A stretch of DNA of 64,000 nt from assembly GCF_025628895.1 (NCBI RefSeq), contig NZ_JAOTJC010000006.1, positions 607,960 through 671,959 of the forward strand, written 5' to 3'. The translations under genes and the position numbers were made by a program. Below are positions 1 through 64,000 of the stretch, one piece after another (positions within the stretch are counted from its first letter, which is position 1; each line of letters starts with the position of its first letter). The DNA comes from Alteromonas salexigens. GTDB taxonomy: Bacteria > Pseudomonadota > Gammaproteobacteria > Enterobacterales > Alteromonadaceae. The notes under the pieces are model-generated. The model did no database searches, was not told the DNA's origin, and saw only the letters and a program-made list of their open reading frames with translations.

Positions 1-226
1 GCGAAGCCTCACTGTATGTCACGGTGATGTCCATGCTGGTACCGGTGAAATGGAATTGGCTGTTGATTTGCTGACGTGAAAATTGGCGCAGCATGTAGCG
101 TGCGTGCCTGTTGTTATTATTGTTGCCAGACTCTACCAAAACTCACACGCTGTAACAATTGCCATTTATTCCAGCCCCGCAAATGCTTTATAGTGCAAGC
201 TGATGATTAATAAAGGGGAGCGTATA
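1..226. other. Left edge, unassigned upstream region
   Basis: No recognised gene lies left of cysZ. On the minus strand an open frame runs from an ATG at 94 out of the window (about 31 residues, starting MLRQFSRQQINSQ). It could be the start of a divergent gene, but I do not recognise it and see no convincing ribosome binding site. Plus-strand frames close at 75 and 80 and could equally be gene tails. The rest, 95-226, would hold the cysZ promoter; no clear -35/-10 pair was found. Confidence 0.3.
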
Positions 227-991
227 GTGACACGCAGCGGATTCAGTTATTTCACACAGGGTTTTCAGCTGATCAGAACCAAAGGACTAAAGCGGTTTGT
301 ATTTGTCCCCCTCGCCATCAATTTACTGTTGTTTGCCACCGCCTTTTATTTTCTGTACGGGGAAATTGAAGCCGGAATTGCTTTCCTGATCGACATGATC
401 CCCCAATGGCTGGGCTGGGTTAAAACAGCCCTCAGCTTCATATTGTGGCCATTGGCAATCCTCAGCGTACTGCTTATATTCGCGCTTATTTTCGGTACCC
501 TGGCAAACTGGATCGCGGCTCCTTTCAATGGGGTACTGGCAGAAAAAGTTGAACGTCATCTTACGGGCAAACCTTTAGGGGATGAAGGCGTGTTGTCACT
601 GATCAAAGATATCCCCCGCACCCTGGGCCGGGAGCTGTCCAAACTGCTCTGGTATATCCCCAGAGCGATTGGCTTTCTACTGTTGTTTTTCTTTGTGCCG
701 GTTATCGGCCAGGTGTTGTGGTTTATGTTTTCCGCCTGGATGATGGCTATCCAGTATTGTGACTACCCTTATGATAACCACAAAATTGCTTTCACCCGGA
801 TGCGCCTTCACCTGGGTGAGCACAAAAGCCGGGCGTTTTCATTTGGCATCATGGTGAACTTGTTTTCACTCATTCCCATTGTGAACTTTATTGTCATGCC
901 GGTAGCAATTTGCGGTGCAACGGCGATGTGGGTGGCCGAACTGCGTGATGAAATGCTGGCCTACGAAGCAAACCAGTCACTAGGGCAGTGA
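227..991 (+). CDS. cysZ: Sulfate transporter CysZ
   Basis: CysZ is an inner-membrane protein that brings sulfate into the cytoplasm for cysteine synthesis. The 254-residue product matches the Escherichia coli protein along its whole length, including ANWIAAPFNG near residues 93-102 and QYCDYPYDNH near 176-185, with hydrophobic segments around 25-50, 70-95, 145-175 and 205-230. I start at the GTG at 227 because AAGGGGAG lies six bases before it; an in-frame ATG at 203 lacks such a site. The 3' end overlaps the convergent metalloprotease gene by 12 bp. No cysK follows, unlike in enterics, so the gene stands alone here. Confidence 0.93.
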   Translation: MTRSGFSYFTQGFQLIRTKGLKRFVFVPLAINLLLFATAFYFLYGEIEAGIAFLIDMIPQWLGWVKTALSFILWPLAILSVLLIFALIFGTLANWIAAPFNGVLAEKVERHLTGKPLGDEGVLSLIKDIPRTLGRELSKLLWYIPRAIGFLLLFFFVPVIGQVLWFMFSAWMMAIQYCDYPYDNHKIAFTRMRLHLGEHKSRAFSFGIMVNLFSLIPIVNFIVMPVAICGATAMWVAELRDEMLAYEANQSLGQ

Positions 992-2437
992 TACACCTGC
1001 TGTGGTCTTATTGCCTGGCTTGCGGTGTGCCTCATACCGTTTAAGCCAGATATCAGCCTCGGCAGATTGCTGATGGTGATGAAAGGCCTGGAACAGGTTC
1101 ATATAAATTGGCCGGTGGCTGGTGTTATCTGCCAGTTGCCTGCGCCAGAGCTCCACATATAAGCGGGGGATGACCCCACTGTCATGGTGTTCCATAAAGG
1201 TTACCTGAGACGTGGGCTTGTAAGCCTGTGACCCTGTCGCATCGCAGGTTTTGGCGCGATAAATGCCACCGGGTTGCAACGCCTGCCACTGCTGCACACG
1301 CTCCACCGGCTGGTAAGTCAGCATTCCATCAAACACCAGATTGGGAATATCGCTGCGGCCACAATATTTTCTTGCTGCACCACGGCTAAGGGGATATTCG
1401 TCAGCAAAACCGGAAAAATGTGCCAGTTCATGGACAAACACCGAATATGCGTCGCTGATATCTAAAAACATTACGCCATTGTTGACGTTGGCCTTACCCT
1501 GTCTGGAAAGGATGACCGCATGGGTAAAGTCCCGCTGTTTGGCGGCTACTGCCAGTGGCCGGATGTCGCAGCCAAGCCGTCCCTTGCCCTGCCAGTCAGC
1601 ATCACAGGGGAGCTCGTTTGCGGTCAGCCATACAGGCTTTTGCAGGCAGATGGGTAATGGCTGCAGACGACTGTCCCGTTGAAACTGGCGGTATAGCGCG
1701 TCAGCCCGATGAATAGTACTCAGCGACGTCGCAAACAGCTGAACCCGTTGTAAACACGCCTCGTCACTTTCCCAGCGCCCGGCATCGACCCGGGTTAACG
1801 GTATTGGCTGGTAGTCTGCAATGACGCTGGTGAACGCCTTGGCTAACTGATGACCCTTGTCCGCCGCCTGTTTGAGATAGTGGCCGCCCTGTTCCTGGTC
1901 ACCGGATTCCCATAGTAACCGGCCATACTTAAAAGCGCTTTGTGCATCCAGGTCTGCGGTAGCCTTTAACCAGGGGCGCGCCTGCTCGTGCTGCTGATGC
2001 AACAGATACCAGTCCGCCAGAGCAGCCTGAGCCGGGACATAGCCCTGCTCTGCGGCTTTGATTAACCACCGCTCACGTACTTCAGGATCCTGGCTGTCCA
2101 TCGCCATCGCCAGTTGTGCCTCGGGCACATTCCCGGCTGCGGCCAGGCGCATCAATTCATCAGCGTCTGCTTCTGGTCCAGCCATTTCATATAACACCCA
2201 GGCAGCATCCGCATTGCCAATATTAACCAACCGATGCAGCCAGTAGGTTTGTTGACGTGCCTTAGCGACGTTTATTAGCTTTTGTTGCGCTACCGGGCTG
2301 CCTTGCTGTGACGCTGCCCAAAGCAAAGAGGCAGGCTGGGGAGCCTGCGCTGCGTTCCTAAGCAATTGCGGGAGGTACCGGGAAACGTCGCTGGTAAGCA
2401 GCGCCAGCGCCAATATGGCTAAAGTCAGTCCACGCAT
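980..2437 (-). CDS. Exported Sel1-repeat protein with HExxH metalloprotease motif
   Basis: The 485-residue product begins with a short hydrophobic stretch (residues 3-15) that fits a signal peptide or anchor. Residues about 75-205 carry alpha-helical Sel1/TPR-like repeats (for example WLIKAAEQGYVPAQAALADW). The C-terminal half has HELAHFSGFADEY at 336-348, a zincin motif whose HExxH plus DEY arrangement resembles peptidase family M64 (HExxHxxxxLxDEY). It also has several cysteines, which suits an extracytoplasmic enzyme. It sits 4 bp downstream of nlpI on the same strand, so the two are probably cotranscribed. NlpI is an outer-membrane TPR adaptor for proteases, so an envelope role is reasonable. 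Substrate unknown; the combination is inferred from motifs only. Confidence 0.72.
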   Translation of the reverse strand: MRGLTLAILALALLTSDVSRYLPQLLRNAAQAPQPASLLWAASQQGSPVAQQKLINVAKARQQTYWLHRLVNIGNADAAWVLYEMAGPEADADELMRLAAAGNVPEAQLAMAMDSQDPEVRERWLIKAAEQGYVPAQAALADWYLLHQQHEQARPWLKATADLDAQSAFKYGRLLWESGDQEQGGHYLKQAADKGHQLAKAFTSVIADYQPIPLTRVDAGRWESDEACLQRVQLFATSLSTIHRADALYRQFQRDSRLQPLPICLQKPVWLTANELPCDADWQGKGRLGCDIRPLAVAAKQRDFTHAVILSRQGKANVNNGVMFLDISDAYSVFVHELAHFSGFADEYPLSRGAARKYCGRSDIPNLVFDGMLTYQPVERVQQWQALQPGGIYRAKTCDATGSQAYKPTSQVTFMEHHDSGVIPRLYVELWRRQLADNTSHRPIYMNLFQAFHHHQQSAEADIWLKRYEAHRKPGNKTTAGVSLP

Positions 2438-2441
2438 ACTG

Positions 2442-3335
2442 TTACTGGTCAGTCGTCTCGTGCTGGCGTCTCAGCCGCGACAATTCCATTCGTGCGTAGC
2501 GGTGTTCCACGTAATCAAACACATTGGTACTCAGAGCCAGTTTAAAATAGTTGGCGGCTATACCCCGATTACCTCGCATACTGTGCAGCTTACCCAAGTA
2601 AAAATACGCTTCACAGAGCCGGTCAGTGAGTTCTTTCTGACTCCCTACCCCATCGATAAGAGAACTCAGAACCTCATTTTCTGTTTTTACACCCAGAAAT
2701 AAATCAATCAGATTAGTCGCCCAGTGACTGTTATCAAGTTCGCTGCGCACACTGGCGAGGTACTCGCTGCCCTGCTGCTCGCTGATTTCGTGATAAGCAA
2801 AGAATGCCCATAGTGCCCGGAACGGGTCACTGACATCTTTTGCCTGAAACGTATTGAGGTCACTCACCGCCAAGTCAGCTCGTCCACCGTAGTAGAGTGC
2901 AATGCCCCGGTTGAGGAAAGCGAAGTCGTAGTCAGGGTTAATCTCCAGCGTGGAATCAAATGCTTCGTACGCCTGCACGAACTCACGCTGCTGGATATAA
3001 TGAATACCCATAGAGTTATACGCCTCGGCCAGGGTTGGGTTTAGCGTGATAGCCTGAGAATAATCAAATTGGGCTAGCCCGCCCAACCCAACACTGTCAT
3101 ACAGCATGCCACGCTGAAAATGCAGATCGGCTTTATCATCATCAGACAATTCGCCATTGCCGAGAATTTGGTTGTATCGGGCAATCGCCAACTGCGAACG
3201 CGGATTAACCGGCGCCGGCTCGGCCAGTAACAGGTTCCCCATTTGCGTGGTGTCCTGATTGCCTGAAGTTTGCGCACATCCGCCTAAAATAACGGCTGAC
3301 AGGGTAAAAAAGAGAGGACGAACGAGTTTATGCAT
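2442..3335 (-). CDS. nlpI: Lipoprotein NlpI
   Basis: NlpI is an outer-membrane-anchored TPR lipoprotein that in E. coli presents substrates such as the endopeptidase MepS to the protease Prc and scaffolds peptidoglycan hydrolases. The 297-residue product (E. coli 294) has a lipobox ending ILGGC at residue 20. TPR repeats over about 60-170 include QRGMLYDSVGLGGLAQFDYS and AYEAFDSTLEINPDYDFAF, and the C-terminal helical segment is typical of the family. In enterics nlpI directly follows pnp; here cdd and a DUF1244 gene lie between, on opposite strands. It is divergent from cdd with 131 bp between the starts. Confidence 0.93.
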   Translation of the reverse strand: MHKLVRPLFFTLSAVILGGCAQTSGNQDTTQMGNLLLAEPAPVNPRSQLAIARYNQILGNGELSDDDKADLHFQRGMLYDSVGLGGLAQFDYSQAITLNPTLAEAYNSMGIHYIQQREFVQAYEAFDSTLEINPDYDFAFLNRGIALYYGGRADLAVSDLNTFQAKDVSDPFRALWAFFAYHEISEQQGSEYLASVRSELDNSHWATNLIDLFLGVKTENEVLSSLIDGVGSQKELTDRLCEAYFYLGKLHSMRGNRGIAANYFKLALSTNVFDYVEHRYARMELSRLRRQHETTDQ

Positions 3336-3466
3336 GGTAAAAATGAGGCCACCTAATAAGAACAGTCTGGCTCCCGCCTGAATTCAATGTCGGGCGACGA
3401 TTGCCGCCAACCATGGCGCATTTGGCTTTTATTGTAAAGCGCAACCGGAGCAAAACGAGGCGAAAA

Positions 3467-3883
3467 ATGAAAAAGACTACACTGACGACACTCATACAGG
3501 AAGCTGAGTCAGCACAAAAAAATGCGCATGCGCCCTATTCCGGGTTTAAGGTGGGTGCCGCCGTACTATCTACCAGCGGAACAGTTCATGCTGGCTGTAA
3601 CGTAGAAAATACCGCTTATCCGCTTGGGCAGTGCGCCGAAGCAACGGCAATTGGCAATATGATCACCGAGGGTGGTTCGCGCCTGGACGCGGTTGTGATC
3701 CAGTCACCTACCAACGAGCCTTGCTATCCCTGCGGCGGGTGCCGCCAGAAAATTGCTGAATTTGCAGATGATTCTGTACCGGTAATTCTGGTTACCCGTA
3801 GTGGCACCACGCAACAGACTACAGTGGGCGAATTGTTACCCCATGCTTTTCGCTACACCCATCCCACCCAGAAAGCCGGTTAA
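3467..3883 (+). CDS. cdd: Cytidine deaminase (short tetrameric type)
   Basis: Converts cytidine and deoxycytidine to uridine and deoxyuridine in pyrimidine salvage. The 138-residue product is the short homotetrameric form, not the 294-residue dimeric E. coli form. Zinc ligands C56, C89 and C92 and catalytic E58 are in the motifs CAEAT and PCGGCRQK, and CNVENTAYP binds the nucleoside. I start at the ATG at 3467, preceded by GAGGCG; an upstream in-frame ATG at 3401 would add 22 residues with no homology and no ribosome binding site. Monocistronic; a hairpin follows the stop codon. Confidence 0.93.
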   Translation: MKKTTLTTLIQEAESAQKNAHAPYSGFKVGAAVLSTSGTVHAGCNVENTAYPLGQCAEATAIGNMITEGGSRLDAVVIQSPTNEPCYPCGGCRQKIAEFADDSVPVILVTRSGTTQQTTVGELLPHAFRYTHPTQKAG

Positions 3884-3901
3884 CGGCTAACAGCAATAAT
3901 G

Positions 3902-3923
3902 GCAGCACACACCTGTGTGCTGC
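3902..3923. terminator. Hairpin between convergent cdd and DUF1244 genes
   Basis: A perfect 9-bp stem GCAGCACAC/GTGTGCTGC with a four-base loop lies between the two convergent stop codons. Neither side carries a T-run, so it may act as a weak or factor-assisted terminator or as an RNA-stabilising end. Confidence 0.45.
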
Positions 3924-3951
3924 AAATCTACCAGCGCTGCTTTTATAACAG

Positions 3952-4248
3952 TTACTTGCGCTGCTGACGTTCGGCCAGCTTGTCCAGCTGTGCCTGTGTT
4001 GCCGGTAACTGGTGATTGGCTTTCCATTCCTGATACGGCATCTTGTAGATGACTTCACGGGCCGCTTCATAGTCGAGCTCCTCCCCTTCGTCTGCGGCCG
4101 CCGATACATACCATTTAGCAAGACAATTCCGGCAGAAATCAGCCAGTATCATTAAATCTATATTCTGGACATCTTTGTTAGCATCCAGGTGCTCAACCAA
4201 GCGCCGAAATACCGCGGCTTCCACTTCAGTTTGGGTTTGTTTATCCAT
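3952..4248 (-). CDS. DUF1244 family protein
   Basis: A 98-residue cytoplasmic protein of the DUF1244 family, found widely in proteobacteria and of unknown function. The diagnostic core AVFRRLVEHL, DVQNIDLMILADFCRNCLAKWY and YKMPYQEWKA is present, with a conserved C39-x2-C42 pair that could bind metal. It starts at an ATG preceded by GGGAGAAAAAG. It follows pnp on the same strand, but the pnp terminator lies between, so it may have its own promoter or be read through. Confidence 0.85.
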   Translation of the reverse strand: MDKQTQTEVEAAVFRRLVEHLDANKDVQNIDLMILADFCRNCLAKWYVSAAADEGEELDYEAAREVIYKMPYQEWKANHQLPATQAQLDKLAERQQRK

Positions 4249-4264
4249 CTTTTTCTCCCGATAT

Positions 4265-4291
4265 GAAAAAAGGGAGCCAGGCTCCCTTTTA
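4265..4291 (-). terminator. Terminator after pnp
   Basis: AAAAGGGAGCC-A-GGCTCCCTTTT forms a perfect stem with A and T runs on its two sides, so it can work on either strand. It lies between the pnp stop codon and the DUF1244 start. Confidence 0.85.
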
Positions 4292-4331
4292 TTGCTTATT
4301 TGCAGGCCCTCAGGCCGGCTGTGAAATAACC

Positions 4332-6443
4332 TTACTCGCCGTCGTCAGACTTAGGCGCAGGTTTTTCCAGCAGTTCTTTGATGCTCAGGCGAACACGATT
4401 CTGGCGATCAATTTCCATCACTTTCACGTCAATCATTTGGCCTTCTGACAGATAGTCACTGACCTTGTTCACGCGCTCGTGAGCGATTTGTGAAATGTGT
4501 ACCAGACCTTCTTTGCCAGGCAGCACTTCAACAAACGCACCGAAATCAACAATACGTGTCACTTTACCGTGGTAGGTTTTGCCTACTTCGATTTCTGCTG
4601 TCACGTCTTCAATTTTGCCAATCGCGATATCCGCTTTAGCACGCTCAGTAGCGAAGATTTTAATGGTACCGTCATCTTCAATTTCGATGTTGGTATCAGA
4701 CTCTTCGGTAATCTGGCGGATCATTGCACCACCTTTACCAATCACGTCGCGGATCTTGTCCTGATCGATTTTCATGGTATAGATGCGAGGAGCAAATTCA
4801 CTTAGCTCGTCACGGTGACCACCAATCGCTTCGTCCATAACAGACAGGATATGCAGACGGGCTTCTTTCGCCTGCTTCAGTGCCTTCTGCATGATTTCTT
4901 TGGTGATACCTTCAATTTTGATATCCATCTGCAGCGCAGTGATACCGTCGGTAGTACCGGCAACTTTAAAGTCCATATCACCCAGGTGATCTTCATCACC
5001 CAGAATGTCAGACAGTACCACGAAGTTGTCGTCACTCTTCACCAGACCCATAGCAATACCTGCTACAGATGCCTTGATAGGTACACCCGCATCCATCAGC
5101 GCAAGTGAAGTACCGCACACAGATGCCATAGAAGACGAACCATTCGACTCGGTGATTTCAGAAACAACACGTACCACATACGGGAATTCTTCTTCGCTCG
5201 GCATAACGGCCTGGATACCGCGCTTAGCGAGACGACCGTGACCAATTTCACGACGCTTCGGTGAGCCCATCATGCCGGTTTCACCCACACAGTATGGAGG
5301 GAAGTTGTAATGCAGCATGAAGCGACTGTCACGTTTTCCGGCCAGCTCATCAATCATCTGAGCATCACGCTCTGTACCCAGTGTGGCAGCAACCAGGGCT
5401 TGTGTTTCACCACGGGTAAACAGCGCCGAACCGTGGGTGCGCGGCAATACGCCAGTGGCCACATTCAGTGCACGCACCATGGCCGGGTCACGTCCGTCGA
5501 TACGCGGCTCGCCAGACAGAATGCGTGAGCGTACTACGTCGCTTTCCAGCTCATGCAGCAGGTCGAGTACTTCTTTCTCGTCTTGCTCTGGGTTCGCTTC
5601 CACGATTTGCGCCAGTGCTTTTTCGGTCACTGCGGTAACCGCGTCTTTACGCGCCATTTTGTCTGAAATTTGATAGGCCTCAGTCATACCTGACTCAGCA
5701 AGCGCCTTGATCTTGTCTTTCAGTTCAGTGTTTTCGGCTTCAGGCTGCCAATCCCACTTATCAATTTCTACTTCTGAGGCAAATTCTTTAACAGCATTTA
5801 CCACTGTCTGCATTTGCTCATGGCCGTACATAACGGCGCCCAGCATGGTGTCTTCAGACAGCACGTTGGCTTCTGACTCAACCATCAGTACAGCACTTTC
5901 TGTACCGGCAACAACCAGGTCCAGTTCACTGTTTTCTTGCTCTGATGCACGGGTATTCAGCAGGTATTCACCGTTCGTGAAGCCAACACGCGCCGCACCA
6001 ATTGGGCCATTGAACGGAATGCCAGAGATAGCCAGCGCCGCTGACGTACCAATCATCGATACGATGTCAGTAGGAATATCCGGGTTTGCAGAAACAACCG
6101 TGATAACAACCTGTACTTCGTTCTTGAAACCTTCCGGAAACAGCGGACGAATTGGACGGTCGATCAAACGGGCAGTCAGGGTTTCAGCCTCAGACGGGCG
6201 CCCTTCACGCTTGAAGAATCCGCCTGGGATTTTACCCGCGGCGTAGGTTTTTTCCTGATAGTTCACAGTCAGCGGGAAGAAGCTCTGGTCTGGCTTGGCT
6301 TCTTTTTTACCAACAACAGTAACCAGTACTGCGGTGTCGTCCATGCTGGCCATAACTGCAGCCGTTGCCTGGCGGGCGATTACGCCGGTTTCCAGGGTGA
6401 CAGTATGCTGTCCATACTGAAATGATTTTGTAATAGGAGTCAC
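4332..6443 (-). CDS. pnp: Polyribonucleotide nucleotidyltransferase (PNPase)
   Basis: Phosphorolytic 3'-5' exoribonuclease and component of the RNA degradosome. The 703-residue product has both RNase PH domains (for example [12 protein letters not shown] near the start and [15 protein letters not shown] in the second half), then a KH domain with [11 protein letters not shown] and an S1 domain with [21 protein letters not shown] take the GTG at 6443, with AAAGGA seven bases before it, as the start; the in-frame TTG at 6464 would add seven residues. rpsO, the usual upstream neighbour, is absent here. The long leader (6444-6760) could hold the RNase III/PNPase autoregulatory hairpin known in enterics, but I did not identify it. 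Confidence 0.97.
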
Positions 6444-6760
6444 TATATGTCCTTTAAATGTCAATCTTATTTATCGCTTTTAAACGCGGCGCATAGTATA
6501 GCGATGAAAAAGCACGAATACCATTAGCAAATGTAGCTGGTTGGCAAAGAAAATGGCCGCAACCGACCGTAGTATCCGGACGTACCGGGAATTACAGGAG
6601 TCCGAATAGCGGGCGCTTGGTACGATGGCGCGAGGCGACCTCTGCTGATACTCAATTACCTGTTTCAGGATGACTTTTTTTCGCAAAAAGTACAATTTTT
6701 CATCACTTTGTCATAAAAGTAGGTATGCTTAAGTTACACCGTCACGCAAAGTGAGTGTTT
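6444..6760. other. Intergenic region between divergent pnp and HNH gene
   Basis: About 315 bp without a gene. It must hold the pnp promoter and leader on the minus strand and the HNH-gene promoter on the plus strand. A G/C-rich part (6560-6650) is followed by an AT-rich part (6670-6730). The usual pnp partner rpsO is not encoded here, and I see no tRNA or convincing small RNA. Confidence 0.5.
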
Positions 6761-7312
6761 ATGCTGGTATTACGATTAAATAAAGCTGGTATGCCGCAGG
6801 AGTGGATCCACCCTGAACATGCCGCGCGCTTATATTGCCAGGAAAAAGTGTTGTTTGAGCTAGGCTCCGACGCCTTCACCTTGCACGGCGGCTGGAACCG
6901 CGATGGCGTGCAAAGTACCCTGCGGCTGGCGTCTATCATTGCCTGTACCGGTAAAGTCACCGATGTGAATGGTAAAATCGCCCTGACCAACCGGTTTTTG
7001 TTCCGCCGCGACAACTACCTTTGTCTGTACTGTGGTCACCCTTTTCCGCCCTCTCAACTTACCCGAGATCATATCTTGCCACGTTCACGGGGGGGAAAGG
7101 ATAGCTGGACTAACGTGGCTACTGCGTGTTCCCGGTGTAATCACGCTAAAGGCGCGCAAACGCCAGAGGAAGCGCATATGCCCCTATTGGCGGTTCCGTT
7201 CAGGCCAAATCTGTATGAACGCTTCTATCTCATGAACCGGCGTATACTGGCAGACCAAATGAGCTTTCTGGAAAGTCACTTCACACAACGCAGAGACTGG
7301 CACGTACTATAG
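6761..7312 (+). CDS. HNH endonuclease family protein
   Basis: A 183-residue protein with a clear zinc-containing HNH nuclease fold in its second half. CxxC is at residues 88-91 (CLYCGHPF), the catalytic DH of RDHILPRSRGG is near 104-105, and a second CxxC with the final N/H residues is in CSRCNHAKG near 123-131. This is the small stand-alone HNH type common in Gammaproteobacteria, whose cellular role is not established. I chose the ATG at 6761; a GTG at 6755 is in frame. It converges on the MscS-type gene, with only five bases between the stop codons. Confidence 0.85.
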   Translation: MLVLRLNKAGMPQEWIHPEHAARLYCQEKVLFELGSDAFTLHGGWNRDGVQSTLRLASIIACTGKVTDVNGKIALTNRFLFRRDNYLCLYCGHPFPPSQLTRDHILPRSRGGKDSWTNVATACSRCNHAKGAQTPEEAHMPLLAVPFRPNLYERFYLMNRRILADQMSFLESHFTQRRDWHVL

Positions 7313-7317
7313 CTGTG

Positions 7318-8217
7318 TTAGTCCCCAGCAGGGGGAGGCGGCGTTTCATCCAGCGTGCGCAAATGTTCTTCGTCTTCTTTAACTGCACGAAACCACAGGC
7401 TCATCCAGTCTGAACTTATTTTAGACTGCAACTCGAAAGCTTCGGTGGTAGGACAAAATATTGATACAAATACCACCACCTTCGCCAACTCGTTGGTTTC
7501 AATACCAATTTCAGGATCTATCTGAATAAATTCCTGCTCAAGGTGACGTTCTATCAAGCCTTTGTATCGTTCTGCCACATCCCGGAAGTACTCACAGTGA
7601 GCCTGCGCACGGGCAGAGAATGCCGGTAAAATTCGATAAGGGTTCACGGTGGGTTCATTGACAATTTCAAAGGTGTGAATTTTATAGCGACGGAGAAAAT
7701 TCAGGTTACGCACGGTCTGCGTCACCAGCTGACTGTTAGGCACGTAAACGTGCTTACCGGTGTAATTAAAAGACTCGTGGTCGACCTCTAGCAATGCGGT
7801 TTTCGCCCAGTCCATTTCGACGACTTCGCCGACAATATTATTCATCTGGATCCAGTCACCTACCCGGAACGGGCGCGCGCCCAGATAATAAATAAAGCCC
7901 ATAAAACACTGAATAAACTCCCGGGTGGCCAGCACGATGGCGACCATGAAAGCCGCGATAGAAATGGCCAGTGTCTGAATTTCAGATGACCATATCAGCA
8001 TCAGGGCAACCAGAATGAAGGCGTTGCCAAGTTGTTCCAGTATGTTTATCTGATTACGACGATCTTCACCTTTCTTAGAACTTTGTTTTTTGATGACTCT
8101 GAGGATAAGGCGTTTAGTCAGATGCAAGACGATGACAGCAACCACAGACGTAAGCAGCTTGTAATCAAGCATAAAGGCGCTTACCTCTTGCCATAGCGCG
8201 TTGATGTCATAATTCAT
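7318..8217 (-). CDS. MscS-type mechanosensitive channel
   Basis: A 299-residue small-conductance mechanosensitive channel homologue. Hydrophobic segments lie near residues 20-40, 65-85 and 87-110. The last is the pore-lining helix, leading into the beta domain GARPFRVGDWIQMNNIVGEV, the usual MscS signature, with YVPNSQLVTQTVRN after it. The C-terminal part forms the cytoplasmic vestibule. It would open under hypo-osmotic shock and release solutes, which fits the neighbouring proline genes, though it is transcribed apart from them: the proA terminator lies upstream of it. Confidence 0.85.
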   Translation of the reverse strand: MNYDINALWQEVSAFMLDYKLLTSVVAVIVLHLTKRLILRVIKKQSSKKGEDRRNQINILEQLGNAFILVALMLIWSSEIQTLAISIAAFMVAIVLATREFIQCFMGFIYYLGARPFRVGDWIQMNNIVGEVVEMDWAKTALLEVDHESFNYTGKHVYVPNSQLVTQTVRNLNFLRRYKIHTFEIVNEPTVNPYRILPAFSARAQAHCEYFRDVAERYKGLIERHLEQEFIQIDPEIGIETNELAKVVVFVSIFCPTTEAFELQSKISSDWMSLWFRAVKEDEEHLRTLDETPPPPAGD

Positions 8218-8256
8218 TAATGTTTATCCTCAGGTAACTTATGGTTTTACAAATAA

Positions 8257-8284
8257 AAACACCGGGCAAGTGCCCGGTGTTGGT
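8257..8284 (-). terminator. Terminator of the putP-proB-proA operon
   Basis: AACACCGGGCA-AG-TGCCCGGTGTT is a perfect stem of about 11 bp between the proA stop codon and the MscS gene. The flanking A-run (AAATAAAAAC) gives a T-rich tail on the minus strand. Confidence 0.8.
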
Positions 8285-8323
8285 ATTATGGATCATGCGA
8301 CCCTGAGGAACAATGCCGACCAG

Positions 8324-9571
8324 CTACGAACGGATCTGACCTTCCCCGTTTACCAGGTATTTCTCCGTGGTCAGAGACTCCAGCCCCATAGGTCCGTAAG
8401 CATGTAGCTTGGTGGTCGCTATACCAATTTCAGCGCCCAGGCCAAGCTGGCTACCGTCAGAGAAGCGCGATGACGCGTTAACCATCACCACAGCTGCATC
8501 GACGGTGCGCTGGAAGCGTTCTGCAGCGGCCGTATCCTGCGTGGAAATTACTTCGGTATGGAAACTACCAAACTGGTTAATGTGTTCCAACGCCATATCC
8601 ATGTCATCTACCACGCGAATTGCGATTTCCAGACCCAGGTACTCTTCACCGTAACCGTCTTCACCAATTACGTCGGCACCATCAAAGTACGATGCGCCCG
8701 CTTCGTTGACGTGCACTTTAACGCCCTTTTCTTTAAAGGCTTCCGCTACCCGTGGCAGGAAGTCATCGGCCACGGCCTGGTGAACAATCAAGCCTTCAAG
8801 CGCATTACACACGCCGGTCCGTTGGGTCTTGCCGTTTAGCAACAACTCCATGGCGTTGTCGAGGTCAGCGTCTTTATCTACATACAGGTGACACACACCT
8901 TTAAAGTGCTGGATTACCGGCACCTTGGCGTTGTCAGTGACGTAATTAATCAGACCTTCGCCGCCACGAGGAATAATAACGTCGATGTAATCCCGCTGTT
9001 CCATAAGTTCCTGCATCAACGCACGATCCGGATTTGGAACCACGGTAATTAGCGCTTTCGGCAGGTCGTGCTTCACTAATACATCCTGTAACAAGCCGGC
9101 AATCGCCAGACTGGTATCCAGTGCTTCTTTACCGCCGCGTAGGATGACTGCGTTACCCGATTTGAAGCACAACGCACCCGCATCAGCGGTCACGTTGGGA
9201 CGGGCTTCGTAAATCATGCACACTACGCCAAGCGGAATGCGCATTTTACGAATATCAATACCGTTCGGACGCTTGCCCAGTGAGCGGGTTTTACCTACCG
9301 GATCTTCCAGCTCAATGATGGTTTCAATACCCTGCGCCATGTCTTCAATGCGATCTGCATCCAGAATCAGGCGGTCAATCATGGCCGCGTCCAGGTTATT
9401 CTCTTTGGCGCGTGCTACTTCTTTGGTATTCACGTCGATAATGCCTTGCGTATGGCTGCGAATAGCTTCGGCCATGTCTTTCAAAACCGCATTTTTCTTC
9501 GCTTCATCAAGCACTGCCAGCGTTTTTGCTGCGGCTTTTGCTTCTCTTGATAAATCAGTTATTAAACTCAT
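8324..9571 (-). CDS. proA: Gamma-glutamyl phosphate reductase
   Basis: Second enzyme of proline synthesis, reducing glutamyl 5-phosphate to glutamate semialdehyde with NADPH. The 415-residue product is full length, with the aldehyde dehydrogenase-fold catalytic Cys255 in QRTGVCNALEGL and the PNPDRALMQELM and PRGGEGLINYV motifs. Its ATG overlaps the proB stop codon (ATGA), so the two are translationally coupled, as expected for enzymes passing a labile intermediate. Last gene of putP-proB-proA. Confidence 0.97.
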   Translation of the reverse strand: MSLITDLSREAKAAAKTLAVLDEAKKNAVLKDMAEAIRSHTQGIIDVNTKEVARAKENNLDAAMIDRLILDADRIEDMAQGIETIIELEDPVGKTRSLGKRPNGIDIRKMRIPLGVVCMIYEARPNVTADAGALCFKSGNAVILRGGKEALDTSLAIAGLLQDVLVKHDLPKALITVVPNPDRALMQELMEQRDYIDVIIPRGGEGLINYVTDNAKVPVIQHFKGVCHLYVDKDADLDNAMELLLNGKTQRTGVCNALEGLIVHQAVADDFLPRVAEAFKEKGVKVHVNEAGASYFDGADVIGEDGYGEEYLGLEIAIRVVDDMDMALEHINQFGSFHTEVISTQDTAAAERFQRTVDAAVVMVNASSRFSDGSQLGLGAEIGIATTKLHAYGPMGLESLTTEKYLVNGEGQIRS

Positions 9572-10677
9572 TCTTTCTCCAAATTTGCGATATGCTGTTC
9601 TGAAATAATTGGGCCGGTTTTTTCTTCAAACTCGGTCGCGAATTCTTCGCTGTCCTGTTTCGCAATGAAATTCAACAGACAGCTACTGTAATTCGATTTC
9701 GCTTTAACCAGTTTGGTTCCATCGTCTTTTCGAACCAAAATGGTATCGCCTACGGAGAACTCGCCCCGTACACCAATTATTTCGCTACTTGTTAGCTGCT
9801 CGGCATCGTTTTCCAGCGATGCCGCAAAATCACTCTCTACAATGACCTCACCCTGTGCGTTTGAGGTATGTCGCATCCAATGCACGTTTTCCTGCATTGG
9901 TTTGTCGTACGGCTGGAAATGCGTACCCGGATTCTTCCCGTCTAACAACATGTTAAACGACAGCTCAGTGAATCCATTAATAATGTACGTATCGATACCG
10001 TGCGAAATTGCCTTCTCAGCAGCTTCGATCTTGGTACGCATGCCGCCGGTACCTACGCCGTCGGCGGCTGCGCCACCGGCCATAGCGTAAATACTTTCAT
10101 CAATACTGTTCACTTCTTTTAGCATTTCCGCATCATCATGCTCATGGGGGTTCTTATTGTAGAGCCCGTCGATGTCCGAACAGATGATCAATGCATCAGC
10201 TTCGGCGGCGGAAGCCACCATGGCTGACAAGTTGTCGTTATCACCTACTTTGAGCTTATCGGTTGTTACCGTGTCGTTCTCATTGATGATTGGCAATATT
10301 TCATGGTCTAACAGCGTGTCGATGGTCTCCCGCACACTCACATACCTTTCGCGATCACGCAGATCGGCGTGAGTAAGCAGGATCTGTGCAGAAGGGAAAT
10401 CGAATAATCTATCCCATGTTGACATCATTTCTGTCTGACCCGCAGCAGCCATGGCTTTTTTAACTGCAATATTTGTTTTTTCTTCCTCATCGAACAGGTG
10501 CGCACCCGCGGCCACTGAACCAGAGGACACCAGGACCACCTGGGTGCCATTAGCCCGGCAGCGCACGATAAATTGCGCGATGCTCAGTAAATAATGACTG
10601 CTACAACCTTGTTTATTGGGAGCAATCAGTGCACTACCAACTTTAATTACTACCCGTTCCCAGTTTGGAAAACTCAT
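9568..10677 (-). CDS. proB: Glutamate 5-kinase
   Basis: Phosphorylates glutamate, the first and feedback-controlled step of proline synthesis. The 369-residue product has an amino-acid kinase domain (about 1-260; VVIKVGSALI, VSSGSVAAGA, INENDTVTT, GTGGMRTKIEAAEKA) and a C-terminal PUA domain (about 275-365). The PUA part is more acidic and divergent than in E. coli. It starts 14 bp after the putP stop codon and overlaps proA by 4 bp, so the three form one operon. Confidence 0.96.
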   Translation of the reverse strand: MSFPNWERVVIKVGSALIAPNKQGCSSHYLLSIAQFIVRCRANGTQVVLVSSGSVAAGAHLFDEEEKTNIAVKKAMAAAGQTEMMSTWDRLFDFPSAQILLTHADLRDRERYVSVRETIDTLLDHEILPIINENDTVTTDKLKVGDNDNLSAMVASAAEADALIICSDIDGLYNKNPHEHDDAEMLKEVNSIDESIYAMAGGAAADGVGTGGMRTKIEAAEKAISHGIDTYIINGFTELSFNMLLDGKNPGTHFQPYDKPMQENVHWMRHTSNAQGEVIVESDFAASLENDAEQLTSSEIIGVRGEFSVGDTILVRKDDGTKLVKAKSNYSSCLLNFIAKQDSEEFATEFEEKTGPIISEQHIANLEKE

Positions 10678-10691
10678 ATCTTTATATCACC

Positions 10692-12191
10692 TTACGCTTG
10701 TTGATTCGCTAGTTCTTCAGTGGCTTGCGTGAACGTGGCCTGCACGTCTTGTGACGGCGACCGGTCCCACGCAGATACCAGCCAAAGAGTGACTGAACTG
10801 ACAATAAATCCTGGTACAATTTCGTAAATTACGCTGCTAAGCGTTTGCCCGTCTGCTAAAACAGGCGCATAAATCCATACCAGTACCGTTACAGCGCCAC
10901 TAATAATTCCTGCCAGCGCGGCTTTGTGCGTCAAGTTCTTCTTATACAGACTAAACAGCACCAATGGACCAAAAGCTGCGCCAAATCCTGCCCATGCGTT
11001 GCTCACCAGCGACAGAATGGTATTTGACGAGTCCATTGCAAGCAGCAGTGCAACTACTGCCACACCTGCCACGCCAAACCGCCCGATGGTTACGGTTTTC
11101 TTTTCGTCAACTTCTTTATTTGAAACAACGCGGTAAATATCCTCAGTCAACGAACTGGCAGATACCAGCAGTTGAGAAGAAATCGTACTCATAATGGCGG
11201 CTAAAATTGCTGCCATGAGGAAACCGCTAATTAATGGATGAAACAGAAGTTGTGAGAACAAAATAAATATGGTCTCGGGATCATCCACTTGTAACCCAAA
11301 TTGATTTGCATACGCTATGCCAACGAATCCCGTCCCCAGTGCACCTATGATGGTGACCAGCATCCATGACATACCAATGTTTCGCGCGGTACTAACCGCT
11401 TTCACCGAGCGGATAGCCATAAAACGCACAATAATGTGCGGCTGACCAAAATAGCCCAGCCCCCATGCGAGACTGGATAACAAGCCCACTATGCTAATGG
11501 CTTCCCACGACTCAAACAGCCCTGGCACCGACTCACCTGCCGCCGCGTTCATTTGCGACAAACTGTCAAACTCGGTAAACGCCACCACTGGCACCAATAT
11601 GAGTGCCACAAACATAATGCAGCCCTGTACAAAGTCAGTCATGCTTACCGCAAGAAAACCACCTAACAGGGTGTATGACACAACCACGCCTAACGTAATG
11701 ATGAGCCCCCACTGGTACTGAACAGAAAAGGCACTTTCAAATAGCTTGCCCCCTGCCACCAGACCTGCGGAAGTATAAAGCGTGAAGAACATCACAATAA
11801 TTGCTGCCGACACCATTCTGACTGTCGCGCTGGCGTCGCCAAAACGTTTGGCGAAAAACTCAGGAACTGTTAACGAGTCGTCAGCCATTTCGGTATAAAC
11901 CCGCAATTTTGGCGCGACCAGTAAATAGTTGGCTAAGGCACCTGCCAGTAAACCAATCGCAATATACATGGCGTCAAAACCGGTTAAATACATCGCCCCC
12001 GGCAACCCCATCAACATCCAGCCACTCATATCGGATGCCCCCGCGGACAGCGCAGTAACCTGCGGGCTGACCTGCCGACCACCTAAGATGTAGCCAGAAA
12101 TATCACTGGTAGACTGACGGTAGGCAAATAACCCTATGCCCAGCATGGCCAGAAAATAAATCGCCAGTGAAATGTAACCTTCAATTTGCAT
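10692..12191 (-). CDS. putP: Sodium/proline symporter
   Basis: Sodium-driven proline uptake carrier of the SSS family, about 13 membrane segments, 499 residues (E. coli 502). Signatures include the stretch around ALSAGASDMSGWMLMGLPGA (about 50-70) with sodium-binding residues, and LGYFGQPHIIVRFMAI. I use the ATG at 12191, 11 bases after AAAGGGG; a GTG at 12203 overlaps that site and is unlikely. It leads an operon with proB and proA rather than pairing with putA, so it probably serves osmotic proline accumulation more than catabolism (inference). Confidence 0.95.
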   Translation of the reverse strand: MQIEGYISLAIYFLAMLGIGLFAYRQSTSDISGYILGGRQVSPQVTALSAGASDMSGWMLMGLPGAMYLTGFDAMYIAIGLLAGALANYLLVAPKLRVYTEMADDSLTVPEFFAKRFGDASATVRMVSAAIIVMFFTLYTSAGLVAGGKLFESAFSVQYQWGLIITLGVVVSYTLLGGFLAVSMTDFVQGCIMFVALILVPVVAFTEFDSLSQMNAAAGESVPGLFESWEAISIVGLLSSLAWGLGYFGQPHIIVRFMAIRSVKAVSTARNIGMSWMLVTIIGALGTGFVGIAYANQFGLQVDDPETIFILFSQLLFHPLISGFLMAAILAAIMSTISSQLLVSASSLTEDIYRVVSNKEVDEKKTVTIGRFGVAGVAVVALLLAMDSSNTILSLVSNAWAGFGAAFGPLVLFSLYKKNLTHKAALAGIISGAVTVLVWIYAPVLADGQTLSSVIYEIVPGFIVSSVTLWLVSAWDRSPSQDVQATFTQATEELANQQA

Positions 12192-12526
12192 GTATGTATG
12201 CACCCCTTTGCTAAGTTTGGCGGTTCAGTTTCCGTTCCGGAATACATAGACCGTTAATCATTAGAGCTCTAATTATATCGGGTTTCGTTTGGCTTTTTCA
12301 ACCGCAAAACATACACAACATGAACTAATAAGATGTTTCAGAGCCTTTCTCCATAAACAGCCTAAAACAACCATTTTTGACAAAACGATTTTATAACCAA
12401 CTGAAAATAATAGGCATTGAAATTATAAAAACACATCCTGAAAAAGACTTACACGTGCTAAGAGGGGCAGGAAAAGAGATAAAAACATCACTTATAATTA
12501 AATTAACTGAAGTTTTATTATTAACA
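12192..12526. other. AT-rich intergenic region upstream of putP
   Basis: About 335 bp between the divergently placed putP start and the topoisomerase stop codon. The putP promoter must lie here. A perfect 14-bp palindrome, ATTAGAGCTCTAAT, sits at 12260-12273, about 70 bp upstream of putP, and could be an operator. The segment 12370-12520 is strongly AT-rich and holds no supported gene. Confidence 0.5.
12260..12273. promoter_or_regulatory. Palindrome upstream of putP, possible operator
   Basis: ATTAGAGCTCTAAT is a perfect 14-bp inverted repeat about 70 bp upstream of the putP start codon, in the presumed promoter zone of the putP-proB-proA operon. No regulator is known; the function is a guess from position and symmetry. 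Confidence 0.35.
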
Positions 12527-13528
12527 TTATTCAGAAGAAATTACTTGAGCAAGAAGCTTTTCAGTGGCGGCGATGGCACGATCATTCAGTGTATCTTCTG
12601 TAATCGAATTACGTACCTGCTGAAGCAGCCTGCCACGCTTATTTTCGCACTCTACGCCTTCATACAATTTCGGATGAAGGTAATATTGGCGGCAAACTGA
12701 TGGCGTATTACCTAACATTTTCGCGACATGTCTGGTCAGAGTGGCAGGCCACTTGCGACGGCGGTTCGCGGCTAAGTGTTGCTCCAATGTAGGTAGGCTA
12801 AATAGTGCATACCGGCTGGCCGCCCAGGTGCGAAAATCCTTACAACTGAACTCATCACTCATATGTTCGTGAATAAAGGCGTTTACGTCGTCACTGTCAA
12901 TATCGTGCCAGCGCCCTTGGGGATCGGTATAGCGGAATAACGCGTAACCGCGGGCTTCAGCACATTCTGACACCAGCTCTGCCAACCGGGGATCTTCTAT
13001 AGAGACGTCGCGGGCTTTGTTATGTTTTCCCACAAATGTCAGCCGCACGGTGTCGTCATCTTCCACAAAGTGTTTGCGGCGAAGTGTGGTTAACCCATAG
13101 GTTTGGTTTTGCTGTGTGTACTGCCGGTTGCCTGCTCGCAAACCAGTGTGATCTAACAGTAAGCATACCAGTGCCAAACTGCGCTCCAACGACCAGTCAC
13201 TGCCCTCTACCCAATGCCAGCACCGGTTCCTGAACTCGGGTAACAGCGCACCAAAGGCGGAAAGTTTGTTAAACTTTTCCTGCTGACGCTGACGATGCCA
13301 GTTTTCGTGGTACAGATATTGTTTACGGCCCTTGGCATCTACGCCGGTTGCTTGTAAATCTGCGGAGGGATCGCGAGCGATTTGGACAGCTTGCCAGTTG
13401 GGGGGAATAACCAATTTTTTAATCCTGCGGAGCACCCGCTCCGAGGTTATTTTATTGCCTGATTCATAGTAAAAAGCAAAGCCTCGGCCTGCTCTCTTGC
13501 GCGTAATTCCTAAAGAAGCCTGTGACAT
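12527..13528 (-). CDS. DNA topoisomerase IB (poxvirus-like)
   Basis: Relaxes supercoils by nicking one strand through a 3'-phosphotyrosyl link. The 333-residue protein has the expected catalytic set: R131 (TGLRAGN), K168 (VGKHNKARD), R233 (KDFRTWAAS) and the nucleophile Y283 in CRQYYLHP, with HVAKMLGNTPSVCR before it. The N-terminal beta domain (about 1-80) contains LVIPPNW and the GRKQYLYH motif. Such bacterial type IB enzymes are accessory and patchily distributed. It lies 9 bp downstream of a flavodoxin-like gene and is probably cotranscribed with it. Confidence 0.93.
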   Translation of the reverse strand: MSQASLGITRKRAGRGFAFYYESGNKITSERVLRRIKKLVIPPNWQAVQIARDPSADLQATGVDAKGRKQYLYHENWHRQRQQEKFNKLSAFGALLPEFRNRCWHWVEGSDWSLERSLALVCLLLDHTGLRAGNRQYTQQNQTYGLTTLRRKHFVEDDDTVRLTFVGKHNKARDVSIEDPRLAELVSECAEARGYALFRYTDPQGRWHDIDSDDVNAFIHEHMSDEFSCKDFRTWAASRYALFSLPTLEQHLAANRRRKWPATLTRHVAKMLGNTPSVCRQYYLHPKLYEGVECENKRGRLLQQVRNSITEDTLNDRAIAATEKLLAQVISSE

Positions 13529-13537
13529 GGGGTTTAA

Positions 13538-14065
13538 TCAGTAGTCAGGCTTCCATTGCTTGGCCATCTGACCCAGACGCTGGCCTTGTTGGAACGATGC
13601 TTCATGATTCAGACTGTTTGCGAGAGTAAAATCACCATGCTCAAGATCGCGACTACTGGCACCTAACGACGTTGCATAGTCAGTGTCCAAAGCCGGAACC
13701 CAAATCATATTGAACCGGGCGCTGAATAATGAAAACTCAAGCATTGCATTAAGCGCATGGCTATTCCATGACGAGGCCGTGAATCCGGTGGCTAATTTGT
13801 CGCGCCAGGCGCCACTGAGCGATTTGCTATAACATGCGCCCGCCAAAGACTGCATTGCCGAAATTACCGACTCATTCCCGGTAGCAGCGCCAAACGCCAT
13901 GCCATCGAAACTGTCCAGAGCGTCAACATGATGTACGGCGTCCACGGTGCTAAAAACCTGCGTTTCTACACCCTGGCTGTGGATACCACTTACCAGTTGC
14001 GAGGTGGCACGATCAGTATTAACACCCTGGTCGTGATGGTAAATGATAGCTAGCGACGCTGTCAT
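13538..14065 (-). CDS. WrbA/flavodoxin-like protein
   Basis: A 175-residue flavodoxin-fold protein. The first strand (LAIIYHH), the loop FGAATGNESVISAMQSL and the segment WRDKLATGFTASSWNSHA correspond to the FMN-binding and stabilising loops of WrbA/NAD(P)H:quinone oxidoreductases. The phosphate loop, usually S/T-x-G-x-T, is replaced by HHDQGVNTD, so FMN binding is less certain. I start at the ATG at 14065 after AAGGAGACGAGG; the open frame extends 17 codons further upstream without support. Upstream partner of the topoisomerase gene. Confidence 0.7.
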   Translation of the reverse strand: MTASLAIIYHHDQGVNTDRATSQLVSGIHSQGVETQVFSTVDAVHHVDALDSFDGMAFGAATGNESVISAMQSLAGACYSKSLSGAWRDKLATGFTASSWNSHALNAMLEFSLFSARFNMIWVPALDTDYATSLGASSRDLEHGDFTLANSLNHEASFQQGQRLGQMAKQWKPDY

Positions 14066-14538
14066 CCTCGTCTCCTTGTCAGTTGCTGTAAAAAACCTGG
14101 TAGTCTGACACAACACAGTTTTCAGTCTGTTTTAGACTAGTGCAAGGCTAAGGCCAACTATCGCCCCCTGCTAAATTTAATTAATCACTATATATTTCAT
14201 AAGCATAGAGTCTTTTTCTGCTGAGGGTATATAAGCTCTCCGCGGTATTGGGAAATATTTTCAAGCTAACAAGAAATCTTTCCCTACTTTAACGACTTAA
14301 TCGATACCGCTATCTCGTATGTAAAGCTAAAGATCATAAGAATCAGTATGTTGGCGGGACAGGTATAATTCTTGAACTTATTTAACCCAGACAGGTGTAA
14401 TCGGCACCACCAATTCAGTAACAAAGTTATCGTAAGTATAGAACGATCTGGTGGAAGCGCCCGCTATTGGGCTACCAGAACAAAATGCATGACATAAAGT
14501 CGCGAGCGAAGGCTTGCGTGACAGGAGTTATTCAGACC
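14066..14538. other. Long intergenic region with direct and inverted repeats
   Basis: About 470 bp without a supported gene, between divergent genes. Near the flavodoxin start, AGTCT-GTTTT-AGACT (about 14127-14142) forms a small inverted repeat. Two copies of GACAGGTRTAAT lie about 32 bp apart (around 14359 and 14391), upstream of the membrane-protein gene; the first resembles a TATAAT -10 element. The paired sites suggest regulated transcription of the downstream stress-type genes, but nothing proves it. Confidence 0.4.
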
Positions 14539-15084
14539 ATGACCGACCTTCATAATGACCGTGTGGCAATTATTTCTCCTCAACACACCCAGGTTGCCGC
14601 GGTATTTGACTCAGAAGACCAGGCGAATAAGTCAGTTCGCAAAGTAACCTCCGAAACCTCGGTTAACCGGGATCAAATAACCGTGGTTAATCCCAGCGAC
14701 CAGAAGCTTAGCCGCAAACTGGAAGGGCCCAGTGCACCGATAGGAAAGTCGATGTGGCACGCGCACCTGTTGCTTGGCGGCGCCGGGCTGGTGATAGGCC
14801 TTATTGTTGCGTTTGTGCTGACCCAATTCGGACCAGCGCTTACCCAACAGAACCCGCTGTTTACCTATATTGCACTGATCAGCCCGGGGCTGTTCATCGG
14901 GTTGTTTATCGCGGGGCTTATCGGGCTCAGACCGGACAGAACAGAAATCATTAACACGGTACGCCATGCGGTGCGGGAGAAGCGCTTTGCTATTGTCGTA
15001 AATCTGCAAAAACACCAGTCTGTTAAAGACGTTGCGCGGGTGCTTGGAAAGTACAGTGGGAAAGTGGTGGAATCAGCAAAGTAA
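14539..15084 (+). CDS. Membrane protein with two central transmembrane segments
   Basis: Unrecognised 181-residue protein. A soluble N-terminal part (HTQVAAVFDSEDQANKSVRK) looks like the small alpha/beta domain that opens several stress-related membrane proteins. Two hydrophobic segments follow (about residues 75-100 and 110-135), then a soluble C-terminal part that resembles the first (FAIVVNLQKHQSVKDVARVL), suggesting an internal domain duplication on the two sides of a membrane hairpin. I start at the ATG at 14539, 11 bases after AGGAG; upstream in-frame ATGs at 14485 and 14467 are possible. Function unknown. Confidence 0.65.
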   Translation: MTDLHNDRVAIISPQHTQVAAVFDSEDQANKSVRKVTSETSVNRDQITVVNPSDQKLSRKLEGPSAPIGKSMWHAHLLLGGAGLVIGLIVAFVLTQFGPALTQQNPLFTYIALISPGLFIGLFIAGLIGLRPDRTEIINTVRHAVREKRFAIVVNLQKHQSVKDVARVLGKYSGKVVESAK

Positions 15085-15167
15085 GCCCCCCGCTTACGCC
15101 GGGTAAATATCAGATAGCACAGAGTTTCCTGCCTGGCGCGCAAGCCAGACAGGTCAGCCTGGCACAG

Positions 15168-15857
15168 CTACCAGTTAATCACTTCCTTATCACGTATGAA
15201 TTTACCGTTAGGGCCGCCTTTATCCTGAGTCGCTGCCCACACGATAGACTCGGCGCCCTTTTCGGGTGACCGTGGTGCGTCTTTGCCACCCATCCGGGTA
15301 TGCACCCACCCCGGACAAACGCTGTTCACCGCCACATCTTCTTCTTCATCAAGGGTGCGGGCAACGTTAAGAGTAAGTGCATTCAGTGCCGCTTTGCTAA
15401 CCGCGTAGGCCAGTGGCCCTTCCATCCCTTCGTAGAAAGAGCCCCAGCCAGACGACACATTGACTATGCGTCCAAAACCGCGCTTCCGCATCCCTGGCAA
15501 GACCTGTTTAATCAGAATCAGCGGCGCTTTTACGTTTACCTGGAACGCTGCATCGAAAGCGTCCAGCGACAGGTCATTCAGGTCACTGTCTTCCATCACA
15601 CCGGCGTTATTGATCAGTATATCGACCGGACCGTACACTGCTTCAGCACGAACAAAGGGGTCAATTATCGCCTGTTCATTATTCAGAGCAATCTCCACAA
15701 CGTGTACGTCGCCGCCGACGATGTCCTGCACCACTTCTTTGCCACTGTCCTCATCTCTGCATCCCAGCAACACCTTATGTCCTTCCTTAGCAAGGCCACG
15801 CACTACCTCCAGACCGATTCCCCGGTTTCCACCGGTTACAAATACAGTTTTCGTCAT
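15168..15857 (-). CDS. Short-chain dehydrogenase/reductase
   Basis: A 229-residue classical SDR of the carbonyl-reductase-like group. It has the NAD(P) motif TGGNRGIG near residue 8, NNAG near 86, the catalytic Ser in NVSSGWGS and YAVSK about 14 residues later, then CPGWVHTRMGG. C-terminal residues are short and end in VINW. Substrate unknown. It lies 13 bp downstream of the DUF2878 gene on the same strand and is probably cotranscribed with it. Confidence 0.85.
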   Translation of the reverse strand: MTKTVFVTGGNRGIGLEVVRGLAKEGHKVLLGCRDEDSGKEVVQDIVGGDVHVVEIALNNEQAIIDPFVRAEAVYGPVDILINNAGVMEDSDLNDLSLDAFDAAFQVNVKAPLILIKQVLPGMRKRGFGRIVNVSSGWGSFYEGMEGPLAYAVSKAALNALTLNVARTLDEEEDVAVNSVCPGWVHTRMGGKDAPRSPEKGAESIVWAATQDKGGPNGKFIRDKEVINW

Positions 15858-15870
15858 ACATTTCTCCCTA

Positions 15871-16419
15871 TTACGTTTTTGAGGACAACCTGTTAATCAT
15901 CGCGGTAGATTCCACCCACTGACTCAGCCACACCGACAGCGGAAAAACGACCGCCCATACGGACGCCAGGATGAGCAGTGTGGTTGTTAATTCATACCCG
16001 AATGCAACAGCACCCAAACGAGCTCCTGCGGCATAACTTACCGGGCCGAATACTGCCCCGCCGAGAATGGCTAAAAGCCAGCGCGACCGAAAGTAGCGCA
16101 AACTATGGCGAAGCGTCGCCGCAAAAGCCGCCCATAATGCCACCAGCCACCAGGGTATAAGCAGCCCATATTCCGGCGCCGGAAACTCAAATACACCCGC
16201 GATGGTTAATACACTGTCAGTTGTCAGTCCCAGCAGCGCTAGCAAAATAACCAGCACGCCGTCCCGTCGCGGTTCATGACAAACCACAAAAAAAGCAAAT
16301 AAGAGTAGTCCAACAACCCATAAGTACTCGTACTGAAAGAAGATTACGAGCAACCAAATGGTTTGAAACCAAATAAAGTTAACGAGTTGTCGGCAAGACG
16401 TGGCAGTCATTTCTGGCAT
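15871..16419 (-). CDS. DUF2878 family membrane protein
   Basis: A 182-residue inner-membrane protein of the DUF2878 family, with about five or six hydrophobic segments and the characteristic NFIWFQTIWLLVIF start and ILGGAVFGPVSYAAGARLG near the C-terminal third. Function unknown. The frame is open to 16497, but the family's N-terminus suggests the ATG at 16419 or the one at 16410; neither has a strong ribosome binding site. It diverges from the phosphatase-kinase gene. Confidence 0.75.
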   Translation of the reverse strand: MPEMTATSCRQLVNFIWFQTIWLLVIFFQYEYLWVVGLLLFAFFVVCHEPRRDGVLVILLALLGLTTDSVLTIAGVFEFPAPEYGLLIPWWLVALWAAFAATLRHSLRYFRSRWLLAILGGAVFGPVSYAAGARLGAVAFGYELTTTLLILASVWAVVFPLSVWLSQWVESTAMINRLSSKT

Positions 16420-16513
16420 AGTTGATCTGCTGGAACACAATGTAACTTTGGTACTAGTGAATATGCACATAAGTTCAGTTAACCGGGCAATCATCAATAA
16501 GGAGGTTGAATAA

Positions 16514-18151
16514 ATGAAGATGGTAAAGTGGTATGTGCTGGGTGCGATTGCTGCAGGAATACTGACCTGGTTTATACCCTACTGGTTACTGAAGATCCTG
16601 TTCGGCTGGACGTGCTTCTCTCTCATCGCAGTAAGTAGTGCCTATCTGCTTAATTATCCGGAACTTTTCCGAAAGCGCGAAGACGGGTCTATACCTTTTT
16701 ATGTACGCTGGGTATTTATACCTTTTTTACTCGGCGCGGGGGCATATAACAGTTGGGCGCGAAAGCATGACAAGGTGCCGGCCCTGCAAAAAATAGATGA
16801 TCAGCTTTTTTTAGCATGCCGATTGTCTGGTAGTGACGTTGAAGCCCTCACTGACCAAGGCATATCCGCAATCCTCGATGTTACCGCTGAATTTGATGGC
16901 CTTGACTGGACAGCCTACCAGGGCGACTTTAACTACCTGAACATTCCAGTCCTTGACCACACCAGCCCTACACCCGAACAACTGAATACAGCCATCAACT
17001 GGATAGAGCAGCAAATTGACACAGGCAATAAGGTGGTGGTGCACTGTGCGCTGGGTCGGGGACGCTCTGTACTGGTCATGGCCGCGTATTTGCTGGCAAG
17101 GGACGAAACGCTGTCAGTGATGGATGCACTGAATCACATTCAGTCAATCCGTGAAACAGCACGGCTCAATAAACATCAACGCGCCGCACTCTCGCAGGTG
17201 AAAAAGGGGGGCCGGTTGCGCCTCACTAAACGGTTAACCCTAATCGCCAACCCTGTTGCGGGTGGCGGCAAATGGAAAGTTGAAAAGGACGATATTCTTG
17301 CCCAGCTTAACCCCCACTTCAAAGTAACCGTGCTGGAGACCACAGAGTCGGTGGGCGCCGATCAGCTTGCACACAAGGCGGTAAATCAGGGAGCCGACGT
17401 CGTGGTCGCCTGCGGTGGTGACGGCACAATTACCGAGGTGGCAAGAGCAATCGAAGGAACTCAGGCGACGCTCGGATTAATTCCTCTGGGCACGGCCAAT
17501 GCCCTTAGTCAGGTTTTGCACGGTTACACCAGCAAAATTATGCCCGTGAGTATTGCATGCGACATAATTGTGGACAGCCATGTGACACGCATTGATACCG
17601 CCACCTGCAACAATAATCTGATGTTACTGGTAGCGGCGCTCGGCTTTGAGCAACAGATGATTGCCAGCGCCGACCGGGATGAAAAGAACGACGGGGGTCA
17701 GTTTGCCTACTTGCGGGGCCTTTGGGACGCCATCAGTAACAATGAAACGCAGCAGTTTCTTGTCAGCTTTGACGACGGCAAATTTGAAACATTGCACTCC
17801 CCCAGCCTGGTAATTGCCAATGCTGCGCCGTTAACCACAGCGCTCGCGCAAGGCGGTGATGTTCCTGATATTACCGACGGAAAGCTGGACATTACCTGGC
17901 TGGAACCTCAGGAAAGCTCAGATCTACAGTTCTTGTCATTGGCTGAGCTGGTCTTATTGCCCGGTGATGCCAAAAAGTCGTCAGATCGTATACGCCACAA
18001 ACAGGCGGCAAAAATCCATGTAAAGCTGGAAAAAGAAATGGAGTATGCATTGGATGGTGAAATTCACCGTGCCGACGAACTAATCATTGATACCTGTCAT
18101 AAAAATCTCAAAGTGCTGATAAGCGAGGACAGTGACGCCATTAGTGAATAA
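16514..18151 (+). CDS. Dual-specificity phosphatase fused to diacylglycerol-kinase-like domain
   Basis: A 545-residue three-part protein. Residues 1-80 hold membrane segments. Residues about 90-230 are a protein-tyrosine/dual-specificity phosphatase domain with the signature HCALGRGRS (nucleophile C178, arginine R184, C-x5-R). Residues about 240-540 are a YegS/DAGK-type lipid kinase with NPVAGGG near 247 and the nucleotide loop GGDGT at 301-305, ending in ALDGE typical of the family. A membrane-bound protein that could both remove and add phosphate on lipids is suggested; substrates are unknown. AAGGAGG lies just upstream of the ATG. Confidence 0.88.
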   Translation: MKMVKWYVLGAIAAGILTWFIPYWLLKILFGWTCFSLIAVSSAYLLNYPELFRKREDGSIPFYVRWVFIPFLLGAGAYNSWARKHDKVPALQKIDDQLFLACRLSGSDVEALTDQGISAILDVTAEFDGLDWTAYQGDFNYLNIPVLDHTSPTPEQLNTAINWIEQQIDTGNKVVVHCALGRGRSVLVMAAYLLARDETLSVMDALNHIQSIRETARLNKHQRAALSQVKKGGRLRLTKRLTLIANPVAGGGKWKVEKDDILAQLNPHFKVTVLETTESVGADQLAHKAVNQGADVVVACGGDGTITEVARAIEGTQATLGLIPLGTANALSQVLHGYTSKIMPVSIACDIIVDSHVTRIDTATCNNNLMLLVAALGFEQQMIASADRDEKNDGGQFAYLRGLWDAISNNETQQFLVSFDDGKFETLHSPSLVIANAAPLTTALAQGGDVPDITDGKLDITWLEPQESSDLQFLSLAELVLLPGDAKKSSDRIRHKQAAKIHVKLEKEMEYALDGEIHRADELIIDTCHKNLKVLISEDSDAISE

Positions 18152-18219
18152 GTGATCGCGGCGCTTCTCGGTTAGGTATAAACGTCTGAATTTTAGAACA
18201 AACTTAAGGTAACTGTGAC

Positions 18220-19560
18220 ATGGCAGAAGACGCTCAGTACGATGCACTAATTTCATGGCTGGAAGCCTGCTACCCAAACGAGCCCGAATACTTACAGGCG
18301 GTAAAAGAAATCGTCAAAGACGTGCTGCCTGTCTACCAGGTGCATGACGATTTTAAGCGTTATGATGTATTGTCGCGGTTGTGCGTCCCCGAGCGCGTGA
18401 TCCATTTCAATGTCACCTGGTTCAACGACGAAGATGAAGTAGAAATACATCAGGGCTGGCGGGTCCAGCATTCTGGGCTTATCGGTCCCTACAAAGGCGG
18501 CCTGCGCTTCCATCCTACTGTTAACGCCTCTATTTTGAAGTTTCTGGCCTTTGAGCAAACGTTTAAAAACGCGCTGACCGGATTGCCAATCGGTGGCGCC
18601 AAAGGAGGAAGTAACTTCAATCCGAAGGGCCGTTCTGATAATGAAATCATGCGGTTCTGTCAGGCATTTATGTTGGAGTTACACAGGCACATTGGCGCGA
18701 ATACCGATGTTCCCGCCGGCGATATTAATGTGGGAGGCCGTGAGATTGGTTATTTATATGGCGCCTACCGCCGCTTAGAAAACCGTTTCGAAGGCGCGAT
18801 AACGGGTAAAGAACTGGAATTCGGCGGCAGTCACGTACGCACCGAAGCCACAGGATACGGTCTCATCTTCTTCCTGCAATGTGTGTTGGCCACCCATGAA
18901 GATACCATGGCAGGAAAACGAGTCGTTATTTCCGGCGCCGGCAATGTGGCCCTTCACGCAGCACAAAAAGCTATTCAGCTGCAAGGACAAGTTCTTACGT
19001 TGTCGAATAGCCGCGGCTGTTACGTATACCAAGACGGGATCACAGAACAGATGATCCACTGGGCGATGCAGGAAGATGCTAACCACGAAAATATTCTCGA
19101 AGCCATGCAACAAGAATTTGGTGGCGAATGGCATCCGGACGCTGTGCCCTGGAACACCCCCTGCGATATCGCCCTGCCCTGCGCTACACAAAATGAACTG
19201 GACGCTGAACACGCAAAAACACTGCTGAAAAACGGCTGCAAGTATGTACTGGAAGGCGCCAACATGCCGTGTACGGAGGCAGCCCAGACAGTCTTCATCG
19301 ACGCCCGGCTTCCTTATGTACCCGGCAAAGCGTCGAACGCGGGAGGCGTGGCACTGTCTAGTCTGGAAATGTCGCAAAATGCTAATTTCCGCCGTACCGC
19401 TTTTAGCACCCTTGAGCAGGATCTGAAGGACATTATGGAGTCCATTCATGAACAATGTGTAGAAGAAGGCCAGGATGATGGCTGGATTAATTACAGTCGC
19501 GGGGCAAACATTGCCGCGTTCCGACGTCTCGCGTCGGCCATGGTCTCCCAGGGGCTTTAG
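18220..19560 (+). CDS. gdhA: NADP-specific glutamate dehydrogenase
   Basis: Makes glutamate from 2-oxoglutarate and ammonia with NADPH. The 446-residue product has the hexameric-enzyme length, with YKGGLRFHP (about 91-99), the catalytic lysine K128 in LPIGGAKGG, NTDVPAGDINVGGREIG and the Rossmann motif SGAGNVALHA. The ATG follows AAGGT. Probably monocistronic: it starts 68 bp after the phosphatase-kinase gene and is followed by a strong hairpin. Confidence 0.95.
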   Translation: MAEDAQYDALISWLEACYPNEPEYLQAVKEIVKDVLPVYQVHDDFKRYDVLSRLCVPERVIHFNVTWFNDEDEVEIHQGWRVQHSGLIGPYKGGLRFHPTVNASILKFLAFEQTFKNALTGLPIGGAKGGSNFNPKGRSDNEIMRFCQAFMLELHRHIGANTDVPAGDINVGGREIGYLYGAYRRLENRFEGAITGKELEFGGSHVRTEATGYGLIFFLQCVLATHEDTMAGKRVVISGAGNVALHAAQKAIQLQGQVLTLSNSRGCYVYQDGITEQMIHWAMQEDANHENILEAMQQEFGGEWHPDAVPWNTPCDIALPCATQNELDAEHAKTLLKNGCKYVLEGANMPCTEAAQTVFIDARLPYVPGKASNAGGVALSSLEMSQNANFRRTAFSTLEQDLKDIMESIHEQCVEEGQDDGWINYSRGANIAAFRRLASAMVSQGL

Positions 19561-19580
19561 GGAAAAGCTACCCGTCATCC

Positions 19581-19610
19581 TGTAATTGCTACCGCCTGGT
19601 AGCAATTACA
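19581..19610. terminator. Hairpin after gdhA
   Basis: TGTAATTGCTACC-GCCT-GGTAGCAATTACA is a perfect 13-bp stem with a four-base loop, 20 bp after the gdhA stop codon. It is followed by AAAACTTT rather than a pure T-run, so it may end or stabilise the transcript. Confidence 0.6.
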
Positions 19611-19720
19611 AAACTTTAATAAAGAATAACTTACGCTTTTTCAGCAAGTTAATAGTCGATGATAGTGGTACACATTTCGCAGTACTTTAAACAGTTAATT
19701 TTAACCCGTGGAGAGTCACA

Positions 19721-20161
19721 ATGAAGATTTTTGAAGCACTACGTCAGGATCATGAAAAGCAACGCTTGTTGCTTAAGATACTGGCCGAGACGAGCGGCGA
19801 TACCCAGGCTCGTCAGGAATATTATCAGGAGCTGAAAGACCAGCTGGAAAGTCATGCTGTGGCCGAGGAGCGGCATTTCTACTCCCCTCTGATGCATGAA
19901 GATGCCTCGGTAGAATTGTCCCGGCATGGAGTGGCTGAGCATCACGAGATTGATGAGCTATTAGAGAAACTCGACAACACAGATATGAGTTCGCCTGCGT
20001 GGTTACATCACCTTAAAGCGCTCAAAGAAAAAGTAGAGCACCACCTGGACGAAGAAGAACAGGAGTTTTTCCCGGTTGCCGGGCAGGTACTCAACGACAA
20101 TGAAAAGGAAAAGCTGGCTGACGGCTACACGGACGAGATGAAGTCAGAGTTACAGTCATAA
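19721..20161 (+). CDS. Hemerythrin HHE domain protein
   Basis: A 146-residue four-helix hemerythrin-like protein. Spaced His and Glu residues in LRQDHEK, ESHAVAEERHFY, VAEHHEIDEL and EHHLDEEEQEFFPV would bind a di-iron centre. Such proteins take part in oxygen, nitric oxide or iron handling and stress responses; the exact role here is unknown. GTGGAGAG precedes the ATG. It heads a short same-strand run with a DUF1328 and a DUF2254 gene. Confidence 0.88.
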   Translation: MKIFEALRQDHEKQRLLLKILAETSGDTQARQEYYQELKDQLESHAVAEERHFYSPLMHEDASVELSRHGVAEHHEIDELLEKLDNTDMSSPAWLHHLKALKEKVEHHLDEEEQEFFPVAGQVLNDNEKEKLADGYTDEMKSELQS

Positions 20162-20220
20162 CAGGTAGGCTACGGCTGCAGCTCTGTGTTGCAGCCACCA
20201 GGTAGCCGAGGAGAAAAGTC

Positions 20221-20400
20221 ATGTTAACCTGGGCCATTGTGTTTTTAATTATTGCGATTATCGCGGCTATCTTCGGCTTCGGCGGGCCGGCAAGTGCGGC
20301 CACTGCAATCGCCCAATTTCTTTTTTACGTGTTTGCGATTTTACTGACACTATCACTCGCGTTGAGTTTCTTCCGTAGTATGCGGCGTAAACGGCGCTAG
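20221..20400 (+). CDS. DUF1328/YtjA-type small membrane protein
   Basis: A 59-residue two-segment membrane peptide: [20 protein letters not shown], the [10 protein letters not shown] loop, [12 protein letters not shown] and a basic tail RSMRRKRR. This matches the DUF1328 family (E. coli YtjA), often induced by stress and of unknown function. GAGGAGAAAA precedes its ATG. It lies between the hemerythrin gene and the DUF2254 gene. Confidence 0.85.
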
Positions 20401-20408
20401 GGGAGACA

Positions 20409-21716
20409 TTGAATACCCACGGACTTTCTAACCGCATACGGACCACATGGGAATCGCTGAGTACCAGCTACTGGTTTATTCCCTTATGCATGATGCTGTT
20501 CTCTGCCCTTTTGTGCGGCGCCTGTTTGTTTTTGTTACAGCGAACCACCCTTCCCGACTGGCTTCTCACATTCATCCCGCTGGTCACTCAGGAAGGCGCG
20601 CAGCAAGTACTGGGCACACTGGCATCATCTATCATCACTGTCACGAGTATCGCCTTTTCTATGACCATCGTGGCACTTACACTGGCTTCCTCACAGTTCG
20701 GCCCGCGCCTCATTCGTACCTTTATGGTGGATCGCGGTACCCAGGTCGTCCTTGGTATGCTGGTGTCGTCCTTTTTATTCTGCCTGCTTGCACTGCATTA
20801 CATCAGCGCCGTGCAGGAAAATCAGGATGCCATGTCATTACTAACCGCACTGTCTGTTGTGCTTGGTGTGCTGAATATTGGCGTGATCATCTACTTTATC
20901 CACCACGTGGCCGCCTCGATTCAGGCAGACCAGGTTATTTACCGGTGTTTCAGAGAGCTATGCGGCGATATCGAAACTCTGCTGCCAGCACCGTCAGAAA
21001 ACTCTTCCCTAAAACCTGTCGCGCCAGCACTTCTGAAGGATGGACCCTTCCGACACACACTTACGGCTGATCGTGAAGGCTATGTACAAACCATTGATTA
21101 TGAAGCCCTGGCCACCCTCCGCAACGATATAGTCGCAGGGGTTGAAGTCATAGTCCGGGGTGGCGATCACGTTTTTCCTCGTGCGCCAATACTGGTAGTG
21201 CACAGCCACACCGAGGTAAACACATCGTTACTCAGGGCACTGTCTGCGAGCGTTATTGTCGGAAAAAACCGAACCCCGATACAGGATCCTGAATTTGCGC
21301 TTGGCCAACTGGTGGAAATCGCCTTGCGGGCACTCTCGCCAGGTATCAATGACCCGGCTACCGCTCTCACTTGTCTGGACCGGCTCACCTCAGCGTGTAT
21401 TCTGATGTCGGAGCGCACCTTTCCGGCCCCAAGTGTGATTAACAGAGACACTAACTGCTGGATAAAACGGCGTGCGTTTACAATGGAAGGGGTAATAGAC
21501 CGTGCGTTTGATCAAATCAGACAGGATGGTAAATCACACGTGGCGATCGCATTACATATCCTGCACTGTCTGTATGTGCTCAAGCAGCAGCTTGATCCCA
21601 ACTACGCGGCATTGCTCGCCAGACACGCTAATGCAACTTATGCGTTGGCAATGACGGAGTCAGTAGTGGAAAAAGACAATGCAGCATTAGACGCTGCATT
21701 GTCGAGGCTGGTTTAG
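20409..21716 (+). CDS. DUF2254 family membrane protein
   Basis: A 435-residue inner-membrane protein of the DUF2254 family. Four hydrophobic segments lie in the first half (about 22-45, 70-95, 110-130, 145-165), including the family stretch SIAFSMTIVALTLASSQFGP. The soluble second half contains ALSPGINDPATALTCLDRL, the most conserved motif. Function unknown. The apparent start is TTG at 20409, only three bases after GGGGAG, so initiation may be inefficient; no better start is near. The 3' end overlaps a convergent small gene and contains that gene's terminator. Confidence 0.82.
   Translation: MNTHGLSNRIRTTWESLSTSYWFIPLCMMLFSALLCGACLFLLQRTTLPDWLLTFIPLVTQEGAQQVLGTLASSIITVTSIAFSMTIVALTLASSQFGPRLIRTFMVDRGTQVVLGMLVSSFLFCLLALHYISAVQENQDAMSLLTALSVVLGVLNIGVIIYFIHHVAASIQADQVIYRCFRELCGDIETLLPAPSENSSLKPVAPALLKDGPFRHTLTADREGYVQTIDYEALATLRNDIVAGVEVIVRGGDHVFPRAPILVVHSHTEVNTSLLRALSASVIVGKNRTPIQDPEFALGQLVEIALRALSPGINDPATALTCLDRLTSACILMSERTFPAPSVINRDTNCWIKRRAFTMEGVIDRAFDQIRQDGKSHVAIALHILHCLYVLKQQLDPNYAALLARHANATYALAMTESVVEKDNAALDAALSRLV
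21670..21703 (-). terminator. Terminator of the Pmp3-type gene, inside the DUF2254 coding end
   Basis: GACAATGCAGC and GCTGCATTGTC form a perfect 11-bp stem with a seven-base loop at 21675-21703. On the minus strand it is followed by TTTTTCC, so it reads as an intrinsic terminator for the small gene at 21713-21871, lying wholly within the convergent DUF2254 gene. Confidence 0.75.
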
Positions 21717-21871
21717 CGGCGGGCGATAATCCAAATTGCATGAATAATACCGGGAATATAACCCAGTAACGTCAGCAGTATATTTATCCAGAAATGTGCG
21801 CCCAGTCCAACTTGCAAAAATACGCCAAGTGGCGGCAGTAAAATTGACAATATTATGCGTAGAATGTCCAT
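21713..21871 (-). CDS. YqaE/Pmp3 family small membrane protein
   Basis: A 52-residue proteolipid: MDILRIILSILLPPLGVFLQ, then GLGAHFWINILLTLLGYIPG and IIHAIWIIARR. The PPLGVFLQ and LGYIPGIIHA signatures identify the Pmp3/YqaE family of two-helix membrane peptides, linked to salt and membrane stress in yeast, plants and bacteria. GAGGGACA lies before the ATG. It overlaps the end of the convergent DUF2254 gene by 4 bp. Confidence 0.9.
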   Translation of the reverse strand: MDILRIILSILLPPLGVFLQVGLGAHFWINILLTLLGYIPGIIHAIWIIARR

Positions 21872-21928
21872 ACAATGTCCCTCTATTTGTGAATATCAGA
21901 GTCATTGCTGCAAGACATCTGCCACCTT

Positions 21929-22360
21929 TCACTTGTACAGCATATCTTTGCGCATCGGGGCCAGTTCGGCGAGGATTCGGTTCTGATGACGGTGCGACAC
22001 ACCAGCTTTGTTCATCGCATTAATTAACAAGTCGACCGTCCGGTTGAAATGAGACTCAGTAATATTCATGCCGCCGTGCACCTGTGACATGCTGTCTCCG
22101 GTGTACTCGCACGGGCCGTTCGTCACCATACACAGTTGTTCACTGAGCTTTTGCTTAAAGCGCTCAATATCGCTGCCCGCAAAATATTCCAGAATAACCG
22201 GGTCATATTCAATTTCGTAAACGAAGTTCTCAGTGATTTCCTCTATCGTCTGCTCGCCACCAATTTGTTGATACAAACTTTCAGTAGTAGATGCGCAAGC
22301 CACCAGCGTGACAATGGCACAGATTACTGCTATGGCTCTGGCGAATTGCTTGGTTACCAT
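21929..22360 (-). CDS. Lipoprotein-type truncated hemoglobin (group I)
   Basis: A 143-residue truncated globin with an N-terminal signal ending in the lipobox LVAC (Cys22), so it should be exported and lipid-anchored in the envelope. The globin part begins with SLYQQIGGEQTIEEI and holds the proximal heme histidine H95 in SQVHGGMNITESHF. Most truncated globins are cytoplasmic, which makes this one unusual. It may bind oxygen or nitric oxide at the membrane (inference). Last gene of the cupredoxin/GGDEF-EAL/DUF3034 operon, overlapping DUF3034 by 7 bp. Confidence 0.88.
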   Translation of the reverse strand: MVTKQFARAIAVICAIVTLVACASTTESLYQQIGGEQTIEEITENFVYEIEYDPVILEYFAGSDIERFKQKLSEQLCMVTNGPCEYTGDSMSQVHGGMNITESHFNRTVDLLINAMNKAGVSHRHQNRILAELAPMRKDMLYK

Positions 22361-23190
22361 AGTTGCCCTCCTACTGACAGATACAGGCCATTCTGGTCAG
22401 CTGCGCCGGCAATACTGCCAAGCTCAGCCCAGGCCAGAGTAACGTTAAAGTGTTTGGATGGAATATAAGTAACAAATACATCCCACCAGTTGTCTTCGCC
22501 AAGCCCGAGGTTATCAGGCTTCTGGCGGTACTCCACACCGGCAGCAAGGTGACGGCTAAAGAGCACGCCGAGGCTACCTTCCAGCATAATGTCCAGCCCG
22601 TCATCCTGTTGCTGACCGAACCCTAGCAACCCTAACTGATTGGCATTGGTTCCACGAGCGGTCAGGTTCCAAACCAGGTTATAGCCTGCGGCTGCGCCCA
22701 GGTGCACTTTCGTCGCGGCCAGGTAATAATCAGTTCCACGGTCGGAGTCCGCCCCCAACGCACGGGCAATGCCGGTATCCTGTAAAACCTTATGCTGTAC
22801 GCCAGCACTAAGCTGTGGCCAGTCGGAATAGATCACATCGCCATATAACCGAACTTTCGCGCCATACACATTTTGCGCGATATCCCCACCCAGGGTGGTT
22901 AAATCAAAGGTATGACGAACCACCGAAAGCTCTACCCGGTCATACAGTGAGAGGCTGCCGCCCACTACGTGCAGACGATAGTCGTCTAAATTCACACGGG
23001 TAGCGAAAGCACTGACCGACATTTCATCGCGACTATCATAACCAGACAGCGTCGCCCATGGCACAATGCCACCGCCACCGGCCCCTTCTAGCTGATTTAA
23101 CCCCGCGGTTGCAATGAGCTTGCCCTCGCCGGCAACTACACTGGTGGCGCAAAGCAGTAACGCGCCTCCGAAAAAGCCTGCTAGTTTCAT
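22354..23190 (-). CDS. DUF3034 family outer-envelope protein
   Basis: A 278-residue exported protein with a signal peptide (MKLAGFFGGALLLCATSVVAG). The mature part starts with the DUF3034 signature GLNQLEGAGGGGIVPWATL and has alternating beta-strand patterns ending in an aromatic residue (VGGQLW), which suggests an outer-membrane beta-barrel. Function unknown. It overlaps the upstream GGDEF/EAL gene and the downstream globin gene, so the four genes are tightly coupled. Confidence 0.85.
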   Translation of the reverse strand: MKLAGFFGGALLLCATSVVAGEGKLIATAGLNQLEGAGGGGIVPWATLSGYDSRDEMSVSAFATRVNLDDYRLHVVGGSLSLYDRVELSVVRHTFDLTTLGGDIAQNVYGAKVRLYGDVIYSDWPQLSAGVQHKVLQDTGIARALGADSDRGTDYYLAATKVHLGAAAGYNLVWNLTARGTNANQLGLLGFGQQQDDGLDIMLEGSLGVLFSRHLAAGVEYRQKPDNLGLGEDNWWDVFVTYIPSKHFNVTLAWAELGSIAGAADQNGLYLSVGGQLW

Positions 23191-25544
23191 GAAGTTCCTT
23201 GTTGAGGTTGGGTGTTATAGGGTGTGGAGTCCAGCCACTCTAACAGCACAGGTGCCGCCACAGGTTTACTGATGTAATACCCCTGGGCGATGTCGCAGCC
23301 CCAGTCAGCCAGTAGAGCCAGGGTGGTGTCATCTTCCACCCCTTCAGCGACCACACTGAGGCCGAATATATGTGCCAGGCTCAGCACTGTTTTAACTATT
23401 TGCTGATCATTTTTATCGGTGGCGAGCTTAAGGACAAAGCTCTTATCTATTTTGATGGTATGGACGGGTAAGTCTTTCAGGTACGCCAGAGACGAGTATC
23501 CGGTGCCGAAATCATCAATGGCAAAACGAAAGCCGGCTGAATTTAACTGGCGGATATTTTCAATGGCCACACTGGCGTCGGAGACCAGATCGCTTTCGGT
23601 AATTTCCAGTTCAAGATCACCGGGCTGCAACCCTGCCACATTAAGCAGTTCATGCATGCGATTAAGTAACTCCGCATTCTGAATATCCTGAGTGGATAAA
23701 TTCATGGCCACAGTAAAGTCGTAACCTTGCGCCCTAAACGAGACAATATCCCGAATAGTCTGATTCATTACCCAGGAAGTCACCTGTTCAACCAAACCCG
23801 CCTGCTCAGCAATACCAATAAACTCATCTGGCGGGACAAACCCTAGCACCTTGCTATTCCAACGGATAAGAGCTTCCATGCTGCAAACCTGACGTTCCCG
23901 CAAGGCAACTTTAGGCTGGTACACCATAGATAGCTCAGACTGCTCAGACTGCAGGCAGTGCTTTAACTCTGTAATGATGGATAAGCGACGCAGATAGCGG
24001 TTTTCTAACTCCTGGTCATAACGCATTAACCAGTGGCCCGATTGGGTCTGTTCGTCCGTCACAATATTAATTTTACGGAATAACTCCTCGGCGGAATTGG
24101 CATCGGCGGGGCAATCAATCGTTGCGAAGGCCACTTTAACCGGGATGGCGACTAACTCCACCTCCACCGGCTGTTCCAGAATGTGCTGGAGCGTTTCAAG
24201 CTGAAGTGTGGTTAACGGTGCTTCAGCAATAAATAACACTTCGCCACCTGACAGCCGGGCTGCTACCCCCTGCCACCGGCACAGGCGTTCACTGACGACC
24301 TGCAACACTTTGTCACCATTGGCGTAGCCGTATAAGTCATTAATCGCTCTGAAACCGGGGATTGTGATACCCAATACCTGAAACGGCACCCCACCGGCCA
24401 GCCGGTCGGCAACCAGCTGCTCCATGTAATTGCGGTTATATAATCCGGTCAGCATATCGTGCTGAGCCTGAAAGCGAATACGTTCTTCACGGTTTTTCAG
24501 GCTGTGCTGCATGGTGGTAAATGCGCGGGATAAGTTTGCAATCTCAGTAAGACGACTATCATTGGGCAGGGTCTGATCGTACTCACCGTCCGCAATGCGG
24601 TTCACCGCTTTCATAAGGCGTGACACCGGGCGACTAACCCGGCGGGACAGGAACATAACAAACAACATCGACACCAGTATTGCCAGCAAACTGATGGTAA
24701 CAATAGTGAGTAGCAGTTTAGCAAAGCCGTCATACTGCTCAGACACATCAATGGCCAGTGTAAGCTCTACGGGAAGTCCGTCCATTGCCATATCTTCAAG
24801 ATTTAACCGGCGACTGACGAAGCTTCGCTGATTACCGGCAAGAAAGTCCAGCCAACTTAACTGAGAGCGACCTTCCTCCAGTATGCGCTGGGCATTGGAT
24901 GGCGACAGACTGGTAGCAAGCGCTAACGGTTTGTCGGTAATGTCCTTCGTGGTGTGAACAATAATTTCACCCTGCGTTATGCCACTTAACGCTTTTAGGA
25001 AGCGATTGTTAATTGCAAAGCCGGACACACTATAGCCCACGGCTCTGGGCATCTTTACAGGCGCCACGACCACGTGAAACAAGGTGCCGTCCACAATCAT
25101 AAAACCGCTGGTATAATCTTCAAAGGGTGACAGCAGCGCACGTCCGCGCTGCGGAAAATCACTACCATATTCCATGTAGTCAGGCACCGACGCTACAACC
25201 TTACCGGTTACGGTTACATAGGCTACCCAGTCGGCCCGGGTTCGGCCCTGCATAGATTCAAGAAAACTTTTGGTGGTCGCTACGCTTTCCTGACTTTGGT
25301 CACGGAGCATCTGGCTTATTGTATCGAAGTGGGTGGAAGACAAATTAACCACCGTACCCAGAATTTTAGCCCGCTCTTCTATCACGTTCCGGAACACACC
25401 TTTGGAGACGGTAATTTCTTTATCGAGGCTATTCTGGACCAGCGAGGTGGTGCCGTTCCATACACTTACCAAAATAAGTGATACGGTGATGACGATACCG
25501 CCCAGGAGTATGCGGAATAAACTATGTCGGAGCGATATCTGCAC
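23187..25544 (-). CDS. Membrane c-di-GMP phosphodiesterase with degenerate GGDEF and intact EAL
   Basis: A 785-residue sensor. A first membrane segment (about 10-30) and a second (about 277-299) flank a periplasmic sensing region of about 245 residues. A HAMP linker (about 300-350), a GGDEF domain (about 360-510) and an EAL domain (about 530-770) follow. The GGDEF site reads SGGEV at 432-436, so it should not make c-di-GMP. EAL is intact (E557-A-L), as are NLS and DDFGTGYSSL. It is therefore predicted to degrade c-di-GMP under control of the periplasmic domain. Coupled by overlap to DUF3034 and 5 bp after the cupredoxin gene. Confidence 0.92.
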   Translation of the reverse strand: MQISLRHSLFRILLGGIVITVSLILVSVWNGTTSLVQNSLDKEITVSKGVFRNVIEERAKILGTVVNLSSTHFDTISQMLRDQSQESVATTKSFLESMQGRTRADWVAYVTVTGKVVASVPDYMEYGSDFPQRGRALLSPFEDYTSGFMIVDGTLFHVVVAPVKMPRAVGYSVSGFAINNRFLKALSGITQGEIIVHTTKDITDKPLALATSLSPSNAQRILEEGRSQLSWLDFLAGNQRSFVSRRLNLEDMAMDGLPVELTLAIDVSEQYDGFAKLLLTIVTISLLAILVSMLFVMFLSRRVSRPVSRLMKAVNRIADGEYDQTLPNDSRLTEIANLSRAFTTMQHSLKNREERIRFQAQHDMLTGLYNRNYMEQLVADRLAGGVPFQVLGITIPGFRAINDLYGYANGDKVLQVVSERLCRWQGVAARLSGGEVLFIAEAPLTTLQLETLQHILEQPVEVELVAIPVKVAFATIDCPADANSAEELFRKINIVTDEQTQSGHWLMRYDQELENRYLRRLSIITELKHCLQSEQSELSMVYQPKVALRERQVCSMEALIRWNSKVLGFVPPDEFIGIAEQAGLVEQVTSWVMNQTIRDIVSFRAQGYDFTVAMNLSTQDIQNAELLNRMHELLNVAGLQPGDLELEITESDLVSDASVAIENIRQLNSAGFRFAIDDFGTGYSSLAYLKDLPVHTIKIDKSFVLKLATDKNDQQIVKTVLSLAHIFGLSVVAEGVEDDTTLALLADWGCDIAQGYYISKPVAAPVLLEWLDSTPYNTQPQQGTS

Positions 25545-25549
25545 TGTCC

Positions 25550-26200
25550 TTATCCACCAAATTTACGGCTACCGAAGGTCTTCGGCGCGGGCCGTTCGGT
25601 CGCCATCAGGTTAAGAATCAGGGTCTCGCTGGTGGTTCCGGGGCTCAGTGATATGGTCTCGCGGCGCGCCTGAAGAATATCGAGATTTTTATGCCAGACG
25701 GTCACTGCCTCCACATTATCCGGTACCGTTAGTTCGCCGTTGTCGTCAGTCTTTCCCACGCCGTTGCCGTCGCTAACGTAAATATAACCGATCATTTGGT
25801 CATGAATATTACAGCCGAGGATCACCACGCCGGGGGTGTCGAACGACACTGGCTCGGTAGGTTTACCACTGTATAATTTTATTTCGAACGTTTTAGCCTC
25901 GGAAAAGCTGTAAACATGATGACGAATATTGTCACTGTTAGGAAAAAGTACTTCCGTTCCCTGCGGGACAACCAACACTTCGGGCAGAAACTGTTTACCT
26001 ACCTGATCCATGATTGCGGGCTCAGATGGCGCCGCCTGGGCAGTGTCTGCTTGCCATGTGACCACGGCGTTCTCAAGCCGGTTCTGGAGCTGGTCTTGTA
26101 TAACCAGTGTTTTGGCAGAGATAGCCGGCGACATACCGAGTATGCCCAGCAGTCCCAACGCACCTGCGCAATTAGATAAATACTTGATACAGCACCTCAT
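25550..26200 (-). CDS. Exported amicyanin-like cupredoxin
   Basis: A 216-residue exported protein with a signal peptide ending SPAISA. A type I copper domain covers residues 70-140. FPNSDNIRHHVYSFS supplies the first histidine (H94 or H95), and GCNIHDQMIGY gives C130, H133 and M136. The C-x2-H-x2-M spacing is that of amicyanin, which explains why relatives are called methylamine utilisation proteins. No methylamine dehydrogenase genes are here. A C-terminal beta domain follows (DDNGELTVPDNVEAVTVWH). First gene of the four-gene operon, so it may give a copper or redox signal to the GGDEF/EAL sensor (inference). Confidence 0.85.
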   Translation of the reverse strand: MRCCIKYLSNCAGALGLLGILGMSPAISAKTLVIQDQLQNRLENAVVTWQADTAQAAPSEPAIMDQVGKQFLPEVLVVPQGTEVLFPNSDNIRHHVYSFSEAKTFEIKLYSGKPTEPVSFDTPGVVILGCNIHDQMIGYIYVSDGNGVGKTDDNGELTVPDNVEAVTVWHKNLDILQARRETISLSPGTTSETLILNLMATERPAPKTFGSRKFGG

Positions 26201-26360
26201 CGAAAGTGGCTTAGCACGTTAAATCTACGCGACTTTATCTGGCTTAACAAGCTAACCGGCCCAATCGCGTATTACTGGAATTCTGAGCGATAACAATCCC
26301 CTAGTGCAAGGTTACTCGTCCTGATAGAAGACACGATGATACTGATAAATGCCTGAGGCA

Positions 26361-26388
26361 TAAAAAAAGCCAGCTTAAAGCTGGCTTC
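26361..26388 (-). terminator. Terminator after tRNA-Leu
   Basis: On the minus strand AAGCCAGC-TTTAA-GCTGGCTT is followed by TTTTTAT, an intrinsic terminator a few bases after the tRNA CCA end. Confidence 0.88.
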
Positions 26389-26394
26389 TAAATA

Positions 26395-26480
26395 TGGTGC
26401 GGAAGGCGGGACTTGAACCCGCACGAGCTATGCTCACCACCCCCTCAAGATGGCGTGTCTACCAATTCCACCACTTCCGC
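26395..26480 (-). tRNA. leuU: tRNA-Leu (anticodon GAG)
   Basis: An 86-nt leucine tRNA with encoded CCA. The minus strand begins GCGGAAGTGGTGGAATTGG and ends in the complementary acceptor arm followed by CCA. The anticodon stem CCATC/GGTGG encloses TTGAGGG, giving anticodon GAG. A long variable arm and a T-loop with GGTTCAAGTCCC are present. It follows secG by 7 bp, the same order as E. coli secG-leuU, and is probably cotranscribed with it. Confidence 0.97.
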
Positions 26481-26487
26481 AAATTGT

Positions 26488-26871
26488 TTAGTTCGGGACG
26501 TCAGTTGTATTGTCTTCGTTGCTTACCGGTACATCGCCAGCCGGAGCTGGGGTATCAGTAACGGGTACATCACTGTCTGCTGGCACAGATTGCTCTGCTG
26601 CAGGCACGTCGATATCCCACTCGTCTGTGCCGCTATCGCGGTTGGCAGTGATATTGCCTAAAAACAAGCTGATCGCAAAAAATAACGTCGCCAGGATGCC
26701 AGTTGTCCGAGTCATAAAATTACCTGAGCCCGAAGAACCAAACACCGTATTAGAGCCGCCGGCACCAAATGATGCGCCCATGTCTGCGCCTTTGCCCTGT
26801 TGGATCAGCACAAAACCAATCAGTAACAGTGCGATAATCAGGTACGCAACCAATAGCACTTCGTATAACAT
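26488..26871 (-). CDS. secG: Protein translocase subunit SecG
   Basis: Small SecYEG channel subunit that helps SecA-driven export. The 127-residue product has two membrane helices (about 3-22 and 54-74) joined by the family loop VLIQQGKGADMGASFGAG, with GSSGSGNFMTR before the second helix. A Pro/Asp-rich tail of about 50 residues is longer than in E. coli. It lies between tpiA and tRNA-Leu, 10 bp after tpiA. Confidence 0.95.
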   Translation of the reverse strand: MLYEVLLVAYLIIALLLIGFVLIQQGKGADMGASFGAGGSNTVFGSSGSGNFMTRTTGILATLFFAISLFLGNITANRDSGTDEWDIDVPAAEQSVPADSDVPVTDTPAPAGDVPVSNEDNTTDVPN

Positions 26872-26881
26872 AATTACCTCG

Positions 26882-27625
26882 TTACTTTGCCGCCTGGCAA
26901 ATAGTCATAAAATCGTCGGCCTTGAGACTGGCTCCGCCAATCAAACCACCGTCAACATCAGGTTGACTGAACAATGCTTCGGCATTGTCGGCTTTAACAC
27001 TGCCGCCGTATAAAATTCTCATTCCGTCTGCTACCGCCTCATCGGTTTCGGCTAACGTAGCGCGGATATACGCATGTACATTTTGAGCCTGTTCCGGAGA
27101 AGCGGTTTTACCGGTTCCGATAGCCCAAATAGGCTCATAGGCTATCACACATCCGGACAGGTCTTGCGGCGATAACTGTTTGGTTAACGCAGCCAGTTGC
27201 TTGCCCAGATACTCCTGCAATGCGCTCTCGCCTGCTTCTCTGACATCCAGTGGCTCGCCAATGCAAACGATAGGCGTCAGATTCGCTGACAGTACTCGTG
27301 CCGCTTTCTGTGCTACAAGCTCGCTGCTTTCACCATGATCCTGTCGGCGTTCTGAATGACCGACAATAACATAATCGCAACCGCATTCCGCGAGCATCCC
27401 GGTAGAAACATCTCCGGTATGTGCGCCATTATCTAATGCACTGACGTCCTGACCACCCAGCGCAAACGCTGAAGCTTCAAATGACGTCAGAAAAACGCTT
27501 GGCGGGCAGATGACAACATCAACACCTTCCACACTATTCGCATTAAGCGTGTCGGAAAACGTTCCGGCCAGTTCACGACTGCCATTCATTTTCCAGTTTC
27601 CTGCTACAAGCGGAGTTCTACTCAT
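26882..27625 (-). CDS. tpiA: Triosephosphate isomerase
   Basis: Interconverts dihydroxyacetone phosphate and glyceraldehyde 3-phosphate in glycolysis. The 247-residue product has GNWKMNG near residue 9, catalytic His in VGHSERR, catalytic Glu in YEPIWAIGTG and the C-terminal phosphate loop LIGGASLK. I take the ATG at 27625; a GTG three codons upstream is in frame. Its place between glmM and secG matches Pseudomonas rather than E. coli. Confidence 0.96.
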   Translation of the reverse strand: MSRTPLVAGNWKMNGSRELAGTFSDTLNANSVEGVDVVICPPSVFLTSFEASAFALGGQDVSALDNGAHTGDVSTGMLAECGCDYVIVGHSERRQDHGESSELVAQKAARVLSANLTPIVCIGEPLDVREAGESALQEYLGKQLAALTKQLSPQDLSGCVIAYEPIWAIGTGKTASPEQAQNVHAYIRATLAETDEAVADGMRILYGGSVKADNAEALFSQPDVDGGLIGGASLKADDFMTICQAAK

Positions 27626-27729
27626 GGTGTTCACTTTTCAGACCTTAGCCCTGTCTCAAAGCGGGCGTGATATTAACGATTTCAATTAAAATATACAAGA
27701 ACTAAACGTAAAATCTGCCAGCCAATCAA

Positions 27730-29073
27730 TTAACTGGCGACTTTACGTACAGCATCAGCGATAAACTCTGCCCACTTTTCAGATGCAGCCTTATCATCCG
27801 ACTCTACCATAACGCGGATCAGCGGTTCGGTACCACTCTTACGCAGCAATACCCGTCCCCGTTTACCCAGCGCAGATTCGGCTTCCCGGCTTGCCTGCTG
27901 AACGTCTTCTGCTTCAAGCGGATCGGCAGATGACTCGCTGTAACGCACATTAACCAGTACCTGCGGATACATTTCGAAGCCACTGGAAAGATCATGTAAA
28001 TTCATGTGACTGCGCAGCATGGCAGCGATAACCTGCAAACCGGCAACGATCCCGTCACCTGTGGAGGCAATATTCAGATTCAGTACATGTCCTGAGTTTT
28101 CACCACCGATAGACCAGCCTTTCTGTTGTAACAGCTCCATCACGTACCGGTCGCCCACTTTACTGCGAGCAAAGGGGACGCCCAGTTTCGCCAGCGCATT
28201 TTCAAGACCGAGGTTACTCATCAGGGTACCGACTACTCCACCCTGCATCTTGCCGTTTTTTAATGCATCACGGGCAATAATGTATAAGATTTGATCGCCA
28301 TCCAGAACATTGCCCAGGTGATCTACCATCATAATCCGGTCACCATCGCCATCCAGCGCGAAGCCAAGATCAGCGCCAACCTCTTTGACCCGGTTTACCA
28401 CCGCACTCATAGAGGTAGCACCTACTTTGTCGTTGATGTTGAGGCCATCCGGTTGTGTACCGATCTCGACTACCTCAGCCCCCAGTTCTCTGAGTACATC
28501 AGGGGCGATGTGGTAGGTGGCGCCATGGGCGCAATCCACCACCACTTTTAAACCAGTGAGAGACAGTTCAGACGGGAATGTGCCTTTACAGAATTCGATG
28601 TAACGACCGGCGGCATCGTTAATGCGGGTAGCTTTGCCCAGCTTATCAGAAGCAACACAGGTCATTGGCTGCTCTAGCATTCGTTCAATCGCCAGCTCAA
28701 TGTCATCGTCCAGCTTAAATCCATTGGCAGAAAAGAACTTGATGCCGTTATCATAAAATGGGTTGTGGGAAGCACTGATAACAATGCCCGCTTCAGAACG
28801 AAACGTTTTAGTCAGATACGCAATGGCCGGGGTGGGCATAGGTCCCAGTAACCCGATGTTGATACCAGCGGCGGACAGGCCGGCCTCCAGCGAGGACTCC
28901 AGCATATAACCACTGATACGGGTATCTTTGCCAATCAGGACTTTATTGGTGCCCCGTCCGGCGAGGACCTTACCGGCCGCCCAGCCTAATTTAGTGACAA
29001 ACTCAGGATTAATGGCGCTCTCGCCTACTTTTCCGCGAATACCATCCGTGCCGAAATATTTCCGCTGTCCCAT
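27730..29073 (-). CDS. glmM: Phosphoglucosamine mutase
   Basis: Turns glucosamine 6-phosphate into glucosamine 1-phosphate for peptidoglycan and LPS precursors. The 447-residue product has the phosphoserine loop [15 protein letters not shown] (Ser near 102), the metal site [11 protein letters not shown] near 243 and the substrate-binding GGENSGH. The phosphate-binding [12 protein letters not shown] is near the C-terminus. It lies 14 bp after folP in the ftsH-folP-glmM order. Confidence 0.97.
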
Positions 29074-29087
29074 ACTACTTTTCCTGT

Positions 29088-29915
29088 TTATTGCTGTTGC
29101 GCCCGGAGCATATTCACAATAGCGACCGCATCGGCGGTTTCCTGCACATCGTGAACCCTTAATATGTGTGCTCCCATATTGGCAGCAATTGTAGCGAGGG
29201 TTACGCTTCCCGCCAAGCGCTCATTAACCGGTCGGTTGATTACCTGACCAATCATTGATTTACGGGACATCCCCACCAGCAGAGGAAAACCCAGTCTCAT
29301 CAATTCAGGCAGGCCATTCAGTAACTGATAGTTATGCGCCAGCGCTTTACCAAAGCCAAAGCCGGGGTCGAGAATAATTGAATTATCACTGATACCGGCA
29401 TCCCGACAGGCGGCGACCCTGGCCATCAAAAAATCGCTGACATCGCGGGTCACATCCTTGTACTGCGGACTGTCCTGCATGGTACGGGGCTGCCCCTGCA
29501 TGTGCATCAGGCATACAGGCACACCGGCCTTTGCCGCAGCACTCAGCGCCCCCGGTTCCTGTAAAGCACGAACATCATTAATCAGCGTTGCGCCGGCCGC
29601 GACCGCTTCGCGCATGACAACAGCTTTACTGGTATCAATAGAAATTACTGCATCAACATGACTACTCAATGCCTCAATAACCGGAATTACCCTGTCGAGT
29701 TCTTCCTGTTCACTGACCGCTGGTGCGCCGGGACGGGTGGATTCACCCCCTACGTCAATAAACGCAGCGCCCGCCGCAACCATAGATTCACCATGCGCGA
29801 CGGCCGTGGCGACAGAATCATGCTGGCCCCCGTCAGAAAACGAGTCCGGCGTCACGTTGAGGATCCCCATCACACTGGGCGTAGTAAGTGGAATAGTTCG
29901 CGAGCAAAACTTCAT
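29088..29915 (-). CDS. folP: Dihydropteroate synthase
   Basis: Joins 4-aminobenzoate to 7,8-dihydropterin pyrophosphate in folate synthesis; the sulfonamide target. The 275-residue product has [44 protein letters not shown] and GMSRKS, all family signatures. I use the ATG at 29915; a GTG three codons upstream is possible. It follows ftsH, but a terminator lies between them, so it may have its own promoter as well. Confidence 0.96.
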
Positions 29916-30072
29916 AGGTAACACTTTTTATCAGGTTGCATTTGTGAGGCGATAATACCATAGGCACACAGCGTACCGCGGTTTTAGCGCTAATTCTGAC
30001 TGCCTTTTCAATCGCCCCGCTGTAAAGTCAGCTTTCTGTCAGGCGACCAGCGCACGACTTCCCGGCAGACAT

Positions 30073-30102
30073 AAAAAAAGCGCCACATAAGTGGCGCTTT
30101 TC
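30073..30102. terminator. Terminator after ftsH
   Basis: AAAAAAAGCGCCAC-ATAA-GTGGCGCTTTT is a perfect 9-bp stem with A- and T-runs on its two sides, just after the ftsH stop codon. Confidence 0.88.
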
Positions 30103-30114
30103 AAAAGTGCTGGA

Positions 30115-32055
30115 TTAACCTGGTAAATCACCGGGTTTACCGACTGATGGCTTGTCTACGCCATCATTTTTAATTTCACCTTCACGGGCTGGCTTACCGC
30201 CGCTGGGCTTATCACCATCTGACGGTGTGCGATCATCCCAGTCTGCAGGTGGACGCACTTCCCGACGGGCCATCAAATCATCAATCTGCTTGGCATCAAT
30301 GGTTTCGTACTTCATCAGTGCATCTTTCATGGAATGCAGAATATCAATATTCTCTTCCAGGATAGTTTTAGCACGCTCGTAGTTTGAATCTATCAGCGCT
30401 TTGATTTCGCTGTCGATTGCACGGGCGGTGTCATCGGACATATTTGATGCCTTAGACATACTCTTACCTAAGAACACCTCGCCTTCTTCCTCGGCGTAAA
30501 GCATCGGTCCCATTTTGCTGGACAGACCCCACTGAGTCACCATCTTGCGGGCGATATCAGTGGCTCGCTCGATATCATTCGAGGCACCAGTGGTGACCTT
30601 ATCGTCGCCGTAGATAATCTGCTCGGCAATCCGTCCACCGAAGAGGCTGGACAACATGCTTTCCAAATGCTGCTTAGAATGACTTACCCGGTCTCGTTCT
30701 GGCAGGTACATAGTGACACCCAATGCACGGCCACGAGGGATAATAGACACTTTGTATACCGGATCGTGTTCTGGTACCAGACGACCAACAATGGCGTGAC
30801 CCGCTTCATGATAGGCCGTCATTTCTTTTTCTGACTCAGACATCACCATGGACTTACGCTCAGAGCCCATCATGATTTTGTCTTTGGCTTTCTCAAACTC
30901 TTCCATGGAAACAAGGCGCTTGTTCCCACGGGCAGCAAACAGCGCCGCTTCGTTCACCAGGTTTGCCAAATCGGCACCTGAAAAGCCTGGCGTACCCCGT
31001 GCTATTACTGCCGGTTCCACATCATCAGCCACCGGTACTTTACGCACGTGGACTTTCAGTATTTGCTCACGGCCTCGGATATCGGGCAGACCAACCACAA
31101 CCTGACGGTCAAAACGACCAGGACGCAGCAAGGCCGGGTCCAATACATCAGGGCGGTTCGTTGCGGCGATGACAATAATGCCTTCGTGGCCTTCGAAACC
31201 GTCCATTTCTACTAACATCTGGTTAAGAGTTTGCTCACGCTCATCGTGACCGCCACCAAGACCGGCGCCACGCTGGCGACCTACCGCATCTATTTCGTCG
31301 ATAAAGATAATGCATGGGGCGGCTTTTTTCGCTTGCTCGAACATGTCACGGACACGTGATGCACCTACACCCACGAACATTTCTACGAAGTCAGAGCCAG
31401 AAATGGTAAAGAAAGGCACCTTCGCCTCACCGGCAATGGCTTTCGCCAGCAAGGTTTTACCTGTTCCGGGCGGGCCTACCATCAGTACGCCTTTAGGGAT
31501 CTTGCCACCTAATTTCTGGAACTTAGACGGGTCGCGCAGGAAATCCACCAGCTCGGCAACATCTTCTTTTGCTTCGTCACAGCCTGCCACATCCGCAAAA
31601 GTAGTTTTGATTTGATCTTCACCTAACAGACGGGCCTTGCTCTTGCCAAACGACATGGCGCCACGGCCACCGCCGCCCTGCATCTGCCGCATGAAGAAAA
31701 TCCAGACAGCGATAAGCAGCAACATCGGGAACCAGGAAATAAAGATAGACGTCAGGATTGACGGCTCTTCAGGCGGTTCGCCCAACATCCGCACTTCATT
31801 TTTTGCCAAGTCTGAAATCAGCTTGTCATCGAAATAAGGAATGTAGGTGACAAACGATTCACCAGACCTTTTAGTGCCGCGGATTTCCCGGGAATCACCA
31901 TCTATTCTGACTTCACGAATATTCCCCTGATTCACTTCTTTCAGGAATGTTGTGTAGTCGGTTTGCGCCCGCGTGGACTCTCCAGGCGAAAAGCTCTGGA
32001 ACACCGACATCAACACAACGGCGATAACCAACCACAGAATTAAATTTTTTGCCAT
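30115..32055 (-). CDS. ftsH: ATP-dependent zinc metalloprotease FtsH
   Basis: Membrane-anchored AAA protease that removes damaged membrane proteins and regulators such as LpxC. The 646-residue product has two N-terminal helices (about 4-24 and 98-118), the Walker A motif GPPGTGKT near 193, Walker [12 protein letters not shown], the SRH segment [20 protein letters not shown] and the zinc site HEAGH near 415. The C-terminal tail is rich in Gly, Lys and Asp. I start at the ATG at 32055, which matches the E. coli [20 protein letters not shown] start; a TTG at 32064 follows GAGG and is possible. rlmE, usually just upstream, is decayed. Confidence 0.97.
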
Positions 32056-32746
32056 ATCGCTCAATGCTACTAACCTCTAAAAAATTCAGCTTACAACAGC
32101 CATTTATGTGCAATTTCCTTACCACAGCCGGCTATTCTACGTTGTTCGCTGGGACGAAATTCGCTACCCCAAGGGTACTACACTTTATATCCGCTAGCTA
32201 CCAGATACACTTCACTTCAACGCACCCGCAGTGAATCCGGTTTACGCGTTTTAATTTATTTGCACTTGTCACGGGGATTCTGAAATACGCACCGTTCCTT
32301 GATTCCGGAGAACCTTGCCAATAAAGCGGTTTTCGGAGTTTCGTCCGTCAACACGATTACCATCGCGCACTTTCACCAGAACATCGACTTCACTCAACTT
32401 TTACGGGTCTTCTGACAGTCATTAACAAGGTGACTTATCAGACCACAGAATGATTACGGTGTTCCCGGCTAATGTGTTCAAAAGCAATGTACGTCACGTA
32501 CTTTATATTTACATCACTTTCGTCGTTCAGAGCGGGGGCGAACCTGGCTCCGCCATGTAACTACAGCCCCAACCAGATATTCCACCCAGACCGGCTAGCC
32601 GACCCTGGCCTAAGACAGCCGTATTGGTACGCCAAATGTTTCTTTTTGTCTTTCCGGCACATTGTCATTGGGATTGTTGAATAGATGGCGTTAGAATACG
32701 GCATTTCAAGTTGCAACAATCAGATTAATTGTAAGAAAACCTATTA
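32056..32746. other. Gene-poor region where rlmE is expected
   Basis: About 690 bp between ftsH and the divergent yhbY with no intact gene. In most Gammaproteobacteria this position holds rlmE (about 630 bp) on the ftsH strand. Here stop codons break all minus-strand frames, and only the C-terminal end of an RlmE-like reading frame is recognisable (separate entry). Part of the region must now serve as promoter for ftsH and yhbY. Confidence 0.7.
32178..32288 (-). pseudogene. rlmE: Remnant of rlmE (23S rRNA Um2552 methyltransferase)
   Basis: Read on the minus strand from 32288, one frame gives VFQ, then NPRDKCK, a TAA at 32256-32258, IKTRKPDSLRVR, a TGA at 32217-32219, SEVYLVASGYKV and a TAG at 32178. 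RlmE proteins end in a segment like VFQGEGF...K-KTRKPDSSR-RSREVYLVATG, so this is their C-terminus with two in-frame stops and a loss of roughly ten codons after VFQ. It lies where rlmE belongs, between yhbY and ftsH. Upstream I find no clear methyltransferase motif such as DLGAAPGGW in any frame, though a KDKKKH start at about 32656-32635 may be its N-terminal end. Confidence 0.72.
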
Positions 32747-33040
32747 ATGAAATTATCAAACAAACAAAAGCAGTTTCTCAAAGGGCTCGCCCATCCTCTC
32801 AAACCCGTCGTACAGCTTGGAGCTAATGGCCTGACTGAAGGCGTGGTAGCGGAAATTGACAACGCGCTGACTCATCACGAGCTGATTAAAGTGAAAGTAC
32901 CCACTGATGATCGGGAAGAGAAAGCGTTGATCATGGATGCCATTGTTCGCGAGACGGGCGCAGTGAAACTGCAGGTAATCGGTCATACACTGGTTATCTA
33001 CCGCCCCTCTGACGAGCGTAAAATTCAGTTGCCAAAATAA
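32747..33040 (+). CDS. yhbY: Ribosome assembly RNA-binding protein YhbY
   Basis: CRM-domain RNA-binding protein that associates with pre-50S ribosomes. The 97-residue product matches E. coli YhbY: LSNKQKQFLKGLAHPLKPVV, the GANGLTEGVVAEIDNALTHH motif and ELIKVKV, followed by IGHTLVIYRPS. It is divergent from the ftsH locus, the standard arrangement. Its usual divergent partner RlmE, also a 50S factor, is decayed here. Confidence 0.95.
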   Translation: MKLSNKQKQFLKGLAHPLKPVVQLGANGLTEGVVAEIDNALTHHELIKVKVPTDDREEKALIMDAIVRETGAVKLQVIGHTLVIYRPSDERKIQLPK

Positions 33041-33138
33041 CTGAGTCCTGACACTTCCGTTTACTGGTTGCCATGGTGTTCAATTACAACTGTCAGTAGT
33101 ATTAGTAACATTGTAATAACAACAACACAGGAAACACT

Positions 33139-33915
33139 ATGGAACTTTCAGGCTCAACGGCCATTGTTACCGGCGGCTGTTCTGGCTTAGGCCACGCCAC
33201 GGCCATCGCATTACGGGAAGCCGGTCTTAATGTCGCGTTATTCGACATGAACGACGAGGTGGGCAGTACCCGGGTAAACGAGCTTGGTGCCGAACATACC
33301 CTGTTTTGTCAGGTCGACGTGCGTGACGAAAAGCAGGTTCAGTCCGCAATTGATGAAGTCAAAGCGCGCTTTGGCGATATTCATTTGTGCGTCAACTGTG
33401 CTGGCATCGCGCCAGCGAAGCGTTTGCTGGATAAAGAAGGCAATGCAGCCCCGCTGGATGCGTTTCAGAACACCATCGACATTAACCTGGTAGGCAGCTT
33501 CAACGTAGCCCGCCTGGTTGCGCAGGCCATGGCTTCGCAACCCACTCAGGGTGAAGCCAATGAACGGGGACTGATAATCAATACAGCATCCGTGGCGGGC
33601 TATGAAGGGCAAATAGGCCAGACTGCTTATGCTGCCAGCAAGGGCGGCATAATTGGTTTAACGCTGCCTATGGCACGGGATTTAGCGCCGCTGGGCATAC
33701 GCGTTAACACTATCGCCCCTGGCATTATGGGCACGCCTATGTTACTTGCTATGCCGGATAAGGTTCAGGATGCGCTGGTGAGTAATGTCCAGTTTCCGAA
33801 ACGTCTCGGCCTACCGGAAGAATTCGGTAAACTGGTGAAGCATATGATGGACAATGCCTATCTGAACGGAGAAACCATTCGTCTGGATGGCGCCCTGCGA
33901 ATGCCGCCAAAATAG
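33139..33915 (+). CDS. SDR, 3-hydroxyacyl-CoA dehydrogenase type-2-like
   Basis: A 258-residue SDR close to mitochondrial HSD10 and bacterial 3-hydroxy-2-methylbutyryl-CoA dehydrogenases. It has the NAD site VTGGCSGLGHATA near 10, an NAD-type acidic residue in ALFDMND, NCAGIAPAKR near 91, the catalytic Ser in NTASVAGYEGQIG and YAASKGG, then NTIAPGIMGTPML. It probably oxidises short 3-hydroxyacyl-CoA in fatty acid or isoleucine breakdown. CAGGAAAC precedes the ATG and a strong terminator follows, so it stands alone. Confidence 0.88.
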   Translation: MELSGSTAIVTGGCSGLGHATAIALREAGLNVALFDMNDEVGSTRVNELGAEHTLFCQVDVRDEKQVQSAIDEVKARFGDIHLCVNCAGIAPAKRLLDKEGNAAPLDAFQNTIDINLVGSFNVARLVAQAMASQPTQGEANERGLIINTASVAGYEGQIGQTAYAASKGGIIGLTLPMARDLAPLGIRVNTIAPGIMGTPMLLAMPDKVQDALVSNVQFPKRLGLPEEFGKLVKHMMDNAYLNGETIRLDGALRMPPK

Positions 33916-33931
33916 CAGCCACCTCACTCTC

Positions 33932-33961
33932 AAAAGCCGGCACTGAGTTGCCGGCTTTTTT
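33932..33961. terminator. Shared terminator between SDR and LonB-like genes
   Basis: AAAAGCCGGCA-CTGAGT-TGCCGGCTTTTTT is a perfect 11-bp stem with A and T tails, lying between the two convergent stop codons; it can serve both. Confidence 0.88.
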
Positions 33962-33996
33962 ATGGAAAACCCGTCGATCGGTACGCCACAGAGTGA

Positions 33997-36393
33997 TTAA
34001 TCGGAGTCGCCACCATTGACCATTAGCGCAATATTATAGAGCCGGTTCACTGCATGATAATTAATAGACTGTTTCGGATAACGGCCACGGGTAGATAGCG
34101 CGCCGGCTTCTTTTTGCATCAGTAAAGCAAGCGCATCATCGACCGTTTCTACCGTATATATATGAAACTGCCCTCTTTTCACCGCATTAATTACCGCACT
34201 GTCGAGTACCAGATTTAGCTCATTGGACTTGGGAATAACTACGCCTTGTGTGCCCGTTAACCCCCGGTGCTGGCATAAATCAAAATACCCTTCAATTTTC
34301 TCATTCACGCCCCCCACTGCCTGGACCTCTCCATACTGATTAATGGAGCCTGTAACAGCCAGTGTTTGCAGTGCGGGAATATCCGTGAGAGCGGAAATCA
34401 GCGCCACGAGTTCGCCCAGTGACGCGCTGTCGCCATCGATATGGCCATAGGACTGCTCAAGGGCAATGTTCGCCGATAGTGTCAGCGGAAAATGCTGGGC
34501 ATATTTGTTCCCCAGGTAACCGGTCAGCAGCATTACCCCTTTTGAGTGGATGGGCTGACCAAGTTCCACTTCTCGTTCAATATCCACTACCCCGCTGGCG
34601 CCAGCAAATACCGTCGCGGTAATCCGGGCCGGCGTACCGAACGCCGTACCGCCTATTTCCATCACGGTCAGCCCGTTGACTTTGCCGACTGCTTTGCCAT
34701 CGGTGGCAATCAGCACGTGCCCTTCCTTTATATCATTGAGCAGGGTCTGGCTCACCCGGCCGGTGCGACGTTTTTTCGCATTCAATGCCGTCTCAAGGTG
34801 GCCCAGCTCCAGGGTTTTATCCGCCGCTTTTTTACAGAAGTAGTCTGCTTCGTTGATGAGTTCCAGCACTTCCGCAAAATGCGCCGAGAACTTCTCTTTG
34901 TGCTCAGCCATGCGCAGGGCATATTCAACCAGCCGATGCATCGCTTTGGCAGATATTCCGTCTAACCCTTTGGAGGCAACATGACGGCGAACGCGGCCGA
35001 CAAAATCGAAAAGCGACTGTCTGGTGACCGGAATTTCCAGGTCAAAATCGACCAGTACCCGAAACAACTCATCAAACTCCGGATCGTAGTCCTGTAATGT
35101 ATAGTAAAGATCCCGGGAGCCCAGCAGAATGATTTTCACCTGCAAATCAATTGACTGAGGCTGCAGAGTGATGGCATTAACCATGCCCACGTCCTGTTGT
35201 GGCAAGTCCATTTTGAGTTTGGCAAATTTGATTGCCTGCTTCAGGGAGTCCCATACATACGGCTGATCAATCAGTTGCTCTACATCCAGTAACAGGTAAC
35301 CGCCGTTGGCTTTATGTAATGCGCCGGGGCGGATCATCCGGTAGTTGGTATAGACGCTGCCGTGAATGTTAGTGTATTCCACCTTTCCAAACAGGTTCTG
35401 GTAACTGGGGTGAGGCTCATAGATTACCGGCGCACCGTCTTCTAGCACATGTCCCACCACCACATTAGGCATAAACTGCTCTTCCAGATATAACCGGCGG
35501 TCCAGCTCGTCACCCTTATCTTCTTTGCGCTCCTCACAATACAGAGCGACAACTGTGTCAATCAAATGTGTACGGATTTGCTTTAAGTATTTAAGCACGC
35601 CCAGATCACCGTTATACTTGTGCTCCAGCGCTTTTAACAGCGGACGGATCCCCTGCTCCGCAGTTTCTTTGTCGAGTTCCCGCAATTTTTCACTGTGTTC
35701 CCGCTTCCAGACCGGCAAACCGAGCAGGCTCTCACTCAGACGATTTTCCAGCTCATCTATCAGGGTGTAGTAATATTGCCGCTTTTCATCGCTAAGCGTA
35801 GCAAACTCAGTATCGCTAATGGGTTTACCGTCGACTACGGGAGAGAAAGTAATCGTCCCGCCTTCCTCATAGAGGGCGACGCCATTCGCCTGCGCATACC
35901 GCTCTAGCGCGTCAATAGCCTGGTCGTATTTTTGCTCGTACGCACGGTTTATCGCAGTTCGCTTGCGTTGATTACCGGGGTGGTCGAACGCCGCGGGAAA
36001 GGTGGCGAGCAGATCGTCAATAAGACTCTGAATGTCTTTTTGCAGCGCTTTACCGCCGCCCGGATGCATTTTCAACACCACAGGCTCACGTTCATCTTCA
36101 AAATTGTTCAGGTAACACCAGTCATCTGGCGTTGGTAGCGCAGCAACATGTCGTTCAATGTAATCTTTAACCAGCGAAAAGCGGCCCGTGGACTGCTCCC
36201 CCATGACATACAAATTATAACCCTTCGTATTGATTCCCAATCCAAAGGTGAGTGCCTCGCGCGCGCGCTCCTGGCCAATGAAGGTCGCATTGAAAGCTTC
36301 ATCGTCGGCAAGGGCAGCACTTATAATTCTGCGGTTGAATGACGGTGATAACGCGGAAGCCGCGAGGGGGGTGAAACTTGGCACACCTGACAT
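33997..36393 (-). CDS. LonB-like ATP-dependent protease
   Basis: A 798-residue protein of the Lon-related family (AAA_32 plus Lon C-terminal protease) found in many Gammaproteobacteria. The Walker A region reads MGEQSTGRFSLVK near residue 65, with R in place of the usual K, as is common in this family. A long helical insertion with coiled-coil character covers about 110-290. The protease domain has the catalytic Ser in DGDSASLGEL (near 660) and the Lys in GGVNEKIEGYF (near 697). It probably degrades misfolded or regulatory proteins; the substrate is unknown. Monocistronic and divergent from the SRPBCC gene. Confidence 0.9.
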   Translation of the reverse strand: MSGVPSFTPLAASALSPSFNRRIISAALADDEAFNATFIGQERAREALTFGLGINTKGYNLYVMGEQSTGRFSLVKDYIERHVAALPTPDDWCYLNNFEDEREPVVLKMHPGGGKALQKDIQSLIDDLLATFPAAFDHPGNQRKRTAINRAYEQKYDQAIDALERYAQANGVALYEEGGTITFSPVVDGKPISDTEFATLSDEKRQYYYTLIDELENRLSESLLGLPVWKREHSEKLRELDKETAEQGIRPLLKALEHKYNGDLGVLKYLKQIRTHLIDTVVALYCEERKEDKGDELDRRLYLEEQFMPNVVVGHVLEDGAPVIYEPHPSYQNLFGKVEYTNIHGSVYTNYRMIRPGALHKANGGYLLLDVEQLIDQPYVWDSLKQAIKFAKLKMDLPQQDVGMVNAITLQPQSIDLQVKIILLGSRDLYYTLQDYDPEFDELFRVLVDFDLEIPVTRQSLFDFVGRVRRHVASKGLDGISAKAMHRLVEYALRMAEHKEKFSAHFAEVLELINEADYFCKKAADKTLELGHLETALNAKKRRTGRVSQTLLNDIKEGHVLIATDGKAVGKVNGLTVMEIGGTAFGTPARITATVFAGASGVVDIEREVELGQPIHSKGVMLLTGYLGNKYAQHFPLTLSANIALEQSYGHIDGDSASLGELVALISALTDIPALQTLAVTGSINQYGEVQAVGGVNEKIEGYFDLCQHRGLTGTQGVVIPKSNELNLVLDSAVINAVKRGQFHIYTVETVDDALALLMQKEAGALSTRGRYPKQSINYHAVNRLYNIALMVNGGDSD

Positions 36394-36518
36394 ACTTGTA
36401 ATAACTTTCTCAATTTTTGTTAAGTGAAACGTGATTCGTCAGCGCTGTCAAACGCTTATGCTTGTATTTGCTCACCTTGCGTACTAGTCTCAAATTTATT
36501 TTTTACAGAACGCCATTC

Positions 36519-37058
36519 ATGCATACTTTTCGTGTATCCCTCTTCGCCAGCTTTATTAGTGGACTGATTTTCACTACGGCGGTCACCGCCGAGGTCCGGC
36601 ATGCCGCTGATGATGGCTTTGTCATCAGTAACAAAGCAATGACGAACGCCTCACCACAAGAAGTCTGGCAAGCGCTTACCGGGCAGGTGGATGAATGGTG
36701 GCCCAAAGATCATACCTGGTGGCGTGGCACCTTAAGTATAGATACTCAGGCCGGCGGTTGCTTCTGCGAACAGCATAATGACAATTCGGCCACCCATATG
36801 CATATTAGCCAGGTGGCACCGCCCCATAAGCTGGTCATGACCGGTGGTCTGGGGCCTTTACAGGCAATGGGCGTAAATGGCGCGCTGGTATGGTCAATTA
36901 CTAAAAAAGAGGCCGGCACCGAGGTAGCGTTAACTTATCGCGTACATGGCTATGCCCCCCCGGATGGGCTGACCACGCTGGCGCCCGTTGTGGACCAGGT
37001 ACAAGCACAGCAACTGGCCAGCCTTATCCACTTCGTTACCTCCGACAGTGGCGAATAA
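36519..37058 (+). CDS. Exported SRPBCC-fold protein
   Basis: A 179-residue protein with a signal peptide (MHTFRVSLFASFISGLIFTT, cut after AVTA) and a START/AHSA1-like SRPBCC domain: ASPQEVWQALTGQVDEWWPK, GGCFCEQHND, HKLVMTGGLGPLQAMGVNGA and a C-terminal amphipathic helix. SRPBCC domains make a hydrophobic ligand pocket; most are cytoplasmic, so export is notable. I start at the ATG at 36519; the open frame runs 19 codons further up without support. Ligand unknown. Confidence 0.8.
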   Translation: MHTFRVSLFASFISGLIFTTAVTAEVRHAADDGFVISNKAMTNASPQEVWQALTGQVDEWWPKDHTWWRGTLSIDTQAGGCFCEQHNDNSATHMHISQVAPPHKLVMTGGLGPLQAMGVNGALVWSITKKEAGTEVALTYRVHGYAPPDGLTTLAPVVDQVQAQQLASLIHFVTSDSGE

Positions 37059-37102
37059 TTCAACGTTTTAACGACTTTTTTTCATCAATCGGCCGGCGCC
37101 TA

Positions 37103-37132
37103 TTGAGGCTTTCACCGGCGCTGAGGTATTCT
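37103..37132 (+). promoter_or_regulatory. Possible sigma-70 promoter of the leuS operon
   Basis: TTGAGG at 37103-37108 and TATTCT at 37127-37132 with an 18-bp spacer, about 100 bp before leuS. The match is moderate. The leader that follows contains small inverted repeats, but I see no T-box or clear attenuator. Confidence 0.4.
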
Positions 37133-37205
37133 ATACAGCTTCATTTGTCGTGATGCACTGGCGTATCCACGCCAACGACAAACGTAAGTGTGCATCAGCC
37201 TTTAA

Positions 37206-39839
<2,634 letters not shown>

Positions 39840-39841
39840 AT

Positions 39842-40357
39842 ATGCTCAAATTCGGACTGACTGCCTTACTGAGCCTGATGATAGCCGGTTGCGGCTTCCA
39901 GTTGCGGGGTGGGCAAACACTGCCCCCGGATATCAATCAGGTAGCGGTTGATGCAGTGCGCGTACATTCCCCCCTAGCCAGAACTTTGCTGGCCAGGCTG
40001 GATGTGTACGATATACAGCGTCTGCGCGCCAGCAAAGTAACTAACGCAGATCACACCGTGCTGGTGCGTATTCTGCCAGAGTCGCTGGAACGCCGGCTCC
40101 TGTCAGTCTACCCCTCGGGTCAGGTAGCCGAATACGAGCTCATATATGGCGTGAAGTATGTGGTGCAGTTTCCCGGTGCCGAGGCAGTAACGGCCTCATT
40201 CGAGGTATTGCGTGATTACCAGGATGATCCTGATCAGGTACTGGCAAAATCCCGCGAGTTGGACCTGGTACTCAAGGAAATGCGCGAGGAAGCGGCCGAT
40301 CGCATTATCCGTCGATTGGCCAGCCAGGCCCCCCACCGCGCTACCGTGGTAGAGTAA
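39842..40357 (+). CDS. lptE: LPS assembly lipoprotein LptE
   Basis: Outer-membrane lipoprotein that plugs the LptD barrel and helps place lipopolysaccharide on the surface. The 171-residue product has a signal peptide with lipobox IAGC (Cys near 18) followed by GFQLRGG, the family start. Conserved positions are in VRILPESLERRLLSVYPSG and AEYELIYGVKY. It starts two bases after the leuS stop codon, the classic leuS-lptE-holA order. Confidence 0.93.
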   Translation: MLKFGLTALLSLMIAGCGFQLRGGQTLPPDINQVAVDAVRVHSPLARTLLARLDVYDIQRLRASKVTNADHTVLVRILPESLERRLLSVYPSGQVAEYELIYGVKYVVQFPGAEAVTASFEVLRDYQDDPDQVLAKSRELDLVLKEMREEAADRIIRRLASQAPHRATVVE

Positions 40358-40361
40358 CAGG

Positions 40362-41396
40362 ATGCAAGTCTATCCGAACCGCTTCGCTCAGGAGCTGAAA
40401 AACGGGCTAAAGCCCTGCTACCTGATTTTTGGTGACGAGCCGCAACAGAAGTTCGACATCATAGACACTATTCGCAGCCAGGCGCGCACCTCCGGATTCG
40501 ACGAACGTACTGTGTTGGTGGCAGACAAAGAATTCAGCTGGAATCAGCTGTTGGATGCCACGCAGTCGATGTCGCTGTTCAGCGATAAGCAGCTGATTGA
40601 ACTGGAACTGCCTACCGGCAAACCTGGTACTGAGGGCAGTAAGGTATTGCAGTCGGTGGCGGACTCTCTGGATGAGAATACCCTATTGCTTATCCATGGA
40701 CCGCGTATTGGCAAGGATGTGCAAAAAGGCAAGTGGTTTAAATCACTGGACGCTATCGGTGTACACAGTATCTGTTACCCGCTTGAAGGTAAGCAGCTGA
40801 CTGGCTGGCTTCAGGACCAACTGCGTAGCCATGCACTCCGGGTTTCACCGGCGGGAATGCAGCTAATTGCCGACTTCTGCGAAGGTAATTTACTGGCCGC
40901 AAAGCAGGAAATAGACAAGCTCGCCCTGCTTTATCCGGGTGCAGCTATCACTGACGAGCAAATTGAAGCGGCGATGGTAGACCAGTCCCGCTTTACAGTC
41001 TTTCAGCTCATCGATGTCATGCTCAGTGGTGAGCAACAGCGCTGTGTGAAGATGCTTTACCGGCTGGAAAGTGAAGGTATAGAACCCAACATCATTATCT
41101 GGGCACTGCTACGCGAGTGGCAAACACTGTGGACCCTGAAACAACAAATGCAGGCAGGCCAAAGCGTGCAGTGGCAACGCCATGGTATCTGGCGGAACCG
41201 TCAGGCCTTTTATCAGGCCGCCCTGGCGCGTCTTACGCTTGATCAGTTAAACCAAATACGTGATCAGCTCCAGCAGGCCGATTTTGTATTTAAGAACCAG
41301 ACGCTGCCCCGCCCTTTCGTAAAACTGTGCCACCTCTGCATGTTATTTCTGGGCGTACCACTACAGAACATCCCTCTGTTGGCAGACGATGAGTAA
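40362..41396 (+). CDS. holA: DNA polymerase III subunit delta
   Basis: Clamp-loader subunit that opens the beta clamp during replication. The 344-residue protein has the family start MQVYPNRFAQELKNGLKPCY, LIFGDEPQQKFDIIDTIR and ELPTGKPG, with the three-domain length typical of HolA. It overlaps nadD by 8 bp. Confidence 0.94.
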   Translation: MQVYPNRFAQELKNGLKPCYLIFGDEPQQKFDIIDTIRSQARTSGFDERTVLVADKEFSWNQLLDATQSMSLFSDKQLIELELPTGKPGTEGSKVLQSVADSLDENTLLLIHGPRIGKDVQKGKWFKSLDAIGVHSICYPLEGKQLTGWLQDQLRSHALRVSPAGMQLIADFCEGNLLAAKQEIDKLALLYPGAAITDEQIEAAMVDQSRFTVFQLIDVMLSGEQQRCVKMLYRLESEGIEPNIIIWALLREWQTLWTLKQQMQAGQSVQWQRHGIWRNRQAFYQAALARLTLDQLNQIRDQLQQADFVFKNQTLPRPFVKLCHLCMLFLGVPLQNIPLLADDE

Positions 41397-42051
41397 CACA
41401 CCTCTTGCGCTGTTGGGCGGAACCTTTAATCCGCCCCATACAGGCCACATTGAGCCAGCGCTGGCCGCAGTAGAAGAGCTCGGTATTGCCCGGCTGGGTT
41501 TAATGCCCTGCCGGATACCGCCCCATAAAGACACGGCAGGTATCGCGCAACAACATCGGATAAATATGGTAAATGCCGTCTGCGCCGGGCACCCCACGCT
41601 GTACCCGGAGTTGATCGAACTGTCATTACCGCCGCCCTCCTACACGGTGAATACCCTCAGAGCGTTGAGAAAGGCACACCCGAATAACGCACTTTGCTTC
41701 CTCATTGGCGACGATTCGCTGTATAATTTGTCCAAGTGGTATGAGTGGGAGGCATTGCTGGACTACTGCCACCTGATTATTATGCGCAGAAATGTTGACC
41801 AAGATACGCTGTCGCCTGAAATTGAGGCGTTCACAGTGCAGCATCGGACAACGCATCCAGAAGTAATTCGCGAAACAACCCGTGGACATGTGTATTTTGC
41901 ATCCACACCCTTGCAGAATATTTCTTCAACATCGCTGCGCAACCAAATTGCCCGCGCCGGAACAGTGAATTTACCCGCCATATCCCGGTGGCTAGCACCT
42001 TCAGTCGCGGACTACATTGAACAACATCAACTATACGTACCAACAACTTAG
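41389..42051 (+). CDS. nadD: Nicotinate-nucleotide adenylyltransferase
   Basis: Adds AMP to nicotinate mononucleotide in NAD synthesis. The 220-residue product has the nucleotidyltransferase motif LLGGTFNPPHTGHIEPA near residue 8, MPCRIPPHK, FLIGDDSLYNLSKWYEWE and the C-terminal ISSTSLRNQIARAG. It overlaps the end of holA, giving coupled translation. Confidence 0.96.
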   Translation: MSNTPLALLGGTFNPPHTGHIEPALAAVEELGIARLGLMPCRIPPHKDTAGIAQQHRINMVNAVCAGHPTLYPELIELSLPPPSYTVNTLRALRKAHPNNALCFLIGDDSLYNLSKWYEWEALLDYCHLIIMRRNVDQDTLSPEIEAFTVQHRTTHPEVIRETTRGHVYFASTPLQNISSTSLRNQIARAGTVNLPAISRWLAPSVADYIEQHQLYVPTT

Positions 42052-42065
42052 TACGAGGAGAACTT

Positions 42066-42383
42066 TTGGAGAGTCTACAACTCAAACAGTTTGTCATAGA
42101 CAAAGTCGATGACATGAAAGCCCGGGACATAATGTCGCTGGACGTAAAAGGCAAGTCCACCATTACCGATACCATGGTGATTTGCTCAGGCAATTCTAAG
42201 CGTCATGTTATCTCCATTGCTGAGCACGTGCAGCTTGAAGCCAAGCAAGCCGGTCATGCAGCGACCAACATTGAAGGCAAAGAGTCCGGAGAGTGGGTGC
42301 TGGTTGATCTCGGCGACGTTATTTTGCATGTTATGCAGGATGAAACCCGCGACTTTTACCAGCTTGAGAAACTCTGGTCGTAG
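42066..42383 (+). CDS. rsfS: Ribosomal silencing factor RsfS
   Basis: Binds ribosomal protein L14 and blocks subunit joining in starvation (DUF143/Iojap family). The 105-residue product has DDMKARDIMSLDVKGKS, DTMVICSGNSKRHVISIAEH, EGKESGEWVLVDLGDVILHV and the end YQLEKLW. The start is TTG at 42066, after CGAGGAGAACT. Followed 55 bp later by rlmH, the usual partner. Confidence 0.96.
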   Translation: MESLQLKQFVIDKVDDMKARDIMSLDVKGKSTITDTMVICSGNSKRHVISIAEHVQLEAKQAGHAATNIEGKESGEWVLVDLGDVILHVMQDETRDFYQLEKLWS

Positions 42384-42438
42384 CCGTCCGGCCTCACAGT
42401 GCCGGCTACCGCAGTAATTATTAAAAGGTAACCGTTCC

Positions 42439-42909
42439 ATGCGAATTCAAATCGTGGCAGTAGGAACTAAGATGCCTGGCTGGGTAAGCCAGGGCACCAA
42501 CGAGTTTCTGCGTCGGTTCCCCACGGATATGCCGGTCGCATTTACTGAAATTGCTGCGGGTAAACGGGGTAAGAATGCTGATATTCCCCGTATCCTGCAA
42601 AAAGAAGGGGAGCTGATGCTGGCAGCGGTACCCAAAGGTAACCGAATTGTCACCCTGGAAGTCACCGGCAAACCCTGGGATACCCCTGCACTGGCCACCC
42701 AGCTTGATAACTGGAAAATGGATGGCCGGGATGTGAGCTTACTGATAGGTGGTCCGGAAGGTTTAGCGCCTGCCTGCATAGCGGCTTCCGAGCAAAAGTG
42801 GTCGCTATCCGCGCTCACCCTGCCTCACCCGCTGGTGCGCATTATCGTTACTGAAAGTCTGTACCGGGCCTGGTCGGTAACCCAGAATCACCCCTACCAT
42901 CGCGAATAG
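42439..42909 (+). CDS. rlmH: 23S rRNA pseudouridine-1915 N3-methyltransferase RlmH
   Basis: SPOUT methyltransferase acting on helix 69 of 23S rRNA. The 156-residue product has the knotted SAM site [20 protein letters not shown] and the C-terminal [20 protein letters not shown] ending HPYHRE, as in the whole family. Order rsfS-rlmH-mrdA is conserved. Confidence 0.97.
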
Positions 42910-42914
42910 TCATT

Positions 42915-44822
42915 ATGCCTGCCAAGCGTCAGCACATCAGAGACCACAGCGCCGAGGCCAATTTATTTGCCCGCCGGGCCACCATTGCATTTCTGATTGT
43001 GGTAGCCATGCTGGGGGTGGTACTGAGCAACCTGTATGTGCTGCAGGTGAAACAACACGAAGATTATCAGACCCGCTCCAACGGTAACCGTATCAAGGTA
43101 ATTCCTGTTGCGCCCAACCGCGGGCTTATTTATGACCGCAATGGTGTGTTACTGGCCGAAAACCGGCCGGTATTCAGTCTGGAAGTGGTACCGGAAAAAA
43201 TTGCAGATTTAGACGCTACGCTGGACGCCCTCACCAAGTTAATGAGCATTACCCAGGAAGAAAAAGACTCCTTCTTTGCCACCCTGCGTGGACAACGGCG
43301 TTTTAAACCTGTGGCCTTGCGTACGCAGCTCAGTGAAGAAGAAGTGGCGCTGTTCTCAGCACAGCAACATCGCTTCCCCGGCGTCTCAATAGAAGCCCGG
43401 TTAGCCCGCCATTACCCGTTTAAGTCTACCCTTACTCACGTATTGGGATATGTATCCCGTATCAATAAAAAAGATCTGCAGAAACTGGTAGAGGCCGGGT
43501 CCGAGGCTAACTATGCCGCTACGCACGATATTGGGAAACTGGGGATAGAAAAGTACCATGAAGACTTACTCCATGGCACGGTAGGCTATCAGCAGGTTGA
43601 AGTGAATAATCAGGGGCGGGTTATTCGGGTGCTTGATACTGAGCCGCCGGTACCGGGTAAAGATCTGGTACTGAATATTGATATAGAATTGCAGTTGGCG
43701 GCCAGCAAAGCCCTGGATGGGGAGCGCGGTACGGTGGTGATCACGTCACCCAAGACCGGCGGTGTGCTGGCCATGTATTCAAGCCCAAGCTACGACCCGA
43801 ACCTGTTTGTGCATGGCATTAGCAGAAAAAATTACTCCGCATTGCTTAATTCCCCGGATCGTCCGTTAATAAATCGGGCGACTCAGGGTCAGTATTCACC
43901 GGCCTCTACCATTAAGCCTCACCTGGCATTGCTGGGTCTTGAGCAGGATGTCATTGACCAACATACTACCATCAATGATACCGGTCGTTACCGCTTACCC
44001 AACGTGAGTCACGTGTGGCGTGACTGGAAGCGCTGGGGGCACGGTGAAGTGGATGTGGCCAGGGCAATAGAAGTATCCTGCGATACCTTTTACTACGACC
44101 TCGCCTATCAGCTGGGGATCGACAAAATAAGTGAAGCCATGTTTGAATTTGGTTTCGGTGAATTTACCGGTATCGACTTGTACGAAGAGTCTGACGCCAA
44201 TATGCCCAGCCGGGGATGGAAACGGGCACGGTTTAATCAGCCCTGGTATATCGGTGATACCATCCCGGTAGGCATTGGTCAGAGTTTCTGGACAGCCACC
44301 CCTATTCAACTTGCTCATTCCATCAACACCCTGGTTAATCGCGGTGAGCGTTATGTCCCGCAAATATTACGCGGTTATCGCTATGAAGATGGCCAGGTGG
44401 AACTGGAACCCCTTAAGTCACTGCGCCCGATACAGATATCTGAACCGGCAAACTGGGATATTGTGCTCAACGCTATGCATGATGTGGTGCACGGCGAAGA
44501 CGGTACGGCCCGCCACGCCTTCAAAGACACCACCTACGAGTCTGCAGGCAAAACCGGCACCGCCCAGCTTTTTTCTGTGGGTCAGAATGAAAAGTATGAC
44601 GAAGAAGAGGTGGATGAACGGTTACGGGACAATGCGCTGTATGTCGGTTATGCCCCTTTTGATGATCCTGAAGTGTCAGTAACTGTGGTTATTGAAAATG
44701 CCGGCGGTGGCAGTGCCAATGCTGCACCTGTTGCCCGTGACATGATGGACTTTTATTTCCGTCACCACACATTTGACCCTACACCGCTGGCGAGCGCAGT
44801 TGCCAATCAGGGAAGCCAATGA
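42915..44822 (+). CDS. mrdA: Penicillin-binding protein 2
   Basis: Transpeptidase of the elongasome that keeps rod shape. The 635-residue protein has an N-terminal membrane helix (about 22-43), the pedestal domain and a transpeptidase domain with the nucleophile in [13 protein letters not shown] near 391 and KTGTAQLF near 546. It overlaps mrdB by 4 bp (ATGA), so PBP2 and its partner glycosyltransferase RodA are translated together. Confidence 0.96.
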
Positions 44823-45934
44823 AACGTACGACGCTAAAGCCAAATCAAATTTCACTGCTACAGCGCATTCACATTGACGGTTGGCTATTGCTGGGGTTGT
44901 TGGCGCTGATGGCCGTGGGTCTGATTACGCTTTACTCTGCCTCAGGCCAGGATCCGGGTCAGATGGAGCGGCAGTTCACCCGGCTGGCCGTCGCCGCGGT
45001 GGTTATGCTGGTCATGGCGCAGGTGCCGCCCATGGCGTACCGTCGGTTATCGGTGTACGCCTACGGGCTGGGATTGCTTATGCTGATAGCGGTACTGGTA
45101 GTGGGTGTAGTAGGAAAAGGGGCACAACGGTGGCTTGATCTGGGCTTTATCCGCTTTCAGCCCTCCGAATTAATGAAACTGGCGGTGCCTATGATGGTCG
45201 CCTGGTATATCAGTAAATTCACCCTTCCGCCCAAGCATATGCAGGTGGGTATTGGTTTTGCCATGGTAGTGGTTCCCACTATCCTGATTGCCCGGCAGCC
45301 AGATCTGGGGACGTCCCTGCTGATTGCCAGCTCAGGCATTTTTGCCATTTTCCTGGCAGGGATGAGCTGGAAACTTATTGGCTTTGTTGCCGTTGCGCTG
45401 GGCGCCTTCGCGCCCATCATGTGGTTCTTTCTGATGCAGGAATATCAAAAGCAGCGCGTGACCACCTTTCTGAATCCGGAAAGTGACCCGTTGGGTGCCG
45501 GCTATCACATCATCCAGTCTAAAATCGCCATTGGTTCAGGGGGCGTTGACGGAAAAGGCTGGTTACAGGGCACCCAGTCGCAACTTGAATTTTTACCTGA
45601 GCGTCATACTGATTTTATTTTTTCGGTATTCAGTGAAGAATTTGGCCTTATTGGCGTACTCGGTTTACTGGCTATTTATCTGTTTATTATTCTGCGCGGA
45701 CTGATCATTGCCAGCCGAGCCCAGGATGCCTATAGCAAACTACTGGCCGGCAGTATTACACTGACTTTCTTCGTGTACGTATTCGTAAATATGGGCATGG
45801 TTTCGGGCTTGTTACCTGTGGTGGGTGTTCCCCTGCCTCTGGTGAGCTATGGGGGGACTTCCATGGTGACATTGATGGCGGGTTTTGGCATGCTGATGGC
45901 AATTAGTACCCAAAAACGGTTTATGTCGCGGTGA
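44819..45934 (+). CDS. mrdB: Rod shape protein RodA (peptidoglycan glycosyltransferase)
   Basis: SEDS-family glycosyltransferase that polymerises lipid II with PBP2. The 371-residue product has about ten membrane segments and the SEDS motifs [38 protein letters not shown] and [12 protein letters not shown]. Stop codon overlaps the rlpA GTG start (GTGA). Confidence 0.97.
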
Positions 45935-46785
45935 TACGTCAGTTTTCTTATTATCTCATTTTTCTGGTCATAACCCTTGCCGGGTGTCAGTCAGCCCCTG
46001 AAAGCCGTTACACGCTGAAGCAGGACTCTGCGCCGGCGTTCGCCCATGACACGCCAGCCATGATCGATGCGGTGCCTAAATACGAACCTTACCGCACGTT
46101 TAACAGTCGCCCTTATGAGGTGTTGGGCAAGCGCTATTATCCAATGCAAACCGGCAAAGGCTACGAGGAAGAGGGCTACGCTTCATGGTACGGCCAAAAG
46201 TTTCACGGCCACCTCACCTCCAATGGTGAAACCTACAACATGTTCGCCATGACCGCGGCCCACAAAACCCTGCCCCTGCCCTCTTATGTCAGAGTGACCA
46301 ACTTGAGCAATGGCAAACAAGCTATCGTTCGGGTGAACGACCGTGGCCCGTTTCATGACAACCGCATTATTGATTTATCCTATGCAGCGGCCATCAAACT
46401 GGACTACCACAATCACGGCACTGCCAAGGTGAAGCTGGAAGTCATTCATTTTGATGAGGAAAATAATGTTACCGTCGGCAAGCAACCCACTGTTACCTAC
46501 GCTGAATATGCCGGGCTGACAGACCCCGAGCCTGCGGCTTCGGCGTCCTCTGGCTCTACAGCCACTTATATTCAGGTCGCTGCACTCTCTGACATTGAAC
46601 GTGCCCGCTCAATCTCTTCAGTATTGTCATCGCTTTATCAGGTGCCCACAGAAATACCCATGGTGAACAATGTATACAAGCTACGTTTAGGCCCCCTGCA
46701 CGACCGCTTTCAGGTTAAAATGTTATTGCATGAACTGAAAAACAACGGCTATCCTGGCGCCTATACGGTGCAGGAAACCCTTTAA
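45931..46785 (+). CDS. rlpA: Septal-ring lytic transglycosylase RlpA
   Basis: Outer-membrane lipoprotein with a double-psi beta-barrel that cuts naked glycan strands. The 284-residue product has a lipobox LAGC (Cys near 19), the barrel domain with [38 protein letters not shown] and [20 protein letters not shown], and a C-terminal SPOR domain (about 210-282) that binds denuded peptidoglycan at the septum. The GTG start overlaps the mrdB stop. Last gene of the leuS run; no clear terminator follows. Confidence 0.95.
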
Positions 46786-46969
46786 TCGTCTGTAAATGTG
46801 GCTAAATTATGGCACTGACCTGACTTATCAGGGGCGTGACCGTTTAAGGCTCGCGTTCGTCGCCCATTCAGGTAAACTTTTCCCATGAGAGCTAGTCCAA
46901 CGTCAGGGCTTGCGGTAAACTCCACGAGATCACATTCACCTTTGTAAACGGTAGAACAGTAAAAGAATC

Positions 46970-48163
46970 ATGTATAAACAATTAAAGTGCGCTAAACCGA
47001 CTACCTTCGCTCAAATTCTGGCAAGTCTCTGCATGCTGCTCATGCTGGCAACTGCGTCAGCAACGGCCGTCGTGGTGACGCCACCTGCCCCCAATGTTTC
47101 GGCCAAAGGCTTTGTGCTGATGGATCACGAAACCGGGCACCTCATTGCGGAGCAAAATGCCGATATGCAACTGGCTCCGGCCAGCCTGACCAAAATCATG
47201 ACAGTCTATGTGGTAGGCAAAGAATTACAGGCGGGTAATATCAGCCTGGATGACGAAGTGACCATCTCCGAAAATGCCTGGGCAAAGAAATTCCCGGACT
47301 CCTCTAAAATGTTTATCGAAGTAGGCACTAAAGTTAAAGTCAGCGAGCTGTTACGTGGCATTATCGTACAGTCTGGTAATGATGCGTGTGTGGCTATCGC
47401 CGAACATATTGCGGGCTCGGAAAGCGCATTTGCCAGCATGATGAATGCTCACGCAGCGTCACTGGGCATGACCGCCAGTAACTTTGTGAACAGTCACGGT
47501 CTGCACGACCCGGACCATTACACGTCCCCCCGTGATATGGCCATACTGTCTAAAGCACTGATCAATGAAACACCGCAAATGTATGACATTTACAGTGAAA
47601 AAGAATTTACCTACAACGGCATTAAGCAATATAACCGCAACAGCCTGTTGTGGGATAAAAGCCTGAATGTAGACGGTATTAAAACGGGTCACACGTCAGA
47701 TGCCGGTTACAGCCTGATCACATCAGCGGCGCAAGGCGATATGCGTCTTATTTCAGTGGTAATGGGAACCGACAGCGAGCGCGCCCGTAAGGTAGAAAAC
47801 AAAAAGCTGCTTCGTTATGGCTTCCGTTTCTATGAAACGGTCACCCCGTATCAGGCGGGCGACAGCTTCGTTGCACACCGTATTTATATGGGGGATCGGG
47901 AAACAGTAGATCTTGGAATTAACCAATCTACCCCCATAACCATTCCCCGTGGGCAGGCGAAGAACCTCGAGGCCAATTTTGAGCTGGATAAGAAACTGGA
48001 AGCGCCGCTGGCCAAGGGTCAGGTAGTGGGCACCCTGTACATTCAGCTGGACGGCGAAGATGTGGCGCGCTATCCGCTGGTTACGCTCCAGGAAGTGCAA
48101 CAGGGCGGCTGGTTTGACCGCATCAAGGATTACGTACTACTGCAACTGGGGTTTGAGGACTAA
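46970..48163 (+). CDS. dacA: D-alanyl-D-alanine carboxypeptidase (PBP5/6 type)
   Basis: Removes the terminal D-Ala from peptidoglycan stem peptides. The 397-residue product has a signal peptide (hydrophobic 15-33), SLTK (nucleophile near 72) in LAPASLTKIMTVYVV, SGN near 135, KTGH near 239, the PBP5 C-terminal beta domain and an amphipathic membrane-anchor helix FDRIKDYVLLQLGF at the end. It stands between rlpA and ybeD and has its own strong terminator. Confidence 0.95.
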   Translation: MYKQLKCAKPTTFAQILASLCMLLMLATASATAVVVTPPAPNVSAKGFVLMDHETGHLIAEQNADMQLAPASLTKIMTVYVVGKELQAGNISLDDEVTISENAWAKKFPDSSKMFIEVGTKVKVSELLRGIIVQSGNDACVAIAEHIAGSESAFASMMNAHAASLGMTASNFVNSHGLHDPDHYTSPRDMAILSKALINETPQMYDIYSEKEFTYNGIKQYNRNSLLWDKSLNVDGIKTGHTSDAGYSLITSAAQGDMRLISVVMGTDSERARKVENKKLLRYGFRFYETVTPYQAGDSFVAHRIYMGDRETVDLGINQSTPITIPRGQAKNLEANFELDKKLEAPLAKGQVVGTLYIQLDGEDVARYPLVTLQEVQQGGWFDRIKDYVLLQLGFED

Positions 48164-48187
48164 AACACCCACACCACTAGTTCACGG

Positions 48188-48219
48188 ACGGCCAGATTGT
48201 TATAATCCGGCCGTTTTTG
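48188..48219 (+). terminator. Terminator after dacA
   Basis: ACGGCC-A-GATT, loop GTTAT, AATC-C-GGCCGT forms a ten-pair stem with one internal mismatch, followed by TTTTGTTTTT. It separates dacA from ybeD-lipB-lipA. Confidence 0.85.
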
Positions 48220-48249
48220 TTTTTACTCCCGTATTGTAAAGGATCCCTG

Positions 48250-48513
48250 ATGGATACCCGATTTGATGAGCTGTTGGACTTTCCGACACACCAGACATTC
48301 AAAGTCATGGGCGTGGCCCATGAAGATCTGCCGGCACAGGTAGTGGCCTGCCTGCAGGAACATGCACCCGGCGATTACGCCCCCACCGTGAAGCCAAGCA
48401 GTAAGGGTAACTATCACTCGGTATCGGTGTCAGTAAGGGTAACCAGTAAAGACCATATGGAAACCATTTACACCGAGTTAGCCAAGCTGGAACTGGTAAG
48501 AGTAGTACTGTAA
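48250..48513 (+). CDS. ybeD: DUF493 family protein YbeD
   Basis: An 87-residue ferredoxin-like-fold protein of the DUF493 family, found next to dacA and lipB in E. coli. The signature [19 protein letters not shown] starts it, and [20 protein letters not shown] follows. Its role is unsettled; a link to lipoate metabolism is suggested by context only. I use the ATG at 48250 after AAAGGATCC; eleven upstream codons are open but unsupported. Its stop codon abuts the lipB GTG. Confidence 0.93.
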
Positions 48514-49170
48514 GTGACAAAGAACAGTAGCCCGCTGATAGTCAGGCAATTGGGCCGCCAGGCGTATGAACCGGTGTGGCAACACATGCAGGCGTTAACC
48601 GATACCCGTGATGAAAACACCGCCGATGAAATTTGGCTGGTAGAACACGACCCGGTATTTACCCAGGGTCAGGCGGGTAAAGCTGAGCATATTCTGATGC
48701 CCGGCAATATTCCGGTGGTGCAGGTAGACCGGGGCGGTCAGGTCACCTATCACGGCCCCGGACAGCAGGTGATTTACCTGCTGCTGGACATAAAGAGACG
48801 CAAACTGGGTGTCAGACACCTGGTTAATGCCATGGAAAATGCGGTTATTAAACTACTCGCACGGGACAATGTTGACGCTTACGCGAAAAAAGACGCCCCC
48901 GGGGTGTATGTTGATGAGCGTAAGGTATGCTCGGTGGGGTTACGTATCCGTCGAGGCTGCTCATTCCATGGACTGGCACTAAATGTTAATATGGATCTGT
49001 CGCCGTTTCAGCGCATCAACCCCTGCGGTTATGCGGGAATGGAAATGACAGACACTGCCCGTTTGGGCGGCGTCGAGACGCTGGAAGCTGCTGGCTCGGC
49101 GCTGGTATCCCTGCTTCTGTCAGAACTGGGTATCCAGAACATCCACAACAAAGAAGGTTTCGATGAGTAA
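48514..49170 (+). CDS. lipB: Octanoyl-[acyl-carrier-protein]:protein octanoyltransferase
   Basis: Moves octanoate from ACP to lipoyl domains, the first step of lipoate synthesis. The 218-residue product has [19 protein letters not shown], the lysine of [15 protein letters not shown] and the catalytic Cys in [13 protein letters not shown]. It starts at a GTG directly after the ybeD stop codon and overlaps lipA by 8 bp. Confidence 0.96.
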
Positions 49171-50125
49171 CGCACGACCTAAAGCCGGGGTAAAGCTCCG
49201 CGACGATGAAAAAGTTAAACACATCCCTGTCACTATAGTACCGACAGAGAAAGAGGAAATGCTGCGCAAGCCTGAGTGGATTAAAATCAAGCTGCCACGC
49301 ACAACCGATCGCATCGATCACATAAAGAAAACGTTACGCAAAAACAATTTGCATTCGGTATGCGAAGAAGCAAGTTGTCCGAACCTGGCTGAATGTTTTA
49401 ATCACGGTACTGCCACGTTTATGATCCTTGGTGATATCTGCACCCGGCGTTGTCCTTTCTGCGACGTGGCCCACGGTAAGCCGTTACCGCCAAGTGCTGA
49501 AGAACCTTTAAAGCTGGCTACCACCATTGCAGAGATGAAGCTGAACTATGTGGTAATAACGTCGGTGGACCGGGACGACCTGCGGGATGGCGGAGCTCAG
49601 CATTTCGTCGATTGTATCAATGCCATTCGCGAACACAGCCCGGAGACCACCATTGAAGTGCTGGTACCGGACTTCCGCGGACGTATGGACCGTGCTCTGG
49701 AGATATTTCAGCAGGGTTTACCCGATGTCTTCAATCATAACCTTGAAACCATCCCCCGTCTTTATCGCGAATGCCGGCCCGGTGCCAACTACCAATGGTC
49801 GCTGGACTTGCTGAAAAAGTTCAAGGAACAGCATCCGGAAATTCGTACCAAATCCGGCCTGATGATGGGCATGGGTGAAAACAGTGAAGAAATCCAGGGC
49901 GTTTTACGGGACCTGCGTGAGCATGGTGTCGACATGCTGACACTGGGTCAGTATTTACAACCAAGCCGCCATCACTTCCCGGTGAAAAAGTACGTTCATC
50001 CGGACGAGTTCGATGCACTGGGTGAGTACGCGAAATCCATTGGTTTCTCACATGCTGCCTGTGGACCTATGGTACGTTCAAGTTACCACGCCGACCAGCA
50101 AGCCGCCGGCAAAGAAGTTAAATAA
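49163..50125 (+). CDS. lipA: Lipoyl synthase
   Basis: Radical-SAM enzyme that inserts two sulfurs into the octanoyl chain. The 320-residue product carries the auxiliary cluster motif [12 protein letters not shown] and the radical-SAM motif CTRRCPFCD (C-x3-C-x2-C), then [13 protein letters not shown] and [12 protein letters not shown]. It ends with the conserved serine region [13 protein letters not shown]. Coupled to lipB and followed by a strong terminator. Confidence 0.98.
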
Positions 50126-50142
50126 CCACCTCACCTATAAAG

Positions 50143-50170
50143 AAAAAATCCCGCTTTCGCGGGATTTTTT
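50143..50170. terminator. Shared terminator of lipA and the GGEEF gene
   Basis: AAAAAATCCCGC-TTTC-GCGGGATTTTTT is a perfect stem with A and T runs, between the convergent lipA and diguanylate cyclase stop codons. Confidence 0.9.
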
Positions 50171-50185
50171 GTATCTGCTGGCAGC

Positions 50186-51925
50186 CTAAATAGGCTTCAG
50201 CGTGCTGTCATATTCGTACACCCGGTTGCGGCCATATTGCTTTGACTGATACAAGGCCAGGTCGCTTGCTGAAGACAGGTTTTCGAAGTTAAAGCCGACC
50301 TGCCGGGTATCTGCCACGCCGAAACTGGCTGTGAGGGTAAACTGATGCCCGCTGGGGGTGGAGTCAATGGCTTCGATAGCCTCCCGGCATTCTTCCGCCA
50401 CTGCCAGCCCTTGTTGGGCGTCCGCATCGGTAATCAGAATTGCAAACTCCTCACCGCCCATGCGGCCAAGCATACAGTTCTCGTCGCAAACGGCCTGCAT
50501 GGCCCGCACCACTTCCCGTAATACCCAGTCTCCTATCTGATGGCCGTAGGTATCGTTAATTTGTTTAAAGTGGTCAAGATCCAATAGCGCAACACTGAGC
50601 ACGCCATTCTGCTGTTGGGTTTTCTTTAAGAGTCGCTCAGCCCGTTCCGCAAAATAACCGCGATTGTAAATTTGGGTAAGGGAGTCGGTGCGGGCAAGAT
50701 GCCGCAGCTTTTGTTGCACTTTACGGCTACGGTAAGACCACATCAGCAGCCCGAATAACATCACAGAGGAGAGGATAAGTGCAAGATACAACTTCTCTGC
50801 CCGTGCTGCAGCCAGTTTGTTTTTCTGATCCATCAGGGCTATCTGGCTCTCTTTGCGACTAAGATCAAACTTAGCCCGTTGCATCGCCAGTGAGCGGGCA
50901 ACCTCGGCCGTATGGTAATCGTCCCGGGTGGCAATTTTCATCTCCAGATAGGCCACCGCATCCTGGTAGTTGCCTTCCGCTTTCTCTACTTTGGCCAGCA
51001 CATCCAACGCTTTTAAAATTGGTGGCCGGTATTCTTGCTCCCGATCACTTTCCAATACTTCCAGTGCCAGCTGACGGGCTTGCTGATAATCCCCTTTAAG
51101 CAACGCCAGCCGCGCTCTGGCTGCCTGTTGGGTGGTATCCATGTGAATAAAATCCATGTCTTTGAGGATCGCAGCAATTTGTTTATCGACCTCTTCAGCC
51201 ATGTAAATATCTTCTATCATCACCAGGTAGCGATAATAAAACGAGCCCGCGTAAGCGACATAAAAATACTGTTCAGCCTCCTGACACAGTGCTATAGCAT
51301 CTTCAAAAACTTGCTGAGATAAGTCCCGGGAATTCGCCCGATAACTTGATTCCGCTTTGTGTGCCATGGCGATACAGCGCTCAGCGTCATTGGCCTCCTC
51401 AGACTCTAAAATTTTATCAATGTAGAAGCGCGCCATGGCATGCTGGTCTATTTCCACATGAAAAACGGTAAGCCCCCGGTAAACATCAATTTTTGAACGG
51501 GGATCCACCTCTGGGATCATGGCTTCCAATTTCTCGGCGAGAGCAAAGCTTTGCGACCATTCTGAGCTGTACACAGACAGCCCGATTAACGAAACCAGCA
51601 GACGAACTTCTATATGGTGCCCACGGGCATCTTCTAACAGGGCGTGGTAACCGGCGAGGGTTTCAGCAAGGTCACCATCGTAGGTGGAAAAGTACACTTG
51701 CAGATAGCGGTAGTGAATTTTTTCGTCGGCGGATAACGCACTTACATCTATGTCATCAAGCATCACTCTCGCACTAACCGGGTCCGATACCCGTAATGCT
51801 TCTATGGCAACTAGATCATCATGGCTTGCGGCCTGTACACCACCAGCCAGGCAGACAGTCAACAGGCATACCAGACCAAAAAAAGAAGCGAGTTTACGCA
51901 ACCTTGTCTTTCTCTGGCGTATCAT
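50186..51925 (-). CDS. Diguanylate cyclase with periplasmic TPR-like sensor
   Basis: A 579-residue protein: signal peptide (FFGLVCLLTVCLAGGVQA), about 320 residues of TPR-like helical repeats in the periplasm (for example DAVAYLEMKIATRDDYHTAE), a membrane helix near 372-392 and a cytoplasmic GGDEF domain with an intact GGEEF near 489 in LGRMGGEEFAIL. LLDLDHFKQINDTYGH also supports catalysis. It should make c-di-GMP in response to a periplasmic ligand. I start at the ATG at 51925, which lies inside the end of the small upstream gene and has no strong site of its own, so coupled translation is likely; open frame extends to 51997. Confidence 0.85.
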   Translation of the reverse strand: MIRQRKTRLRKLASFFGLVCLLTVCLAGGVQAASHDDLVAIEALRVSDPVSARVMLDDIDVSALSADEKIHYRYLQVYFSTYDGDLAETLAGYHALLEDARGHHIEVRLLVSLIGLSVYSSEWSQSFALAEKLEAMIPEVDPRSKIDVYRGLTVFHVEIDQHAMARFYIDKILESEEANDAERCIAMAHKAESSYRANSRDLSQQVFEDAIALCQEAEQYFYVAYAGSFYYRYLVMIEDIYMAEEVDKQIAAILKDMDFIHMDTTQQAARARLALLKGDYQQARQLALEVLESDREQEYRPPILKALDVLAKVEKAEGNYQDAVAYLEMKIATRDDYHTAEVARSLAMQRAKFDLSRKESQIALMDQKNKLAAARAEKLYLALILSSVMLFGLLMWSYRSRKVQQKLRHLARTDSLTQIYNRGYFAERAERLLKKTQQQNGVLSVALLDLDHFKQINDTYGHQIGDWVLREVVRAMQAVCDENCMLGRMGGEEFAILITDADAQQGLAVAEECREAIEAIDSTPSGHQFTLTASFGVADTRQVGFNFENLSSASDLALYQSKQYGRNRVYEYDSTLKPI

Positions 51926-52103
51926 CAGGTTCAGGCGTTGGTTGAGTGGGTTCGTGCGGTTCAGACACTGACAACATTGCATGCAAAGGCGCGACACTGC
52001 TTTTCAAGCCATTGACTGCCCGCTTTTGTTGTTCAGTTAAGGTAATATCATCGGCGACGGCGCCCTGCTCTGCCAGTTTAACCAGTAAATTTACGGTACT
52101 CAT
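51894..52103 (-). CDS. Small protein next to borosin-like methyltransferase, candidate peptide substrate
   Basis: A 69-residue protein that I do not recognise. AAGGAGAGAGCA just before the ATG is a strong ribosome binding site, so it is probably well expressed. Residues 3-35 look helical (VNLLVKLAEQG, LTEQQKRAVNGLK). A short hydrophobic stretch APLHAMLSV (38-46) follows, then a tail rich in Pro, Glu, Thr and Asp (residues 47-69). It lies 58 bp after the SonM-like methyltransferase gene, the position of the precursor in split borosin operons. It lacks the SonA-type binding-domain signature I know, so the precursor role is inference. It overlaps the cyclase gene by 32 bp. Confidence 0.7.
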   Translation of the reverse strand: MSTVNLLVKLAEQGAVADDITLTEQQKRAVNGLKSSVAPLHAMLSVSEPHEPTQPTPEPDDTPEKDKVA

Positions 52104-52131
52104 TGCTCTCTCCTTAGTAGCCAGGCATAGG

Positions 52132-52180
52132 TTCTGCCCGAAGTGCCCTCGCGGGCTGCCGCTACACTATTTCGGTAGCG
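52132..52180 (-). promoter_or_regulatory. Two tandem stem-loops between methyltransferase and small gene
   Basis: CGCTAC...GTAGCG (52160-52180) spans the methyltransferase stop codon, and GCCCG...CGGGC (52136-52156) follows immediately on the minus strand. Neither has a T-run. Such a pair between an enzyme gene and a highly translated small gene could set their relative levels by RNA processing or partial termination (inference). Confidence 0.45.
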
Positions 52181-52956
52181 TTTAATTGTTTTATTTTCTG
52201 TACTGTTTCTTCGTCTGGCTGCATGGTTTCTGACGGCGGAACTACCAGTGTAGTCACTGGCGTGAGGTCAGCCGTGGGTAGTTCGGATAATGGAAGCCAT
52301 TCAATTCGCACACGATCGGTGATCAACGTGGGGCACTCATAAAGCGCCACCTGATGCTCAGCCGGATAATGCCGCTCGAGCAGCGATACCAGAATGCGTC
52401 GTTCATCCGCACTGCTTAACCGTTTGGCGATACTGATATCGCCGGCAAGGGCAATTTGCCATAAAATCAGATATGCAGAGGGATCCAACTGGCGCCGGTA
52501 AAACATTACCTGACTGGCTTCATAATGCTGACAACCGTAATAACCGGGATCAATGCCCATATCGGCATACAAACAGTCTTCAGCTGAAATTCCTGGCTCC
52601 ATGCGCGCGTCAAAACCTTCCGCGCGTGCGGTTGCAATAGCCTGATGAGGAACGCGGGCAAATACACCAGGGTGGCCGTAGAAAGCCGCGACGACGCGCT
52701 TGCCAGCACGCACTTCAGCCAGCATTTCAGCTAGCATCTCCCGGTAAGTAATGCGGCGATCTTTATGTTCGGCGTAAAACCGTTGTAATGAACGTACATC
52801 CGGGTGCATGTCGCTTATCCACTGCTCCATTAGGGGGTGGCAGTTGGAAAACACCACATCGGCGCCTTCAATTAACGATTTACAGCGTGTACTCATGTGC
52901 GCGCCCAGCGTCATTCCGGGCCCTACACATACCAGACTTCCCTGTTTCTTTTGCAT
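52162..52956 (-). CDS. Tetrapyrrole-methylase-fold protein resembling borosin N-methyltransferase SonM
   Basis: A 264-residue SAM-dependent methyltransferase of the tetrapyrrole methylase fold. The start GSLVCVGPGMTLGAHMS, ADVVFSN, AFYGHPGVFARVPHQAI, EPGISAEDCLYADMGIDPG and GCQHYEASQVMFYRR track closely, from memory, the Shewanella SonM sequence, which methylates backbone amides of a separate peptide (split borosin). FYA at 60-62 and RRITYREM at 67-74 hold Tyr/Arg residues like those lining the borosin active site. It lacks the cobalamin/siroheme-pathway context of true tetrapyrrole enzymes. The start is the ATG at 52956 or the GTG at 52962. First gene of a three-gene operon with the small protein and the cyclase. 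Confidence 0.85.
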   Translation of the reverse strand: MQKKQGSLVCVGPGMTLGAHMSTRCKSLIEGADVVFSNCHPLMEQWISDMHPDVRSLQRFYAEHKDRRITYREMLAEMLAEVRAGKRVVAAFYGHPGVFARVPHQAIATARAEGFDARMEPGISAEDCLYADMGIDPGYYGCQHYEASQVMFYRRQLDPSAYLILWQIALAGDISIAKRLSSADERRILVSLLERHYPAEHQVALYECPTLITDRVRIEWLPLSELPTADLTPVTTLVVPPSETMQPDEETVQKIKQLNATEIV

Positions 52957-53157
52957 TACCACTGCAGGTCACACTTATTATTTTTTCTTAGTATGCCAAA
53001 AAATTTCAGGCAGGTAACCTTAATTCTGGCAGGGTTACTATGAAAATCCGGCACTTACATGGCAAATAGCAGTATTGCCAGAGATGTCCAGGTTGATTTC
53101 ACAGCATGCCAGGCTTCACTTTACTGACCGCTCCTGCAAACCTGAAAAGACAGCCGG

Positions 53158-54492
53158 TTAGTCCCTGGATGAAATAAGGTGTAAGCGAGTTTGCCGGCCA
53201 TCAAGATAAGATACCTTGTCGCCATCAAAAAACGCTTGTTCCTCAAGCATGATCCGCACGGGTTGGTCCCAGGACGCCAGGTCTACTTTGGCATTAAGCT
53301 CGATGGCATACAGGGTGTTGGGCCGCATCGTATATTCACCGCTGCCTGCTACGCCCTGCTGGGCATCCCACATACCAATAGTGGTTCCCGCACCATGACC
53401 ATGCAAACCTATAGGATGGCTGTAAATAGTGGGTGTGATGCCCTGCGCTATGGCCGTCTGCCTGGCGTGCGCGAGAATATCATTACCGCGGCGCCCTGCC
53501 CGAAATGCATCAGTAAGAATATCCTGTAACTTATTGCCTGTCGCCAACGCCTTAGTTAACGCAAGGGGCGCTGATTGCTCGTTGTCTTTTAGCACGTAGG
53601 CATGTTGCTGCTGGTCTGAATGTAATCCCAGGTAACGTACCCCAAAGTCTACATGTAACAAATCCCCGCGGCGGATTATTTGCGCTGCATCTTTATGACT
53701 AAAATCTTTACCAGCACCGGTGGCTTGTCGTTGCAATGATACGCTGGGGTGAAACCAGTTATCCAGATGCCTTTTCTGGGTTTCTTCACGTAGCCACCAT
53801 TCAACGTCTTCGGTGGAGGTGACGCCTGGCGTAATAACGGCATCTGAAAACGCAGTGGCAATCATATCGTGTCCTATGCGGGTTAACTGCTTATAATAAG
53901 GCAGCTCCTGAGGTAGCCGGGTTTCCAGCCAACCGACGGTCAGTTTTTCAGCACTTACCAGGCGGTTCTGATAACCTTCCGGCAATGCCTCTCGCAAGGC
54001 GGCCAGTTCGGTGGCGGCGATACCGTCGGCCAAACCAAAGTGATCAGACTGATTAATTCCGATACGCGCCGGCTGTCGGGCGCGGATTAGCGCTGCGAGC
54101 GCCTGATACTGATCAGGGGTGTTGCGGGTGTCCCAGGCAGGCTGGAACAGGGTACCCACTTTATAACGGGCCACCGCATAGAATTCCAGCGGCTGTCCTT
54201 CGGGCGGCGCGTAAATTACCAGGATTGTTCTGCGCCGGGCTGACATCCAGGTGGCGGGCAACATGGTTTCCAGCACGGGATCTTCATTATACTCCCGTGC
54301 TATCAGTACCCACATATCGATATGTTCCCGGGCCATTAGATCAGGTAAAACCTGCGCTGCTCTGGCCCGCGTAAATGCGTCGATAACCTTCGCACGCTCC
54401 CGCAGGGGCAATAGCTCATCTCCATCAGCCGGCTGCGCCCCCACTGCACTCGCCCACCACACCAGCATAACCAGACTTAATAATATCTTCAT
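53158..54492 (-). CDS. Exported M24 (Xaa-Pro aminopeptidase-like) metallopeptidase
   Basis: A 444-residue pita-bread-fold peptidase with a signal peptide (MKILLSLVMLVWWASAVGAQ). The C-terminal catalytic domain keeps the five metal ligands of family M24: Asp in LLHVDFGVRYLG, Asp in GLHSDQQQHAYV, His in YSHPIGLHGHGAG, Glu in LYAIELNAKV and Glu in MLEEQAFFDG. The N-terminal creatinase-like domain includes DMWVLIAREYNEDP. It likely trims proline-containing peptides in the periplasm. I start at the ATG at 54492 after GGGGGATT. It is divergent from ansA, with about 130 bp between the starts. Confidence 0.88.
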   Translation of the reverse strand: MKILLSLVMLVWWASAVGAQPADGDELLPLRERAKVIDAFTRARAAQVLPDLMAREHIDMWVLIAREYNEDPVLETMLPATWMSARRRTILVIYAPPEGQPLEFYAVARYKVGTLFQPAWDTRNTPDQYQALAALIRARQPARIGINQSDHFGLADGIAATELAALREALPEGYQNRLVSAEKLTVGWLETRLPQELPYYKQLTRIGHDMIATAFSDAVITPGVTSTEDVEWWLREETQKRHLDNWFHPSVSLQRQATGAGKDFSHKDAAQIIRRGDLLHVDFGVRYLGLHSDQQQHAYVLKDNEQSAPLALTKALATGNKLQDILTDAFRAGRRGNDILAHARQTAIAQGITPTIYSHPIGLHGHGAGTTIGMWDAQQGVAGSGEYTMRPNTLYAIELNAKVDLASWDQPVRIMLEEQAFFDGDKVSYLDGRQTRLHLISSRD

Positions 54493-54619
54493 CGGTAATC
54501 CCCCCAGCAATTTTCACATTGTCGTCACGCTACCGGTCTAAATACAAGTCATTTAGCGCCAACAGATGACATCAGAAGTCGGCCTGATACAATAACGCGA
54601 AAAAGCAAAGGCTCTCCCC

Positions 54620-55627
54620 ATGCGTAAACATATTTATATTGCCTACACAGGCGGCACCATTGGTATGAAGCCATCAAGCCAGGGCTATGTGCCAGCGGCT
54701 GGCTTCCTGAACCGCACGCTGGCCGACATGCCAGAATTTCATCGCCCTGAGATGCCGGCATTTACGATTAAGGAGTACGACGACTTAATCGACTCCTCAG
54801 ATATGAACCCGGCTCACTGGCAGCAGATCGCTGATGATATCGCCGACAACTATGACGATTACGACGGTTTTATTATTCTGCATGGTACGGACACCATGGC
54901 ATACACAGCGTCAGCGCTAAGTTTTATGCTGGAAAACCTCGCCAAACCGGTCATTGTCACAGGCTCTCAGATACCGCTGGCTGAGCTCCGTTCTGATGGC
55001 CAGGTAAACTTGTTAAACGCCCTGTATATTGCGGCAAATTTTCCTATCGCGGAAGTTAGTTTGTTTTTCAATAACCGTCTGCTACGGGGTAATCGTAGCC
55101 GCAAAGTGGATGCAGATGGGTTTAATGCCTTTGATTCCCCTAACTTTCCTCCGCTGCTGGAGGCTGGCATCAATATACGACTGAAAGCCGGTAAACTGGC
55201 TAAAGAAAGCGCCGAGCCGTTGCGCGTTTCGCCAGTGTCTGCCCAGCCCATCGGCCTGGTGAGTCTGTATCCGGGCATTGCGCCAGAGGTACTCAAAAAC
55301 ACCCTTCAGCAACCGGTGAATGCGTTAATTTTGTTAAGTTATGGCGTGGGCAATGCCCCGCAAAGCGACGCGTTATATGCTCAGCTGCAGTATGCGAGGG
55401 AACGGGAAATCCCTGTGTTGAATTGTACACAGTGCCTGCGGGGCCGGGTTAACATGGGGGGGTATGCGACCGGGCATGGCCTGCTGGAAGCCGGCGTGCT
55501 GTCAGGCAGTGACATGACGCCAGAAGCCGCATTAGCCAAACTCCATTACCTGTTAAGTAAACCCCTGACTTTTGATGAACGTAAAGCCATGCTGGTCCGC
55601 GACCTGCGCGGCGAACTAAGCGAGTAA
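54620..55627 (+). CDS. ansA: Type I (cytoplasmic) L-asparaginase
   Basis: Hydrolyses asparagine to aspartate and ammonia. The 335-residue product lacks a signal peptide and has the two catalytic threonine motifs, AYTGGTIGMKPSSQGY near residue 8 and ILHGTDTMAYTASALSFML near 90, plus VTGSQIPLAELRSDG. The closest E. coli counterpart is AnsA. It is followed 6 bp later by the DUF2797 gene, so the two form an operon. Confidence 0.94.
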   Translation: MRKHIYIAYTGGTIGMKPSSQGYVPAAGFLNRTLADMPEFHRPEMPAFTIKEYDDLIDSSDMNPAHWQQIADDIADNYDDYDGFIILHGTDTMAYTASALSFMLENLAKPVIVTGSQIPLAELRSDGQVNLLNALYIAANFPIAEVSLFFNNRLLRGNRSRKVDADGFNAFDSPNFPPLLEAGINIRLKAGKLAKESAEPLRVSPVSAQPIGLVSLYPGIAPEVLKNTLQQPVNALILLSYGVGNAPQSDALYAQLQYAREREIPVLNCTQCLRGRVNMGGYATGHGLLEAGVLSGSDMTPEAALAKLHYLLSKPLTFDERKAMLVRDLRGELSE

Positions 55628-55633
55628 CAAACT

Positions 55634-56476
55634 ATGACCGTGACTCAAGGAACTCTGCGTAAAATGCGGGTGCATGTGGATGATGCACACGTGGTGCAGT
55701 ATCAGTTACCCGTGGGTGAAAACCTCATCGATATGAACGAGCTGATTGGCACCGAGGTGTCGTTAACCTACTCCGGTAATATCTACTGTGTTCACTGCAA
55801 TAGTAAAACCAAGAAAAGCTTTAACCAGGGTTACTGTTACCGTTGCCTTATCACCTTGGCACAGTGTGACAGCTGTATCATCAAACCTGAGCAGTGCCAT
55901 TATCACGAAGGCACGTGCCGAGAGCCCGAGTGGGGCGAGCAGCACTGCCTGACCGATCATTTCGTCTACCTTGCCAATACGGGCACCCTCAAAGTGGGTA
56001 TTACCCGCCACGTCTCTGACGTGGTTTCCTCACGCTGGATGGATCAGGGTGCCAGTGAAGCGATGGTGATCCTGCGGGTAAAAGACAGACTGACCAGCGG
56101 AGAGGTTGAAACGCTGTGCAAACAACATATCGCGGATAAGACCAACTGGCGCACCATGCTCAAAGGAGAGCCTGACAGTGCTGACCTGGTGGCCACCCGC
56201 GACCGAATCCTGTCTGAAATACAACCCCAGCTGGACGAGTTACAGCAGAAGAAAGGTCTACAGGCACTTAGCACAGTAACAGCGGATCCAGTGGCAATAC
56301 ATTACCCGGTTGAGCAATATCCTGAGAAAATCAAATCTATAAACCTGGATAAAACACCTGAGTTCAGTGGAACGTTGCAGGGTATTAAAGGGCAATACTG
56401 GTTACTCGACGGTGACCGGGTGATTAACATGCGCAAATACGCGGGGTACGATGTTGAGATAGGGTATTCCGGCTAA
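55634..56476 (+). CDS. DUF2797 family zinc-binding protein
   Basis: A 280-residue DUF2797 protein. Two metal-type cysteine clusters (IYCVHCNSKTKKSFNQGYCY with CLITLAQCDSC, and QCHYHEGTCREPEWGEQHC) precede HFVYLANTGTLKVGITR, which resembles the core strand and arginine of GIY-YIG nucleases. The family is uncharacterised; a nucleic-acid role is possible. Second gene of the ansA operon, without functional link to asparagine that I can see. Confidence 0.86.
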   Translation: MTVTQGTLRKMRVHVDDAHVVQYQLPVGENLIDMNELIGTEVSLTYSGNIYCVHCNSKTKKSFNQGYCYRCLITLAQCDSCIIKPEQCHYHEGTCREPEWGEQHCLTDHFVYLANTGTLKVGITRHVSDVVSSRWMDQGASEAMVILRVKDRLTSGEVETLCKQHIADKTNWRTMLKGEPDSADLVATRDRILSEIQPQLDELQQKKGLQALSTVTADPVAIHYPVEQYPEKIKSINLDKTPEFSGTLQGIKGQYWLLDGDRVINMRKYAGYDVEIGYSG

Positions 56477-56554
56477 TACCTGATTCATTATTTCGGGTAC
56501 TTTTTGAGCATGTTTGCGGTAGTATGTAAACCGTAATTACTACGGATAACAGTT

Positions 56555-58027
56555 GTGACTGCAGCACTACAACCTCAAAATCGTGTTTCTTTAGGATGTC
56601 AGCTTTGGCGCTCCCCTGCCCGGCGTGGCGGAATGATATGTCTGTTGTGGTTGGCGGTGTGGCAAGTGGGGCTGCTCGGTGAATTACATACTCACGCCAG
56701 TGTGTGGTTCCCCGCTGCAGGCTTAAGCTTTGCTGCGTTACTGGTTGCCGGGCGAAGCGCATTGCTCCCCCTGTCAATAGCCGCGGTGCTGATTACCTTT
56801 TGGGCAGCGGCCTTTTATGATATCCCGCTTTCTCTGAGTGAACAGCTAATAGCCGGTTTGGCCTTCGCCACAGCCCATTTGGCCCCCTACTCTGCCGGTG
56901 CCTGGATTGTGCGTCGTGTATCGCAATACGCTCCCGGGCAATTGCCTATCCTCATACTGTCATTCGTGTTAAGCGCATTAACCACCACACTGTTGGCTAC
57001 CGGCTTGGGAATGCTAGCCCTCACCAGCACCGGCATGATGACGCCGGACGAGATTGCGGGTACCTGGTTTACGTACTGGATTGGTGACTTAGCCGGTGTC
57101 GTGGTCATTACGCCGTTTTTCCTGCCAATATTGAGAACGCTCTATCCCGGCTCGTCCTTCTCTCTAAAGGCCTACTTGTACGCCAATGCTCACGGTCACA
57201 AAGGGGGGATCCTGTATGCCAAGGCCCTATTGAATATAGCAATTGTGATAGTCAGTATGCTGTTGGCTGCGACCTTAAACACGATGGAAAGCGCATTTGC
57301 GATCTTCTTTCTTGCGGTCAGCCACATGTGGATGGCTTGCACTGAAAGTCCACTCGCCAATGTAATCAGTCTGGCGTTTTCCAGCTTTCTGATTGCGTTT
57401 CTGGTTGCCCTGTGGTCATTGACAGACTATGTCATGGTGTATCAGTTTGCGATCATTGTCATTGCCAGTAACGTTTTATTCGCCCTCGCCTTGCCCAAAC
57501 TGGTGGCTGATAATACCGAACTTGAGCGGCGTGTTGGTACCGATACGCTTACCTCGGCGGCGTCACGTGATGCTTTATTCGAACATGCCAGCCACGTCTT
57601 TACTCGCGCCGAAGCTGCCCATCGCCCGGTTTCTGTGATCATTTTTGATGTGGACAGGTTTAAACAGATTAATGACCAGCACGGCCATCAGGCTGGCGAC
57701 AAAGCATTGCAATGCGTCTGTGAAGCGGCCAGAGAAGTACTGCGCCCTGCTGATATTTTGGCCCGGTTCGGCGGCGACGAGTTTGTGGTGTTATTACCAG
57801 ACACAGCGCCGTCAGTGGCAGGCCAGATAGGCCAGCGACTGCACGCCCATATCAATGCGCTTACTGTATTGCCGTGTGAGATGACAATCAGTGCTGGCAT
57901 TGCCAGCAGCCGTCCGGGAGACACCTTTGAGGACGTATTCGAACGAGCGGATAACGCGTTGTACCGCGCCAAACATAATGGCCGCAACCAAACCCAGGGT
58001 GCGGCCACCAATAATGTGAAGGGTTAG
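56555..58027 (+). CDS. MASE1-GGDEF diguanylate cyclase
   Basis: A 490-residue membrane cyclase. An N-terminal MASE1 sensor with about eight membrane helices (residues 25-315) includes ASVWFPAAGLSFAALLVAG and TYWIGDLAGVVVITPF. A C-terminal GGDEF domain (about 325-480) has an intact FGGDEF near 406 and VIIFDVDRFKQINDQHGHQ. It should make c-di-GMP on a signal sensed in the membrane. The start is a GTG at 56555 with only a weak GGATAAC before it. It is a third active or partly active c-di-GMP gene in this window. Confidence 0.92.
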   Translation: MTAALQPQNRVSLGCQLWRSPARRGGMICLLWLAVWQVGLLGELHTHASVWFPAAGLSFAALLVAGRSALLPLSIAAVLITFWAAAFYDIPLSLSEQLIAGLAFATAHLAPYSAGAWIVRRVSQYAPGQLPILILSFVLSALTTTLLATGLGMLALTSTGMMTPDEIAGTWFTYWIGDLAGVVVITPFFLPILRTLYPGSSFSLKAYLYANAHGHKGGILYAKALLNIAIVIVSMLLAATLNTMESAFAIFFLAVSHMWMACTESPLANVISLAFSSFLIAFLVALWSLTDYVMVYQFAIIVIASNVLFALALPKLVADNTELERRVGTDTLTSAASRDALFEHASHVFTRAEAAHRPVSVIIFDVDRFKQINDQHGHQAGDKALQCVCEAAREVLRPADILARFGGDEFVVLLPDTAPSVAGQIGQRLHAHINALTVLPCEMTISAGIASSRPGDTFEDVFERADNALYRAKHNGRNQTQGAATNNVKG

Positions 58028-58028
58028 T

Positions 58029-58247
58029 TCAGCTTACTTCCTCACCTTGCAGTTCCCGGGCGAGATCATCTAGCTGAGATAAGGTGGCGTCAAACTCACC
58101 CACCTTATACCTGTACGACACAGCCACGTGATGATTATTCCGGCCATAGCGCACTTTCAGTGCCTCTGCATCGAAGTGTCTGACAGTATTCAGAAACCGG
58201 TACGCAAGGCGCTCTGAGGGAAACGCAAACTCAATATTATTATCCAT
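58029..58247 (-). CDS. Small conserved-looking protein overlapping DUF349 gene
   Basis: A 72-residue soluble protein that I do not recognise. It has an alternating pattern (NNIEFAFPSERLAYRFLNTV, then LKVRYGRNNHHVAVSYRY) suggesting one helix and three strands, and a helical acidic end LSQLDDLARELQG. GGAGGCTCAGG lies directly before its ATG, inside the end of the DUF349 gene, and the two overlap by 8 bp, which strongly supports translation. It may act with the DUF349 protein (inference). It converges on the MASE1 cyclase gene. Confidence 0.65.
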   Translation of the reverse strand: MDNNIEFAFPSERLAYRFLNTVRHFDAEALKVRYGRNNHHVAVSYRYKVGEFDATLSQLDDLARELQGEEVS

Positions 58248-61038
58248 CCTGAGCCTCCCCGCTACGGGCAAGAACTTCCAGACAGCGGGTAAACCGGACG
58301 GTGAGTTCATGCTCCGATGTTGCAGGTACCCCATGGGCCAGCCAGGCACTGATGAGCGAGTCTGTTGACCAGCGCTCGCCACGCTCCAGCCTGGCAGATA
58401 ACTGCGCAAGCTGTAACTCCTGGCGCAAACTGACATCGTGCTCAGGCGTCGGGCGTGAAAGTTCCATCTCCAGTGCAACCGTCAGCTTATGCCGGCTCTG
58501 CTCGTCACCACCGGCTTCACGCAGGTTCTTTTGCCACTGTCTGTCAAGCTGTTGCCACTGCGGAAGTTCACCGAGTGCGTCTATGCTTTCGCCCGGTGCC
58601 ACGCTGAGCAGTTCAGCAAGTGCAGTATATTTTTGCCGCTGCTGCTGCGCCTGCTGCTGACGTTCCGTTTTTTTCAGTTGATGCTCTAGGGCGTCGAGCT
58701 TACGCCGGCCTTTTTGCCGCACAGCGTCAGGTAATGCGGCCAGCTCTGCAGCGAGCGCCTGAAGCTTTTCATTGTTTTCATCCAGAGAAGACGCAGTAAT
58801 CTCATCGCCAAACGAGTTTGCTTTTTGGAGCCACTCTTGCAGTCCGGCGTCGCCCGCCTGACGTTGTTGCCGTCGCTGGTCTTTTAAAGTGGAAAACAGG
58901 GTATCATTGGCATCTCTGAAGGCCTGCCACAGTTTCGTTTCGTAACGGCGGCCTGCATGCCCCACCTCTTTCCACTGCTGCTGTAACTGCTGTGCCTGAC
59001 GCGCTGCTTGCTCTGGCTCTGCCGCTGCTGACAATTCCCGTACCTGTTCGACCAGCCGCTGTTTCGCCTGGCGATTCTGCTGGTACCAGTCATCGACACG
59101 TTGCTGAATTGGCCGCAAGGCATCATCAAACTCGCTTTTCAACTGCTGGTATTGCTGACGATCGATATTGCCCGCCTGTCGCCATTTCTGGCGCAACTTT
59201 TCCACACTGGCCGCCAGTTCCGCGGTGTTTTCTGCTGTACTTTCCGACAACTCACGAGCAGCATTCACCAGCTCTGTACGCTGCTCTGCCGCGTCCTGCC
59301 GCAATTGCTCCTGCTTAGCGTAATATTCCCGACACGGTGCAAACGCCTCTTCCAGCACCGCATTAAAGGTCTCCGCTTCGACATCATCTTCATTGCCAGA
59401 AAGATGCAATGACTGCCATTGCTTGCGTAAATAGCGAATGCTTTCCACACGCTCATGCACATTGGTGACCGGGCTGGCTGCCAGCTCGCGGGCCTGTGAA
59501 ATGAGCTCTGGCCGACGCGGGGCCGCCAGATAATGTTGCCACCCCTCAAGTCGCGACACAGCCTCTTCGGCTTGTCCGTACCGCTTGCTCAGGCGCTGCC
59601 GTTCAGCTTCGGGCAAATCATTAAACGTATTCTGCAGTTTTTCAAAGCGCGACATGGCGGCACGAAACCGCCCGCTTGCAATCAGGTTATCCACCGCATT
59701 GAGATGCTTACGGCATTGTTTTACAGCCTGTTGCATTTCAGCTTTATGCTGCTCGTTGTGCTTCTGCCAGTGGTGCTGACAGGTGCGGCGGCGTTGCTGC
59801 CACTCAGGGGGGATGGCGTGTAAGCCGGTGGTTAGCTCACGCCAGCGCTCTGTAAGCGGCAGGTAGTCCTGTTCGTATGACCCACCCGTGTCGGTCAACT
59901 TTTCCATTTCAGTAAGAACATCCAGCGCCTTTACAGCTTGTTGCTGCTGAGCGCTAAAATCATCGAGTTGTTTGGTCAGTGACTGTTGTGCGGCCACGAC
60001 TTTTTTCATGATGGCGGGCTGAGGCTGAATACTTGCCAGCACATCGCTCTCGCCCTCTAGCCGGCGTACTTTATTACTGACCTCTTCCACCTCTGCCAGC
60101 GTCGCCTCGTGCAAACGCGTTTGATACAACCAGTCAACCGCTTCCCGGGCCGTTTTCAACGCTGTCTGCGCCGCCTCTATTGCCTGTGCGCTGCGTTCAG
60201 CTTCCCGTTGTTGTCGCCACTGAGGCTCCAGCGTTTGCAGATGACGGCTCACCTGCTCTCCTATCCGGCGATATTTACCGTCAAGTTCTGCGCGGGTTTC
60301 GGTGTCAAGACAATCAAAGCTTACGGCCAACTCATCAAATTCCCTGACCAGTTCCTGATGCTGCTCTTGTACGTCAGGAAAATCGCTTTTTTCAATAAGT
60401 GCCCACAGCTTGGACAACACCAGCGTAGCGTCTCTCTCAATCTGTACTGGTCTGTCTTGCGCCTCACGAATTGCGGACAGCTTTTCTTCAATAAATGCCT
60501 GACTGTCTGCATTTTTCAGTTTCTTGCTCAGCCGGGTTAACCAGCGCGGGTCAGACTCGGTAGACAGCAATGCGCGGGTCAGCCCGGCATCGTCGGCAGC
60601 TATCAGTACCTGCTCCGTAAAATTGGCGCGACCCACTTTATTCACCAGTTGGCGGATAAAGCCGTGATCATCAACCAGCGCCGGATGCTGGTTTAGCACG
60701 CGCAGCGTTAATTCAACCGGGGCGGATTCCAGTAGAAAGGTTTTTCGTTCGGCATCGTTCAGTGCATTGGCATCAAATAACGCAGATTCAACTTTTCCCC
60801 GGGCCGTGCGCTGTACTTTATCATTGCGGGCTATCTGGGACATTTTTTGCCACAGAGCGAACGAATCAAGCTTGTGCAGCGCGGCCAGACTCACATCAGC
60901 ATCCGCATCATTGAATGCCAGCTCATGCAACACCGACTTATCTGCAGGCTTTGCCGCGGACAAACTCTCTACGGCTTTAATCCGCTTTGCTGGATCTTTG
61001 CTCTTATGGGGAGGGGTAAGAATTCGACTAAATATCAT
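58240..61038 (-). CDS. DUF349 repeat coiled-coil protein
   Basis: A 932-residue cytoplasmic protein, almost wholly helical and rich in Gln, Glu, Ala and Arg. Several DUF349 repeats (about 75 residues each, for example VEKLRQKWRQAGNIDRQQYQ and AQQLQQQWKEVGHAGRRYE) cover the second half, with HEAT-like start LHELAFNDADADVSLAALHK. The family is common in Alteromonadales and Pseudomonas and lacks a known function. I use the ATG at 61038 (MIFSRILTPPHKSKDPAKRI), a typical family start that lies inside the end of the YeaC-like gene; an ATG at 61068 is possible. Coupled on both ends to small genes. Confidence 0.88.
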   Translation of the reverse strand: MIFSRILTPPHKSKDPAKRIKAVESLSAAKPADKSVLHELAFNDADADVSLAALHKLDSFALWQKMSQIARNDKVQRTARGKVESALFDANALNDAERKTFLLESAPVELTLRVLNQHPALVDDHGFIRQLVNKVGRANFTEQVLIAADDAGLTRALLSTESDPRWLTRLSKKLKNADSQAFIEEKLSAIREAQDRPVQIERDATLVLSKLWALIEKSDFPDVQEQHQELVREFDELAVSFDCLDTETRAELDGKYRRIGEQVSRHLQTLEPQWRQQREAERSAQAIEAAQTALKTAREAVDWLYQTRLHEATLAEVEEVSNKVRRLEGESDVLASIQPQPAIMKKVVAAQQSLTKQLDDFSAQQQQAVKALDVLTEMEKLTDTGGSYEQDYLPLTERWRELTTGLHAIPPEWQQRRRTCQHHWQKHNEQHKAEMQQAVKQCRKHLNAVDNLIASGRFRAAMSRFEKLQNTFNDLPEAERQRLSKRYGQAEEAVSRLEGWQHYLAAPRRPELISQARELAASPVTNVHERVESIRYLRKQWQSLHLSGNEDDVEAETFNAVLEEAFAPCREYYAKQEQLRQDAAEQRTELVNAARELSESTAENTAELAASVEKLRQKWRQAGNIDRQQYQQLKSEFDDALRPIQQRVDDWYQQNRQAKQRLVEQVRELSAAAEPEQAARQAQQLQQQWKEVGHAGRRYETKLWQAFRDANDTLFSTLKDQRRQQRQAGDAGLQEWLQKANSFGDEITASSLDENNEKLQALAAELAALPDAVRQKGRRKLDALEHQLKKTERQQQAQQQRQKYTALAELLSVAPGESIDALGELPQWQQLDRQWQKNLREAGGDEQSRHKLTVALEMELSRPTPEHDVSLRQELQLAQLSARLERGERWSTDSLISAWLAHGVPATSEHELTVRFTRCLEVLARSGEAQDG

Positions 61039-61321
61039 CCTGTTTAAACCGTGCAATGGTAGACCCATCGTCCTCTGGTTGTGCTAGCTCCTTTTTAAAA
61101 TCCTGCTTGCGCTTATGCACTATTTCACCATCAGCATTGATCGTCATGTGCTCAGTGGACCGTGCCACCTTTGCCTGGTACAGCATTACCGCATGCAGGG
61201 TAGTTTCTTTCTGTTCATCAGTAAGCGGCGTACCATCCGGCCACTTACCGGTTTCTGCGGCCTGACGCAGACGCTCATACACGTCTGGCGTCATAGCGGC
61301 CAGCATGGCATCTATATTCAT
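61028..61321 (-). CDS. DUF1315 protein (YeaC-like)
   Basis: A 97-residue cytoplasmic protein of the DUF1315 family (E. coli YeaC): MTPDVYERLRQAAETGKWPD, GTPLTDEQKETTLHAVMLYQ and EHMTINADGEIVHKRKQDFK. Function unknown. It overlaps the zinc-ribbon gene by 4 bp upstream and the DUF349 gene downstream by 11 bp. Confidence 0.9.
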   Translation of the reverse strand: MNIDAMLAAMTPDVYERLRQAAETGKWPDGTPLTDEQKETTLHAVMLYQAKVARSTEHMTINADGEIVHKRKQDFKKELAQPEDDGSTIARFKQDDI

Positions 61322-61647
61322 GAGTCACTTCGTTTAACTAATACAATTCTTACGCGGTTTATTATGTACCACACAAACCCAATCACGCAGCTTAACATTG
61401 CCAGATTGTGTTGCAGGTCCCCGGGTTGCGCACCGCCCCAGTACATGAAACCGAAACCGGCGACAAAGATAAGCATGGCGATGAGGGACTGATTCTGAAT
61501 GCTTTGCAGCTTTTGAAACCGCTTAAGACTCTTTTTACGTTCGATGTCTTCCGTGGAAGCTTTGCCAATTCCAAATCCACAATGCGGGCAGGTTTCGGCC
61601 TTATCTGAGGTTTTCTTGTTGCACGAAGGACAATTCATTAGTGCCAT
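61318..61647 (-). CDS. Zinc-ribbon membrane protein
   Basis: A 109-residue protein with an N-terminal zinc ribbon (MNCPSCNKKTSDKAETCPHC, two CxxC pairs), a basic helical linker (ERKKSLKRFQKLQSIQNQ) and two membrane helices (about 54-72 and 80-100). Function unknown. CAGGAGCACTCC precedes the ATG. First gene of a four-gene overlapping run with the DUF1315, DUF349 and 72-residue proteins. Confidence 0.82.
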   Translation of the reverse strand: MALMNCPSCNKKTSDKAETCPHCGFGIGKASTEDIERKKSLKRFQKLQSIQNQSLIAMLIFVAGFGFMYWGGAQPGDLQHNLAMLSCVIGFVWYIINRVRIVLVKRSDS

Positions 61648-61743
61648 GGAGTGCTCCTGTCTAAGCGTTTGAGTATGTAACCAGGGCAGCTATGGTCAGC
61701 ATAGTAGAAAACAGTCTGCGAGACTGTTTAGATCACCGAATAC

Positions 61744-61803
61744 AAAAAATGCGTGACAGTGCAAAATCTACGGCTACCTCATTTGCACTGCCACGCATTT
61801 TAC
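61744..61803. terminator. Long imperfect inverted repeat after AGCS gene
   Basis: AAAATGCGTG-A-CAGTGCAAA and TTTGCACTG-C-CACGCATTTT form a 19-pair stem with one mismatch around a loop of 16 bases. A and T tails at both ends let it end transcription of the AGCS gene on the minus strand and possibly serve the plus strand. Confidence 0.65.
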
Positions 61804-61813
61804 CAGCTAACGA

Positions 61814-63472
61814 TTATTTGTGTACTCGATTCCAGTAATCGTTAACCGTTTGCTTCATTTCTTTGCTCAGTAACATAATACCAAACAGGTTGGGCAGGGT
61901 CATCACCACTATGGCCACGGCAGACATTGCCCACACCAGCGTGGTGTCAGAAAACGCAGCCCACCAGAATCCGGCCACGTAAATGACCCTGTAGGGCATG
62001 ACAGAACGTGGCCCTAAGAGGTATGTCATTGCCCTGTCGCCGTAATAGGACCAGGCGATGGCCGTTGAGAAGGCGAACAACATCAGCCCCACAGACACTA
62101 TGTACTGTCCAAAGTCTCCGAACAGTCCACGGGTAAATGCGATAGTGGTTAACGCAGCGGAATGCACCAATGACTTACCGGTCACTTCCAGATTTTCTTT
62201 GACGGGCTTACCGTCCTTAATTTCCAGGGTGCCGGTGAATGGGTCTTCTGACCCTACCGAGTAGGTGACATCTTCTGCCACAGAGCGGGCATTCAGCAGT
62301 GTGAAACCGCTGCTGACAGCCGTGCCGTTAACTACCGAAATAGTGCCTGTGTAAGGCAGCACTGCGTTCCCCTCTTCATCATTAAGGTAACCGTACAATG
62401 CATTGACATCAGCCTGATCCTTGTCGCTGTACTGACCCGCTACAAAATACATATCTGCGCGATCAAAGTTATTCTCGTGCTTCTCCTTCCACACGCCTGA
62501 CGACAAAATAACCAGACCGGTGATGGTACAAATCATGATGGTATCGATAAACGGCTCGAGCAATGACACCATCCCTTCTGACGCTGGTTCTTTGGTCTTA
62601 GCCGCAGCGTGCGCAATAGGTGCAGAGCCCTGCCCGGCTTCGTTCGAGAACAGCCCCCGGTTAACCCCGCGGTTAAATGCATACGCCAGTGAGGCGCCCA
62701 GGAAGCCGCCGGCGGCAGCAGAGCCTGTGAATGCATCACTGATAACTGCCATAAAGGAAGGACCAATGTTTTCCAGGTTGGCAAAAATCACCGCAAATGC
62801 ACCAATCAGATATACGACCGCCATCAGCGGCACCACTTTCGCAGTTACCGCCGCAATCCGCTGAATGCCGCCAAGAATCACCAGGGCCAGTAAAATAGCC
62901 AGCACACTGCCCACCACCATAGGCTCAAAACCAAAGGTGGCTTCAATGCTCTGGGCAATCCCGTTACTTTGCGGCAAGTTGCCGGTTCCGAACGAACTGA
63001 TAACCGTAGCAATAGCAAAGGCCACCGCCAGCCATTTCATATTCAAACGGCGATCCATGTAATACATGGGTCCACCGGCCATGGTACCGTCTTCGGTTTG
63101 GACCCGGTATTTATGAGAGAGTGTCACTTCCACAAACTTTGTGGTCATCCCCAGAAAGGCGGTCGCCCACATCCAGAACAGTGCAGCCGGGCCTCCCAGG
63201 AATATGGCAAACGCCACGCCACTGATATTACCGGTACCAACCGTGCCCGAAAGTGCCGTAGTTAATGCACGAAAATGGGTGGTGTCACCCGGGTCGCCTT
63301 TATGGTCGAACTTTCCGGTTACTACCAGCCACGCATGTTTGAAAAAGCGAATTTGCGGAAATTTCAGGTAAATAGTGAAAAACAAACCGACGCCAAGCAG
63401 AACGAATGGAAACCACCCGGCCCCGCCCAGCAACCCGTCGAGAGTCACCAGAAAATTATATAACCCTTCCAA
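61814..63472 (-). CDS. AGCS family sodium:alanine/glycine symporter with large insertion
   Basis: A 552-residue carrier of the alanine or glycine:cation symporter family. Motifs [50 protein letters not shown] and [17 protein letters not shown] are those of AGCS proteins. Most members have about 450-490 residues. Here an extra non-membrane segment of about 100 residues (about 330-435, with [19 protein letters not shown] and [15 protein letters not shown]) interrupts two late helices and should face outside. Substrate is probably alanine or glycine. It is preceded by the M14 peptidase gene on the same strand, 42 bp upstream. Confidence 0.92.
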
Positions 63473-63514
63473 GCTGAGTTCCCCTTATTATTTTTTATGC
63501 TTTAAGTATTGTTA

Positions 63515-64000
63515 TTATCGTAAGTCGTTAACGACTGCGTTTACCGCTACCAGTAAATCTTCGCCGAGTTGCTGACAACGGTGCACTGACCAGCCAAACG
63601 CTTCGTCGGGCAGGTTAGCATTGTCTTTAAACGGCATTTCCACGGTGTACGCCAGACAGTGGTATTTTTCCCCGACTGCATTGGCAGCAACCGTAAGGTT
63701 ACCTTCACCCGGTGCGTCTTTCGGATAGCCATAAGTATCCTGGAATTCGGGCGTGGCGGTAAGCAGCGCCTGCTTGAAGTTATCTTCCAGCTTGGCGATG
63801 CGATCATCATACGACGGATTGCCCTCGCCGCCCGCGACAAAATTGTAAGGCAGCGCTTCATCGCCATGCAGATCAAGGTACATGTCTACCCCTGTCTCAG
63901 CCATAGCATTCATGACGTACAATACTTCCGGGCTCTTTTCTGCCGTGGGGTTGGCCCACTCACGGTTCAGGTTGGTGCCCACCGCATTAGTACGCAGGTG
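63515..64000 (-). CDS. M14 family zinc carboxypeptidase, 3' part
   Basis: The gene runs off the right edge; its last 161 codons are here. [33 protein letters not shown] (zinc-binding His) and [12 protein letters not shown] (catalytic Glu) match the cytosolic M14 carboxypeptidase group known from Shewanella structural work. The N-terminal HxxE zinc ligands would lie outside. It probably cuts C-terminal amino acids from peptides; the downstream amino-acid symporter fits peptide use (inference). Confidence 0.88.

Follow-up and report, generated by a model that had tools for sequence, protein, structure and literature searches.

The window (the whole 64,000-nucleotide stretch of Alteromonas salexigens DNA that was analysed) was found to contain three consecutive genes on the minus strand, in the order of a SonM-like peptide-backbone alpha-N-methyltransferase (MT; 52162..52956, identified from its ORF and from Pfam, PDB and alignment results), a 69-residue putative precursor peptide (51894..52103) and a TPR-TM-GGDEF protein (50186..51925). 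The MT gene spans 52162-52956 from an in-frame ATG, or 52162-52962 if a possible GTG start at 52962 is used. The ATG of the TPR-TM-GGDEF gene (51925) is situated inside the end of the 69-residue gene, the two overlapping by 32 bases, and its ORF is open from a GTG at 51997. The MT and the 69-residue ORF were both confirmed at the positions reported in the initial annotation, as was the strong ribosome binding site described for the latter, which reads TAAGGAGAGAGCA on the minus strand ahead of the ATG at 52103.

Upstream of the MT lies a gene for an M24 peptidase (53158-54510), followed by an asparaginase gene on the opposite strand. The M24 peptidase was rejected as a maturation protease, as tblastn gave no matches in 86 other loci, and it is thus regarded as a chance neighbour. 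A riboswitch search returned three Rfam matches (E <= 1), all at 50110-50200 and none reaching the gathering score, and scans for promoters and terminators performed no better than chance.

The MT product was found to match the Pfam family TP_methylase (E 1.3e-18), and all four motifs quoted for it previously (GSLVCVG, YGHPGVF, EPGISAEDCLYAD and GCQHYEASQ) are present in its translation. Comparison with PDB identified SonM as its best match (E 4.6e-74), with fungal borosin N-methyltransferases of the OphMA type next (E 1e-42 to 6e-39), whereas corrin and siroheme methylases were matched at E 0.0047 or worse. The PDB search places the enzyme on the side of SonM and OphMA and not of the corrin methylases, in support of the proposal that it is SonM-like. 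It is 48.6% identical to a SonM orthologue and is separately encoded, as an ORF of 266 residues in which the SonM match spans residues 8-249 with no fused clasp or core. The active-site residues mutated in SonM by Miller et al. 2021 are Y58, R67, Y71 and Y93 (PMC8429565). These correspond to Y63, R69, Y73 and Y95 in the aligned product of the window ORF, and all four positions are kept in 104/104 aligned MTs, that of the window included.

A role for the MT in tetrapyrrole synthesis was rejected on the difference in PDB E values between SonM or OphMA and the corrin enzymes. The idea of an ordinary tetrapyrrole methylase lying beside an unrelated small gene draws on the TP_methylase family that both kinds of enzyme share, but is scarcely tenable given matches of 4.6e-74 to SonM and about 1e-40 to OphMA-type enzymes against 0.0047 or worse, the borosin active-site residues of every aligned MT and the conservation of a precursor gene beside it. 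The remark that no tetrapyrrole pathway lies nearby also held, as the two other TP_methylase matches of the genome sit on other contigs, so that a neighbouring pathway does not explain the MT. By its sequence the MT is a member of the borosin-type peptide-backbone N-methyltransferase family, and it would methylate as such. Relatives were identified at E 0.001 in 129/295 family genomes, although the matches from ten of these are all weak (best E > 1e-7) and probably represent tetrapyrrole methylases of the ordinary kind. At E 1e-20, relatives were found in 71/295 genomes of the order sample and in 4/274 of the class sample (its own genome counted), showing the family to be concentrated in this order; among the named members from outside the order are Luteimonas and one Thermomonas MAG.

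Homologues of the 69-residue protein (E < 1e-6, sequence search) were identified in three genomes of the same genus only, each directly adjoining an MT. Across 107 MT loci (the window, six related loci and 100 fetched), inspection of the sequence separating MT and sensor gave a precursor-like ORF in 92 (L054 and L168 included), with none found in 15. The expectation that the small gene stays beside the MT was thereby borne out, and the gene is not a chance ORF. Most of these precursors share an LLEKLG-type N-terminal helix and a hydrophobic core, those of cyclase cassettes also having a Pro/Asp/Glu tail, which partly served as a search criterion. For the 69-mer itself, no match was found in PDB up to E 10 or in NCBIfam up to E 1, Pfam gave a sub-threshold match to DUF5775 only (E 0.19), and no relative was confirmed among the viral contigs searched. 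The leader of a type IV precursor is a five-helix borosin binding domain (BBD); for the 69-mer, a single-sequence model contained two helices at low confidence (pLDDT 67), and homology to the SonA leader was found through intermediates only.

Profile comparison linked the short precursors (n=11, window included) to the long cassette precursors (n=67) with 96.9% probability, the long precursors to three SonA orthologues with 95.9-97.1% and the SonA orthologues to kinase-linked precursors (n=14) with 97.9-98.4%. Three of these values were re-tested, and 0/60 column shuffles attained them; with reversed profiles the probability was 7.5% at most. The direct comparison of short precursors with SonA orthologues was not significant (2.6%), so that the link to SonA rests on the intermediate long precursors. 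Since the short form is tied to the long and the long to SonA, the window precursor is, by these profiles and via the intermediates, a shortened relative of the SonA family and no separate invention. The initial annotation had suggested both that the small protein is the MT substrate and that it may form a new class unrelated to SonA; the conserved gene and SonM-like enzyme make the first probable, while the second is not supported by the profiles. Judged by sequence, the 69-residue product is very probably the substrate of the MT. The MTs of all 11 short-precursor rows cluster together in the tree, with support of 89/91 when every MT is included (99/93 for the window and nine of the rows) and of 99/97 when they are set only against the SonA-type and kinase-linked groups; the short form thus looks like a single derived lineage.

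Behind its shortened SonA-family leader and ahead of its Pro/Asp/Glu tail, the 69-mer contains a predicted hydrophobic core near its C-terminus, LSVSEP at residues 44-49 (L44-S45-V46-S47-E48-P49; 51957..51974, minus strand). The motif [LMV]x[IV]xxP was found in 8/11 short precursors (the exceptions being L066, L076 and L109), where shuffled tails would give 0.48, as well as in 2/3 SonA orthologues; among long precursors it occurred in 3/67, no more than by chance. A cysteine is present in 65/67 long precursors and in 0/11 short ones. SonA is methylated at L63 and I65 (PMC8429565), and the L-x-I (i, i+2) spacing of these residues is retained in LSVSEP. By this analogy, L44 and V46 are the predicted sites of backbone N-methylation.

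SonM-SonA of Shewanella oneidensis is described as a type IV split borosin, with a separate MT of ~263 residues and a small adjoining precursor (PMC8429565), an arrangement that the window shares along with the four mutated active-site residues and a hydrophobic C-terminal core of L-x-I spacing. The window precursor differs in having 19 residues fewer ahead of its core (L44 compared to L63 of SonA), which makes its leader shorter than the SonA BBD (residues 1-53; PMC8429565), and in the Pro/Asp/Glu tail behind the core, which the three SonA orthologues do not have. Split borosins as such have been described before and are widely distributed (PMC8429565; PMC11285071). The other split types (V-X) in the accessible text of PMC11395268 likewise have MT and precursor encoded separately, and the figure legend of its architecture scheme lists a GGDEF domain as an element as well as a class in which a BBD has yet to be recognised.

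The initial annotation makes no mention of the TPR-GGDEF gene, which shares the strand of the other two and is the informative member of the three. Its product is predicted to consist of an N-terminal signal segment, a periplasmic TPR sensor of ~365 residues, one TM helix and a cyclase domain with a GGEEF motif; an N-terminal hydrophobic segment and a TM helix were predicted in 59/76 cyclases of MT loci. Two sensor cysteines, delimiting a stretch at 51284..51376 on the minus strand (C184 and C214 in ATG numbering, C208 and C238 in GTG numbering), were kept in 76/76 first and 30/30 other cyclases of the cluster from the 107 loci, as well as in three orphan sensors. TPR-GGDEF proteins of other kinds, compared in seven rows that stand for some four different proteins, have both in 0/7, and the kinase sensors described below are without them. 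The window genome has 39 GGDEF matches, of which just one carries this sensor. In its predicted fold, the sensor is similar to peptide receptors of the Rap-Phr type and to further TPR proteins; the control for TPR specificity was rough, with 1/22 ORFs from other TPR loci scoring as the kinases did.

A TPR-GGDEF homologue was identified in 89/107 MT loci, with a TPR-TM-hybrid histidine kinase in its place in 14/107 (three of the 14 verified in Pfam). The MTs of all 14 kinase loci fall on one side of a branch of the MT tree (99/91). Four loci were without a clustered sensor (L054, L055, L057 and L168): L054 has a cyclase by blastp that clustering had missed, L055 is a 3.2-kb contig with a partial tblastn sensor match and L057 is a 5.3-kb contig that stops 0.5 kb past the MT. 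When a profile of the cyclase sensor domain was run over 118 family genomes (E 1e-20), 60 matches were obtained, of which 50 are no more than 6 kb away from an MT and 49 also share its strand. The MT matches without a sensor match (15/61) all have 37-44% identity, the range of kinase-linked MTs, while a sensor match was found for all 43 at 45% identity or above. Three sensor matches (G051, G086 and G114) are kinase-sized frames of 1068-1080 residues, each adjoining an MT; that of G114 belongs to the kinase cluster (L139).

The same arrangement was identified at L178, where an MT matching SonM end to end (E 1.5e-167) is followed by a precursor that is SonA by PDB chain match (E 2.4e-38) and then directly by a TPR-GGDEF gene. 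As this locus holds close relatives of SonM and SonA, the founding split borosin of S. oneidensis very probably has the same neighbour, judging from L178. Sensors also occur alone: 10/60 matches in the 118 genomes had no nearby MT, a sensor was present in 3/8 genus members without this MT clade, and at L193, where MT and precursor have been lost, it sits in the slot that the window cassette occupies. These orphan sensors could be eavesdroppers, relics or a sign of another sensor ligand.

At L059 (a Thermomonas MAG), TPR, GGDEF and MT are fused as a single ORF of 833 residues, in which the MT comes after the cytoplasmic GGDEF domain. Co-variation across 70 cassettes gave a precursor-TPR partial correlation of 0.38 (p 0.001) after removal of MT and GGDEF distance and a precursor-MT partial correlation of 0.28 (p 0.001) with the other distances removed, whereas that of precursor and GGDEF was 0.00 (p 0.47). 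Restricting GGDEF and MT to fast columns (66 cassettes) gave a smaller effect, with leader-TPR at 0.27, core-TPR at 0.14 and GGDEF at 0.03-0.07, so that the core was not favoured over the leader. With related sequences, partial Mantel tests are often overly permissive, and the co-variation is taken as supportive only.

The MT-precursor pair may make a borosin natural product with another target, the TPR-GGDEF protein regulating its production or sensing its effect on the envelope without peptide binding; RiPP clusters often hold regulators, TPR proteins are common in these genomes, and the ten sensor matches without an MT nearby together with the three genus members would fit such a role. This is considered unlikely, as the sensor type is near-constant in 103/107 loci while the output domain varies, the precursor shows partial correlation with the TPR part and none with GGDEF, and a direct TPR-GGDEF-MT fusion exists.

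Larger relatives of the cassette were also found. A GNAT gene lies within 700 bp of the MT on the same strand in 56/107 loci, with a GNAT-like domain fused to the MT at L111, and a pepsin-like aspartic protease (Pfam Asp) lies upstream of the MT on the same strand in 24/107, which suggests cleavage. Of the 13 pepsin-like proteases found in the 118 genomes, 12 are situated no further than 4 kb from an MT; the remaining one (G040) is on a different contig and has in-frame stops. The protease may be compared with the shewasin-type bacterial pepsins of PMC4814920, in the accessible part of which their in vivo function is left open. Neither GNAT nor pepsin-like protease was found in the 11 short-precursor loci or the 14 kinase loci, and unlike the pepsin-bearing loci the window genome gave no pepsin-like match at E 1e-15. 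The window cassette is therefore a minimal form, a compact three-gene unit.

Within this unit, the precursor has no evident signal peptide, no transporter was seen and nothing accounts for export or cleavage. It is conceivable that precursor and leader stay inside the cell, the MT-precursor complex partnering the cyclase or kinase in the cytoplasm, methylation serving as a switch and nothing being secreted. The missing signal peptide and transporter would agree with this, as would the MT fused behind the cytoplasmic GGDEF at L059 and a leader divergence that tracks TPR divergence better than core divergence does. This possibility is nonetheless judged improbable, the common sensor part being predicted as periplasmic (59/76 cyclases), apart from a cytoplasmic precursor, and the pepsin-like protease of 24/107 clusters pointing to cleavage.

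The preferred reading, to which a rough probability of 0.55 is given, is a split-borosin signalling cassette of peptide and receptor with c-di-GMP output. Weighing against it are the orphan sensors, the absence from the cassette of anything to account for export or cleavage, the three short precursors that do not fit the core motif and the rough TPR control. Sequence establishes the enzyme and precursor families, the gene linkage, the predicted topology and the invariant sensor cysteines; the steps of methylation, cleavage, export, binding and output that would join these are inferred and run as follows. The MT, a dimer like SonM, would dock on the shortened leader and methylate amide groups of the backbone within the hydrophobic core of the 69-residue precursor, probably at L44 and V46 in N- to C-terminal order. 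The core or a fragment of it would then be released and reach the periplasm or the outside, N-methylation aiding its protease resistance and membrane crossing. The released peptide would be bound by the neighbouring membrane protein through its periplasmic TPR superhelix, and the signal would pass via a coiled coil and the TM helix to the GGEEF domain, causing a change in c-di-GMP. More tentatively, and with slightly less than even odds, the split borosins of the order in general may be signals, in which the N-methylated peptide is the cognate ligand of the periplasmic TPR receptor of the same cassette, with a cyclase or hybrid histidine kinase as output.

In RRNPP systems (Rap-Phr, NprR-NprX, AimR), a small peptide gene lies beside the gene of a receptor that carries the output, this receptor being cytosolic with an HTH or Rap-type effector part. 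The window is similar in that a small peptide gene adjoins the putative receptor gene, whose product has a TPR superhelix of similar length and bears the output domain. It differs in that a TM helix connects the TPR part, predicted as periplasmic, to GGDEF (histidine kinase in relatives). Another difference is that no secretion signal is evident in the precursor, the leader of which is akin to the leader of a substrate for N-methyltransferase.

Crone et al. 2023 reportedly announces a bacterial borosin product in its title, and no stated biological role for a borosin product was found in the accessible literature searched. With the exception of the GGDEF legend of PMC11395268, no description of a receptor role, of the cyclase/kinase swap or of the cassette was found in the accessible borosin literature searched; some central borosin papers lie beyond that search, and no claim of first report is therefore made. 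The accessible text of PMC8846402 mentions no TPR or peptide signals, that of PMC12141560 does not mention SonM, and in that of PMC10885120 borosin or aspartic proteases come up in one reference only.

The linkage to a sensor offers bacterial split borosins a concrete candidate role, in which the peptide would signal to c-di-GMP or to a phosphorelay. Both a receptor domain and the predicted sites of methylation are named, shewasin-like bacterial pepsins gain a possible function, and natural controls are on hand in the orphan receptors, paralogous cassettes and output-swapped relatives. If true, the system would amount to a Gram-negative equivalent of Rap-Phr whose output is c-di-GMP, N-methylation would be the source of pheromone stability and membrane permeability, and a widespread and unexplained family of bacterial peptides would have a purpose.

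Directly upstream of the cassette, the window carries a gene for an M24-family peptidase (53158-54510, minus strand) with a signal-like N-terminus, for which no counterpart was found among the 86 other loci related to the borosin-type N-methyltransferase (MT). A gene for a MASE1-GGDEF cyclase (56555-58027, plus strand) lies approximately 4.6 kb from the TPR-TM-GGDEF cyclase of the cassette and differs from it in sensor type.

Comparison of 107 MT-related loci, the window included, showed that 13 possess at least two cassette-type TPR-GGDEF genes, situated downstream and on the same strand (L064, L070, L078, L080, L087, L098, L100, L103, L114, L118, L167, L172 and L176). An orphan TPR-GGDEF gene, accompanied by neither an MT nor a precursor gene, was identified at locus L193 of genome G149, where it occupies the asparaginase/lipoyl-synthase slot that the cassette fills in the window. 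Fused forms of the MT were also identified, namely a single 833-residue ORF combining TPR, GGDEF and borosin MT domains in a Thermomonas MAG (L059:2302-4803), and a 471-residue ORF joining the MT to a GNAT-like domain (L111), the latter part giving 33-37% against the cluster GNATs with blastp.

Precursors also varied, with a tandem array of three near-alike copies and a fourth farther downstream at L102, and two differing precursors at each of L081, L083 and L085. Cysteine was present in 65 of the 67 long precursors, commonly in the setting IVC-x-x-x-PAE, and absent from the eleven short precursors and from those of SonA type.

A gene for a pepsin-like aspartic protease was found upstream of the MT at 24 loci (L067, L069, L073, L074, L078, L082, L165, L166 and L167 among them), mostly with a GNAT gene between the two. 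Across 118 genomes, 12 of 13 pepsin-like protease genes lay within 4 kb of an MT. This protease is a candidate leader peptidase, and its linkage to the MT suggests a possible function for bacterial pepsins.
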